NCBI GenBank assembly: GCA_020438865.1
Contig: JAGQTU010000004.1
Span: forward strand, 1-40,026
DNA: 40,026 bases
Direction of reading: 5' to 3'
Origin: Mycobacterium sp.
Lineage (GTDB): Bacteria > Actinomycetota > Actinomycetes > Mycobacteriales > Mycobacteriaceae
Numbering within the stretch: position 1 is the stretch's first letter; every line of letters starts with the position of its first letter. Positions 1 through 40,026 of this stretch are shown here, piece after piece. Below the pieces are notes generated by a model. It saw only the letters and a program-made list of their open reading frames with translations. It made no database searches and was not told the origin of the DNA. Made by a program: the position numbers and the translations under genes.

Positions 1-414
1 GGCTACACCGGCGGCCAGAACGACCACCCGACCTATCGCAACCATCCGGGTCACGCGGAGGCGATCGAGATCGGCTACGACCCGGCCGTCACCGACTACC
101 GCGCGCTGCTGGAGTTCTTCTTCCAGATTCACGACCCGAGCACCAAGAACCGCCAGGGCAACGACATCGGCACCAGCTACCGCTCGGCGATCTTCTACCT
201 CGACGACGAGCAGAAGCGGGTCGCGCTGGACACCATCGCCGACGTCGACGCGTCGGGGCTGTGGCCGGGCAAGGTGGTCACCGAGGTGACACCTGCCGCC
301 GAGTTCTGGGAGGCCGAGCCCGAGCACCAGGACTACCTGGAGCGCTACCCCAGCGGCTACACCTGCCACTTCCCGCGGGCGGGCTGGAAGCTGCCCAAGC
401 GCGCCCAGGTTTAG
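1..414 (+). CDS. msrA: peptide-methionine (S)-S-oxide reductase MsrA, 5'-truncated by the window edge
   Basis: Reduces methionine-S-sulfoxide in proteins and free methionine in the cytoplasm, with thioredoxin as usual reductant. Frame 1 is open from the first base to a TAG at 412-414 and gives 137 residues beginning GYTGG, followed by [25 protein letters not shown] and [15 protein letters not shown], then GYTCHF near the C-terminus. These are conserved MsrA blocks, and the fragment closely follows M. tuberculosis MsrA (Rv0137c) as I remember it. The N-terminal 30-45 residues, including the catalytic GCFWG cysteine, lie outside the window. It converges on the P450 at 524-1852, as in M. tuberculosis. 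Confidence 0.96.
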
Positions 415-435
415 CCTCAGGCCGCGCCGACCCTC

Positions 436-490
436 GAGTGTGCGGTTTCGTACGCGACACGCCGCCGCCAGCGAATGAGGATGCACACTC
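436..490. repeat. 55-bp palindromic intergenic element, copy A
   Basis: Ends are perfect inverted repeats: TCGAGTGTGC at 434-443 and GCACACTCGA at 483-492, with a 39-nt loop. It lies between the convergent stops of msrA and the P450. A second copy of equal length, in inverted orientation, is at 32391-32445, and the 30-nt half 436-465 matches it at 29 of 30 positions. Its position suggests a bidirectional transcription end or a dispersed mini-repeat. No T-tract follows, so a classical terminator is not shown. Confidence 0.75.
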
Positions 491-523
491 GACGCGTCGG
501 CGTCGGCGTACCCCCGCGCACGC

Positions 524-1852
524 TCAGCGCCGGCGGTACACCACCACCCGGCCGCCCCTGGCCGGGGTGAACGCGACACCGCGGGAGTGCCGCTTCTCAC
601 CCGGGGCGTCGGTGGACTGGATGGTGAACTGCCGCAACACCGTTCGTAGGACGATGTCCATCTCCATGTTGGCGAACGCCGCACCGACGCAACGCCGGGT
701 GCCACCGCCGAACGGCACCCAGGCGAACGTGTTGGGCTTGGCGTCGACGAATCGCTGCGGGTCGAACCGTTCCGGCTGCGGGAACACCTCCGGGTTCTCG
801 TGCAGCTGGCACAGGCTGACCATGATCGAATAGCCCTGCGGGATAACCCATTCCCCGAGTTCGTAGCTGGGCGCCTCGACGTGACGGCCGGCGAAGTCGA
901 TCACCGTGCGGTTGCGCTGCACCTCGAAGATCGTGGCCTGCCGGTAGCTGTTGTCCTCGGTGTCGGCCTCGGCCACCAGGCGGCCCAGCACCTCCGGGTG
1001 GCGCGAGATGCGTTCGAAGGCCCAGCCCAGCGTGGAGGCCGTGGTCTCGTGGCCGGCGGCCAGCAGGGTCAGCAGTTCGTCGCCGATCTCGCGGCGCGTC
1101 ATCGGTGAGCCGTCCTCGTAGGTGCTGCGCAGGAACAGCGACAGCACGTCGGTGCGGTCCTCGAAACCGGGGTCCCGGCGCGCCCGTTGGATCAGGGTGT
1201 CGACCAGCCCCTCGTACTCGGCCCGGTACCCGTTCAGCTTCGCCCATGGGCTCCAACGGTGTTCGCGCTTCGGCGACGGGAACATCGCCAGCCGCGACCC
1301 CAGGGTCACCCACTTCGGGATCAGTTCGCGCAGCCGCTGCAGCTCCGCACCGTCGGCGCCGAACACCGCGCGCAGGATGATGTTCAGGGTGATGCGCATC
1401 ATCGGCTCGAGCGTCGGAAACTCACGGCCCTCCGGCCACGTCGCGATCTCGCGGAGCGTCTCCTCCTCGACGATCTGCTCGTAGGCCTTGATGCTCTTGC
1501 CGTGGAACGGCGGGGTGAGCAGCTTGCGCCGGCCGCGGTGCGCCGCGCCGTCCAGGGCGAACACCGACCCCGGGCCGAGCAGCCGGCTCAGGTTCGGCTG
1601 GATGTTGTAGAGCACCTCGGGGCTGGTGGTGAAGACCTGTTTGGTCAGCGCCGGGTCGGAGATGATGACCGCGTTGCCGAACACCGGGACCCGCAGCGTG
1701 TAGCACCGGCCGTACCGCCGGGTGAGCCAGTCGGTGACCGACCGCCGGGACACCAGGTAGGCCGCCCGCACCAGGGCGCTGGGCACCGGCGGGGTGGGCG
1801 GAAGCTTCGGCTCGGCATTCACCGGCAAGTCGACGGTCGGTGCTTCGCTCAT
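524..1852 (-). CDS. cytochrome P450, CYP138-like
   Basis: Haem-thiolate monooxygenase of 442 residues, cytoplasmic, taking electrons from a ferredoxin and its reductase. None is encoded next to it. Visible motifs are the I-helix AGHETT at residues 266-271, the K-helix ExxR as EVQR at 310-313, and the haem loop FGGGTRRCVG at 381-390 with Cys388 as iron ligand. Long stretches (NIQPNLSR, LLTPPFHGKS, GWAFERISRHP) resemble M. tuberculosis CYP138 (Rv0136), whose substrate I do not know. The ATG at 1850-1852 has a plausible purine-rich upstream stretch. It is divergent from a TetR gene, with two palindromes between them, so repression by that TetR is likely. Confidence 0.93.
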   Translation of the reverse strand: MSEAPTVDLPVNAEPKLPPTPPVPSALVRAAYLVSRRSVTDWLTRRYGRCYTLRVPVFGNAVIISDPALTKQVFTTSPEVLYNIQPNLSRLLGPGSVFALDGAAHRGRRKLLTPPFHGKSIKAYEQIVEEETLREIATWPEGREFPTLEPMMRITLNIILRAVFGADGAELQRLRELIPKWVTLGSRLAMFPSPKREHRWSPWAKLNGYRAEYEGLVDTLIQRARRDPGFEDRTDVLSLFLRSTYEDGSPMTRREIGDELLTLLAAGHETTASTLGWAFERISRHPEVLGRLVAEADTEDNSYRQATIFEVQRNRTVIDFAGRHVEAPSYELGEWVIPQGYSIMVSLCQLHENPEVFPQPERFDPQRFVDAKPNTFAWVPFGGGTRRCVGAAFANMEMDIVLRTVLRQFTIQSTDAPGEKRHSRGVAFTPARGGRVVVYRRR

Positions 1853-1880
1853 CGGTGACAGGTCCTCCCAACGATTGCGT

Positions 1881-1930
1881 GGTACTGCGATGTACCAGCG
1901 GCTCGAGACGGTACGGTACTCTTCGGTACC
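1881..1930. promoter_or_regulatory. twin TetR operator between the P450 and its regulator
   Basis: Two 16-bp inverted repeats share the format GGTAC-N6-GTACC: 1881-1896 (N6 = TGCGAT) and 1915-1930 (N6 = TCTTCG). Their centres are 34 bp apart, about three helical turns. They lie in the shared promoter of the divergent P450 (start 1852) and TetR (start 1966). Two identical palindromes here are best explained as binding sites of the TetR dimer. This is inference from symmetry and position; no binding data are visible. Confidence 0.75.
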
Positions 1931-1965
1931 AGCGCTGACAAGCGTTGATCATGGGAGGGGGTGCG

Positions 1966-2586
1966 GTGAGCACATCGGTTGCCGAACCCGTCTCCCCCGA
2001 CCTCCCCTCCTCGGACGGCTTTCGGCGCCGGCTGCTCGACGGGCTGGCCGCCTCGATCGAGGAGCGCGGCTACCGCGAGTCGACGGTGGCTGACATCGTC
2101 CGGCACGCCCGCACCAGCAAGCGGACCTTCTACGACCAGTTCTCCGGCAAGGAGCAGTGCTTCGCCGAGCTGCTGGCGGCCAACACCGAGGACCTGGTGG
2201 TCAGCGTTCGCGCCGCGGTGGATCCGGAGGCGCCGTGGGCCGACCAGGTCCGTCAGGCCGTCACGGCCTACGTGCAGACCATTCAGGAGCGCCCGGCCAT
2301 CACGCTGAGCTGGATTCGAGAACTGCCCGCCCTCGGCGAGGGGGCTCGTCCGATGTTGCGGCGCGGGTTCGGCCTACTGACCGCGATGATCGTCGACCTC
2401 ACCGGCAACCTCGGGTTCCGCCGCGCGGGCATCTCGCCGACTTCGCAAGCGGCGGCGGTAATCCTGGTGGGCGGTCTTCGTGAGCTCACCGCCCAGACCG
2501 TGGAGGACGGTGCCGCGGTCGACGACATCATCGAACCCGCACTCGCCGTCTCACTGGCGATACTCGGCCCGAAAGCTACGGCCTGA
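1966..2586 (+). CDS. TetR family transcriptional regulator, probable repressor of the adjacent P450
   Basis: A 206-residue TetR protein. The N-terminal helix-turn-helix reads ESTVADIVRHARTSKRTFYDQF (about residues 32-53), followed by an alpha-helical ligand domain. I chose the GTG at 1966 because GGGAGGGGG at 1953-1961 is an ideal ribosome binding site for it. An upstream ATG (1951) and TTG (1945) in the same frame lack one. It is the positional counterpart of M. tuberculosis Rv0135c beside cyp138. Twin GGTAC-N6-GTACC palindromes at 1881-1930 are its likely targets, giving control of both itself and the P450. The ligand is unknown. Its end overlaps the convergent dehydrogenase by 11 bp. Confidence 0.9.
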   Translation: MSTSVAEPVSPDLPSSDGFRRRLLDGLAASIEERGYRESTVADIVRHARTSKRTFYDQFSGKEQCFAELLAANTEDLVVSVRAAVDPEAPWADQVRQAVTAYVQTIQERPAITLSWIRELPALGEGARPMLRRGFGLLTAMIVDLTGNLGFRRAGISPTSQAAAVILVGGLRELTAQTVEDGAAVDDIIEPALAVSLAILGPKATA

Positions 2587-3754
2587 GAACAACTTTCACC
2601 ATGCCTTCGGCCTTCTTCTGAAATGACTCGTAGGCCTGCGGGGCGTCCTCCAGCGGTAGCCGGTGGGTGGCGAAGGTGTCCACGCCGAGCGGATCGGCGT
2701 CGGTGAGCAACGGCATGATGTCCGGAATCCACCGCTTGACGTTGGCCTGTCCCATCCGCAGCCGGATCTGCTTGTCGAACAACACCATCATGTTGATCGG
2801 GTCGGCGGCCCCACCGTAGACACCGCTCAGCGAGATGGTTCCGCCGCGGCGCACCAGCGCGATCGCCGTGTGCAGCGCGGCCAGCCGGTCCACCCCGGCG
2901 TTGCGCATCACCGCTCGCCCGACGGTCGACGGCAGGAATCCCGCTGCGGTCTGGGCGAATTCGGCAACCGGCGAGCCGTGCGCCTCCATTCCGACGGCGT
3001 CGAGCACCGAGTCGGCGCCGCGGCCGCCGGTCTGGTCGAGCACCTCTTCGAGGAGGTTGCCGTTGCGCATGTCGATCACGTCGTGGCAGTAGCGGCGGGC
3101 GCGCTCGATGCGTTCGGGCACCCGATCGACGCCGATGATTTTGTACCGGTTGCGGTGCGCCGCGATCCGGCACGCCATCGACCCGATCGGACCCAGCCCC
3201 AACACCACCAGGGTGCCGTCGTCGGGAACCTCGGCGTAGTCCAGGCCCTGCCACGCCGTCGGCAGCACGTCGGACAGATAGACGTAGCGGTCGTCGGGCC
3301 CGTCGTCGGGCACCTTGATGTGGGTGTAACCGGCCTGCGGCACCCGCAGGTACTCGGCCTGGCCGCCGGCCACCTCACCGTAGAGCTTGGAGTACCCGAA
3401 CAGCGCGGCACCGGTGCCCTGATCACGATTCTGCGTTGTCTCACACTGGCTTTGCAGGCCACGGTCGCACATGAAGCACTTTCCGCACGAGATGTTGAAC
3501 GGGATGACCGCCCGATCACCGACCCGAAGGTCACCGGTCTGGGTGCCGACCTCCTCGACCACACCCATGGCCTCGTGGCCCAGGATGTCGCCCGGCGACA
3601 TGAACGCGCCGAGGACCTCGTAGAGGTGGAGGTCGGAGCCGCAGATGTTGGTGCTGGTGACCCGGATGACGGCATCGGTGGGTTCCTTGATCTGCGGGTC
3701 CGGCACGGTGTCGACCGATACATTGCGGCGGCCCTGCCACGTCACTGCGCGCAT
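2576..3754 (-). CDS. zinc-dependent dehydrogenase, MDR family, formaldehyde-dehydrogenase-like
   Basis: A 392-residue medium-chain dehydrogenase. Catalytic zinc ligands appear as Cys38, His60 and Glu61 (NICGSDLH, LGHEAMG). The structural zinc set is Cys90, Cys93, Cys96 and Cys104. The Rossmann motif GLGPIG is at 186-191 with an acidic residue, Asp210, that favours NAD. The length and the insertion around residues 105-135 resemble glutathione-independent formaldehyde dehydrogenase and threonine-dehydrogenase-like proteins; the substrate cannot be read. GTGAGGA lies 6-12 nt before the ATG. It follows the C39-like gene by 68 bp on the same strand, so co-transcription is possible. Confidence 0.9.
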   Translation of the reverse strand: MRAVTWQGRRNVSVDTVPDPQIKEPTDAVIRVTSTNICGSDLHLYEVLGAFMSPGDILGHEAMGVVEEVGTQTGDLRVGDRAVIPFNISCGKCFMCDRGLQSQCETTQNRDQGTGAALFGYSKLYGEVAGGQAEYLRVPQAGYTHIKVPDDGPDDRYVYLSDVLPTAWQGLDYAEVPDDGTLVVLGLGPIGSMACRIAAHRNRYKIIGVDRVPERIERARRYCHDVIDMRNGNLLEEVLDQTGGRGADSVLDAVGMEAHGSPVAEFAQTAAGFLPSTVGRAVMRNAGVDRLAALHTAIALVRRGGTISLSGVYGGAADPINMMVLFDKQIRLRMGQANVKRWIPDIMPLLTDADPLGVDTFATHRLPLEDAPQAYESFQKKAEGMVKVVLRP

Positions 3755-3822
3755 GACGAGTCCTCACGGTGTCGAGTCATCGAGGTCGCATGCCCGCTCG
3801 GGCGACGCTGAAACCTCGTGGC

Positions 3823-4332
3823 TCACCCTGCGAGGTGGGGCACCACGAAGGCCAGCGCGCGGGGGTAGCCGAGGCCGGTGATCCTGGCCTGGCGGATGGC
3901 GGCCAGGGGCACCGGCACCACCGCGCCCGCGGAGGGTTCGTAGCAGTGCACTGCCGCGGCGTCGAGTTCGGTCAGCAGCACCCAGTGCCGCGGAATCACC
4001 GCGCCGATCAACATCGCCACCGGCCAGCCGACCGCCACCGCCGCGCACACGTCGGTCAGCGAGTCCCCGGGCAGTGCGGGCCGCCACCGGTAGCGCACGC
4101 CGCGTGCGGCGCTGTGTTCGGTCAACGCGCGGGCCATCGCGGCCGGGGTGGTGCCCAGCGCCCGCGGCCAGAACCGGTTGACGGCGCTGTGCACCCGACC
4201 CTGTTCGGCGTCGAACCACTGCTGGGGACGCGCTCCCCGCAGGGGAGCCCCGTACTCGGCGTCCAGCAGTGCGCCGGCCATCACCGCGACGCTGGGGCCG
4301 CAGGTCACTCCGTCGCGCTGGCGCGGCCACAC
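3823..4332 (-). CDS. papain-fold, C39-like cysteine protease homologue of unknown role
   Basis: From the GTG at 4332 the protein has 169 residues. The N-terminus RQRDGVTCGPSVAVMAG places Gln5 six residues before Cys11, the spacing of the oxyanion Gln and catalytic Cys in papain-fold peptidases. RHWVLL supplies His116, and the following YEPSAG has Glu132 where C39 peptidases usually carry Asp or Asn. I see no signal peptide or membrane segment. The GTG at 4332 starts 2 nt after the stop of the upstream F420 gene and has AGGGG before it. An ATG at 4377 would overlap that gene by 43 bp and is less likely. The two genes are probably translationally coupled. Activity and substrate are not established. 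Confidence 0.7.
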   Translation of the reverse strand: MWPRQRDGVTCGPSVAVMAGALLDAEYGAPLRGARPQQWFDAEQGRVHSAVNRFWPRALGTTPAAMARALTEHSAARGVRYRWRPALPGDSLTDVCAAVAVGWPVAMLIGAVIPRHWVLLTELDAAAVHCYEPSAGAVVPVPLAAIRQARITGLGYPRALAFVVPHLAG

Positions 4333-4334
4333 GG

Positions 4335-4793
4335 TCAGGCCCCTGGGGGGAAGCCGCCGGTCGCAACCGGGCCCCAACGCTGTGGGGTGACCCTGATCAG
4401 GCTCTTGCCCTGGGACACCATCGCCTGCCGGTACTCCGTCCAGTCGGGGTGCTCGCCGGCGACCGCGCGGAAGTAGTCGACCAGGGGTTCGACGGCCTCC
4501 GGCAGGTCGATCACCTCGGCCGGACCGTCGACCTGCACGTAGGGGCCGTCGAACTCGTCGGAGAGCACCACGGCCGCGGCCCGCCCGGTGCGCCGGATGT
4601 TGACCGACTTGGCCCGGCGCGGATAGCTGGCGATCACCACCCGGCCGTGCTCGTCGACACCGCCGGTGACCGGTGAGGCCTGCGGCGAGCCGTCGGCCCG
4701 GAAGGTGATCAGCACCATGCGATGACGCGGCCGGACGAACTCCAGGAGCTCGTCGAGTCCCACCTTGGTCGCCGTCGCGAGCCTGCGTGCCAT
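4335..4793 (-). CDS. PPOX-class, probably F420-dependent, oxidoreductase
   Basis: A 152-residue protein with the split beta-barrel look of the pyridoxamine-oxidase-like flavin/deazaflavin family: HRMVLITFRADGSPQASPV near the N-terminus, then KSVNIRRTGRAAAVVLSDEFDGPYVQVDGPAEVID, and a C-terminal basic/tryptophan region (RVTPQRWGP). Mycobacterial relatives (Rv1155, Rv2991 types) bind coenzyme F420. That assignment here rests on family resemblance. The start is ATG 4793, with TACAGT (revcomp of 4801-4806) exactly 7 nt upstream and no Shine-Dalgarno, so the mRNA may be leaderless. An open frame extends far upstream through the antisense of the next gene and is not coding. Confidence 0.85.
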   Translation of the reverse strand: MARRLATATKVGLDELLEFVRPRHRMVLITFRADGSPQASPVTGGVDEHGRVVIASYPRRAKSVNIRRTGRAAAVVLSDEFDGPYVQVDGPAEVIDLPEAVEPLVDYFRAVAGEHPDWTEYRQAMVSQGKSLIRVTPQRWGPVATGGFPPGA

Positions 4794-4800
4794 GATCGCC

Positions 4801-4835
4801 ACTGTAACCACCAGCGCCGGCGGACGGCGTAGCTT
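4801..4835. promoter_or_regulatory. divergent promoter -10 elements
   Basis: Two TANNNT boxes face outward in the 69-bp gap between divergent genes. On the minus strand TACAGT (4801-4806) lies 7 nt before the PPOX start. On the plus strand TAGCTT (4830-4835) lies 27 nt before the ATG at 4863. No clear -35 boxes are seen, which is common in mycobacteria. Confidence 0.45.
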
Positions 4836-4862
4836 TGTCCCCGACAGCACAGGAGGGCGGCC

Positions 4863-5906
4863 ATGGCCGAGACGATGCGCGCCGAGCGTTTTTATGCTGA
4901 CACGAAAACCGTTGTGCTCGAGGATGTCCCGGTTCCAGAACCCGGTCCCGGCGAGGTTCTGGTCAAGGTGGCGTTCTGCGGCATCTGCCACTCCGACCTC
5001 AGCCTGATAAACGGGACCTTCCCCCCGCAGCGGCCGGTGGTGATCCAGGGCCACGAGGCGTCTGGCACCATCGCCCGCCTCGGGCCGGACGTGACCGGCT
5101 GGTCGGAAGGCGACCGGGTGGTGGTCGCGGCCGGGCGGCCATGCCTCGGGTGCGCCAACTGCCGGCGCGGCGAGGTGGCCAACTGCCTGAAGACTCAGCT
5201 GATGGCCTTCGCCTATGACGGCGCCTGGGCGGAGTACACCGTGGCGCTGGCGGCGGGGCTGACCCGGGTTCCGGCCAACGTGCCGCTGGAGCAGGCGGCC
5301 ATCCTCGCCGACGCGGTGTCGACACCGTTCGGCGCGGTGGTACGCACCGGGAAGGTGGCGATCGGCGAGTCGGTCGGGGTGTGGGGTGTCGGCGGGGTCG
5401 GCACCCACATCGTGCAGCTGGCCCGGCTGGTCGGGGCCGCCCCGGTGATCGCAGTGGACATCAACCCGGTGGTGCGCGACCGCGCCCTGGAACTCGGCGC
5501 CGATTTCGCCTTCGACTCGCGTGACCCGGACTTGAAGGAGAAGCTCGCCGACGCCACCGGCGGCCGCAAGCTCGACGTCGCCTTCGACGCGGTCGGGCTG
5601 AAGGTCACCTTCGAGCAGGCGCTGGACTGCCTGACCGTGGGCGGCAGGCTGGTGGGCGTCGGCATGAGCGCCGAGTCGCCGACCGTCGGACCGACCGCGA
5701 TGTTCGGCCTGAGCCGCAAGCGGGTGCTGGGGCATCTCGGTTACCAGAACGTCGATATCGAGACGCTGGCCCGGCTGGTGTCGCTGGGCCGGCTCGACCT
5801 GTCCCGGTCGATCAGCAGGGTGATCCCGCTGGCGGACATCCACGATGGGATCGCCGCCCTGGAGCACGCCGACGGCAACCCGATCCGGATCCTGGTGCAG
5901 CCCTAG
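4863..5906 (+). CDS. zinc-dependent alcohol dehydrogenase, MDR family
   Basis: A 347-residue zinc alcohol dehydrogenase. Catalytic zinc ligands are Cys42 (CGICHSDLS), His64 and Glu65 (QGHEASG). Structural zinc ligands are Cys94, Cys97, Cys100 and Cys108. The nucleotide motif GVGGVG is at 175-180 with Asp199 at the end of the second strand, favouring NAD. All expected residues are present, so it should be active on a primary or secondary alcohol; the substrate cannot be named. The ribosome site AGGAGGG sits 5 nt before ATG 4863. It converges on the desaturase gene, with a strong inverted repeat between them. Confidence 0.92.
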   Translation: MAETMRAERFYADTKTVVLEDVPVPEPGPGEVLVKVAFCGICHSDLSLINGTFPPQRPVVIQGHEASGTIARLGPDVTGWSEGDRVVVAAGRPCLGCANCRRGEVANCLKTQLMAFAYDGAWAEYTVALAAGLTRVPANVPLEQAAILADAVSTPFGAVVRTGKVAIGESVGVWGVGGVGTHIVQLARLVGAAPVIAVDINPVVRDRALELGADFAFDSRDPDLKEKLADATGGRKLDVAFDAVGLKVTFEQALDCLTVGGRLVGVGMSAESPTVGPTAMFGLSRKRVLGHLGYQNVDIETLARLVSLGRLDLSRSISRVIPLADIHDGIAALEHADGNPIRILVQP

Positions 5907-5924
5907 CGGTACCGATTCCTCCCA

Positions 5925-5981
5925 CGAACGTCGACGTGTTGCGCTCGACGGGGGTGGATTGCGACCACACGTCGACGTTCG
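5925..5981. terminator. bidirectional hairpin between convergent genes
   Basis: A perfect 15-bp inverted repeat: CGAACGTCGACGTGT at 5925-5939 and its reverse complement at 5967-5981, with a 27-nt loop. It sits between the stops of the alcohol dehydrogenase (5906) and the desaturase (5992). No T-run follows. The loop begins TTGCG after GTG, as does part of the 55-bp element at 436 and 32391, but the sequences are otherwise different. The likely role is transcription end for both genes. Confidence 0.65.
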
Positions 5982-5991
5982 GCGGCGGGTT

Positions 5992-7089
5992 CTAGGCCGC
6001 TCGGGCGACCTCGGCGGGGCGCTCGGCCGTGCGCCGGGGCGGCAGCGCCAGCCGGATGACCTTGCGCACCACGGTGGCGAACTGCTTGGGCAGCGGGCCG
6101 GCGTTGTAGGCGATCCCGTACCGGGCGCAGATCTCCCGGACCTGCGGGGCCATCTCGGCATAGCGGCGTGCGGGCAGATCGGGGAACAGGTGGTGTTCGA
6201 TCTGAAAGGACAGGTTCCCGGACAGAACGTGGAACAGCCTGCCCCCGGTCAGGTTGGCCGAACCGAGGATCTGCCGGAAGTACCATTGTCCACGGGACTC
6301 GTTGCGGGTCTCCTCGACGGTGAATTCCGAAGTGCCGTCCGGGAAATGGCCGCAGAAGATGATGGCAAACGACCAGATGTTGCGAATCAGGTTGGCCGAG
6401 AGGTTGCCGGTCAAGACGAACGGCGCCATCGGCCCGGCCAGCAGCGGGAAGGCGACGTAGTCCTTGGCGAGTTGGCGGCGCGTCTTGGCCCAGATCTCCT
6501 GGAGCACCGCCCGCTTGTCGGCCAGCGAGATCTCGCCCGCGCGAATGCGTTCGCTCTCCAGCTCGTGCACGGCGACGCCGTACTGGAACAGCACCATGAG
6601 CAGTAAGGCGTACGCCGGGTTGCCCAGGTAGTAGGGGCGCCACGGCTGATCGGGGCTCATCCGCAGGATTCCGTAGCCGATGTCGCGGTCCATCCCGAGG
6701 ATGTTGGTGTAGGTGTGATGGGAGAAGTTGTGGGAGTGGCGCCACTGGTCGGCCGGGCACGCGGTGTCCCATTCGAAGGCCCGGCCCGAGAGCGCCGGGT
6801 CGCCGGTCCACTCGTACTGCCCGTGCATGACGTTGTGCCCGATCTCCATGTTGTCGAGGATCTTCGACAACGCCAGCAGCGCGGTACCCGCCAGCCAGGC
6901 CGGCGGCAGGATGCCGGCGACCAGCAGGCCGCGGCCGGCCACCTCCATGAGCCGCTGGGCCTTGATGACCCGGCGGATGTAGTCCACGTCGACCTGGCCG
7001 AGGTCGGCCAGCACGCGGTCACGAACGGCGTCGAGTTCACGGCCGAAGGCGTCGGCCTGTTCGGGGCTGAGGGTGACGGGTGGATTCAT
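5992..7089 (-). CDS. membrane fatty acyl-CoA desaturase, DesA3-like
   Basis: A 365-residue di-iron membrane desaturase. Three histidine boxes are visible: HNVMH at 85-89, HSHNFSHH at 118-125 and QIEHH at 296-300. Surrounding blocks (ILDNMEIGHNVMHGQ, SHHTYTNILGMDRDIGYG, FCGHFPDG, GQWYFRQILGSAN) closely match mycobacterial DesA3 (Rv3229c), an NADPH-dependent stearoyl-CoA delta-9 desaturase. The C-terminus is about 60 residues shorter than DesA3 as I recall it. ATG 7089 is preceded by AAGGGA at a good distance. It lies 29 bp behind the reductase that presumably supplies electrons, so the two form an operon. Confidence 0.93.
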   Translation of the reverse strand: MNPPVTLSPEQADAFGRELDAVRDRVLADLGQVDVDYIRRVIKAQRLMEVAGRGLLVAGILPPAWLAGTALLALSKILDNMEIGHNVMHGQYEWTGDPALSGRAFEWDTACPADQWRHSHNFSHHTYTNILGMDRDIGYGILRMSPDQPWRPYYLGNPAYALLLMVLFQYGVAVHELESERIRAGEISLADKRAVLQEIWAKTRRQLAKDYVAFPLLAGPMAPFVLTGNLSANLIRNIWSFAIIFCGHFPDGTSEFTVEETRNESRGQWYFRQILGSANLTGGRLFHVLSGNLSFQIEHHLFPDLPARRYAEMAPQVREICARYGIAYNAGPLPKQFATVVRKVIRLALPPRRTAERPAEVARAA

Positions 7090-7118
7090 CAGTGCGTCCC
7101 TTCTGGTGAGTTGTGTTG

Positions 7119-8168
7119 TCACAGTGCGAGTTCGACGTCCCCGACGGGTGCGGACACGCAGATCTGCACGTCCTCCTCGTCGGAGGTGGAGACCGCACCG
7201 GTAGTGAGGTTGCGGACCGCGCCGCGGTGTTTGCGTCGGGTGCAGGTGTGGCAGATGCCCATCCGGCATCCGCTCGGTGGCCTCAGGCCGGCGCCCTCCG
7301 CCTGGTCGAGCAGTGGGCGTCCGTCGTCTTCGATGTCGATACCGCTGTCCGCGAACGTGATTCGCCCTCCCGAAGCCGCCTCGGGCACCACGAACGGGGT
7401 GGGCAGGAAACTCTCCGAGGCGACGTCTCCGCAGTGCGCGCGGACGGCCTCGACCAGCGCGGGCGGCCCGCAGACGAAGACCGCCTCGGGATCGGGCATG
7501 GCGGCCGCCAGGTGTGCGGCGTCGAAGTGTCCGGTCAGCTCTCCGGCGGACGAGCGGGTGAAGCCGTGCAGAACCCGCACCCCGACCATCGCGGCCAGTT
7601 CGCCGCGATACGGCGCGTCCTCGGGGGTCCGGGCGTAGTGCAGGAAACAGAGCTCACCGTCATGGCCCTCGGCGCGCAGGGTGCGCAGCATCGACAGCAC
7701 CGGCGTGATCCCGCTGCCGCCCGAGACGAACAGGATGCGGCGGGGCCGCGGCGCCGGCAGGACGAAGTCTCCGGCCGGGGCCGACAGGGACACCACCATC
7801 CCGGGTCGGGCGAAGCGGTACAGGTGGTTCGACACCAGTCCACCGTCGTGGCGGCCGATGGTGAGTTCGATGATGGGCGCCCCATCGGCGCCCGCCGGCG
7901 AGTAGCACCGGGTGTGCCGACGGCCGTCGATCTCGACGGTCAGGTTCAGGTGCTGGCCGGCCCGGTAGCCGGCGACGGCCGCATTCGGTGCCAGCAGCAG
8001 GGTGACGCTGCGGGCGGTGGGCCGGTGCACCTCGATCACCTTGGCCCGGGCCTCGGTCGTCCAGGTGGGCTCCACCAGTTCGGTGTAGCGGTCTACCCCG
8101 TGCGGTCCGGTGAGCAGGTCGACCAGCGGCGAGCGGAGCACCCGACTGGTCAAAGGTTGAGTGAACAT
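7119..8168 (-). CDS. ferredoxin-NAD(P) reductase-type electron donor for the desaturase
   Basis: A 349-residue one-chain electron-transfer flavoprotein, in order an FAD domain (RCYSPAG, residues 88-93), an NAD(P) domain (FVSGGSGITPVLSM, 147-160; FVCGPP, 231-236) and a plant-type [2Fe-2S] domain with Cys301, Cys306, Cys309 and Cys337. M. tuberculosis Rv3230c, the partner of DesA3, has this design. It passes electrons from NAD(P)H to the desaturase immediately downstream. I take ATG 8168 because family similarity begins with LRSPLVDLLTGPHGVDRY. The first palindrome of the divergent regulator (8161-8176) overlaps this start codon, so initiation from a slightly later codon cannot be excluded. Confidence 0.9.
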   Translation of the reverse strand: MFTQPLTSRVLRSPLVDLLTGPHGVDRYTELVEPTWTTEARAKVIEVHRPTARSVTLLLAPNAAVAGYRAGQHLNLTVEIDGRRHTRCYSPAGADGAPIIELTIGRHDGGLVSNHLYRFARPGMVVSLSAPAGDFVLPAPRPRRILFVSGGSGITPVLSMLRTLRAEGHDGELCFLHYARTPEDAPYRGELAAMVGVRVLHGFTRSSAGELTGHFDAAHLAAAMPDPEAVFVCGPPALVEAVRAHCGDVASESFLPTPFVVPEAASGGRITFADSGIDIEDDGRPLLDQAEGAGLRPPSGCRMGICHTCTRRKHRGAVRNLTTGAVSTSDEEDVQICVSAPVGDVELAL

Positions 8169-8244
8169 ATGTACACCGTGCGCGGTGAAACAGCACGTCG
8201 TCAAGGGATCGGACCAGTCTGTGGTAGGGTTCACAACAGTGAAC
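8161..8244. promoter_or_regulatory. FabR/DesT-type operators in the divergent desaturase-regulator promoter
   Basis: Two palindromes occur. GTGAACATATGTACAC (8161-8176) is symmetric except one position per half and resembles the GTACA...TGTAC core of FabR/DesT sites. GTTCAC-AACA-GTGAAC (8229-8244) is a perfect inverted repeat. The first covers the start of the reductase-desaturase operon. The second covers the TAGGGT -10 box (8225-8230) and start of the regulator, which fits autoregulation. A TTGACG lies on the minus strand upstream of the reductase. Confidence 0.65.
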
Positions 8245-8979
8245 AGTCGTACGCCGATGTCACGCCATGAGCGCTCCGGGAGGTCTCGGTCCCGCAGCGC
8301 TCCCTCGCGTGGGGAACGCAAGGAGGCCACCCGGCGGGCCATCATCGCGGCGGCCCTCAAACTGCTCGACGAGCGCAGCTTCAGCGGTCTGAGCCTGCGC
8401 GAGGTGACCCGGGAGGCCGGCATCGTGCCCGCGGCCTTCTATCGGCATTTCGAATCCATGGAAGCCCTCGGCCTGGTGCTGATCGACGAATCGTTCCGGT
8501 CTTTGCGGGAGATGCTGCGCGGGGCCCGCGCCGGCAAGCTGGACACCAACCGGGTCATCGAGTCGACGGTGGAGATCCTGGTGGCCGGTGTCACCGAGCA
8601 ACGCGAGCACTGGCGGTTCATCGGTCGCGAACGATCCAGCGGCGTGACCGTCCTGCGCTACGCGATCCGCACCGAGATCCGGCTGATCACCTCCGAGCTG
8701 GCCACCGACCTGGCCCGGTTCCCGGAGCTGACCACCTGGAGCACAGAGGATCTCAACATCCTGGCCAGTCTGTTCGTCAATTCGATGATCATCATCGCCG
8801 AGGCGATCGAGGACGCACCGGACGCCGCCGCCCTCGAGGAGATCAAGCGCACCGCGGTCAAGCAACTCCGGATGATCACCATCGGTGTCCGCGGCTGGCG
8901 CAGCTCCCCACCCGGGGACGGTGCGGGTGAGCCGGCGGAGGACCGCGAGATCACCCTGCTGCGGGAGATGTTCGAGTAA
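8239..8979 (+). CDS. TetR family regulator of the FabR/DesT type, unsaturated fatty acid control
   Basis: A 246-residue TetR protein. The helix-turn-helix segment ERSFSGLSLREVTREAGI followed by VPAAFYRHF (residues 45-71), and then EALGLVLIDESFRSLREML, align almost directly with E. coli FabR and Pseudomonas DesT, which sense saturated versus unsaturated acyl-CoA and repress desaturation or unsaturated fatty acid synthesis. Position agrees: it is divergent from a desaturase-reductase operon, as DesT is from desCB. The start is placed at GTG 8239, 8 nt after TAGGGT, as a leaderless start. ATG 8257 is the alternative; neither has a Shine-Dalgarno. Function is inferred from homology and neighbourhood. 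Confidence 0.87.
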   Translation: MNSRTPMSRHERSGRSRSRSAPSRGERKEATRRAIIAAALKLLDERSFSGLSLREVTREAGIVPAAFYRHFESMEALGLVLIDESFRSLREMLRGARAGKLDTNRVIESTVEILVAGVTEQREHWRFIGRERSSGVTVLRYAIRTEIRLITSELATDLARFPELTTWSTEDLNILASLFVNSMIIIAEAIEDAPDAAALEEIKRTAVKQLRMITIGVRGWRSSPPGDGAGEPAEDREITLLREMFE

Positions 8980-9024
8980 CGGCCCCGCCCGGCTTCAGCC
9001 GCCCAGGAACGGGAACAGGGATGT

Positions 9025-9696
9025 ATGGCTGATTCACGTCCCGCCGTGCTGTTCGACATCGACGGCACGCTGGTCGACCCCAACTATCTGCACGTCCACG
9101 CCTGGCAGCGGGCGTTCGCCGAGGTCGGCCTGCCGGTGCAGGCCTGGCACATTCACCGGTCGATCGGGATGGACGGTTCCACCCTGGTCGATGAACTGTC
9201 GCGGGGTGCACCCGAGGACGTGCAGAAGCGGCTCAAGGACTTACACACCCGCTACTACGAGGCCGGCGCCGCGCTGCTGACCACGCTGCCCGGCGCCCGG
9301 CGGCTACTACGGGCGGTGGCCGAGCGCGACCTGCAGGTGGTTCTGGCCACCTCGGCGCCGGAGAACGAACTCGCGTTGCTGCGTTCGATGCTGGACTGCG
9401 ATGACGTCGTGTCCGCCGTCACCTCATCGGCGGATGTGGATCAGGCCAAACCGAACCCCGGCATCGTCGAGGTGGCGCTGGCCAAGGCCGGTGTGAGTGC
9501 TCGGCGTGCGATCTTCGTCGGCGACGCGGTGTGGGATGTCGAGGCCAGCGGTCGGGCCGGGGTACCGTGCATCGCCGTACTGTCCGGCGGGGCAACCCGG
9601 TGCGAGCTCGAAGACGCAGGTGCCGCAGCGGTTTTCGACGATCCCGACGATCTCTGCGAACACCTCGGGGATACCGCCGTCAGCACGCTGCGCTGA
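9025..9696 (+). CDS. HAD-superfamily phosphatase, beta-phosphoglucomutase/Gph-like
   Basis: A 223-residue HAD hydrolase. Motif I is FDIDGTLVD with nucleophile Asp11 and acid/base Asp13. A helical cap follows (residues about 18-85). Motif II is the serine in LATSAPE, motif III the lysine in AKPNPGIV, and motif IV GDAVWDVEA. All catalytic positions are present, so it should be an active phosphatase or phosphomutase on a small phosphorylated metabolite; the substrate cannot be deduced. A weak GGGA precedes ATG 9025. It is 45 bp after the FabR/DesT-like gene and 50 bp before the RibD-like gene, on the same strand. Confidence 0.88.
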   Translation: MADSRPAVLFDIDGTLVDPNYLHVHAWQRAFAEVGLPVQAWHIHRSIGMDGSTLVDELSRGAPEDVQKRLKDLHTRYYEAGAALLTTLPGARRLLRAVAERDLQVVLATSAPENELALLRSMLDCDDVVSAVTSSADVDQAKPNPGIVEVALAKAGVSARRAIFVGDAVWDVEASGRAGVPCIAVLSGGATRCELEDAGAAAVFDDPDDLCEHLGDTAVSTLR

Positions 9697-9746
9697 CCGG
9701 TCACCGGCCGGGTTTTGCCGCGGCGGGCAACGGGTAGTGATCCTCC

Positions 9747-10511
9747 ATGACTCTGCCGGTGCGCCAACGGCACCCGGAAGTCGCACCGGCCGAGCTGAAA
9801 GAGCGCTACCGCGACCCACCCGACGGTGTGCGGGTCAACATGATCCTTTCGCTCGACGGGGCCGCCGCGGTGAACGGGTTGGCCGGCCCACTGTCCGACG
9901 AGACCGACCAGAGCCTGCTGCTGAGCCTGCGCGGGTTCGCCGACGTGGTGCTCGTCGGGGCGGGCACCGTGCGCGCCGAGGGCTACGGACCGGTGCGGCT
10001 GACCGCCGACCAGATCGCCGAGCGGCGGCGTCGATGGGGCACCGACGCGGTGCCGCCGATCGCGGTGGTCACACTCACCGGCGACCTGCCCACCTGTTTG
10101 TTCACCGACCCGGACCGGCCGCCCATCCTGGTCACCACCGCCCAACTGATCCGGTCCCGCCCCGGGTTGGCCGGCTCGGCCGACCTGGTCATCGCCGGGG
10201 AGTCCGTCGTCGACATCGAAGCCGCGGTCGCCGCGCTGAGGCGGCGCGGCCTGCGGCGCATCCTCTGTGAGGGTGGGCCCACCCTGCTCGAGGAACTGAT
10301 CGCCCGTAACCTCGTCGACGAGATGTGCCTGACCGTTTCACCCACGCTCGCCGCGGCGCCGGCCACCGCGCGCGTGGGCGCGTCCCACATCCCGACTCGC
10401 ATGGCGCTGCGCCATGCGGTCTGCGTCGACGACTACGTCTACCTGCGCTACGTCCGGCCGGCCGGCGGTTCGGATGAGGAAGTGGACGAGAACGGGAGTG
10501 ACGCGACATGA
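9747..10511 (+). CDS. RibD C-terminal-domain reductase (pyrimidine/dihydrofolate reductase-like), Rv2671 type
   Basis: A 254-residue stand-alone RibD_C domain with a DHFR-like fold. Motifs: VNMILSLDGAAAVNG (N-terminal strand and substrate loop), GADVVLVGAGTVRAEGYGP-like segment, and CEGGPTLLEEL for NADPH and phosphate binding. It resembles M. tuberculosis Rv2671, which has been reported to work as a dihydrofolate reductase analogue linked to para-aminosalicylate resistance. Classical RibD has an N-terminal deaminase domain, absent here. No clear Shine-Dalgarno precedes ATG 9747. Its stop overlaps the start of the next gene by ATGA. Confidence 0.88.
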   Translation: MTLPVRQRHPEVAPAELKERYRDPPDGVRVNMILSLDGAAAVNGLAGPLSDETDQSLLLSLRGFADVVLVGAGTVRAEGYGPVRLTADQIAERRRRWGTDAVPPIAVVTLTGDLPTCLFTDPDRPPILVTTAQLIRSRPGLAGSADLVIAGESVVDIEAAVAALRRRGLRRILCEGGPTLLEELIARNLVDEMCLTVSPTLAAAPATARVGASHIPTRMALRHAVCVDDYVYLRYVRPAGGSDEEVDENGSDAT

Positions 10512-10936
10512 CCGGATCCGGGGAGTTGCGGGGCCGACGACCCGACGGCGTCGGCGACGGCACGGTCGATGCGGTGGGCGCGGTCACCGAGGCGCTGGAG
10601 TGGGTGAAGCGGGCCCGCGGCCACCTCTACGAGTTCCACCAGCAGATGGGCCGCGCCGATCTGCTGCTGGGCGAGGCCTGCGACAAGTTGCGCTCGGCGG
10701 GCCACGGCCCGATCGCCGACCGGCTGGCCAAGGACGTGGTGGGCCGCAACGTGCTGTACGGCCGCTGGACCTTTCAGATCGTGGAGGAGTTCGACGACAA
10801 CTACTGGTCGGTGCTGCGCGACCACGAACGCTCGGTGCGCGGCGAACTGACCGGGGGCGTGCGCCACGTCTACGAGGCCGAGATGAAGGATGACCGCCGG
10901 ACCAGCGGCCGACCCGGCCACGAAGCAGCGCCGTGA
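10508..10936 (+). CDS. conserved hypothetical protein coupled to the RibD-like reductase
   Basis: A 142-residue protein I cannot assign. It has no signal peptide or membrane segment. The centre (residues about 25-125) looks all-alpha: ALEWVKRARGHLYEFHQQMGRADLLLGEACDKL, then VVGRNVLYGRWTFQIVEEFDDNYWSVLRDHE, rich in aromatic and charged residues. ATG 10508 overlaps the preceding stop in an ATGA quartet, so it is translated with the reductase and may act with it. A short hairpin (10935-10949, six pairs, 3-nt loop) overlaps its stop codon. Confidence 0.8.
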   Translation: MTGSGELRGRRPDGVGDGTVDAVGAVTEALEWVKRARGHLYEFHQQMGRADLLLGEACDKLRSAGHGPIADRLAKDVVGRNVLYGRWTFQIVEEFDDNYWSVLRDHERSVRGELTGGVRHVYEAEMKDDRRTSGRPGHEAAP

Positions 10937-11054
10937 CAGCGCCGCTGTCGGGGCCGTCACCCGCTGATTGAAAGCAGCACCAATCCGGGTACCCCGCAGG
11001 CTCCGGTCCTGCCCGCGGATCCACTCAGCACACAACCGAGGGAGCACAACCACC

Positions 11055-13196
11055 GTGACCAAGGCAGCCCCGATCGCCGGTGCAGAGGTATGGCCGGGCA
11101 AGGCCTACCCGCTGGGAGCCTCCTACGATGGCTTCGGCACCAACTTCGCGGTGTTCTCCGAGGTGGCCGACCGGGTCGAACTCTGCCTATTCGGCCCCGA
11201 CGGCGCCGAGACCAGGGTCGCGATGCCCGAGGTCGACGGCTTCGTCTGGCACTGCTACCTGCCGAACATCGAACCCGGCCAGTGCTACGGCTACCGGGTG
11301 CACGGTCCGCACGACCCGGCCCTGGGGCAGCGGTGCAACCCGAACAAGCTGCTCCTCGACCCCTACGCCAAGGCCATCGACGGCCACTTCGACTGGGACC
11401 AGTCGCTGTTCGGCTACAACTTCGGCGAGCCCGCCAGTCGGAACGACGACGACTCGGCGGCCCAGATGCCGAAGTCGGTCGTGATCAACCCGTACTTCGA
11501 CTGGGGGGTGGACCGCCCGCCGCAGCGCGAGTATGCCGACAGCATCATCTACGAGGCGCACGTCAAGGGGCTCACCGAGTTGCATCCAGACATCCCGGAG
11601 GGCCAGCGTGGAACCTACTCGGCGATCGCGCATCCGGTGATCATCGACCACCTGAAAGCGCTGGGCGCCACGGCGATCGAGCTGATGCCCGTGCATCACT
11701 TCGCCAACGACTCCACCCTGATCGACAAGGGGCTGTCGAACTACTGGGGCTACAACACGATCGGCTTCTTCGCCCCGGACAGCAAGTACTCGGCCAGCAC
11801 CACGCCGGGCGGTCAGGTGCAGGAGTTCAAGGCCATGGTGCGCGCCCTGCACGAGGCGGGTATCGAGGTCATCCTCGACGTGGTGTACAACCACACCGCC
11901 GAGGGCAACCACCTGGGGCCCACGCTGAGCTTCCGCGGTATCGACAACGCCGCCTACTACCGCCTGGTCGACGACGACAAGCAGTACTACATGGACTACA
12001 CCGGGACGGGCAACAGCCTCAACGTCGGCCACCCGCACTCGCTGCAGCTGATCATGGACTCCCTCCGATACTGGGTGACCGAGATGCACGTCGACGGGTT
12101 CCGGTTCGACCTGGCCGCCACCCTGGCCCGTGAGTTCTACGACGTCGACCGGCTGAGTGCGTTCTTCGAACTCGTACAACAGGATCCGACGGTCAGCCAG
12201 GTCAAGCTCATCGCCGAGCCCTGGGACGTCGGGCCCGGCGGCTACCAGGTCGGCAACTTCCCGCCGCAGTGGACGGAGTGGAACGGCAAGTACCGCGACA
12301 CCGTCCGCGACTTCTGGCGCGGCGAGGACGCCAGCCTGGGCGAGTTCGCTTCGCGCATAACCGGTTCGGCCGACCTCTACGAGCACACCGCGCGGCGACC
12401 GGTGGCCTCGGTGAACTTCGTCACCGCGCACGACGGCTTCACGTTGCGGGATCTGGTGTCCTACAACGAGAAGCACAACGAGGCCAACGGTGAGGACAAC
12501 AACGACGGGGAGAGCCACAACCGGTCGTGGAACTGCGGCGCGGAGGGGCCCAGCGACGACCCGGAGATCAACGCGCTGCGGGCTCGCCAGCAACGCAACT
12601 TCATCACCACGCTGCTGCTGTCGCAGGGGGTTCCGATGATCTGTCACGGAGACGAACTCGGCCGTACCCAGGGCGGTAACAACAATGGCTACTGCCAGGA
12701 CAATGAGATCACCTGGATCGACTGGGAGCACGCCGACTCGGCCCTGCAGGGGTTCGCCGAGAGCGTGACCGGTCTGCGCGCCGCGCACCCGGTGTTCCGC
12801 AGGCGCCGGTTCTTCAACGGTCGGCCGGTGCGGCAGCGGGGAAGCGAGGCACTGCCCGACATCTCGTGGTTCCGGCCCGACGGATCGGAGATGAACGACG
12901 AGGACTGGGACTCCGGGTTCGGCAAGTCGGTGGCGGTCTATCTCAACGGGCAGGGCATCCCGGACCTCGACGCCCGCGGTCAACGGGTGGTCGACGACTC
13001 GTTCGTGCTGTGTTTCAACGCCCACCACGAGCCCATCGAATTCACCCTGCCGCCCACCGAGTTCGGGCCCGCCTGGCAGCCCGTGGTGGACACCGCGGCC
13101 GGTCCGGGCGAGACCGGCGAGGCGGCGGTGATCAAGGCCGGCGGCCCGGTACGCGTCGATTCCCGGGCGATGGTGGTGCTGCAGATCTCGGAGTAG
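11055..13196 (+). CDS. glgX: glycogen debranching enzyme GlgX (isoamylase type)
   Basis: A 713-residue GH13 enzyme that hydrolyses alpha-1,6 branches of glycogen or limit dextrins in the cytoplasm. An N-terminal CBM48-like domain (YDGFGTNFAVFSEVADRVELCLF) precedes the barrel. The four GH13 regions are seen: DVVYNH, GFRFDLA with nucleophile Asp352, IAEPWD with acid/base Glu388, and TAHDGF with Asp460. Length matches M. tuberculosis TreX/GlgX. GTG 11055 is chosen because GAGGGAG lies at 11039-11045 and the family begins here; an in-frame upstream ATG lacks support. A strong hairpin follows at 13236-13274. Trehalose or glycogen neighbours such as treY/treZ are absent. Confidence 0.95.
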   Translation: MTKAAPIAGAEVWPGKAYPLGASYDGFGTNFAVFSEVADRVELCLFGPDGAETRVAMPEVDGFVWHCYLPNIEPGQCYGYRVHGPHDPALGQRCNPNKLLLDPYAKAIDGHFDWDQSLFGYNFGEPASRNDDDSAAQMPKSVVINPYFDWGVDRPPQREYADSIIYEAHVKGLTELHPDIPEGQRGTYSAIAHPVIIDHLKALGATAIELMPVHHFANDSTLIDKGLSNYWGYNTIGFFAPDSKYSASTTPGGQVQEFKAMVRALHEAGIEVILDVVYNHTAEGNHLGPTLSFRGIDNAAYYRLVDDDKQYYMDYTGTGNSLNVGHPHSLQLIMDSLRYWVTEMHVDGFRFDLAATLAREFYDVDRLSAFFELVQQDPTVSQVKLIAEPWDVGPGGYQVGNFPPQWTEWNGKYRDTVRDFWRGEDASLGEFASRITGSADLYEHTARRPVASVNFVTAHDGFTLRDLVSYNEKHNEANGEDNNDGESHNRSWNCGAEGPSDDPEINALRARQQRNFITTLLLSQGVPMICHGDELGRTQGGNNNGYCQDNEITWIDWEHADSALQGFAESVTGLRAAHPVFRRRRFFNGRPVRQRGSEALPDISWFRPDGSEMNDEDWDSGFGKSVAVYLNGQGIPDLDARGQRVVDDSFVLCFNAHHEPIEFTLPPTEFGPAWQPVVDTAAGPGETGEAAVIKAGGPVRVDSRAMVVLQISE

Positions 13197-13235
13197 CCGG
13201 GCCACGCGCGCCGTCGCTTCGGGGGAAACGCTGAA

Positions 13236-13274
13236 CCATGGCCGGTCCCCTCCCCTCCGGGGGATCGGCCATGG
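13236..13274 (+). terminator. hairpin terminator after glgX
   Basis: A 15-bp stem, 13236-13250 pairing with 13260-13274, including one G-U pair, with a 9-nt loop and CCATGG at the outer ends. It begins 40 bp after the glgX stop. There is no T-run, typical of mycobacterial hairpin terminators. The remaining gap to 13444 is comparatively AT-rich, contains a small AACCT-CCA-AGGTT dyad (13359-13371), and presumably holds the promoter of the monooxygenase; I cannot place its -10 box. Confidence 0.75.
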
Positions 13275-13444
13275 CCGCGTGACCCCCGTCAACTGCCGAT
13301 TATCGCAATCCTGGTCGGGGCGGATGCAGTTTTGGCCAGATTGAATTCATTACCCAGCAACCTCCAAGGTTCGGACCAGTAGACACTTCCGGAGATCTGC
13401 ACACACCGACATGAATCCGCAATACCCTCAGCGCAGGAGGTGCG

Positions 13445-15385
13445 ATGCGCAACCCACACGCCGGCCAGCCGTTCACCAGTTCCGATGCCGAGATCGCCGC
13501 GGCCCTGGAGGATCTGTCCATCCCGGCGCTGATGCTGTCCTGCATCCACATGATTCCCGACGAGGCGGGCCGTCGGGCCATCCTCGGGGGAGCGATCCGG
13601 CCCGCGGGCATCTTCCTCAACGAGGTGCAGGGCTACATGTCCGAGGCGGACAAGGCCGCCGCCCGCAAGCTGGCCTATGACGTCATCCGCGACTACCGCG
13701 ACCGCGGATGCCCCGAGCCCGAACCCGTGGACGCCCTGATGCTCAAGGCGATGATGGACTGGCTGGTCGCCTCGGAGGTACCCGACGAGTACGTGCCGAT
13801 GATGCTGGAGGAGATGGAACTCGACGGCCGTGACTCCCGCGACGCGGTGCTGCGGTCGGACCCCGCCGCCCGCGCCGAGTTCCCGGTGATCGTGATCGGC
13901 TGCGGCCAGTCCGGTCTGCTGGCCGCGATCCGCCTGCAGCAGGCCGGCCTGCCCTACACGGTGATCGAGAAGAACCCCGGGGTCGGCGGAACCTGGTGGG
14001 AGAACAGCTATCCCGGCGCCCGGGTCGACGTCGGCAACCACTTCTACTGCTACAGCTTCGAACCGTCGGACCATTGGTCGGAGTTCTTCGCCCAGCAGCC
14101 CGAGCTGCAGGCCTATTTCCAGGACGTCATGGAGCGGCACGGGGTCACCGAGCACGTCCGGTTCAACACCGAGGTGACCTCGGCGGTGTGGGACGACACC
14201 GACGGCACCTGGGCGGTGACCGTTCGCACCCCCGACGGTGACAGCGAGACGCTGCGGGCCCGCGCCGTGATCAGCGCGGTGGGGCAACTCAACGCGCCCT
14301 ACGTTCCGGACTTCCCCGGCGCCGAGCAGTTCGCCGGCCCGGCCTTCCACACCGCCCGCTGGGACCACGATGTGGACCTCACCGGCAAGAACGTCGTGAT
14401 GATCGGCGCGGGCGCCACCGGGTTCCAGGTGGCCCCGGCGATCGCCGACACGGTGGGCACCCTGACGATCTTCCAGCGCACCGCGCAGTGGATGTTCCCG
14501 AACCCGAACTACCACGCCAAGGTCGGGCCGGGTGTCCGCTGGGCGTTGCGGCACCTGCCGTTCTACGGCCGCTGGTATCGGTTCCTGATCTTCTGGCCGG
14601 GCTGCGATAGCGGCCTGGCGGCCGCGAAGGTCGACCCGGAGTGGCCGGATCAGCAACGCGCCGTCAGCGCGGCCAACGACCTGGCCCGAATGATGTTCAC
14701 CGAATGGATCACCAGCCAACTCGACGGTGACGAGGAGCTGGCCGCCAAAGTGGTGCCGGACTACCCGGCCACCGGCAAGCGCACCCTGCAGGACAACGGC
14801 AGCTGGCTGAAGACGCTGACCCGGGACGACGTGGAGCTGGTGCGCTGCGGGATCGCCCGGATCGAACCGGACGCCGTGGTGGACACCGAGGGCCGCCGCC
14901 ACCCGGCCGACGTGCTGATCTACGCCACCGGCTTCCGGGTCAACGAGTTCCTGTCCTCGCTACGGGTCACCGGCCGCGACGGGGTGGACCTGCATCGCAG
15001 TTGGGGCGACAAACCCGCCGCCTACCTCGGCATCACGATCCCGGGATTCCCGAACTTCTTCTGCATGTACGGACCCGGCACCAACCTGGCCAGCGGCGGC
15101 AGTCTGATCTTCCACTCCGAATGCGAAATGCGTTACATCACAGGCTGTCTCGATGAGCTCATCGCTTCGGGCCGCAAGGCGATGGAACCCCGCCCGGACC
15201 GCTACGACGACTGGTACGACCGTTGCCAGGCCGAACTCAAGACCATGGTGTGGTCGCAGCCCAGCATCAAGCACAGCTTCTACAAGAACTCCGACGGTGT
15301 GGTGCACTCGCTGAGCCCGTGGCGACTGGTCGACTACTGGTCCTGGACCCGCACACCCGACCCGGACGACTTCGTGCTGCAGTGA
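13445..15385 (+). CDS. Baeyer-Villiger flavin monooxygenase, HAPMO-like
   Basis: A 646-residue FAD/NADPH Baeyer-Villiger monooxygenase that would insert oxygen next to a ketone carbonyl. The FAD motif GCGQSG is at 152-157, followed by GGTWWENSYPGARVD. The class fingerprint FxGxxxHxxxW(D) is at 296-307 (FAGPAFHTARWD), and the NADPH motif GAGATG is at 321-326. A helical N-terminal extension of about 145 residues before the first Rossmann fold is characteristic of 4-hydroxyacetophenone monooxygenase-type enzymes. AGGAGGT-like purines (13435-13441) precede ATG 13445. Its stop overlaps the GTG of the DUF4185 gene. The natural ketone is unknown. Confidence 0.93.
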   Translation: MRNPHAGQPFTSSDAEIAAALEDLSIPALMLSCIHMIPDEAGRRAILGGAIRPAGIFLNEVQGYMSEADKAAARKLAYDVIRDYRDRGCPEPEPVDALMLKAMMDWLVASEVPDEYVPMMLEEMELDGRDSRDAVLRSDPAARAEFPVIVIGCGQSGLLAAIRLQQAGLPYTVIEKNPGVGGTWWENSYPGARVDVGNHFYCYSFEPSDHWSEFFAQQPELQAYFQDVMERHGVTEHVRFNTEVTSAVWDDTDGTWAVTVRTPDGDSETLRARAVISAVGQLNAPYVPDFPGAEQFAGPAFHTARWDHDVDLTGKNVVMIGAGATGFQVAPAIADTVGTLTIFQRTAQWMFPNPNYHAKVGPGVRWALRHLPFYGRWYRFLIFWPGCDSGLAAAKVDPEWPDQQRAVSAANDLARMMFTEWITSQLDGDEELAAKVVPDYPATGKRTLQDNGSWLKTLTRDDVELVRCGIARIEPDAVVDTEGRRHPADVLIYATGFRVNEFLSSLRVTGRDGVDLHRSWGDKPAAYLGITIPGFPNFFCMYGPGTNLASGGSLIFHSECEMRYITGCLDELIASGRKAMEPRPDRYDDWYDRCQAELKTMVWSQPSIKHSFYKNSDGVVHSLSPWRLVDYWSWTRTPDPDDFVLQ

Positions 15386-16425
15386 ACCGCGCGGCCGACG
15401 GGTTCGTCGGCAAGGTCGCCGACGTCACCGGTCCGGGCATCACCGATCGGTTCGGGGTCACCTGCGCCGATCTGGGCGCCTCGGTCCAGACCGCCAACGG
15501 GGCACTGGTCTCGGTGTTCGGCGACACCTTCACCGGTGACCGGGTGGGCGCCGGCGACTGGCGTTCCCCGGTCGTGCTGATCGGCTCCGGTGATGCCACC
15601 CACCGCATCGTCTACCGGTGGGCCGGCGGCGCCGACCCGGGCTACGCCTGCCAGCTGTGGCGCTACCGGCACCGCAACCCCGGCCGCGGTCTGCTGCGGC
15701 GCGGTATCAGCACCGTGATCCCGTCGGATCTGCTGCGGGTCGGCACCGACCTGTATCTGCACGCGATCGTCAACCGCGGCTTCGGCAACGTGGTGTGGAC
15801 CGAGATCTGGCGCTCCACCGACGACGCAACCTCGTGGCGGCGGCTGGAGCCCGCTGTGCGGTTGCCCGCCGGACTGCACTGCGGTCACGCCCAATGTTGG
15901 TCCTGGGACTTCGATCCCGACGACGGCTGGGTGTACGTCGTGTCGACCGGATTTCAGCGCGACAAGGGTGTCATCCTGCGCCGGGTCCGCCCCGAGCACC
16001 TGGCCGACCCTGCCCGATACGTGGGCTGGGGCGATCAGCACGGCCGGTGGGGCTGGGGCCGGGAACCCACCCCGATAACCCCGCCCGGCGAGACCTGGGG
16101 CGAGCTGACGCTGCGCCGAACGGCCCCGGGTAGTTGGGTCCTGGGTGGCTTCGAGTCCTCGGCCTACGCCCTGGGCTATCGCGCCGTCGAGACGCTGACG
16201 GCGGATCTGCACCGGGTTCCGGTGCAGCGCCCGATCCAGGGCTGCGCCTGGGACGCCGAGGACCACCCCGGCTGCCGGGTGGCGCAACTCTACGGCGGCT
16301 ACCTGCTGCCGGGCAGCCGGCTGGGGGTGCCGGGCGGTGTCGGCCTGATGGTGTCGCAGTGGAACACCGCTCGCGGCTGGCCGTACCGGGTCATGCAGTT
16401 CCGGGTGACGCTGCAGGGCCCGTGA
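15382..16425 (+). CDS. DUF4185 domain protein, possible GH183-type arabinan-active fold
   Basis: A 347-residue DUF4185 protein, a five-bladed beta-propeller family. Recognisable pieces are TDRFGVTCADLGASVQTANGALVSVFGDTF near the N-terminus, then repeated Trp/Asp-rich blades (WTEIWRSTDDATSWRRLEPAVRL, VYVVSTGFQRDKGVILRRV, WGELTLRR). Some DUF4185 members are now classed as GH183 endo-D-arabinanases, which matters for a mycobacterial cell wall; whether this one is an enzyme is not shown. I see no signal peptide from GTG 15382. That GTG overlaps the monooxygenase stop (GTGA), so the genes are translationally coupled, an odd pairing. It converges on the GNAT gene. Confidence 0.82.
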   Translation: MNRAADGFVGKVADVTGPGITDRFGVTCADLGASVQTANGALVSVFGDTFTGDRVGAGDWRSPVVLIGSGDATHRIVYRWAGGADPGYACQLWRYRHRNPGRGLLRRGISTVIPSDLLRVGTDLYLHAIVNRGFGNVVWTEIWRSTDDATSWRRLEPAVRLPAGLHCGHAQCWSWDFDPDDGWVYVVSTGFQRDKGVILRRVRPEHLADPARYVGWGDQHGRWGWGREPTPITPPGETWGELTLRRTAPGSWVLGGFESSAYALGYRAVETLTADLHRVPVQRPIQGCAWDAEDHPGCRVAQLYGGYLLPGSRLGVPGGVGLMVSQWNTARGWPYRVMQFRVTLQGP

Positions 16426-16439
16426 TCAGGCCGCTGCCG

Positions 16440-16495
16440 CTGAAAACACCTAGCGCGGGTCGCGCCACTGAAAACACCTAGCGCGGGTCGCGCCA
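16440..16495 (-). repeat. 28-bp perfect tandem duplication carrying a small hairpin terminator
   Basis: Two identical adjacent 28-bp units, 16440-16467 and 16468-16495. On the minus strand each holds the end of the GNAT gene (codons for WRDPR and TAG), in which GCGCG-ACC-CGCGC forms a 5-bp stem directly before TAGGTGTTTTC. The downstream copy is therefore a duplicated gene end. Each unit resembles a small intrinsic terminator for the minus-strand operon that ends here; the pair may act in series. Confidence 0.8.
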
Positions 16496-17083
16496 CATCG
16501 GCCACAGGGACGGCCCGCCGTCGGGCAGGGTGATCTCGCCGGTGACCCGGAAGCCGAAACGCTCGTAGTACCCGATGTTCTCGGGGTTGCTCGATTCCAG
16601 GTAGGCCGGCGCGTAGTCGGCGTCGCAGCGCAGCAGGCCCGACTCCATCAGGGCCTGCCCGAAGCCGCCGCCCCGCACCGACGGATCGCTGCCGATCACC
16701 GCCAGATACCAGTGCGGTTCCTCGGGATGCTGGGCCTTCATCATCTCGGTGACGGTGCGCCCGACCGCGAGCCGGCCGCGGAACGCCCGCAGCACCGCGG
16801 GCAGCATCGCGATCTGCTCGCGCGAGGTCTGCCCCCACCGCCCCGGCGGATCCCACAGCGCCGCGGCGCCCACGCCGGCATCGGAGGTGGCGATCTCGGC
16901 GCCCCGGGCGGCGAGGTAATGGTGGCGGGTCAGCGCGCCGAACAGCCCCGGCAGGGCGGCCCGCAGTCGTTCGGAATCGGGCTGCACCCAGTTCATGACC
17001 GGATCGTCCTGGAAAGCCCGCCCCAACACCCGCGCGAGCGCGGGGACGTCGGAACGGCGGGGGGAACGGACGTCGACGGCCAC
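16478..17083 (-). CDS. GNAT family N-acetyltransferase
   Basis: A 201-residue GCN5-related acetyltransferase. The acetyl-CoA motif A region is HWYLAVIGSDPSVRGGGFGQALM (about residues 122-144), with the R/Q-x-x-G-x-G/A pattern as RGGGFG, followed by YLESSNPENIGYYERFGFRVTGE typical of motif B. The N-terminus starts VRSPRRSDVPALARVLGRAF. The acceptor substrate is unknown. GTG 17083 lies 7 nt after TAGGCT (minus strand, 17091-17096) with no ribosome site, so it may also have its own leaderless transcript. It is 10 bp behind the SDR gene in a five-gene run. Its final codons and stop are duplicated just downstream. Confidence 0.88.
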   Translation of the reverse strand: MAVDVRSPRRSDVPALARVLGRAFQDDPVMNWVQPDSERLRAALPGLFGALTRHHYLAARGAEIATSDAGVGAAALWDPPGRWGQTSREQIAMLPAVLRAFRGRLAVGRTVTEMMKAQHPEEPHWYLAVIGSDPSVRGGGFGQALMESGLLRCDADYAPAYLESSNPENIGYYERFGFRVTGEITLPDGGPSLWPMWRDPR

Positions 17084-17093
17084 CTTTGCCAGC

Positions 17094-17987
17094 CTAGCCA
17101 GTTCCGTGCAGGTCGGCTTGCCGCTGCGACCAGTCCCAGAGCCGGGCGGCCTGCTCCGGGTCGACGGCATACGGGGCGTAACCGCCCTTCGCGGCGTCGT
17201 CGGCCGGACCGGCCACGTGACAGTCCTCGAGGTAGAGCCCGCCGCGGCCGTCGAGTTCGGGGCTGGTGGCCGCCCAGACGGTGGTGGCCGCACCCTGGCT
17301 GACGTCGACCACCTGATGACCGGCCAGCCGGGCGGTGACATCGTCGCGGGTGAGGTGGCGGGCCAGCTCGGTGATGACCGCGCCGGGGTGGACGGCAAAG
17401 GAGTGCACCCCGCCGCGTCCCCAGCGCCGCTCGGCCTCCACGGTGAACAGCACGTTGGCGGTCTTGCTCTGGCCGTAGGCCTGCCACCGGTCATACGCCG
17501 ACTCGTCGTCGTAGTTGAGGTCGTTCCAGCGCATCCCGCTGATCAGGTGTCCGCGGCTGCTCAGGTTGACGATCCGGGTGCCGGCCGTGAACCGGTCGAG
17601 CAGGGCATTGGTCAGCACGAAGTGGCCGAGATGGTTTGTGCCGAACTGCATCTCGTAGCCCTGCGCGGTGCGCATCAGGGGCGAGGCCATCACCCCGGCG
17701 TTGTTGATCAGCAGGTCGATCCGGTCAAGGCGGTCGGCAATCGCCGCCGCGGCCGCCCGTACCGATCGCAGATCGGACAGATCGGTCTCGACAACCTCGC
17801 AGTCGATCGCGGCCCGGGTCTTCGCGACGTCGCGGACGGCGGCCAGCACCTCGGCGCCCACCGACTGCAGCGCCTGCGCGGTCTGCAGACCCAGGCCCGA
17901 GGAGGCGCCCGTGATGACGACGGTGCGGCCGGTGAGGTCGACGCCGTCGAGCACGTCCGCGGTGGTCCTGGGGCCGTCGTCGGTCAC
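17094..17987 (-). CDS. short-chain dehydrogenase, retinol-dehydrogenase/WWOX-like
   Basis: A 297-residue classical SDR. The cofactor motif TGASSGLG lies near residues 26-33. NNAG follows at about 95, the catalytic serine is in VNLSSRGH, and YGQSK supplies Tyr and Lys. NAADVRD-type contacts are replaced by AAVRDVAKTR, where arginines near the second strand suggest NADP(H). Relatives include oxidoreductases of the retinol dehydrogenase type; the substrate is unknown. GTG 17987 overlaps the stop of the enoyl-CoA hydratase-like gene (GTGA), so the two are translated together, suggesting a shared acyl or lipid pathway. Confidence 0.88.
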   Translation of the reverse strand: MTDDGPRTTADVLDGVDLTGRTVVITGASSGLGLQTAQALQSVGAEVLAAVRDVAKTRAAIDCEVVETDLSDLRSVRAAAAAIADRLDRIDLLINNAGVMASPLMRTAQGYEMQFGTNHLGHFVLTNALLDRFTAGTRIVNLSSRGHLISGMRWNDLNYDDESAYDRWQAYGQSKTANVLFTVEAERRWGRGGVHSFAVHPGAVITELARHLTRDDVTARLAGHQVVDVSQGAATTVWAATSPELDGRGGLYLEDCHVAGPADDAAKGGYAPYAVDPEQAARLWDWSQRQADLHGTG

Positions 17988-18784
17988 GCCGGGTCTCCTG
18001 CCTCGCTGGCCTTGGAGCGCCATCGAGGCGGCCGATGCTCGCGCCACGCGGCAGGCCCCTCGGCGGCGTCCGGACCGCCCATCAACTTGAGGTGAACCGT
18101 AGTCTCCTCGGCGGACACCGCGTCGGCGTTCAGGTCCGCCCACAGCAGCCGCTTGCTGTAGGCGACCGATGCCGGGTTGGCGTTGACCGCCACGTCGCGG
18201 GCAAGTTCCAGGGCGGCGGGCAGCACCTCCTCGGCAGGCAACGCGCGGCTGGCGATCCCGCGCTCGGCGGCCTCCACACCGGTGAAGGTGCGCCCGGTGA
18301 GCAGGACGTCGGCGGCCACGCCCAGCCCGACGGCGTGGGGCAGGGTGTAGTGCACCGCGCAGTCGCCGACCATGCCGCGGCGCACCTGCGGGACGGCGAG
18401 TTTGGCGTCGCGGGCCACCAACCGGATGTCGCACTGCAGGGCCAGGGTCAGGCCGATGCCGATCGCCGGGCCGTTGATCGCAGCGATGACGAGCTTGCGG
18501 ACCCGCCAGGCCGGCGGCTGCACCGGTGACGCGCTGAACCCGTCGGCCGCGGCGCCGAAGGAATCGGCCGCGGCCGACATGTCGGCGCCGGCGCAGAACG
18601 CGCGGCCGGCGCCGGTGAGGACGACGGCGCGAACCGCATCGTCGGCGTCGCAGCGCCGGTAGGCGGCGCCGAGTTGGCGGGCGGTCTCACCGGAGAAGGC
18701 GTTGAGCCGTTCGGCGCCGTCCAGGGTCAGGACCGCAACCCCGGCATCGTCGACGTCGAACCGGACGGTGGTGGTCTGGTTCAC
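17984..18784 (-). CDS. enoyl-CoA hydratase/isomerase family protein lacking both catalytic glutamates
   Basis: A 266-residue crotonase-fold protein. The first oxyanion-hole segment is AFCAGADM (63-70), and the second NGPAIGIGLTLALQCDIRLV. Relative to crotonase, the two acid/base glutamates (GCELA and PE) are replaced by Thr113 (GLTLA) and Gln133 (VPQVRRG). Hydration by the standard mechanism is thus unlikely. CoA binding and another crotonase reaction (isomerase, hydrolase) or a non-catalytic role remain possible. GTG 18784 has GGAGAGGA upstream and starts 19 bp after the Nramp-like stop. It overlaps the SDR by 4 bp. Confidence 0.88.
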   Translation of the reverse strand: MNQTTTVRFDVDDAGVAVLTLDGAERLNAFSGETARQLGAAYRRCDADDAVRAVVLTGAGRAFCAGADMSAAADSFGAAADGFSASPVQPPAWRVRKLVIAAINGPAIGIGLTLALQCDIRLVARDAKLAVPQVRRGMVGDCAVHYTLPHAVGLGVAADVLLTGRTFTGVEAAERGIASRALPAEEVLPAALELARDVAVNANPASVAYSKRLLWADLNADAVSAEETTVHLKLMGGPDAAEGPAAWREHRPPRWRSKASEAGDPA

Positions 18785-18803
18785 CCCCCGATCCTCTCCC
18801 ACG

Positions 18804-20039
18804 TCAACCGAGGATGGTGGTGACACCGAGGGTGAGCACGCACAGCACCACCACCGCGGTGGTCATCGCGTAGACGACGGTCCAGCTGCGGCTGATCGCG
18901 AAGCGTCCCATCAGGTCGCGGTCGCGGGCGATGCCCACCATCGCGAACAACAGCGGGATCAGCAGCACCGCGTTGAGCACCTGGGTGCCCACCAGGATCG
19001 CCACCAGCGGCGCATCCGGGGTAAGCACGACGAACGCACCGATCATCGTCACTATGCCGTAAGTCAGGTAGAACGTCTTGGCCTCGCGGTAGGGGTCGTC
19101 GACGGCGGCCTCGACCCCCGCGTACTCGCACACCGAGTAGGCCGTCGAGAGCGGCAGGATCGAGGCCGCGAGGAAGGCCGCACCGATCAGGCCGATGGCG
19201 AACAGGGTGGACGCGACGTCCCCCGCCAGGGGCTCGAGTGCGACGGCGGCGTCGGCGGCGTCGGTGATGCTGCGGCCGTCGCGGTGCAGGGTAGCTGCGC
19301 ACGCCACCACCACGAAGAAGCCGATCACCCCGGTGAGCACCGCGCCGGTGACGACGTCGACCCGCTCCAACGGCAGGTCCTCGGTGCGCAGCTTCTTGTC
19401 GACGGCGTAGGACTGCATGAACGACAGCCCCCACGGCGCCAGCGTGGTGCCCAGGGTGGCGGTGATCATCGCGATCGCATCCCCCGTCATCGGCATGGTC
19501 GGCACGAACGTGCCGTACAGCGCCGCGCCCCAGTCCGGTTTGGCCAGCAGGCCGGAGGCCACGTAGGCCAGGAACACCGCCGACAGCAACAACAGAAAGT
19601 GCTCGACGCGGCTGAAACTGCCCCGCAACACCAGCAGCGACACGGTCAACGCCGCGGCGGGCACGCTGATGAAGCGGCTGATACCGAACAGTTCGAATCC
19701 GGCTGCAATACCGGCGAATTCGGCGCAGGTGGTGCCCACGTTGGCCACCACGAGAGCGGCCAGCACCGCGCCGCCGACCCCGACGCCATAGCGCTGACGC
19801 ACCAGTCCGATCAGCCCCTGCCCGGTGACGACTCCCATTCGGGCGGCCAGGGTGTGGAAGATCACCAGCGCGACGGTGGACAGCAGCAGCACCCACAGCA
19901 GTTGGTAGCCGTGGTCGGCGCCGAGTACGGAGTACGTCGTGATGCCGGCCGGGTCGTCGTCGGACAGGCCGGCCAGCAGCCCGGGACCGACGACGGCCAG
20001 TAGCGCGCCCAGCCGGGCGCGGCGGACGGTGAGCGTCAC
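18804..20039 (-). CDS. Nramp-like divalent metal transporter with non-canonical metal site
   Basis: A polytopic protein of 411 residues from GTG 20039, about 11 membrane helices, Nramp/SLC11 fold. The helix 1 motif reads DPAG (Asp29-Gly32) instead of DPGN. The helix 6 motif reads LAPW (200-203) instead of the Met-Pro-His type. Loss of Asn and Met is, as I recall, what distinguishes Nramp-related magnesium transporters (NRMT) from Mn/Fe Nramps, so mntH is not a safe name. GTG 20039 overlaps the upstream stop (GTGA); ATG 20090 is possible but overlaps by 55 bp. Coupling to a MgtE_N protein supports a magnesium role. Confidence 0.85.
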   Translation of the reverse strand: MTLTVRRARLGALLAVVGPGLLAGLSDDDPAGITTYSVLGADHGYQLLWVLLLSTVALVIFHTLAARMGVVTGQGLIGLVRQRYGVGVGGAVLAALVVANVGTTCAEFAGIAAGFELFGISRFISVPAAALTVSLLVLRGSFSRVEHFLLLLSAVFLAYVASGLLAKPDWGAALYGTFVPTMPMTGDAIAMITATLGTTLAPWGLSFMQSYAVDKKLRTEDLPLERVDVVTGAVLTGVIGFFVVVACAATLHRDGRSITDAADAAVALEPLAGDVASTLFAIGLIGAAFLAASILPLSTAYSVCEYAGVEAAVDDPYREAKTFYLTYGIVTMIGAFVVLTPDAPLVAILVGTQVLNAVLLIPLLFAMVGIARDRDLMGRFAISRSWTVVYAMTTAVVVLCVLTLGVTTILG

Positions 20040-20923
20040 GAGGTCGATCCGCTTGACGCCGAGGCGCTGCGGTGGCGGCGGCGCGGCCATACGTGCGAGC
20101 GCAGCAGCCGTCGGCCGCGCAGGGCGGGCATGTGCTGCAGGGTGGCCCGCCAGCGGCCCGCGTGCTCGGCGGGCATGGCCGTCACGATGCGGGTGGCCAG
20201 CGCTGCCGGCATGGCGCGCAGGACGCGTTCACCGACCGTCGGATGCGCGGCGCGGACGACCTCGGCGGCCACCTCCGGGTTCCGGGTCGCGAGGATCTCG
20301 GTCGCCGACTCGGTGTCCACCCGGCTGACGAGTTCGGCCAGCCCCCGGGCGTCGAGGTGGTGCACCGCCGAGCGAGGGGTGCCGAGTTGGACGGCATGGC
20401 CCCGCTCGGAGGTCAGGTGCAGATCCGACCACGCCACCAGGTCCTCGCCGGACGGCAGCACCGCGGGCAGGTGCAGCCGACGCAGCACGCCGCCGAAGCC
20501 CACCTCGACACCGATCAGCTCGAGGTGCCCGTCGGCGGTCGGGGTCAGCACCACGTCGGCGACGCGGGCCAGCCGCTGGCCGACGACATCGACGATCTGG
20601 GTGTCCAGCACGTCCCGGGCCAGCAGGATCTCTTGGTCGGCCAGCGCCTCCGCGACGTCGTCGACCGCATAGCGGTCAGCACCGGCGGCGCCGACGCCCA
20701 GCACCAGTTGGTCCCGCCCGACGTTTGCCACCGCCGCCCACGGCACCAGCAGCAGCGCGCCGCGCCCCCGCTTCACCACCACCCGGTCCACCAGGTGCGG
20801 GCCCGAGTCCTCCACCAGGTCGGCGGTGAGATCGGCGAGCCGGCCGATGACGCGGCCGTCCGGACCCAACACGTCCTGCCCGGTCACCCCGCTGAGGAAC
20901 AGCACGCACGAAGCATGCCGCAT
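20036..20923 (-). CDS. soluble PRC-barrel plus MgtE N-domain protein, putative metal sensor/partner of the Nramp-like transporter
   Basis: A 295-residue protein with no membrane helix. Two PRC-barrel-like segments (GVTGQDVLGPDGRVIGRL at 12-29, and residues 102-127 with VVGQRLARVADVVL) are followed by a superhelical MgtE_N-like domain (about 188-258: LDARGLAELVSRVD, ATEILATRNPEVAAEVV, VLRAMPAALATRIVTAMP). In MgtE this domain, with CBS domains, senses Mg2+ and gates the channel. Here CBS and channel parts are absent, and the next gene, overlapping by 4 bp, is an Nramp-like transporter. The C-terminus is Arg/Ser-rich. Start ATG 20923, after GGGGGA. Confidence 0.82.
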   Translation of the reverse strand: MRHASCVLFLSGVTGQDVLGPDGRVIGRLADLTADLVEDSGPHLVDRVVVKRGRGALLLVPWAAVANVGRDQLVLGVGAAGADRYAVDDVAEALADQEILLARDVLDTQIVDVVGQRLARVADVVLTPTADGHLELIGVEVGFGGVLRRLHLPAVLPSGEDLVAWSDLHLTSERGHAVQLGTPRSAVHHLDARGLAELVSRVDTESATEILATRNPEVAAEVVRAAHPTVGERVLRAMPAALATRIVTAMPAEHAGRWRATLQHMPALRGRRLLRSHVWPRRRHRSASASSGSTS

Positions 20924-20962
20924 TCCCCCGCCCGCGCCGGGATAACCCGGTGTAATCGACGG

Positions 20963-22006
20963 ATGCGGGCATTGCGGATGGTGAAGTTCAACACCGAACC
21001 AGAGTTGATGGAGATCGCCGATCCGGTGCCGGGACCGGGTGAGGTGGTGGTCAAGGTGGGCGCGGCCGGCGCCTGTCACTCCGACCTGCACCTGCTCTAC
21101 GAGATGGACGTCTCGGCGGTGTGGCCGCTGCCGATGACGCTGGGCCACGAGACGGCGGGCTGGGTGCACGCCCTCGGTGAGGGTGTCGATGGCGTTTCGG
21201 GGGGCCTGTCGGTCGGGGAGCCGGTCGCGGTGTACGGGGCGTGGGGGTGCGGAAGCTGCGCGCGCTGCTCGGTCGGCGCGGAGAACTACTGCGAGCGCCC
21301 GCAGGTGGCCGGCGGCGGCGGCCTCGGTATCGACGGCGGCATGGCCGACTATCTCCTGGTCCCCCACCACCGCCACCTGGTACCACTGCCCGCCGGGCTG
21401 GACCCGGTGACCGCGGCGGCGCTCACCGATGCCGGGCTGACCCCGTATCACGCGATCCGGCGGTCCTGGCCCAAACTCACCCCCGACGCGACGATCGTGC
21501 TGATCGGCGTCGGTGGGCTTGGGCACCTTGCCGTCCAGATCGCGCGGGCCACCACCGCCGCACAGGTCATCGCGGTCGACGTCAAGACGGAGGCGCTGGA
21601 GCTGGCCCGCAAGGTAGGGGCTCATCACGCACTGGCATCGGATGAGAATGCGGCCCAGGCGATTCGGGAACTGACCGGCGGGCGCGGCGCCGACGTGCTG
21701 ATCGACTTCGTCGGTGCGGCGCCCACCATCGAGTTGGCCCGCACCGCGGCCCGCAACCAGGCCGACGTGACGATCGTCGGAATCGCCGGCGGTGAGGTCG
21801 GCGTGTCGTTCTTCTCCCAGCCCTACGAGGTGAGCATCGCGACGACCTACTGGGGCACCCGCCCGGAACTGGTCGAGTTGCTCGCGCTGGCGGCCCGCGG
21901 CGACGTCAGCGTCGAGCGCAGCACCTACTCGCTGGAAGACGGCGTACAGGCGTACCGCGATCTGCATGCGGGACGCGTTCACGGCCGCGCCGTCGTCGTG
22001 CCTTAA
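20963..22006 (+). CDS. NAD-dependent secondary alcohol dehydrogenase, Rhodococcus ADH-A-like
   Basis: A 347-residue zinc MDR. Many stretches match Rhodococcus ruber ADH-A as I remember it: PGPGEVVVKVGAAGACHSDLHL, LPMTLGHETAG, VAVYGAWGCGSCARC, GLTPYHAIRRSWP, VLIGVGGLGHLAVQI, YWGTRPELVE, GRAVVVP. Catalytic zinc Cys-His-Glu and the structural cysteine cluster (GCGSCARCSVGAENYC) are complete, and Asp ends the second Rossmann strand, favouring NAD. ADH-A oxidises and reduces broad secondary alcohols and ketones. ATG 20963 is only 39 bp from the divergent PRC/MgtE_N gene; no clear ribosome site. It is followed 9 bp later by the acyl-CoA dehydrogenase. Confidence 0.92.
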   Translation: MRALRMVKFNTEPELMEIADPVPGPGEVVVKVGAAGACHSDLHLLYEMDVSAVWPLPMTLGHETAGWVHALGEGVDGVSGGLSVGEPVAVYGAWGCGSCARCSVGAENYCERPQVAGGGGLGIDGGMADYLLVPHHRHLVPLPAGLDPVTAAALTDAGLTPYHAIRRSWPKLTPDATIVLIGVGGLGHLAVQIARATTAAQVIAVDVKTEALELARKVGAHHALASDENAAQAIRELTGGRGADVLIDFVGAAPTIELARTAARNQADVTIVGIAGGEVGVSFFSQPYEVSIATTYWGTRPELVELLALAARGDVSVERSTYSLEDGVQAYRDLHAGRVHGRAVVVP

Positions 22007-22009
22007 CTT
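22004..22009 (+). promoter_or_regulatory. -10 box of a possible leaderless acyl-CoA dehydrogenase transcript
   Basis: TAACTT (TANNNT) overlaps the stop of the upstream gene and ends 6 nt before ATG 22016. No Shine-Dalgarno is present. This suggests an internal promoter in addition to read-through. Confidence 0.4.
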
Positions 22010-22015
22010 GGTCTC

Positions 22016-23311
22016 ATGTGGGATTTCGAAACCGACCCCGAATACCAGGCGAAACTCGACTGGGTCGAGGAATTCATGCGGACCGAGTTGGAGCCGCTGG
22101 ACTTCGCGCCGCTGGACCCGTACGAGAAGAAGAACCCGCGGGTGCTCGAGGTGCTGCGGCCACTGCAGCGCCAGGTCAAGGAGCAGGGGCTGTGGGCCGC
22201 GCACCTGAGCCCGGATCTCGGCGGTCAGGGATACGGTCAGGTCAAGCTGGCCCTGCTGAACGAGATCGTCGGCCGGTCCCGTTGGGCTCCTTCGGTTTTC
22301 GGGTCACAGGCACCGGACTCGGGCAACGCCGAGATCCTCGCGCTGTTCGGCACCGAAGACCAGAAGGAGCGCTATCTGCAGCCGTTGCTCGACGGTGAGA
22401 TCTCGTCGTGCTACTCGATGACCGAGCCGCAGGGCGGGTCCGATCCGGGGCTGTTCACCACCCGCGCCGAGCGCGACGGCGACCACTGGGTGATCAACGG
22501 CGAGAAGTGGTTCTCGTCCAACGCGCGCAACGCCGAGTTCTTCATCGTGATGGCGGTGACCAATCCGGAGGCGCGCACCCACCAGAAGATGTCGCTGTTC
22601 ATCGTGCCCGCGGAGACGCCGGGCATCGAGGTGATCCGCCACGTCGGTGTCGGCGGCGAGTCCGACGAGCGCGCCGGGCACGGCTACATCCGCTACAACG
22701 ACGTGCGGGTGCCCGCCGACCACGTACTGGGCGGGGAGGGTCAGGCGTTCGCGATCGCACAGACCCGCCTCGGCGGCGGCCGCGTGCATCACGCGATGCG
22801 CACGATCGCGCTGGCGCGGCGGGCCTTCGACATGATGTGCGAGCGGGCCGTGTCGCGGCAGACCCGACGCGGGCCGTTGGGCGACTTCCAGATGACCCAG
22901 GAGAAGATCGCCGACAGCTGGATCCAGATCGAGCAGTTCCGGCTGCTGGTGTTGCGCACGGCGTGGAAGATCGACAAGTACCACGACTATCAGAAGGTGC
23001 GCCGCGACATCGCGGCGGTCAAGGTGACCATGCCGCAGGTGCTGCACGACGTGGTGCAGCGGGCGATGCATCTGCATGGCGCACTTGGGGTTTCCGACGA
23101 GATGCCATTCGTCAGGATGATGGTGGCGGCGCAGTCGCTGGCCATCGCCGACGGGCCGACCGAGGTACACAAGCTGACCGTCGCGCGGCGCACGCTGCGG
23201 GAGTACGAGCCGGTCGAGACGCTGTTCCCGTCGCAGCACATCCCGACCCGGCGGGCCGCGGCCCAGGCCCGGCTGGCGGCACTGCTGGAGCACGAGGTGG
23301 CCGAGCTCTAG
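22016..23311 (+). CDS. acyl-CoA dehydrogenase, ACAD10/11-like
   Basis: A 431-residue FAD acyl-CoA dehydrogenase that would oxidise an acyl-CoA to the 2-enoyl-CoA. The FAD/substrate signature is CYSMTEPQGGSDPGLFTTRA, followed by WVINGEKWFSSNA. The C-terminal helical domain has MHLHGALGVSDEMPFVRM and ADGPTEVHKLTVARRTL. The YEGT-type catalytic glutamate of MCAD-like enzymes is replaced by ADGPTE, as in the ACAD10/11-like group; the base cannot be assigned from sequence alone. Acyl chain preference is unknown. The start is ATG 22016, with a TAACTT box just upstream. It converges on the molybdopterin oxidoreductase, 12 bp away. Confidence 0.92.
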   Translation: MWDFETDPEYQAKLDWVEEFMRTELEPLDFAPLDPYEKKNPRVLEVLRPLQRQVKEQGLWAAHLSPDLGGQGYGQVKLALLNEIVGRSRWAPSVFGSQAPDSGNAEILALFGTEDQKERYLQPLLDGEISSCYSMTEPQGGSDPGLFTTRAERDGDHWVINGEKWFSSNARNAEFFIVMAVTNPEARTHQKMSLFIVPAETPGIEVIRHVGVGGESDERAGHGYIRYNDVRVPADHVLGGEGQAFAIAQTRLGGGRVHHAMRTIALARRAFDMMCERAVSRQTRRGPLGDFQMTQEKIADSWIQIEQFRLLVLRTAWKIDKYHDYQKVRRDIAAVKVTMPQVLHDVVQRAMHLHGALGVSDEMPFVRMMVAAQSLAIADGPTEVHKLTVARRTLREYEPVETLFPSQHIPTRRAAAQARLAALLEHEVAEL

Positions 23312-23323
23312 GGCCGGCGCCCG

Positions 23324-25489
23324 CTAGGGCACCGCTTCGATGCGGACCGCGACGCCGTTGAGCACCGACATCCCGGCCAGCCGCTCGAGGTCCTCGGGCC
23401 TGCTCGAGGTGAGCTCGTTGACATTGGCGCCCGGCACGCTGTTGGCCAGTCGCCAGCCGCCGCGATGGCCCCAACCGTGCGGGACGGCGATGGTCCCGGC
23501 GTCCACCTCGTCGGTGATCAGCACGTCGGTCTCGATGCGGCCCTGCCGGGAGCTGATCCGGACCCGGCCGCCGTCGACCACTCCGGCCGCCCCGGCGTCG
23601 CGCGGGTTGATCCGGGTGCGCTGGCGGCGGTCGCCCTTCATCAGTGTGGGGCTGTTGTGCATCCACGAATTCTGTGACCGCACTTCGCGGATGCCGATCG
23701 CCAGCAGCGGGAACTCTGGGTCGGCCGCGTCGCGGGTGCCCAGCCGGCCCACCTCGGCGACGATCTCCGGCGGGTCCAGGCGCACCTTGCCACCCGGGTG
23801 GCGGACGACCTTGTCGAGAACGCCGGTCGGGGCGTGCTCGGCCAGCACCAGTCCGTGCGGATGCGCCCGCAGCTTGTCGAGGTTGAGCCCGCCGCGTCGC
23901 AGCCCGAACCGGTCGCCGTAGGGGCCGGTGCGCAGCAGCATCGCCATCAGCCGCCGAGGGGTCATCGTCAGGCCCCTGCGGTCGAGGAACGCCAGCACCG
24001 GGTTCAGCCGCCGCAGGGGGCCGGTGGCGAACAGCGACAGCTTCATCCGCCGGGCGATGTCGGCGTAGATCTCCCATTCCTGCCGGGCCTGCCCGTAGGG
24101 CTTCAGCACCGCCTCGGTGGTCTGCACGAACACCACCGGTGAGCAGGCCGCGAAGACGGTCGGCAGGTCGTCGCGTTCCAGCATCGTGGTGGCGGGCAGG
24201 ATGTAATCCGCGTACCTGTTGGTCTCGTTGACGTAGAAGTCCAGTGAGACAAGCAGATCCAGCTGCTGGATCGCGGACTCCAGTTCGTCGCTGTTGGGCA
24301 CGGTGAGCACCGGATTGCCGGCCATGACGAACAGGGCGCGCAGCTGTCCCGTACCGGGTGTGGTGATCTCCTCGGCCATCACCGCGGCCGGGAACGTCCC
24401 GTTGACGTCGGGCAGATCGCCGATGCGCGAATGAGTTTCGGCATAGGTCAGATTGCCGGCGCGCTCACCCATGTCCTCCAGCGGGATCACCGCATGGGAC
24501 ATCAGCGTGCCACCGGGCCGGTCGAGGTTGCCGGTGACCAGCGTCAGGGCGTCCAGCAGGAAACTCACCAGGGTTCCGTGGTTACCCAGGCAGGCGCCGG
24601 TGCGGCCGTACGCCGTGGCACTGGGCGCGCCGGCGAAGTCACGGGCCAGCTCCCGGACCACCTCGGCGGGCACACCGGTACGCGCCGCGGTGTCCGCCGG
24701 AGCGAAGGGGGCGCAGAGGTTACGCAGCACCGCCGCACCGGTGGACTGGCGCGCGATCGCGGCGGCGTCCTGCAGTCCCTCGGCGAAGATGACGTGCAAC
24801 ATCGACAGCAGCAGCCACGCGTCGGAGTCCGGTTTCACCGCGAGGTGCTCATGGGCGCGGGCGGTCTCGGTGCGACGCGGGTCGATCACCACCACCCGGC
24901 CGCCGCGGCGCTCGATAGCCGTCAGGTCGTCCTTGATCCGGGGCGCGCGCACCGCGCTGCCGCGGGACACCAGTGGATTGGCGCCCAGCATCAGCAGGAA
25001 GTCGGTGCGCGGCAGGTCGGGGAACGGTAACTGACTGTTGGCGCCGTAGAGCAGCTTGCTGGCCACGAACCGGCTGTTGATGTCCTGGGACCCGGCGGAG
25101 TAGTGATGCCGAGAACCGATGCGCGCCAGGAACAGTCCCGACCATACGCCCGCGGCATAGCCGAAGGCGGTCGGGTTGCCGGTGTACTGACCCACTGCGG
25201 CTCCGCCGTGCCTGGCGATGACGGCAGACAGCCGCGCGGCGATGTCGTCGAGGGCGGCATCCCAGCTGACTGGCTCGAACTCGCCGTCCGGGCGGCGGCG
25301 CAAGGGGGTCAACACCCGGTCGGGATCGTTCTGGATGTCGGTGAACGCGATGCCCTTCGGGCATGCCCGTCCCTGGGACAGCGGGTGGTCGGGGTCCGGC
25401 CGCAGCGACACCAGGCGGTCGTTCTCGACGGCCGCGATCAGTCCGCACATCGGTTCGCAGATGCGGCAATAGGTGACCCGTTGGTCCAT
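23324..25489 (-). CDS. molybdopterin-dependent oxidoreductase, Rv0197-like
   Basis: A 721-residue member of the DMSO-reductase superfamily. The N-terminal [4Fe-4S] motif is Cys8, Cys11, Cys15 and Cys43 (YCRICEPMCG, GRACPKG). Next come the MGD-binding domains (MLGANPLVSRGSA, VVIDPRRTETA, GNPVLTVPNSDE) and a C-terminal molydopterin_binding beta domain (SWMHNSPTL, INPRDAG, VPHGWGHRGGW). There is no Tat signal, so it is cytoplasmic. It resembles M. tuberculosis Rv0197, a protein of unknown reaction. The Mo ligand is not an obvious Cys or Sec (region SAGSQDINSRF). It is the last gene of the P450 operon, 10 bp after a P450. Confidence 0.9.
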   Translation of the reverse strand: MDQRVTYCRICEPMCGLIAAVENDRLVSLRPDPDHPLSQGRACPKGIAFTDIQNDPDRVLTPLRRRPDGEFEPVSWDAALDDIAARLSAVIARHGGAAVGQYTGNPTAFGYAAGVWSGLFLARIGSRHHYSAGSQDINSRFVASKLLYGANSQLPFPDLPRTDFLLMLGANPLVSRGSAVRAPRIKDDLTAIERRGGRVVVIDPRRTETARAHEHLAVKPDSDAWLLLSMLHVIFAEGLQDAAAIARQSTGAAVLRNLCAPFAPADTAARTGVPAEVVRELARDFAGAPSATAYGRTGACLGNHGTLVSFLLDALTLVTGNLDRPGGTLMSHAVIPLEDMGERAGNLTYAETHSRIGDLPDVNGTFPAAVMAEEITTPGTGQLRALFVMAGNPVLTVPNSDELESAIQQLDLLVSLDFYVNETNRYADYILPATTMLERDDLPTVFAACSPVVFVQTTEAVLKPYGQARQEWEIYADIARRMKLSLFATGPLRRLNPVLAFLDRRGLTMTPRRLMAMLLRTGPYGDRFGLRRGGLNLDKLRAHPHGLVLAEHAPTGVLDKVVRHPGGKVRLDPPEIVAEVGRLGTRDAADPEFPLLAIGIREVRSQNSWMHNSPTLMKGDRRQRTRINPRDAGAAGVVDGGRVRISSRQGRIETDVLITDEVDAGTIAVPHGWGHRGGWRLANSVPGANVNELTSSRPEDLERLAGMSVLNGVAVRIEAVP

Positions 25490-25499
25490 CGCGCCAGTA

Positions 25500-26726
25500 T
25501 CACACTTCCACGGGAATGCTGTTCCAGCCCCATTGGAAGCTGGACGCCGGGCGTTGCGCGCCCGCTTCGTCGATACGGTAGTCGGGCACCCGGTGCAGCC
25601 ACTCGGAGATCATCACCGCGATCTCCAGCCGGGCCAGGTGGTAGCCGAGGCAGAAGTGTTGGCCGCGACCGAAGGCCAGCGAACGCGTGATGGGCCGGTC
25701 CCAGACGAACGCATCCGCATCGGGATACTCGCGTTCGTCAAGGTTGGCCGAGGCGAGCAGGCTGATGATCCGCTGTCCCGGCGAGATCGTGGTGCCGTGA
25801 ATGGTGAAGGGCCGCCGCAGGGTTCGGGCGAACCACTGCGCCGGCGCGCAGTACCGGATGATCTCCTCGCGGGCCACCGGGACGTTGGCGGCCGGGTCGG
25901 CCCGCACGGCCGCCAGTTGGTCGGGGTGCCTACTCAGCTCCCACAGCCCGTGCGCGACGATCTTCGGTACCGTCTCGGTGCCGCCGATGAAGACGCCGAG
26001 CATCTGGGTCGCCACCTCGGTGTCGGTCAGTGCCGAGCCGTCGGGCAGCCGATAGGCCAGCAGGTTCTCCACGATGGGCAGCGATCCGTTCTGTTCACCG
26101 GCGCGCACCCGCTGCACCACCGGCGTCAGGTACTCCAGATAGCCGGGCCGGGCGTTGGCCACCTCAACGCCGCTGCCGGGCTGAGCCAGGCTGCCGGCGT
26201 TGACCGTTGAAAGCACGTCGGCCGCGAGATCGGCCGGCAGGCCGACCAGTTCACACACGATCGATGCGGCGACGATGCCGCCGTACTCCTGCGTGAGGTC
26301 GAAACGCCCCAGCGGCAGCAGTTCGTCTAGGCGCTGGTTGGCCAGTTCCCGGATGCGCCCCTCGAACGCATTGGCCGACTTGGGCCGGAACTGCCCGGCC
26401 GTGCACCGGCGGACGTCGTCGTAGAGTGGGGCGTCGAAGTTGGCGTGAAACGGCAGTGGGTGCAACGGTGGGTCCGCCACCGGGCCGTCGTTGTGACGGG
26501 CCAGGACCGCGGCGGCGGGCAGCGTCCCCTCCGAGGCGACGAAGGTGCCGTCGTTGATCTCCAGCACCGCCCACACGTCGTCGAACCGCGATAGTGCGTA
26601 GGTGTCCAGGTCCTCGATGTAGTACACCGGGTGCCGGTCGCGCAGGGTGCGGTAGTACGGGCGCGGGTCGGCCATCACCGCCGGGTCGAACGGGTGGTAC
26701 GAGAAGTCCTGCATCACAACGCTCAT
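25500..26726 (-). CDS. cytochrome P450 (distal P450 of the operon)
   Basis: A 408-residue soluble bacterial P450. I-helix GGTET at 248-252 (Thr in the oxygen-activation position, preceded by an unusual double Gly), ExxR as Glu288-Arg291 (EEIIR), and haem loop AFGRGQHFCLG with Cys359. The C-terminus SSFQWGWNSIPVEV is typical of mycobacterial P450s. The substrate is unknown. ATG 26726 overlaps the NIPSNAP-like stop (ATGA). A later in-frame Met5 is possible but less likely given the overlap. Electrons could come from the ferredoxin two genes upstream. Confidence 0.92.
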   Translation of the reverse strand: MSVVMQDFSYHPFDPAVMADPRPYYRTLRDRHPVYYIEDLDTYALSRFDDVWAVLEINDGTFVASEGTLPAAAVLARHNDGPVADPPLHPLPFHANFDAPLYDDVRRCTAGQFRPKSANAFEGRIRELANQRLDELLPLGRFDLTQEYGGIVAASIVCELVGLPADLAADVLSTVNAGSLAQPGSGVEVANARPGYLEYLTPVVQRVRAGEQNGSLPIVENLLAYRLPDGSALTDTEVATQMLGVFIGGTETVPKIVAHGLWELSRHPDQLAAVRADPAANVPVAREEIIRYCAPAQWFARTLRRPFTIHGTTISPGQRIISLLASANLDEREYPDADAFVWDRPITRSLAFGRGQHFCLGYHLARLEIAVMISEWLHRVPDYRIDEAGAQRPASSFQWGWNSIPVEV

Positions 26727-27427
26727 CGCAGCGGGGACGGCGGCAGCGCCTGCAGGATGGAGTCCTCCCAGCCGTCGCGGAGTGCGGGTGCCACGCTCAT
26801 CCAGGTCACGATCTCGGCGGGCGGGCTGTCCTTCCAGGATGGGTAGTGGTTCTCGAAGCAGTCCCAGTCGCCGTCCAGCGCCCAGTAGTGGATGACCTCG
26901 TTGAACCGGAAGGTAGTGATGAACGAGCCGAGCCAGCGCTTTCCGGTCCGCTCCGACCAGGGCACGTACAGCCGCTCCAGTTCGCGGATGTAGTCGTCCT
27001 GCTTGCCCGGTTTGGTCTGCATGATCTCCTGGATCACCAGGCCTGCACCGAATTTCGCCTGCCGGAGCTGGGCCAGCGTGCGGTTACTGCGGCCGGCGTA
27101 CATGATGCGGCCCTCGCCGGAGGCACCCGCAGCGGCCAGGTACTCCGACCAGGCGGCGGCCGCGTCACGGTGGCTGCCGCCGGGTGCCTGGGCCCGGCCG
27201 ATGCGGGCGTAGTCGGCGAAGGCATCGAGTTCCCAGATAATGGTGACCTGCGGCCAGTGCCCGTTGTAGGCCGTGGTCTCCCAGATGGAGAACAGCCGTG
27301 CCCCAAGCGCTTCCATCATCGGCTGGTAGACGGCGGTGAAGTTGTCCGTGAACCCCTCGGCGCGCTCCGATCCCAGCGCGATCGTCTCGTGCAGGTAGAG
27401 CAGGGTGTGGCTGAAGTACTTCTTCAT
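26723..27427 (-). CDS. NIPSNAP-like protein with two tandem dimeric alpha/beta-barrel halves
   Basis: A 234-residue soluble protein. The N-half (about 1-85: LYLHETIALGSERAEGFTD to WPQVTIIWELDAFADYARI) and the C-half (about 125-225: VIQEIMQTKPGKQDDYIREL to FNEVIHYWALDGDWDCFENHY) each have the NIPSNAP/ferredoxin-like pattern: a starting strand, a helix, then an aromatic-rich strand. The halves are probably an internal duplication forming one barrel. No cofactor or catalytic residues are evident. ATG 27427 overlaps the ferredoxin stop and its own stop overlaps the P450 start, so it is made together with both. It may be a small-molecule binding or auxiliary factor of the P450 pathway. Confidence 0.78.
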   Translation of the reverse strand: MKKYFSHTLLYLHETIALGSERAEGFTDNFTAVYQPMMEALGARLFSIWETTAYNGHWPQVTIIWELDAFADYARIGRAQAPGGSHRDAAAAWSEYLAAAGASGEGRIMYAGRSNRTLAQLRQAKFGAGLVIQEIMQTKPGKQDDYIRELERLYVPWSERTGKRWLGSFITTFRFNEVIHYWALDGDWDCFENHYPSWKDSPPAEIVTWMSVAPALRDGWEDSILQALPPSPLR

Positions 27428-27636
27428 CCGCCGTCCTCGGTCAGAAGCAGTGCGGCGGCCGGGCACTGGGTCACTGCCTGCTGCATCCGAGCCCGGTCGG
27501 AGTCCGGCCGGTGGTGGCCGTGGATGTGCACCCGCCCGTCGTCGGAGACCTCGAAGACGTCGGCGGCGATGGTCTCGCAGATGCCGTGGCCGGTGCACCT
27601 GGCCAGGTCGACGTCGATGCGCATACCGACGCTCAC
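27424..27636 (-). CDS. P450-associated ferredoxin, CxxHxxC(x)nCP variant
   Basis: A 70-residue small ferredoxin carrying electrons to the P450s. Cluster residues are Cys14, His17, Cys20 and Cys58-Pro: the sequence is CTGHGIC and later QCP. The second position of the usual CxxCxxC is His, the mycobacterial P450 ferredoxin variation CxxXxxC(x)nCP, expected to hold a [3Fe-4S] or His-ligated [4Fe-4S] cluster. Start GTG 27636 overlaps the proximal P450 stop (GTGA); ATG 27624 is the alternative. No reductase is encoded in this operon. Confidence 0.9.
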   Translation of the reverse strand: MSVGMRIDVDLARCTGHGICETIAADVFEVSDDGRVHIHGHHRPDSDRARMQQAVTQCPAAALLLTEDGG

Positions 27637-28877
27637 CGGATGTACGCCGGGAGGCGCTTGATGCCGTGCACGAAGTTGCTCATCAGGTATTCCGGTTTCC
27701 CGAAATCGACGCACTGAAGCCGGGTGAGCAACTCGCGGAACAGGTTTCGTAACTCGGTGCGGGCGAGCTGGTTGCCCAGGCAGAAGTGTGGGCCGCCGCC
27801 GCCGAAGCCGAGGTGCGGGTTGGGCGTTCGTTGCACGTCGAAGAGCTGTGGCTGGTCGAACGCGGACTCGTCGCGGTTGGCCGAACAGTAGAACAGCCCC
27901 ACCTTGTCGCCGGCGCGCAGCGGCTGGCCGGCCAGTTCGGTGTCCGTGGTGACGGTGCGGGCGAACTGCAGCACCGGGGTGGCCCACCGGATGAACTCCT
28001 CGACCGCCGGCCCGATCCGATTCTCGAAGTCGGCCTTCAGCCACTCCCGCTGCCCGGGGTGCCCGGCTAGGGCCAGCATGGCGTGCGAGGTGGTCTGCTT
28101 GGTGGTGTCGTTGCCCGCCGAGGCGAGCAGGATCAGGAACGCCCCGATCTCCTCGTCGGTGAGGCGGTGGCCGTCGATCTCGGCGTTGACGATCGCGGTC
28201 ATCAGATCGTCACCGGGGTGGCGGCGGCGGAACTTGGCCAGTTCTATCCCGGTGTTGGCCAACAGGAACATCTCGTTGATGGTCGCCTCGGCGCGCTCCT
28301 CCAGCGAGGAGTACTCGTCGTCACTCATGCCGAACAGCTTCTCGGCCGCCTTGGCCACCGCCTCGCGCTGATCGGTCGGCACGCCGAGCATTTCGGAGAT
28401 GGTCATCATGGGCAACCGGGCCGAACAGGCGGCGACGAAGTCCACCTCGCCGGCGCCCACGAGTTCGTCGACGACGGCGGCGGCGTTCTTGCGGACCTGC
28501 TCGTCGATCTGGGCGACGTGGCGGGGGGTGAACGCGGAGCTGATCAGCCGGCGGTACAGGGTGTGCTGCGGCGGGTCCATCATCAGGAAGAAAGTCGCGA
28601 TGCGCTGCAACTCCGCAGGCATCGGGTCCAGTGCGATCCCGTTGGCCGAACTGAACAGCTCCGGGTGCAGGCTGGCGTGCACGACGTCGGCGCGGCGGGT
28701 GAGCGCCCAGAACCCCGGCTCGGTGCTGTCGAACACCGAGGGAACCGGCGGGTGCCAGCTGAGCCCGGGGGTGGCCCGCAGTTCGGCGAAGGTCCGGTCC
28801 CGGGTGTCGAAGGTCTGTCCCCAGAACTGCCGCGAGGTGATGTCGTGCGGGCTGAACCGTTCGTCGGACACGAGCAC
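27633..28877 (-). CDS. cytochrome P450 (proximal P450 of the operon)
   Basis: A 414-residue soluble P450. I-helix AGNDTT at 254-259, ExxR as EFIR at 294-297, haem loop FGGGGPHFCLG with Cys366, and the C-helix region MDPPQHTLYRRLISSAFTPR. The style is that of mycobacterial CYP125/142/189-like groups, but I cannot name the family or substrate. The start is GTG 28877; GTG 28871 is an alternative and neither has a strong ribosome site. It is the first gene of the operon, 10 nt from an AT-rich dyad and divergent from a TetR. Confidence 0.9.
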   Translation of the reverse strand: MLVSDERFSPHDITSRQFWGQTFDTRDRTFAELRATPGLSWHPPVPSVFDSTEPGFWALTRRADVVHASLHPELFSSANGIALDPMPAELQRIATFFLMMDPPQHTLYRRLISSAFTPRHVAQIDEQVRKNAAAVVDELVGAGEVDFVAACSARLPMMTISEMLGVPTDQREAVAKAAEKLFGMSDDEYSSLEERAEATINEMFLLANTGIELAKFRRRHPGDDLMTAIVNAEIDGHRLTDEEIGAFLILLASAGNDTTKQTTSHAMLALAGHPGQREWLKADFENRIGPAVEEFIRWATPVLQFARTVTTDTELAGQPLRAGDKVGLFYCSANRDESAFDQPQLFDVQRTPNPHLGFGGGGPHFCLGNQLARTELRNLFRELLTRLQCVDFGKPEYLMSNFVHGIKRLPAYIR

Positions 28878-28886
28878 AGCGTGACA

Positions 28887-28977
28887 CTTTGCCAATATTT
28901 TGTAAAGACACCCGAGCGCCTTGCGGATGGGTGAGCCCGCGTGACACATCCGCCTCGACCTGTAATCCTGTACAGGT
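28887..28977. promoter_or_regulatory. divergent promoter with two dyads between the P450 operon and its TetR
   Basis: An AT-rich imperfect dyad of 21 bp, 28887-28907 (ends CTTT and AAAG, 16 of 21 positions symmetric), lies just upstream of the P450 start. A perfect inverted repeat ACCTGT-N8-ACAGGT, 28958-28977, overlaps the TetR start codon. GCGTGACAC also occurs twice as a direct repeat (28879-28887, 28939-28947). Likely sites of TetR binding and promoters; which dyad binds the regulator is not determined. Confidence 0.6.
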
Positions 28978-29524
28978 GAGCCAAGCGCCCGCCGGAAGCG
29001 ACGCGGTACCCGAGGAGGACGAGACGTCCTCGCGCAACCGCATCCTGAAGGCCACCGCCGAAGTGCTCGCGCGCAACGGGCAGACCAAGCTCAGCCTGTC
29101 CGAGGTGGCCCTGCAGGCCGGTGTCTCCCGTCCGACGCTCTACCGGTGGTTCGCCTCCAAGGAGGAACTGCTGCGCGCGTTCAGCGTGTACGAACGGCAC
29201 ATGTTCGACAGCGGCATCGGCCGCGCCACCGCCGGGCTGCGCGGTGCCGACAAGCTCGACGCCGCCTTGCAGTTCATCGTGTCCTACCAGCAGTCCTACT
29301 CGGGTGTGCGGTTGATCGACATCGAACCCGAGGTGGTGATCACCCAGCTGTCGAGCATCCTGCCCGTCATGCGGGCCCGGCTGGAGCGGCTGCTGACCGG
29401 ACCCAACGCCACGCTCAAAGCCGCCACCGCGATCCGGGTCGCGGTGTCGCACTACGTGGTTCGCAGCGACGATACCGACCAGTTCCTGGCTCAGCTGCGC
29501 CACGCCGTCGGCATCAAGCAGTGA
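28976..29524 (+). CDS. TetR family regulator of the P450 operon
   Basis: A 182-residue TetR protein. Helix-turn-helix KLSLSEVALQAGVSRPTLYRWF at about residues 39-60; the ligand domain is short. The start GTG 28976 has no ribosome site and directly follows the ACCTGT-N8-ACAGGT dyad, suggesting leaderless, autoregulated expression. An upstream ATG at 28889 would run through the divergent promoter and is rejected. Its stop overlaps the start of the F420 enzyme (GTGA). By position it most likely represses the divergent P450 operon and its own operon. Confidence 0.88.
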   Translation: MSQAPAGSDAVPEEDETSSRNRILKATAEVLARNGQTKLSLSEVALQAGVSRPTLYRWFASKEELLRAFSVYERHMFDSGIGRATAGLRGADKLDAALQFIVSYQQSYSGVRLIDIEPEVVITQLSSILPVMRARLERLLTGPNATLKAATAIRVAVSHYVVRSDDTDQFLAQLRHAVGIKQ

Positions 29525-30453
29525 GCGATCTCGACATCGGGGTGTACGTCCCCCAGATGGGATTCACCTTCGCCGAGATTCTGCACCGGGCGTTGCGTTG
29601 CGAGGAGCTCGGCATCGGTTCGCTGTGGCTCTACGACCACATGTACGGGCCCGGGGTTCCGGACATCGACTCCCTGGAGAGCTGGACGCTTGCCACCGCC
29701 CTGTTGAGCCGGACCGAGCGGCTGCGGGTCGGACACCTGGTGCTGTGCAACCAGTTTCGGCATCCCGCGGTGCTGGCCAAGATGGCGACCACCTTGGACC
29801 AGATCTCGGGTGGCCGGCTGGGACTGGGCGTCGGAAGCGGGTCCATCGAGGACGAGCACCATCGGATGGGTTTGGTGTGGGGCTCGTTCGCCGACCGCAG
29901 TGAGCGGCTGCGCGAGACCCTGGAGATCCTGACTCAGGCCTTCGCCCACCAGCGGATCGACTTCAGCGGAACGCATTACGCCGTGCGGGACATGCCGATC
30001 AAGCCGGGCCCGGTGCAACGCCCGCGTCCGCCGATCATCGTCGGCGGCTCCGGGGAGAGGTACACCCTGCCACTGGTCGCACGCTACGCCGATGTCTGGA
30101 ACGTGCCGACCTACGCGCTGGGCGAGATGGTGCACAAGCTGGCGGTGCTGCGGTCGCTGTGCGAGCGGATCGGCCGCGATCCCGCCGAGATCGTGATGTC
30201 GGTGGAGGCGGTGCTGGCTCTCGCCTCGGACGATGCGGAGCTGGCGCCGGTGCGTCAGCTCGCCGAGAAGCGGTTCGGCAACCCGGCATTCGGCCTGCGG
30301 GAGGGCGGGCTGATCGGCACCCCGGCGGCCGTCGCCGACCGGCTCGGCGAACTCCAGGCGATGGGCTTCGACCAGGTCGTGCTGTTCACCCACGATCGCG
30401 CCTCGGACGCCACCCTGGAGTTGCTGGCCGCCGAGGTGCTGCCCCGCCTGTAG
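29521..30453 (+). CDS. LLM-class, probably F420-dependent, oxidoreductase
   Basis: A 310-residue luciferase-like TIM barrel. Features: DIGVYVPQMGFTFAEILHRALRCEELGIGSLWLYDHM at the N-terminus, FRHPAVLAKMATTLDQISGGRLGLGVGSG, and PIIVGGSGERYTLPLVARYADVWN, typical of F420- rather than FMN-dependent mycobacterial LLM proteins. It catalyses a hydride transfer on an unknown substrate. GTG 29521 overlaps the TetR stop, so regulator and enzyme are co-translated and likely belong to the same pathway as the divergent P450 operon. Its end is 5 bp from the convergent dehydrogenase. Confidence 0.9.
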   Translation: MSDLDIGVYVPQMGFTFAEILHRALRCEELGIGSLWLYDHMYGPGVPDIDSLESWTLATALLSRTERLRVGHLVLCNQFRHPAVLAKMATTLDQISGGRLGLGVGSGSIEDEHHRMGLVWGSFADRSERLRETLEILTQAFAHQRIDFSGTHYAVRDMPIKPGPVQRPRPPIIVGGSGERYTLPLVARYADVWNVPTYALGEMVHKLAVLRSLCERIGRDPAEIVMSVEAVLALASDDAELAPVRQLAEKRFGNPAFGLREGGLIGTPAAVADRLGELQAMGFDQVVLFTHDRASDATLELLAAEVLPRL

Positions 30454-30458
30454 GGCGC

Positions 30459-31469
30459 TCAGTCGAAGGTGACGACGACCTTGTCGGCGGCCCCGGGCGT
30501 GAGCGCCGTGCCCAGCGCGTCCTGCACGTCGTCGAATCCGAAGGTATGGCTGACGATCACGGCGTACTTCTCCCAGTTGGCGACCAGATCCCTGGTCACT
30601 TCGAAGATCTCGGTGGGGTACCCCATCGAGCCGACGACGGTGATCTCGTTGGCCATCAGGTTGACGAGGTCGACCGCGACGGGCTCCTTGTGGACCGCGA
30701 CGATGCCGATGCGGGCACCGTTCTGGGCGGTGCGCAACGAGCCGTCGATCACCGCGGGCGTCCCGGCACAGTCGAGGTAGACGTCGGTGCCGGCCTTGCC
30801 GGGCCACATCGAGGTACCGGCCCCGTGAAGTTCGATCAGCCGCTCGGCGACATCGTCCTCGGCGGCGTTGACCACCGCGTCGGCCCCCACCTCCAGGGCC
30901 TTCTCCAGGCGGGAGCCGATGAGGTCGACGACGACCACGTTGTCGACCCCGACCGACTTGTAGGCGATGGTGGCACCCAGCCCGATCGGGCCGGCTCCGA
31001 AGACGACGACCTTGTCCGACGGCGTGGGCCGGGTCTGGTTGACCCCGTGCCGGGCGACGGCCATCGGTTCGTTGAGGGCGGCGACCCGGAACGGGATATG
31101 GGCGGGAATGACCTCCAGGCTGGTGCCCCGCACCGCGTTCTCGATGAGCAGGTACTCGGCGAGCGCGCCACTCGGGCCGCCGTTACCGATGAGTCCGCCC
31201 GGGGCGGCAAGCGGGTTGATGACGACGTGGTCGCCCACCTCGATGCCGGTGACGTCACGGCCGACTTCGACGACCTCGCCGGCCGGTTCGTGGCCGAGGG
31301 GCATCCGGCCGGTGTGCGGCGGCAGCCCGCCCATCGCGATGTACAGCGAGTCCGACCCGCAGATACCGCAGGCCTTCATCTTCACCAGCACGTCGGCCGG
31401 GCCCGGGCTCGGGTCGGGAACCTCGAGGACTTCGGTCTTGCCCGGGCCGGTCACCATGGACACCCGCAT
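30459..31469 (-). CDS. zinc-binding MDR dehydrogenase lacking the structural zinc site
   Basis: A 336-residue MDR. Catalytic zinc residues Cys37 (CGICGSDS), His60 and Glu61 (LGHEPAG) are present. The lobe that normally carries four cysteines reads PLAAPGGLIGNGGPSGALAE (86-105), with no Cys. The Rossmann motif FGAGPIGLG and an acidic DL after VVVV are consistent with NAD. This suggests a sorbitol- or threonine-dehydrogenase-like branch with only catalytic zinc. GAGGAG lies 7 nt before ATG 31469. It is divergent from an SDR, with 149 bp between. Confidence 0.88.
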   Translation of the reverse strand: MRVSMVTGPGKTEVLEVPDPSPGPADVLVKMKACGICGSDSLYIAMGGLPPHTGRMPLGHEPAGEVVEVGRDVTGIEVGDHVVINPLAAPGGLIGNGGPSGALAEYLLIENAVRGTSLEVIPAHIPFRVAALNEPMAVARHGVNQTRPTPSDKVVVFGAGPIGLGATIAYKSVGVDNVVVVDLIGSRLEKALEVGADAVVNAAEDDVAERLIELHGAGTSMWPGKAGTDVYLDCAGTPAVIDGSLRTAQNGARIGIVAVHKEPVAVDLVNLMANEITVVGSMGYPTEIFEVTRDLVANWEKYAVIVSHTFGFDDVQDALGTALTPGAADKVVVTFD

Positions 31470-31618
31470 GGGCACACTCCTCGCATAGTTGCACTGGCGC
31501 AAAGCATTTCGCGCCGGGTCGGCCTCGGTTGTCGATTGACACCGGTCCCGGGCAGCCCTACCGTGACCGTCATGGTAAGCCACCACTGTGCCCGGCCGAC
31601 GGCGATCGCAGTATCCCG

Positions 31619-32371
31619 ATGACGGGGCCGCTGGAGGGCCGGCGGGCCGTCGTCACCGGGGCCGCGACCGGGCTCGGCGCCGCGGCGGTGCGTGCGCTGT
31701 CCGCTGCCGGGGCCCGGGTGGTGGCGACCTATCACCAGACCGAACCCGATGACGACGCCGGTGCGACCTGGCTGCAGTGCGATGCCCGCGACGCCGCCGC
31801 GGTCGACACCATGATGGATGCGGCGGTGACGCGGCTCGGCGGGCTGGACGTTCTGGTCAACGCCGCGGGCCTGTGGCAGCAGGGCGTTCCCGGCACCATC
31901 ACCGCGGCCGACATCGACTTTCTGATCGGCACGAACCTGAAGACCACCATCTTCACCAACCAGGCCGCGCATGCGGTGATGCGCCGGACCGGCGGGCGCA
32001 TCATCAACTTCGGTTCCGCCGAAGCGGTACTGGGCAGCCCCATCTCGGCGGTGTACGCCGCCGCCAAGGGCGCGGTGCAGGCCTGGACCCGCTCGGCGGC
32101 CAAGGCCTGGGCGTCGGACAACGTCACGGTCAACGCGCTGGCGCCGGCCATGCAGACCCGGGGTGCCGAGCGGCTGCGGGAGTTCGTCGGCCCCGCCGCC
32201 GCCCCGCTCATCGATCAGCAGATCAAGGCCAGCATTCCGCTCGGCGGTGCGCTCGGTGATCCCGACCGGGATCTGGGCCCGGTGCTGGTGTTCCTGGCCG
32301 GCGCGGGTTCGCATTTCATCACCGGCCAGCTGCTCGCCGTCGACGGCGGGCTGGTCATGCTGGGCGGCTAA
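31619..32371 (+). CDS. short-chain dehydrogenase/reductase, FabG-like
   Basis: A 250-residue classical SDR. Cofactor motif TGAATGLG near residues 13-20, NAAG at about 80, catalytic Ser in FGSAEA, and Tyr/Lys in YAAAK. The C-terminal DGGLVMLGG is typical of FabG-like proteins. It reduces or oxidises an unknown carbonyl or alcohol. ATG 31619 has no ribosome site, TATCCC just before it being only a weak -10. The gap to the divergent dehydrogenase contains a small TTGC...GCAA dyad; I see no convincing operator. It converges on the FAD monooxygenase across the second 55-bp palindromic element. Confidence 0.88.
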   Translation: MTGPLEGRRAVVTGAATGLGAAAVRALSAAGARVVATYHQTEPDDDAGATWLQCDARDAAAVDTMMDAAVTRLGGLDVLVNAAGLWQQGVPGTITAADIDFLIGTNLKTTIFTNQAAHAVMRRTGGRIINFGSAEAVLGSPISAVYAAAKGAVQAWTRSAAKAWASDNVTVNALAPAMQTRGAERLREFVGPAAAPLIDQQIKASIPLGGALGDPDRDLGPVLVFLAGAGSHFITGQLLAVDGGLVMLGG

Positions 32372-32390
32372 CGCCCTCCCGGCCGGTGCC

Positions 32391-32445
32391 GAGCGTGCAT
32401 TCCGATACGCCACGAGCGGCGTGTTGCGTACGAAACCGCACACTC
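32391..32445. repeat. 55-bp palindromic intergenic element, copy B
   Basis: Ends are GAGCGTGC (32391-32398) and GCACACTC (32438-32445), 7 of 8 complementary. The half 32416-32445 is the reverse complement of 436-465 with one difference in 30. The whole 55-bp unit aligns with copy A (436-490) in inverted orientation. It lies between the convergent SDR and FAD monooxygenase genes, the same setting as copy A. Confidence 0.75.
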
Positions 32446-32453
32446 ACGGCCTA

Positions 32454-33662
32454 TCAGCGCCGCGCGAATGCGGGGGCGCGCTCCGGCCGCACACCGACCC
32501 CCACGAAGTACGCCGGGACGGCCGCCAGCCAGGGCAGCCACCGCATCACGGTGGCGAGGACGGCGGGCGGGTCGGCGCTCTCGCCACGCAGGACCGGCTC
32601 CACCAGCTGGCGGTGCATGAACCGCTGCGCCGCCTGCGTCAGCACTGCCGCGGGCAGCCGGCGGCGGCGCACGGCGGCCAGGTCCCGCTGCGTGACGTCG
32701 CGCCGCAGCAGCGGCTCGGCCAGCAGCGTCGCGGCACCCACCGCGTCCTGGACGGCGATATTGATGCCGATCCCGCCGACCGGCGACATGGCATGCGCGG
32801 CGTCACCGATGCACAGCAGGCCGTCGGTGTTCCAGCGCTCGAGCCGGTTCAGCCGCACGTCGAGGAATTTCACATCGTCCATCGAGTTCAGCGCCGACAC
32901 GTCGGCCTCCGAGATCAACGCGGCGAGTTCGGATTTGAACGCGTCGAGGCCCTTGGCACGCAGCTGGGCGTCACTGCCCTTGGGAATCAGGTAGGCGATC
33001 TGGAAGTAGCCCTCGCGGGGGATCATGATGAGCAGCCGCCCCGGCGCTGTGCGGGGAATCAGTGAGTACTCCGCGTCATCCGCCCTGGGCAGCCGGAACC
33101 ACCACACGTCGAACGGCACCGGGTACTCACGCGCCGTCAGGCCGGCGGCCTGCCGGACGACCGAGGTGCGCCCGTCGCAGGCGACGGTGAGATCGGCGCG
33201 CAGTTCACCCTCGCCCGCCGGGGTGCGGTAGCGAACCCCGACGGTTCGGCCGCCCTCGGTCAGCAGGCCGGTCACCTCGTGTTCCAACCGCAGGCTGAAC
33301 GTCGGCTCCGCCTGGGCCGCGTCGGCCAGCAGGTCCAGCAGATCCCACTGGGGCACCATCGCGATGTAGGGATGCGGCTGGCGCAGTCGGCGGAAGTCCA
33401 CCATGGTCAGCGAGGTGCCGTCGAGGTCCAATGCGGCCTGTTCGACCTTGCTCTGCGGCAGCGCCGTGAACTTCTGCCACAGCCCCAGATCGTCGAGGAG
33501 TCGCAGGGTGCTGGGATGCACTGTGTCGCCGCGGAAGTCGCGCAGGAAGTCGGCGTGCTTCTCCAGCACGGTCACCTCGACACCTGCGCGGGCGAGCAGC
33601 AGGCCGAGCACCATGCCGGCGGGACCGCCGCCGACGATCGCACAAGTGGTGGAGTCCGTCAT
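32454..33662 (-). CDS. FAD-dependent monooxygenase, PHBH/UbiH type
   Basis: A 402-residue class A flavoprotein monooxygenase. The FAD motif GGGPAG is at 11-16. The DG motif is in VACDGRTSVVR, and the second FAD motif GDAAHAMSPVGGIGINIAVQDA binds the ribityl chain. It would hydroxylate an aromatic or similar substrate using NAD(P)H; the substrate is unknown. ATG 33662 is preceded by TAGCGT (minus strand, 33669-33674) ending 6 nt before it and no ribosome site, so a leaderless start is likely; GTG 33668 is less likely. It lies 31 bp after kup on the same strand. Confidence 0.9.
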   Translation of the reverse strand: MTDSTTCAIVGGGPAGMVLGLLLARAGVEVTVLEKHADFLRDFRGDTVHPSTLRLLDDLGLWQKFTALPQSKVEQAALDLDGTSLTMVDFRRLRQPHPYIAMVPQWDLLDLLADAAQAEPTFSLRLEHEVTGLLTEGGRTVGVRYRTPAGEGELRADLTVACDGRTSVVRQAAGLTAREYPVPFDVWWFRLPRADDAEYSLIPRTAPGRLLIMIPREGYFQIAYLIPKGSDAQLRAKGLDAFKSELAALISEADVSALNSMDDVKFLDVRLNRLERWNTDGLLCIGDAAHAMSPVGGIGINIAVQDAVGAATLLAEPLLRRDVTQRDLAAVRRRRLPAAVLTQAAQRFMHRQLVEPVLRGESADPPAVLATVMRWLPWLAAVPAYFVGVGVRPERAPAFARR

Positions 33663-33693
33663 ACCCACACGCTAGCCGCCGGGCGATCCGGGC

Positions 33694-35628
33694 TCAGAAC
33701 TCGATCCGCTCGCCGATGATGACGGTGCGTTCCAGCGGCAGCCCGAAGTAGCCGGCCGCGTCCGCGGTGATGTAGGAGGTGGCGATGAACAGTCGCTTGC
33801 GCCATGCCGCCATGGTCCGGTCCGGCCCGGCGCACAGTTCGAGCTTGGACAGGAAGTAGGACGCGCGGTTGACGTCGACCGGCCCTTCGGTCGTGGCCGG
33901 GTCGATCATCCGAAGTACGGCGGGCACGTTGGGGCGCTCCATGTAGCCGAACTTGGCGGCCACGAAAAAGATTCCGTCGTGCGGGTCGCCCAGGTCGTCG
34001 ACGGACAGGCGCTCGGCGTCGGGGATGCGCGGCACCGTCTCGGTCTCCAGCGACAGGATGATGACGTGATGGTGCAGTACGTGGTTGTGCTCGACGTTGG
34101 CGCGCATCGCCAGGGGCGCGGTCCGGCTGCCCCGGTTGAGGAAGATGGCGGTCCCCGGGATGCGGGACAGCGATGGCCGGTTTCGGTCGATCTCGGCGAT
34201 GAACCCGGGCAGCGGCCCCTCCGCCTCGTCGCGCGCGCGGGTGACGATCGCGCGTCCCTTCTGCCAGGTGGTCATCACGGTGAAGGCCAAGATGCCGATC
34301 AGCAGCGGGAGCCACGCTCCATGCATCAGCTTGGTCAGGTTGGCGGCGAAGAACATCAGATCCACCACCAATAGCGCTCCGCCCCCGACCAGCACGAGCC
34401 ACAGCGGCCAGCGCCAGCGTTTGTGGGCGATGTAGAAGAACAACAGCGTGGTGATGGTGATGGTGCCGGTGACCGCCATACCGTAGGCGTAACCCAGGGC
34501 GGCCGAGCTGCGGAAGGCGAAGATCAGGATGAGCACCGCCACCATCAGGAAACCGTTGATCCACGGTACGTAGATCTGTCCGATCGAGGACTCCGAGGTG
34601 TGGGCCACCCGCAGCCGCGGCAAGTAGCCGAGCTGGGCGGCCTGGGATGCCACCGAGTAGGCACCGGTGATGACCGCCTGGGAGGCGATCACGGTCGCCG
34701 CGGTGGCCAGGACCGTCATCGGCAATTGCGCCCAGCCCGGCGCGAGGAGGAAGAACGGCGCGTTGACCACGCTCTCGTTCCCGAGCAGGTACGCCCCCTG
34801 CCCGAAGTAGTTGAGCACCAGCGCCGGCAACACCAGAGCCAGCCATCCCAGGGTGATCGACCGGCGACCGAAATGCCCCATGTCGGCGTAGAGCGCCTCG
34901 GCACCGGTCACCGAGAGCACCACCGCCGCCAGCGCGAAGAACGCGATGTGAAAGTGCCCGGTCATGAAGCCCAGCGCATACGTCGGCGAGAGCGCCCGCA
35001 GGATCTGTGGGTGCCCGGCGATCCCGCGCACACCCAGCGTCCCGATGGTGGTGAACCACAGGATCATCACCGGCCCGAAGAACCGGCCGACCATCGCGGT
35101 GCCGTGCCGCTGCACGGCGAAGAGTCCGATGATGATCACCGCCGTGATCGGCACCACCCATTCCCCGAGTTGCGGGTTGACGATCTTGAGACCTTCGACC
35201 GCAGAGAGCACGGAAATGGCCGGCGTGATCATGCTGTCGCCGAAAAACAGTGCGGCGCCCAGGATTCCGAGTGCGGCGAGGGCTGCGGCCAGCCGACCGC
35301 CCCGACGGCGGCCGGATCTGCTGACCAGGGTGATGAGCGCCATCACTCCGCCCTCACCATGGTTGTCGGCGCGCATGACCAACATGACGTAGGTGAGCGT
35401 CACGATGATCATCACCGACCAGAACACCAGCGAGACCACGCCGTAGATGTTGTTGACGTTGATCGGCACCGGATGCGGGTCGTCGGGGTTGAACAGCGTC
35501 TGCAGAGTGTAGATCGGGCTGGTGCCGATGTCGCCGAACACGACACCGAGCGCGCCGATCACCAGACCGGCGCGGAGTTGGTTGGCCGGGGAGTGCGTGC
35601 CCCTCGACACCGCCGCATCAGTCGTCAT
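33694..35628 (-). CDS. kup: Kup low-affinity potassium uptake transporter
   Basis: A 644-residue KUP/HAK/KT transporter: K+ uptake coupled to protons. It has about 12 membrane helices followed by a cytosolic C-terminal domain of about 150 residues. Family blocks: GVVFGDIGTSPIYTLQTLF in helix 1, ADNHGEGGVMALI, FFGDSMITPAISVLSAVEGL, NYFGQGAYLL, and C-terminal FLNRGSRTAPLAM, VLHHHVIILS and TSYITADAAGYFGLP. All expected parts are present. GAGAAGGG precedes ATG 35628. A TACGAT box (35682-35687, minus strand) fits a promoter with about 47 nt leader. No c-di-AMP riboswitch is seen. Confidence 0.95.
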   Translation of the reverse strand: MTTDAAVSRGTHSPANQLRAGLVIGALGVVFGDIGTSPIYTLQTLFNPDDPHPVPINVNNIYGVVSLVFWSVMIIVTLTYVMLVMRADNHGEGGVMALITLVSRSGRRRGGRLAAALAALGILGAALFFGDSMITPAISVLSAVEGLKIVNPQLGEWVVPITAVIIIGLFAVQRHGTAMVGRFFGPVMILWFTTIGTLGVRGIAGHPQILRALSPTYALGFMTGHFHIAFFALAAVVLSVTGAEALYADMGHFGRRSITLGWLALVLPALVLNYFGQGAYLLGNESVVNAPFFLLAPGWAQLPMTVLATAATVIASQAVITGAYSVASQAAQLGYLPRLRVAHTSESSIGQIYVPWINGFLMVAVLILIFAFRSSAALGYAYGMAVTGTITITTLLFFYIAHKRWRWPLWLVLVGGGALLVVDLMFFAANLTKLMHGAWLPLLIGILAFTVMTTWQKGRAIVTRARDEAEGPLPGFIAEIDRNRPSLSRIPGTAIFLNRGSRTAPLAMRANVEHNHVLHHHVIILSLETETVPRIPDAERLSVDDLGDPHDGIFFVAAKFGYMERPNVPAVLRMIDPATTEGPVDVNRASYFLSKLELCAGPDRTMAAWRKRLFIATSYITADAAGYFGLPLERTVIIGERIEF

Positions 35629-35681
35629 GGGCCCTTCTCGCTCCTGGCGCCCGGCAGCCATCTCCCGGCGACGTGCAGTGA

Positions 35682-35726
35682 ATCGTAGCCACGGAGATTC
35701 CTCGCCGCCCGGAAACGCCGTACGGT
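35682..35726. promoter_or_regulatory. divergent promoters of kup and lutABC
   Basis: On the minus strand TACGAT (35682-35687) could drive kup. On the plus strand TACGGT (35721-35726) ends 7 nt before ATG 35734 of lutA, giving a leaderless mRNA. No convincing operator dyad is seen in the 105-bp gap. Confidence 0.5.
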
Positions 35727-35733
35727 TGAGCCG

Positions 35734-36477
35734 ATGCGTATCGCCCTGTTCGCGACCTGCCTGGCCGACGCGATGTTCCCCCGGGCCGCGATCGCCACCG
35801 TGACGGTGCTCGAACGCCTCGGCCACGAGGTCGTGTTCCCCGCCGGCCAGACCTGCTGCGGCCAGATGCACATCAACACCGGCTATCTCGGGCAGGCCAC
35901 CGACCTTGTCCGCCATCACGTCGAGGTGTTCGAGGCGGCCGCTTGCGACGCCATCGTGGCGCCGTCGGGGTCCTGCGTGGGCTCGGTGCGCCACCAGCAC
36001 GCGATGGTGGCGCGTCGCGCCGGTGACCACGCTCTGGCCGAGCGCGCGGAGGCCGTCGGGGCACGTACCCACGAGTTGTCCGAACTACTGGTCGACGTGC
36101 TCGGCGTCCGTGACGTCGGCGCCCGCTACCCGCACCGGGTGACCTACCACCCGACGTGCCACTCGCTGCGGATGCTGCGCGTCGGCGACAAGCCGCTGGA
36201 GTTGTTGCGGCATGTGCGCGGCCTGACGTTGGTGGAGTTGCCGAGCGCCGAGACCTGCTGCGGGTTCGGCGGCACCTTCGCGATCAAGAACGCCGACACC
36301 TCAGCGGCGATGCTGGCCGACAAGACGGCCGCGGTCGTCTCCTCGCGCGCCGAGGTGTGCACCGCGGGCGACAGTTCGTGTCTGATGCACATCGGCGGTG
36401 GCTTGAGCCGCACCGGCTCGGCGGTCCGCACCGTGCACCTCGCCGAGATCCTGGCGGCGACGGAAGCCGTTCCGTGA
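35734..36477 (+). CDS. lutA: lactate utilisation protein LutA (CCG-domain Fe-S protein)
   Basis: A 247-residue cysteine-rich protein, subunit of the LutABC L-lactate oxidising complex that converts lactate to pyruvate. It has two CCG domains: FPAGQTCCGQMH (about residue 36) and SAETCCGFGGTFAIKN (about 170), with further Cys in PSGSCVGSVRH, HPTCHSLR and GDSSCLMHIGG. It begins without a leader: TACGGT ends 7 nt before the ATG. Its stop overlaps lutB (GTGA). No LutR-type regulator or lactate permease is next to it. Confidence 0.94.
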   Translation: MRIALFATCLADAMFPRAAIATVTVLERLGHEVVFPAGQTCCGQMHINTGYLGQATDLVRHHVEVFEAAACDAIVAPSGSCVGSVRHQHAMVARRAGDHALAERAEAVGARTHELSELLVDVLGVRDVGARYPHRVTYHPTCHSLRMLRVGDKPLELLRHVRGLTLVELPSAETCCGFGGTFAIKNADTSAAMLADKTAAVVSSRAEVCTAGDSSCLMHIGGGLSRTGSAVRTVHLAEILAATEAVP

Positions 36478-37940
36478 CAACTTTTCTGGGCACCCCGGGC
36501 TTCGGGAACCTCCGGGGCGACGAGGCGTTCCCGGCGGCCGCCGGCCGCGCCCTGCGTAACGCCCAGATGCGCCGCAACGTGGGCCGGGCCACCCAGGCCA
36601 TCCGCACCAAAAGGCTTGCCGCGGTGGCCGAATGCCCGGACTGGGAGCAGCTGCGTGCCGCGGGCAGCGCACTCAAACAGGACGTGCTGGCCCGGCTGCC
36701 GGAGCTGCTGGAGGAACTCGAGGCCAACATCGTCGCCCGCGGTGGTCACGTGCACTGGGCCCGGGATGCCGCCGAGGCCAACCACATCATCACCGGCCTG
36801 GTGCGCGCCCGCGGTGCCGATGAGGTGGTGAAGGTGAAGTCGATGGCCACCCAGGAGATCGGCCTCAACGAACACCTGGCGGCGGAGGGTATCGCGGCGA
36901 TCGAGACCGACCTCGCGGAGTTGATCGTGCAACTCGGCCACGACAGGCCGAGCCACATCCTGGTGCCCGCGATTCACCGCAACCGCGACGAGATCCGGGA
37001 GATCTTCGCCCGGGAGATGCCCGGCGCCACCGACCTCACCGACGAACCGCGCGTGCTGGCGATGGCGGCGCGGACCCATCTGCGCCGAAAGTTTCTGTCC
37101 GCCAGGGTCGCCGTCAGCGGTGCCAACTTCGGAGTGTCCGAGACCGGGACGCTGGCAGTCGTGGAGTCCGAGGGCAACGGCCGGATGTGCCTGACCCTGC
37201 CGGACACCCTCATCACGGTGATGGGCATCGAGAAGGTGGTGCCGCGGTTCACCGATCTCGAAGTATTCATGCAACTGCTGCCCCGGTCCTCGACCGCGGA
37301 GCGGATGAACCCCTACACCTCGATGTGGACCGGTGTGCACCCCGGGGACGGCCCGCAGGACTTCCACCTGGTGCTGCTCGACAACGGCCGCAGCCGGGTC
37401 CTCGGCGATCCGGTGGGCCGTGCCGCCCTGTATTGCATCCGGTGCAGCGCCTGCCTGAACGTGTGCCCGGTGTATGAGCGCACTGGCGGGCACGCCTACG
37501 GCTCGGTGTATCCCGGACCGATCGGGGCGATCCTGAGCCCACAACTGACCGGCACCCAGGGGACCGGTGATCCCAACGCGTCGCTGCCGTTCGCCTCCTC
37601 GCTGTGCGGGGCCTGCTTCGACGCCTGCCCGGTGCGTATCGACATCCCCGGCATCCTGGTGCACCTGCGCGCGGCGCAGATCGAGGCGGACGACAAGGTG
37701 TTCGGTGCTCAGCGCCTGGCGATGCACGCCGCGGCCTGGGCGATGGGCGCGCCGAGACGGTTCGCGCGCGCAGAGTGGGTCCTGCGCCTGGGCCGGTTGA
37801 TCGCCGGTTCCGATCATCGGATCACAGCGCTGCCCTGGCCGGGTTCGCGGTGGACCGCCAGCCGCGACATCCCCGAGCCGCCGCCGGAGACCTTCCGGCA
37901 GTGGTGGGCGCGCACCCACGACCGGCGGCCCCCGGCATGA
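36474..37940 (+). CDS. lutB: lactate utilisation iron-sulfur protein LutB
   Basis: A 488-residue LutB. The N-terminal LUD domain (about 60-300; SGANFGVSETGTLAVVESEGNGRM) is followed by a bacterial ferredoxin-type part with Cys321, Cys324, Cys327 and Cys331-Pro, then Cys378, Cys381 and Cys385-Pro, for two [4Fe-4S] clusters. The C-terminal tail ends in EPPPETFRQWWARTH, a conserved LutB ending. It passes electrons from lactate oxidation onward. GTG 36474 and the stop both overlap the neighbouring genes by 4 bp, so lutA-lutB-lutC form a single coupled operon. Confidence 0.95.
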   Translation: MTTFLGTPGFGNLRGDEAFPAAAGRALRNAQMRRNVGRATQAIRTKRLAAVAECPDWEQLRAAGSALKQDVLARLPELLEELEANIVARGGHVHWARDAAEANHIITGLVRARGADEVVKVKSMATQEIGLNEHLAAEGIAAIETDLAELIVQLGHDRPSHILVPAIHRNRDEIREIFAREMPGATDLTDEPRVLAMAARTHLRRKFLSARVAVSGANFGVSETGTLAVVESEGNGRMCLTLPDTLITVMGIEKVVPRFTDLEVFMQLLPRSSTAERMNPYTSMWTGVHPGDGPQDFHLVLLDNGRSRVLGDPVGRAALYCIRCSACLNVCPVYERTGGHAYGSVYPGPIGAILSPQLTGTQGTGDPNASLPFASSLCGACFDACPVRIDIPGILVHLRAAQIEADDKVFGAQRLAMHAAAWAMGAPRRFARAEWVLRLGRLIAGSDHRITALPWPGSRWTASRDIPEPPPETFRQWWARTHDRRPPA

Positions 37941-38557
37941 CCGACGCCCGCCGCGTGGTGCTGGCCCGGATCCGGGCGGCCCTGGCCGGCGCGCCGACCG
38001 CCCCGGTCGAGGTGCCCCGCGACTACGACCGGGCGCCGGCGGCCGGGCCCGGCGACGCCGAGCGGTTCACGCGGGCGGTGTGCGAATACCGCGCACGGGT
38101 GCTCGACGTCGCGGCCACGGGCATCGCGGCCGCGGTCGCCGGCCTGTTGCCCCCCGGCGCGCGAGTGGTCATTCCACCGGATCTGCCCGCCGACTGGGTG
38201 GCGGGACTGGACGTCGCGGCCGACTCAGCCGAAAAGCCGCTCGGGGTAACCGAACTCGACCTTGTCCACGCCGTGGTCACCGGATGCGCGGTGGGCATCG
38301 CGGCCACCGGGACCATCGTGCTCGACGCCGGGACCGCGCAGGGGCGTCGGGCATTGACCCTGGTTCCCGACCACCACATCTGTGTGGTGTTCACCGACCA
38401 GATCGTCGACACCGTGCCGCAGGCGTTCGCCGCCGTCGACCCGGGGCGGCCGCTCACCTTCATCTCCGGCCCCAGCGCCACCAGCGACATCGAACTCGAC
38501 CGGGTGGAGGGCGTGCACGGCCCGCGCACGCTCGACGTGCTGCTGGTGCGGCGATGA
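37937..38557 (+). CDS. lutC: lactate utilisation protein LutC
   Basis: A 206-residue LUD-domain protein, third subunit of LutABC. Family signatures: DLVHAVVTGCAVGIAATGTIVLDAG, LVPDHHICVVFTDQIVDTVPQAF and FISGPSATSDIELDRVEGVHGPRTLDVLLV. ATG 37937 overlaps the lutB stop (ATGA). Its stop codon lies in the first unit of an 11-bp tandem repeat (38553-38585), so repeat slippage near the stop would alter little of the protein. Confidence 0.95.
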   Translation: MTDARRVVLARIRAALAGAPTAPVEVPRDYDRAPAAGPGDAERFTRAVCEYRARVLDVAATGIAAAVAGLLPPGARVVIPPDLPADWVAGLDVAADSAEKPLGVTELDLVHAVVTGCAVGIAATGTIVLDAGTAQGRRALTLVPDHHICVVFTDQIVDTVPQAFAAVDPGRPLTFISGPSATSDIELDRVEGVHGPRTLDVLLVRR

Positions 38558-38585
38558 GCCCGGGATGAGCCCGGGATGACCCAGG
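38553..38585. repeat. 11-bp tandem repeat, three units, at the end of lutC
   Basis: GATGAGCCCGG at 38553-38563 and 38564-38574, then GATGACCCAGG at 38575-38585, with GATGACA continuing. The lutC TGA (38555-38557) is in unit one. A small minisatellite; copy number may vary between strains. Confidence 0.75.
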
Positions 38586-38676
38586 GATGACATTGCAGAT
38601 TCCACTCGATTCGAGCGACCGCACAGCATAGATTCGATGGGTTCGACAGGTACAGCCCGACGAAGGGAGTCCGCTC

Positions 38677-39132
38677 GTGCGGAGGTTCGCGGTCAGCGTT
38701 GTGCTGGTGGTGGCGGCGGCGTTGGGCCTGGCTCCGTCGGCCTCGGCGGCCCTGTTGCCCGGCAACTGGACCCTCAATATCCCGGACCGGCGCGACTTCC
38801 ACACCTGGATCTGGGCCGTCACCTCGTGCAGTCCGCCGGCGTCCATCACCCCGGAATGCACGCGGATCTCGGCCAACCCGCAGCCGATCGCGAAGGCCTA
38901 CCAGTGGTACGGCACCGCCCAGGTCGTCAACGGGCAATACACCATGACCGTCGACGTACCGGACGGCCTGCGTTGCGGTGACATCTATTACGGACCGGTC
39001 ATCCCCACCCACGACGTCTACACCTGGGATGTCAACACCCTGGCCGGGACGTTGCAGTCCACCTTCGACGCCGGCTGCGACGGTGCGCCGGGCGGGACGT
39101 TCACCTACCCGTTCTGGCTGACCCGGCTGTAG
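38677..39132 (+). CDS. small secreted protein of unknown function
   Basis: A 151-residue exported protein. Residues 1-24 form a Sec signal peptide (positively charged MRR, hydrophobic VSVVLVVAAALGL, cleavage after SASA). The mature part has four cysteines (51, 61, 100, 134), likely two disulfides, and conserved-looking stretches (LPGNWTL, FHTWIWAV, VPDGLRCGDIYYGP, TYPFWL). I recall similar small secreted proteins in several mycobacteria, all without a known function. GAAGGGAG (38662-38669) precedes GTG 38677. It ends 1 bp from the convergent rhomboid gene. Confidence 0.85.
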   Translation: MRRFAVSVVLVVAAALGLAPSASAALLPGNWTLNIPDRRDFHTWIWAVTSCSPPASITPECTRISANPQPIAKAYQWYGTAQVVNGQYTMTVDVPDGLRCGDIYYGPVIPTHDVYTWDVNTLAGTLQSTFDAGCDGAPGGTFTYPFWLTRL

Positions 39133-39133
39133 C

Positions 39134-39997
39134 TCAGCCGGTGATCAGCACGCCGTAGTAGTCGATCAGGCCCCCCGTGCGCCAGACGATCAGCCCGACG
39201 AGGATCACCAGCGCCGCGACGCTCACTCCGACCTGTACCACGGTGCGGCGCTCCTTGGGCGGATAGACGTAGGCCGCCGCGATCAGCGCGCCGGTGACCA
39301 GACCCCCGACGTGGCCCTGCCAGCTGACGCCGGGCACCGTGAAGGTGATGACGAGGTTGGCGGCGATGAGGATGATCAACCACCGGATGTCCAGGTGGAG
39401 CCTTCTTGCCACCACGAAGGTCGCCCCGAACAGGCCGAACACCGCGCCGGATGCCCCCGCCGTCTGCGCGCCGATCGGCGCGGCCAGGTACACCAGCACC
39501 GAACCACCCAGCGCGCTGAGCAGGTAGAGGGTGCCGAACCGCAGCCGGCCCAGGTGCTGTTCCAGCGGCGGTCCAATCACGTACAGCGCCCACATGTTGA
39601 AAAGGATGTGAGCGATCCCGAAGTGCATGAACGCCGAGGTGATCAGGCGGTAGTAGTCACCACCGGCCACCGCCGGCGCCCACAACACCAACTCACGCTG
39701 CAGACCGGGCACGGTTTTCTGCAGCACGAACACCGCGGCGTTCAGCGCGATCAGCGTGTAGGTGAGCACCGGCGTGGTCGAGTGCTGCACCCCGCCGAAG
39801 GTGGTTCGGACCCGGCGGACGCTCTTGGCGCCCGCGGCGACGCAGTCGACGCATTGGTGTCCCACCGCCGCGCTGCGCATGCAGTCCGGGCACATGTAAT
39901 GCCCGCACCGGGTGCACTGCACGTAGGTCTGTCGGTCCGGATGGCGGTAGCAGGTCGGCGCGGCGGCCGGGGTCTGCGGCGGGTAGGGAGCGTTCAT
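39134..39997 (-). CDS. rhomboid family intramembrane serine protease with N-terminal zinc finger
   Basis: A 287-residue membrane protease, similar to M. tuberculosis Rv0110. The N-terminal 55 residues hold a B-box-like zinc-binding cluster (Cys16, His19, Cys28, Cys31, Cys36, Cys39, His47, Cys49, Cys52). Six or seven helices follow. Catalytic Ser183 is in GASGAVFG and His229 in WQGHVGG; HILFNMWALY is the L1/helix 2 signature. The expected dyad is complete. It cleaves transmembrane substrates, none known here. TATCTT at 40011-40016 (minus strand) is a possible -10 for a short leader before ATG 39997. Confidence 0.92.
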   Translation of the reverse strand: MNAPYPPQTPAAAPTCYRHPDRQTYVQCTRCGHYMCPDCMRSAAVGHQCVDCVAAGAKSVRRVRTTFGGVQHSTTPVLTYTLIALNAAVFVLQKTVPGLQRELVLWAPAVAGGDYYRLITSAFMHFGIAHILFNMWALYVIGPPLEQHLGRLRFGTLYLLSALGGSVLVYLAAPIGAQTAGASGAVFGLFGATFVVARRLHLDIRWLIILIAANLVITFTVPGVSWQGHVGGLVTGALIAAAYVYPPKERRTVVQVGVSVAALVILVGLIVWRTGGLIDYYGVLITG

Positions 39998-40026
39998 GGT
40001 GTTGGTACCGAAGATACTGCGCGGCC

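Follow-up and report, generated by a model that had tools for sequence, protein, structure and literature searches.

A Mycobacterium locus pairing an NRMT-type transporter gene with the gene of a tandem-PRC, MgtE_N-containing partner protein

Introduction

The NRMTs are Nramp relatives in which the ion site carries the changes N to G, M to A, A to T and His to Trp (PMC8806188). The methionine of the classical Nramp site is credited with disfavouring Ca2+, and EleNRMT transports both Mg2+ and Mn2+ with no H+ coupling (PMC8806188). Most NrmT genes adjoin a gene for a homologue of the N-terminal cytoplasmic domain of MgtE, for which Shin et al. (2014) proposed either cytoplasmic feedback regulation or a chaperone role (PMC4072509). 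In that work, the NrmTs of Clostridium acetobutylicum rescue without needing the partner, and Acp2977 of Acidobacterium capsulatum fully rescued a Mn2+ transport mutant, a Mg2+ transport mutant being rescued only with low millimolar Mg2+. The A. capsulatum pair was considered a likely manganese transporter, and co-expression of its partner did not improve the rescue. An M-box precedes only a subset of NrmTs, members without it being described (PMC4072509). In MgtE itself, the Mg2+ sites of the cytoplasmic part span more than one domain (N domain, CBS domains and plug helix), and the ligands of TtMgtE include E59 (Mg7), D91 (Mg4) and D95 (Mg6) (PMC5882242).

The pairing of an NRMT with an MgtE-like protein and the suggestion of a regulator were therefore already published in 2014, so that the central idea of a first-pass annotation of the DNA described here, a Mg2+ transporter with a separate sensor protein, is a rediscovery. 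The role of the MgtE-like protein had been left unsettled in 2014. The term "PRC" has no occurrence in the main text of Shin et al. (PMC4072509), and no paper on a reduced partner or on a PRC core was found in the open-licence literature searched. Two points are new relative to that literature: a reduced, CBS-less partner with a basic tail, and a constant PRC-barrel core. Joint inheritance of the pair is a further result of the present analysis.

The locus and its host

The window, i.e., the whole stretch of 40,026 nucleotides analysed, belongs to a contig of a 4.96-Mb Mycobacterium assembly of 366 contigs that is 90.9% complete. Two overlapping genes are considered here.

18804..20039, minus strand: transporter gene P0003, 411 amino acids, GTG start, NRMT-type member of the Nramp family (Pfam Nramp, 277.6 bits)
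20036..20923, minus strand: partner gene P0002, 295 amino acids, soluble, with the order PRC, PRC, short MgtE_N, basic tail
20036..20039, minus strand: GTGA overlap of the partner stop and the transporter start, in the window sequence

On one side of the pair, on the opposite strand, lie genes named by eye as an alcohol dehydrogenase and an acyl-CoA dehydrogenase; those on the other side were likewise named enoyl-CoA hydratase and short-chain dehydrogenase. By theme they look unrelated to the transporter pair. They are also less well kept than the pair across 80 related loci, several of which are short: the enoyl-CoA hydratase is found in 14, the alcohol dehydrogenase in 19 and the acyl-CoA dehydrogenase in 27. 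The host assembly encodes two CorA proteins and one canonical MntH; a search of the same sequence, about 91% complete, found neither an MgtE channel nor an M-box. A plasmid search returned 94 matching records, all under 60% identity, and a close relative is thus absent from those plasmids.

The transporter belongs to the NRMT side of the Nramp family

Among solved structures, EleNRMT (PDB 7qia) is the best relative of the transporter with 304 bits, the next of the Nramp chains listed reaching 103 bits and the rest at most 86. Alignment to EleNRMT and MntH places the ion-site motifs as follows.

19944..19958, minus strand: TM1 ion-site motif D28-D29-P30-A31-G32
19431..19448, minus strand: TM6 ion-site motif T198-T-L-A201-P-W203

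Compared with EleNRMT, E. coli MntH and one Deinococcus Nramp chain, all four NRMT changes are present, with Gly32 at the TM1 Asn, Thr198 at the Ala, Ala201 at the TM6 Met and Trp203 at the His. Asp29 and the TM3 Glu107 are retained, and the classical motifs DPGN and MPH are absent. This alignment confirms the motif changes first noticed in the sequence, DPAG for DPGN and LAPW for MPH. Within TM1, DDPAG in place of NDAGG is a clade-specific change found in 80/80 named loci, a count that is partly so by construction, one of the two scan patterns having contained DDPAG. These named loci are the best 80 of 307 relatives found by the scan.

A tree of 73 rows sets three MntH/Nramp rows apart by a branch of length 3.77 with 100/100 support. 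On the wider NRMT side, the window transporter falls in a clade of 38 rows supported at 100/100. The node joining the EleNRMT clade with the window clade (59 rows) has a support of 82/68, and since some long branches also meet, the branching inside the NRMT side is unsure. Regarding family models, the transporter passes NCBIfam NF037982, "Nramp family divalent metal transporter" (53.6 against a cut-off of 50), and stays far below the cut-offs of two MntH/Nramp subfamily models (127.5 against 430 and 62.8 against 272.5). Phylogeny had been named in the first-pass annotation as the test of an NRMT-like rather than a Mn/Fe Nramp identity; the tree, together with bit scores and motifs, upholds the former.

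A protein from a Mycobacterium metagenome bin (L033) shares 96% identity with the transporter. Records titled Bifidobacterium breve or Acidobacteria (L052, L059, L066) hold transporters 78-85% identical to that of the window and close to the mycobacterial ones, with L066 lying inside them in the tree. The titles of these records look wrong.

The partner combines two PRC barrels with a shortened MgtE_N superhelix

An AlphaFold2 model of the partner (pLDDT 85.7), fold comparison, Pfam and alignment delimit its parts.

20633..20908, minus strand: PRC barrel 1, residues ~6-97, from the AlphaFold2 model and fold comparison
20381..20632, minus strand: PRC barrel 2, residues ~98-181, Pfam PRC at 100-153, signature RDVLDxQIVDxxGxRLxRVxD
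20126..20380, minus strand: shortened MgtE_N superhelix, residues 182-266
20072..20113, minus strand: basic tail RRLLRSHVWPRRRH, conserved, residues 271-284, in the position of the CBS domains of other partners

Residues 5-97 match the folds of PRC proteins and reaction-centre H subunits, and the match to 8qzo_F covers residues 6-183. The second barrel scores 104 bits with a purpose-built HMM, of which the window is one of the training rows. The Pfam match to MgtE_N is just above cut-off, its fold being supported by fold comparison. The protein ends about 30 residues past MgtE_N, and neither a CBS pair nor a plug helix was found in it by Pfam or alignment. A soluble PRC/MgtE_N protein coupled through GTGA to the transporter and free of CBS domains and channel, as originally described, is thus what sequence, Pfam and fold comparison together give.

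Transporter and partner are inherited as a unit

The partner stands directly upstream of the transporter in 78/80 named loci; in the other two, the contig ends 187 and 524 bases upstream of the transporter. The genes overlap by ATGA (36 pairs) or GTGA (35 pairs) in 71 of these 78 pairs, and in six of the other seven pairs an in-frame ATG starts at the last stop base or two bases on. Within the genus, 148 genomes were surveyed (transporter at E<=1e-80, partner at E<=1e-10). The transporter occurs in 27 genomes and the partner in an identical set of 27, adjacent in all, a number that does not represent 27 independent events as these genomes share ancestry. Neither gene was found without the other among the 148 genomes, and two of the 27 hold a second, weak partner match elsewhere. 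This co-occurrence is informative because the spread within the genus is patchy. Transporter and partner are therefore inherited as a unit, the partner being more variable in the genus (51-67% identity) than the transporter (77-86%). The supposition that MgtE_N/PRC genes adjoin NRMT-like genes elsewhere was borne out by both surveys, in 27/27 genus genomes and 78/80 loci.

Some loci show other features around the NRMT gene. A c-di-GMP-II riboswitch lies downstream of it at L012:2926-2991 (plus strand), and a 5-formyltetrahydrofolate cyclo-ligase gene adjoins it in three of the genomes scanned (L013:2743-3318, L027:2779-3387 and L151:5501-6523).

Tandem PRC barrels are the steadiest companion of NRMTs in the phylum

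A survey of 296 genomes of the phylum gave Nramp matches at E<=1e-40 in 80 genomes (90 rows). The core NRMTs are the 60 rows with at least 225 bits; the 30 weaker rows, among them G283, a fragment next to a partner gene, are uncounted. MgtE_N is found next door in 44/60 core loci (42 plus the window and G038), and a purpose-built MgtE_N HMM applied to the DNA gives the same 44/60. The tandem-PRC signature, detected by the HMM of the second barrel, is found on the same strand at 57/60 core loci; 18 of the 60 genomes supplied training rows for this HMM, and 39/42 of the others match, many of them related to those rows. The PRC gene is upstream only in 40 loci, downstream only in 13 and on both sides in four.

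The 16 core loci without MgtE_N consist of 13 with a downstream PRC-only protein, G203 at a contig edge, and G121 and G058 with none. The PRC-only loci come from 13 genomes (L199, L200, L201, L149-L151, L159-L165), and their proteins are mostly of about 190-215 amino acids, with one open frame of 300. A structure model of one of them, built on a 24-row alignment, has a pLDDT of 91.8, and its predicted strands are read as two barrels. At G121 and G058 (loci L152 and L153; 60% and 56% identity, DDPAG), no PRC or MgtE_N gene was found beside the NRMT, and the subunit would thus be dispensable somewhere.

As controls, 14 Nramp-like loci were examined, comprising canonical MntH, the outgroup and the next-nearest Nramps. 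PRC passes in two and reaches 1.1e-3 in a third, and MgtE_N is found in three (L141, L202, L203), where an MgtE_N-like and mostly also PRC-like gene lies upstream. All of these loci come from the group adjoining the core NRMTs, and the pairing thus extends a little past the core. Four states are seen in all: PRC-MgtE_N-CBS, PRC-MgtE_N-tail, PRC only and none. The tandem PRC barrel is the steadiest NRMT companion in the phylum, ahead of MgtE_N.

The window clade has a basic tail in the position of the CBS half

An alignment of 88 partners separates 27 with CBS domains from 61 without. The ligand positions were placed by counting in an alignment of L008 with 2yvx. In the CBS-bearing partners, E59, D91 and D95 are acidic in 27/27, 27/27 and 26/27 rows, respectively; in the CBS-less partners, the corresponding counts are 44/61, 45/61 and 0/61, with the D95 position occupied by Arg (37), His (10), a gap (5) or other residues (9). 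The window partner keeps two of the three acids, with Glu, Glu and Arg at these positions.

After the superhelix, 51/61 CBS-less rows carry the tail consensus R-R-F-L-R-S-x-V-W-P-R-R-R-H, as counted with a loose pattern of which one or two matches look off-motif. In 51 rows chosen by a motif pattern, codons are conserved at positions 1 and 2 and variable at position 3, as for one Arg kept in 51/51 rows with a third-position entropy of 1.57 bits; this choice of rows accounts for the conservation of some columns and leaves third-position freedom unaffected. Conservation through this tail is lower in the overlapping frame of the transporter than in that of the partner. An upstream ATG at 20090 was rejected as the transporter start on that ground, and the GTG at 20039 is the preferred one. 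The idea that a C-terminal Trp is left over from the CBS-bearing form was also considered and rejected as too weak, Trp followed by Lys/Arg/Gln near the C-terminus occurring in only 11/27 CBS-bearing partners.

The CBS half was probably lost rather than gained, since CBS domains occur on the outer tree branches. In the best tree, the CBS-less rows do not form one clade, L087 falling apart from the others, and a single clade of them is not rejected (AU p 0.21). With CBS, no CBS and no partner scored as separate states, parsimony counts three changes. The absence of the CBS domains, the Arg or His at D95 in 47/61 rows and the basic tail in their place make an MgtE-style Mg2+ sensor unlikely in the window clade. 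The first-pass reading that the window partner senses Mg2+ as MgtE does is not supported: CBS and plug are absent, and the D95 position is acidic in 0/61 CBS-less partners. For the CBS-bearing lineages, retention of the MgtE ligand positions suggests a sensing role.

At the gathering score, an M-box is absent from the window, from the host assembly and from 13/13 clade loci tested. Two CBS-bearing relatives, L010 (96 bits) and L018 (94 bits), have one where the partner gene begins; they make up 2/20 loci, many of which are cut off within the partner gene.

The same module beside other membrane proteins

At L139:893-4846 (minus strand), a frame of 1318 amino acids fuses PRC-MgtE_N-CBS to a complete P-type cation ATPase, and L140:881-4834 (minus strand) has an equally long frame that contains MgtE_N. 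In three actinomycete loci scanned (L117, L119 and L122), the gene of a PRC-MgtE_N-CBS protein directly adjoins that of a DUF1003 protein. The genus of the window also contains a PRC-MgtE_N-CBS frame (L130), and the genome of the window itself an MgtE_N-CBS part (L133). No natural fusion of PRC/MgtE_N with an NRMT was noticed among the open-frame lengths listed. The ATPase fusion and the DUF1003 neighbours indicate that the module is not tied to NRMTs, and this arrangement supports its reading as a putative portable regulator of membrane transport.

Proposed function and alternatives

The locus probably encodes a two-gene unit for divalent-metal uptake, composed of an NRMT carrier and a dedicated cytoplasmic PRC-based subunit. 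The predicted ion site comprises Asp29, Gly32, Thr198 and Ala201, with Trp203 and Glu107. Two residues of Mn/Fe Nramps are missing here, the Met that serves as a soft ligand and the His of the proton path, and by analogy with EleNRMT the transporter would therefore carry Mg2+, Mn2+ or both in partly hydrated form and independently of protons. Translation of the partner is probably coupled to that of the transporter, for which it would serve as a dedicated subunit in the cytoplasm. Of its parts, the tandem PRC barrel is the best candidate for binding to the transporter or the membrane because most NRMT loci retain it; the other elements (MgtE_N, CBS, membrane segments) would be regulatory add-ons. 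In the window clade, the CBS half appears to have gone, with a short basic tail in its place, so that any remaining gating would have to work without the full Mg2+ site set of MgtE. Counting against the two-gene reading are G121 and G058, with no partner gene found beside the NRMT, the A. capsulatum partner that gave no better rescue and the C. acetobutylicum NrmTs that rescue without theirs (PMC4072509), the higher variability of the partner, and a module that also occurs beside control Nramps, DUF1003 and a P-type ATPase.

A broader and more tentative proposal, which we regard as possible but do not favour, is that NRMTs use a tandem-PRC docking subunit that gains or loses metal-sensing modules (MgtE_N, CBS, membrane segments). 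Mycobacteria and their relatives would retain a sensor stub, the basic Trp tail would replace the work of the CBS half, and control would be new and of a non-MgtE kind.

The foremost alternative concerns the cargo: Mn2+, or another transition metal, may be the physiological substrate of an NRMT/partner unit, as proposed for A. capsulatum. This is conceivable, though below an even prospect. The NRMT-like Acp2977, which has an MgtE-like neighbour and is described without an M-box, rescued the Mn2+ mutant (PMC4072509), EleNRMT also carries Mn2+ (PMC8806188), and the host already has two CorA genes; on the other hand, the host also has a canonical MntH, and the site lacks the Met that disfavours Ca2+ (PMC8806188). 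Pointers to Mg2+ are the NRMT site and the M-boxes of the two CBS-bearing relatives, and the pointer to Mn2+ is the A. capsulatum result, the NRMTs tested being split between the two metals.

Alternatively, the partner might be an assembly, stability or membrane-placing factor rather than a regulator, a role that fits the PRC pair, not the sensor domains, being the steadiest element, and the resemblance of PRC to reaction-centre H subunits, which are seated on a membrane complex. We hold it to be rather unlikely, as the MgtE ligand positions retained in CBS-bearing relatives suggest sensing there. The model first read from this DNA, in which a separate MgtE-like Mg2+ sensor closes a Mg2+ transporter, is improbable: the MgtE_N fold, the window acids at E59 and D91, the ligand positions kept in CBS-bearing partners and the M-boxes of L010 and L018 speak for it, but the window partner lacks CBS, plug and, like every CBS-less row, the acid at D95, and neither window, host assembly nor the clade loci tested have an M-box. 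That the transporter is an ordinary MntH-type Mn/Fe Nramp whose motifs have drifted is scarcely credible, since membership in the Pfam Nramp family and the NF037982 match are outweighed by the tree, the bit scores, the motifs and two subfamily models far below cut-off.

For the preferred two-gene uptake unit, the three natural partner states and the two partnerless lineages offer a ready-made deletion series for partner function, and this series points to the PRC pair as the putative docking part. Such proteins should not all be annotated as magnesium sensors.

Comparison with known systems

Compared with the NRMT/NrmT proteins (Ca_c0685, Ca_c3329 and EleNRMT, 7qia), the window transporter shares the four ion-site changes and the TM3 Glu of EleNRMT, and like most members (PMC4072509) it has an MgtE-like neighbour gene. 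It differs from EleNRMT by DDPAG instead of NDAGG in TM1 and by its place in the separate 38-row clade (100/100). The likeness to Ca_c0685 and Ca_c3329 is by description, and no M-box was found in the window. Also by description, the A. capsulatum pair Acp2976/Acp2977 resembles the window in having the MgtE-like gene immediately before the NRMT and no M-box (PMC4072509).

The cytoplasmic domain of Thermus MgtE (2zy9/2yvy) shares its N-domain superhelix with the partner over 85 residues at 2.2 A. Unlike Thermus MgtE, the partner lacks the CBS pair, the plug helix and the channel, has Arg at D95 and carries two PRC barrels in front. The actinomycete PRC-MgtE_N-CBS proteins encoded beside DUF1003 keep the CBS domains that the window partner lacks and have a different membrane neighbour, whereas the domain order of their first part is that of the window partner.
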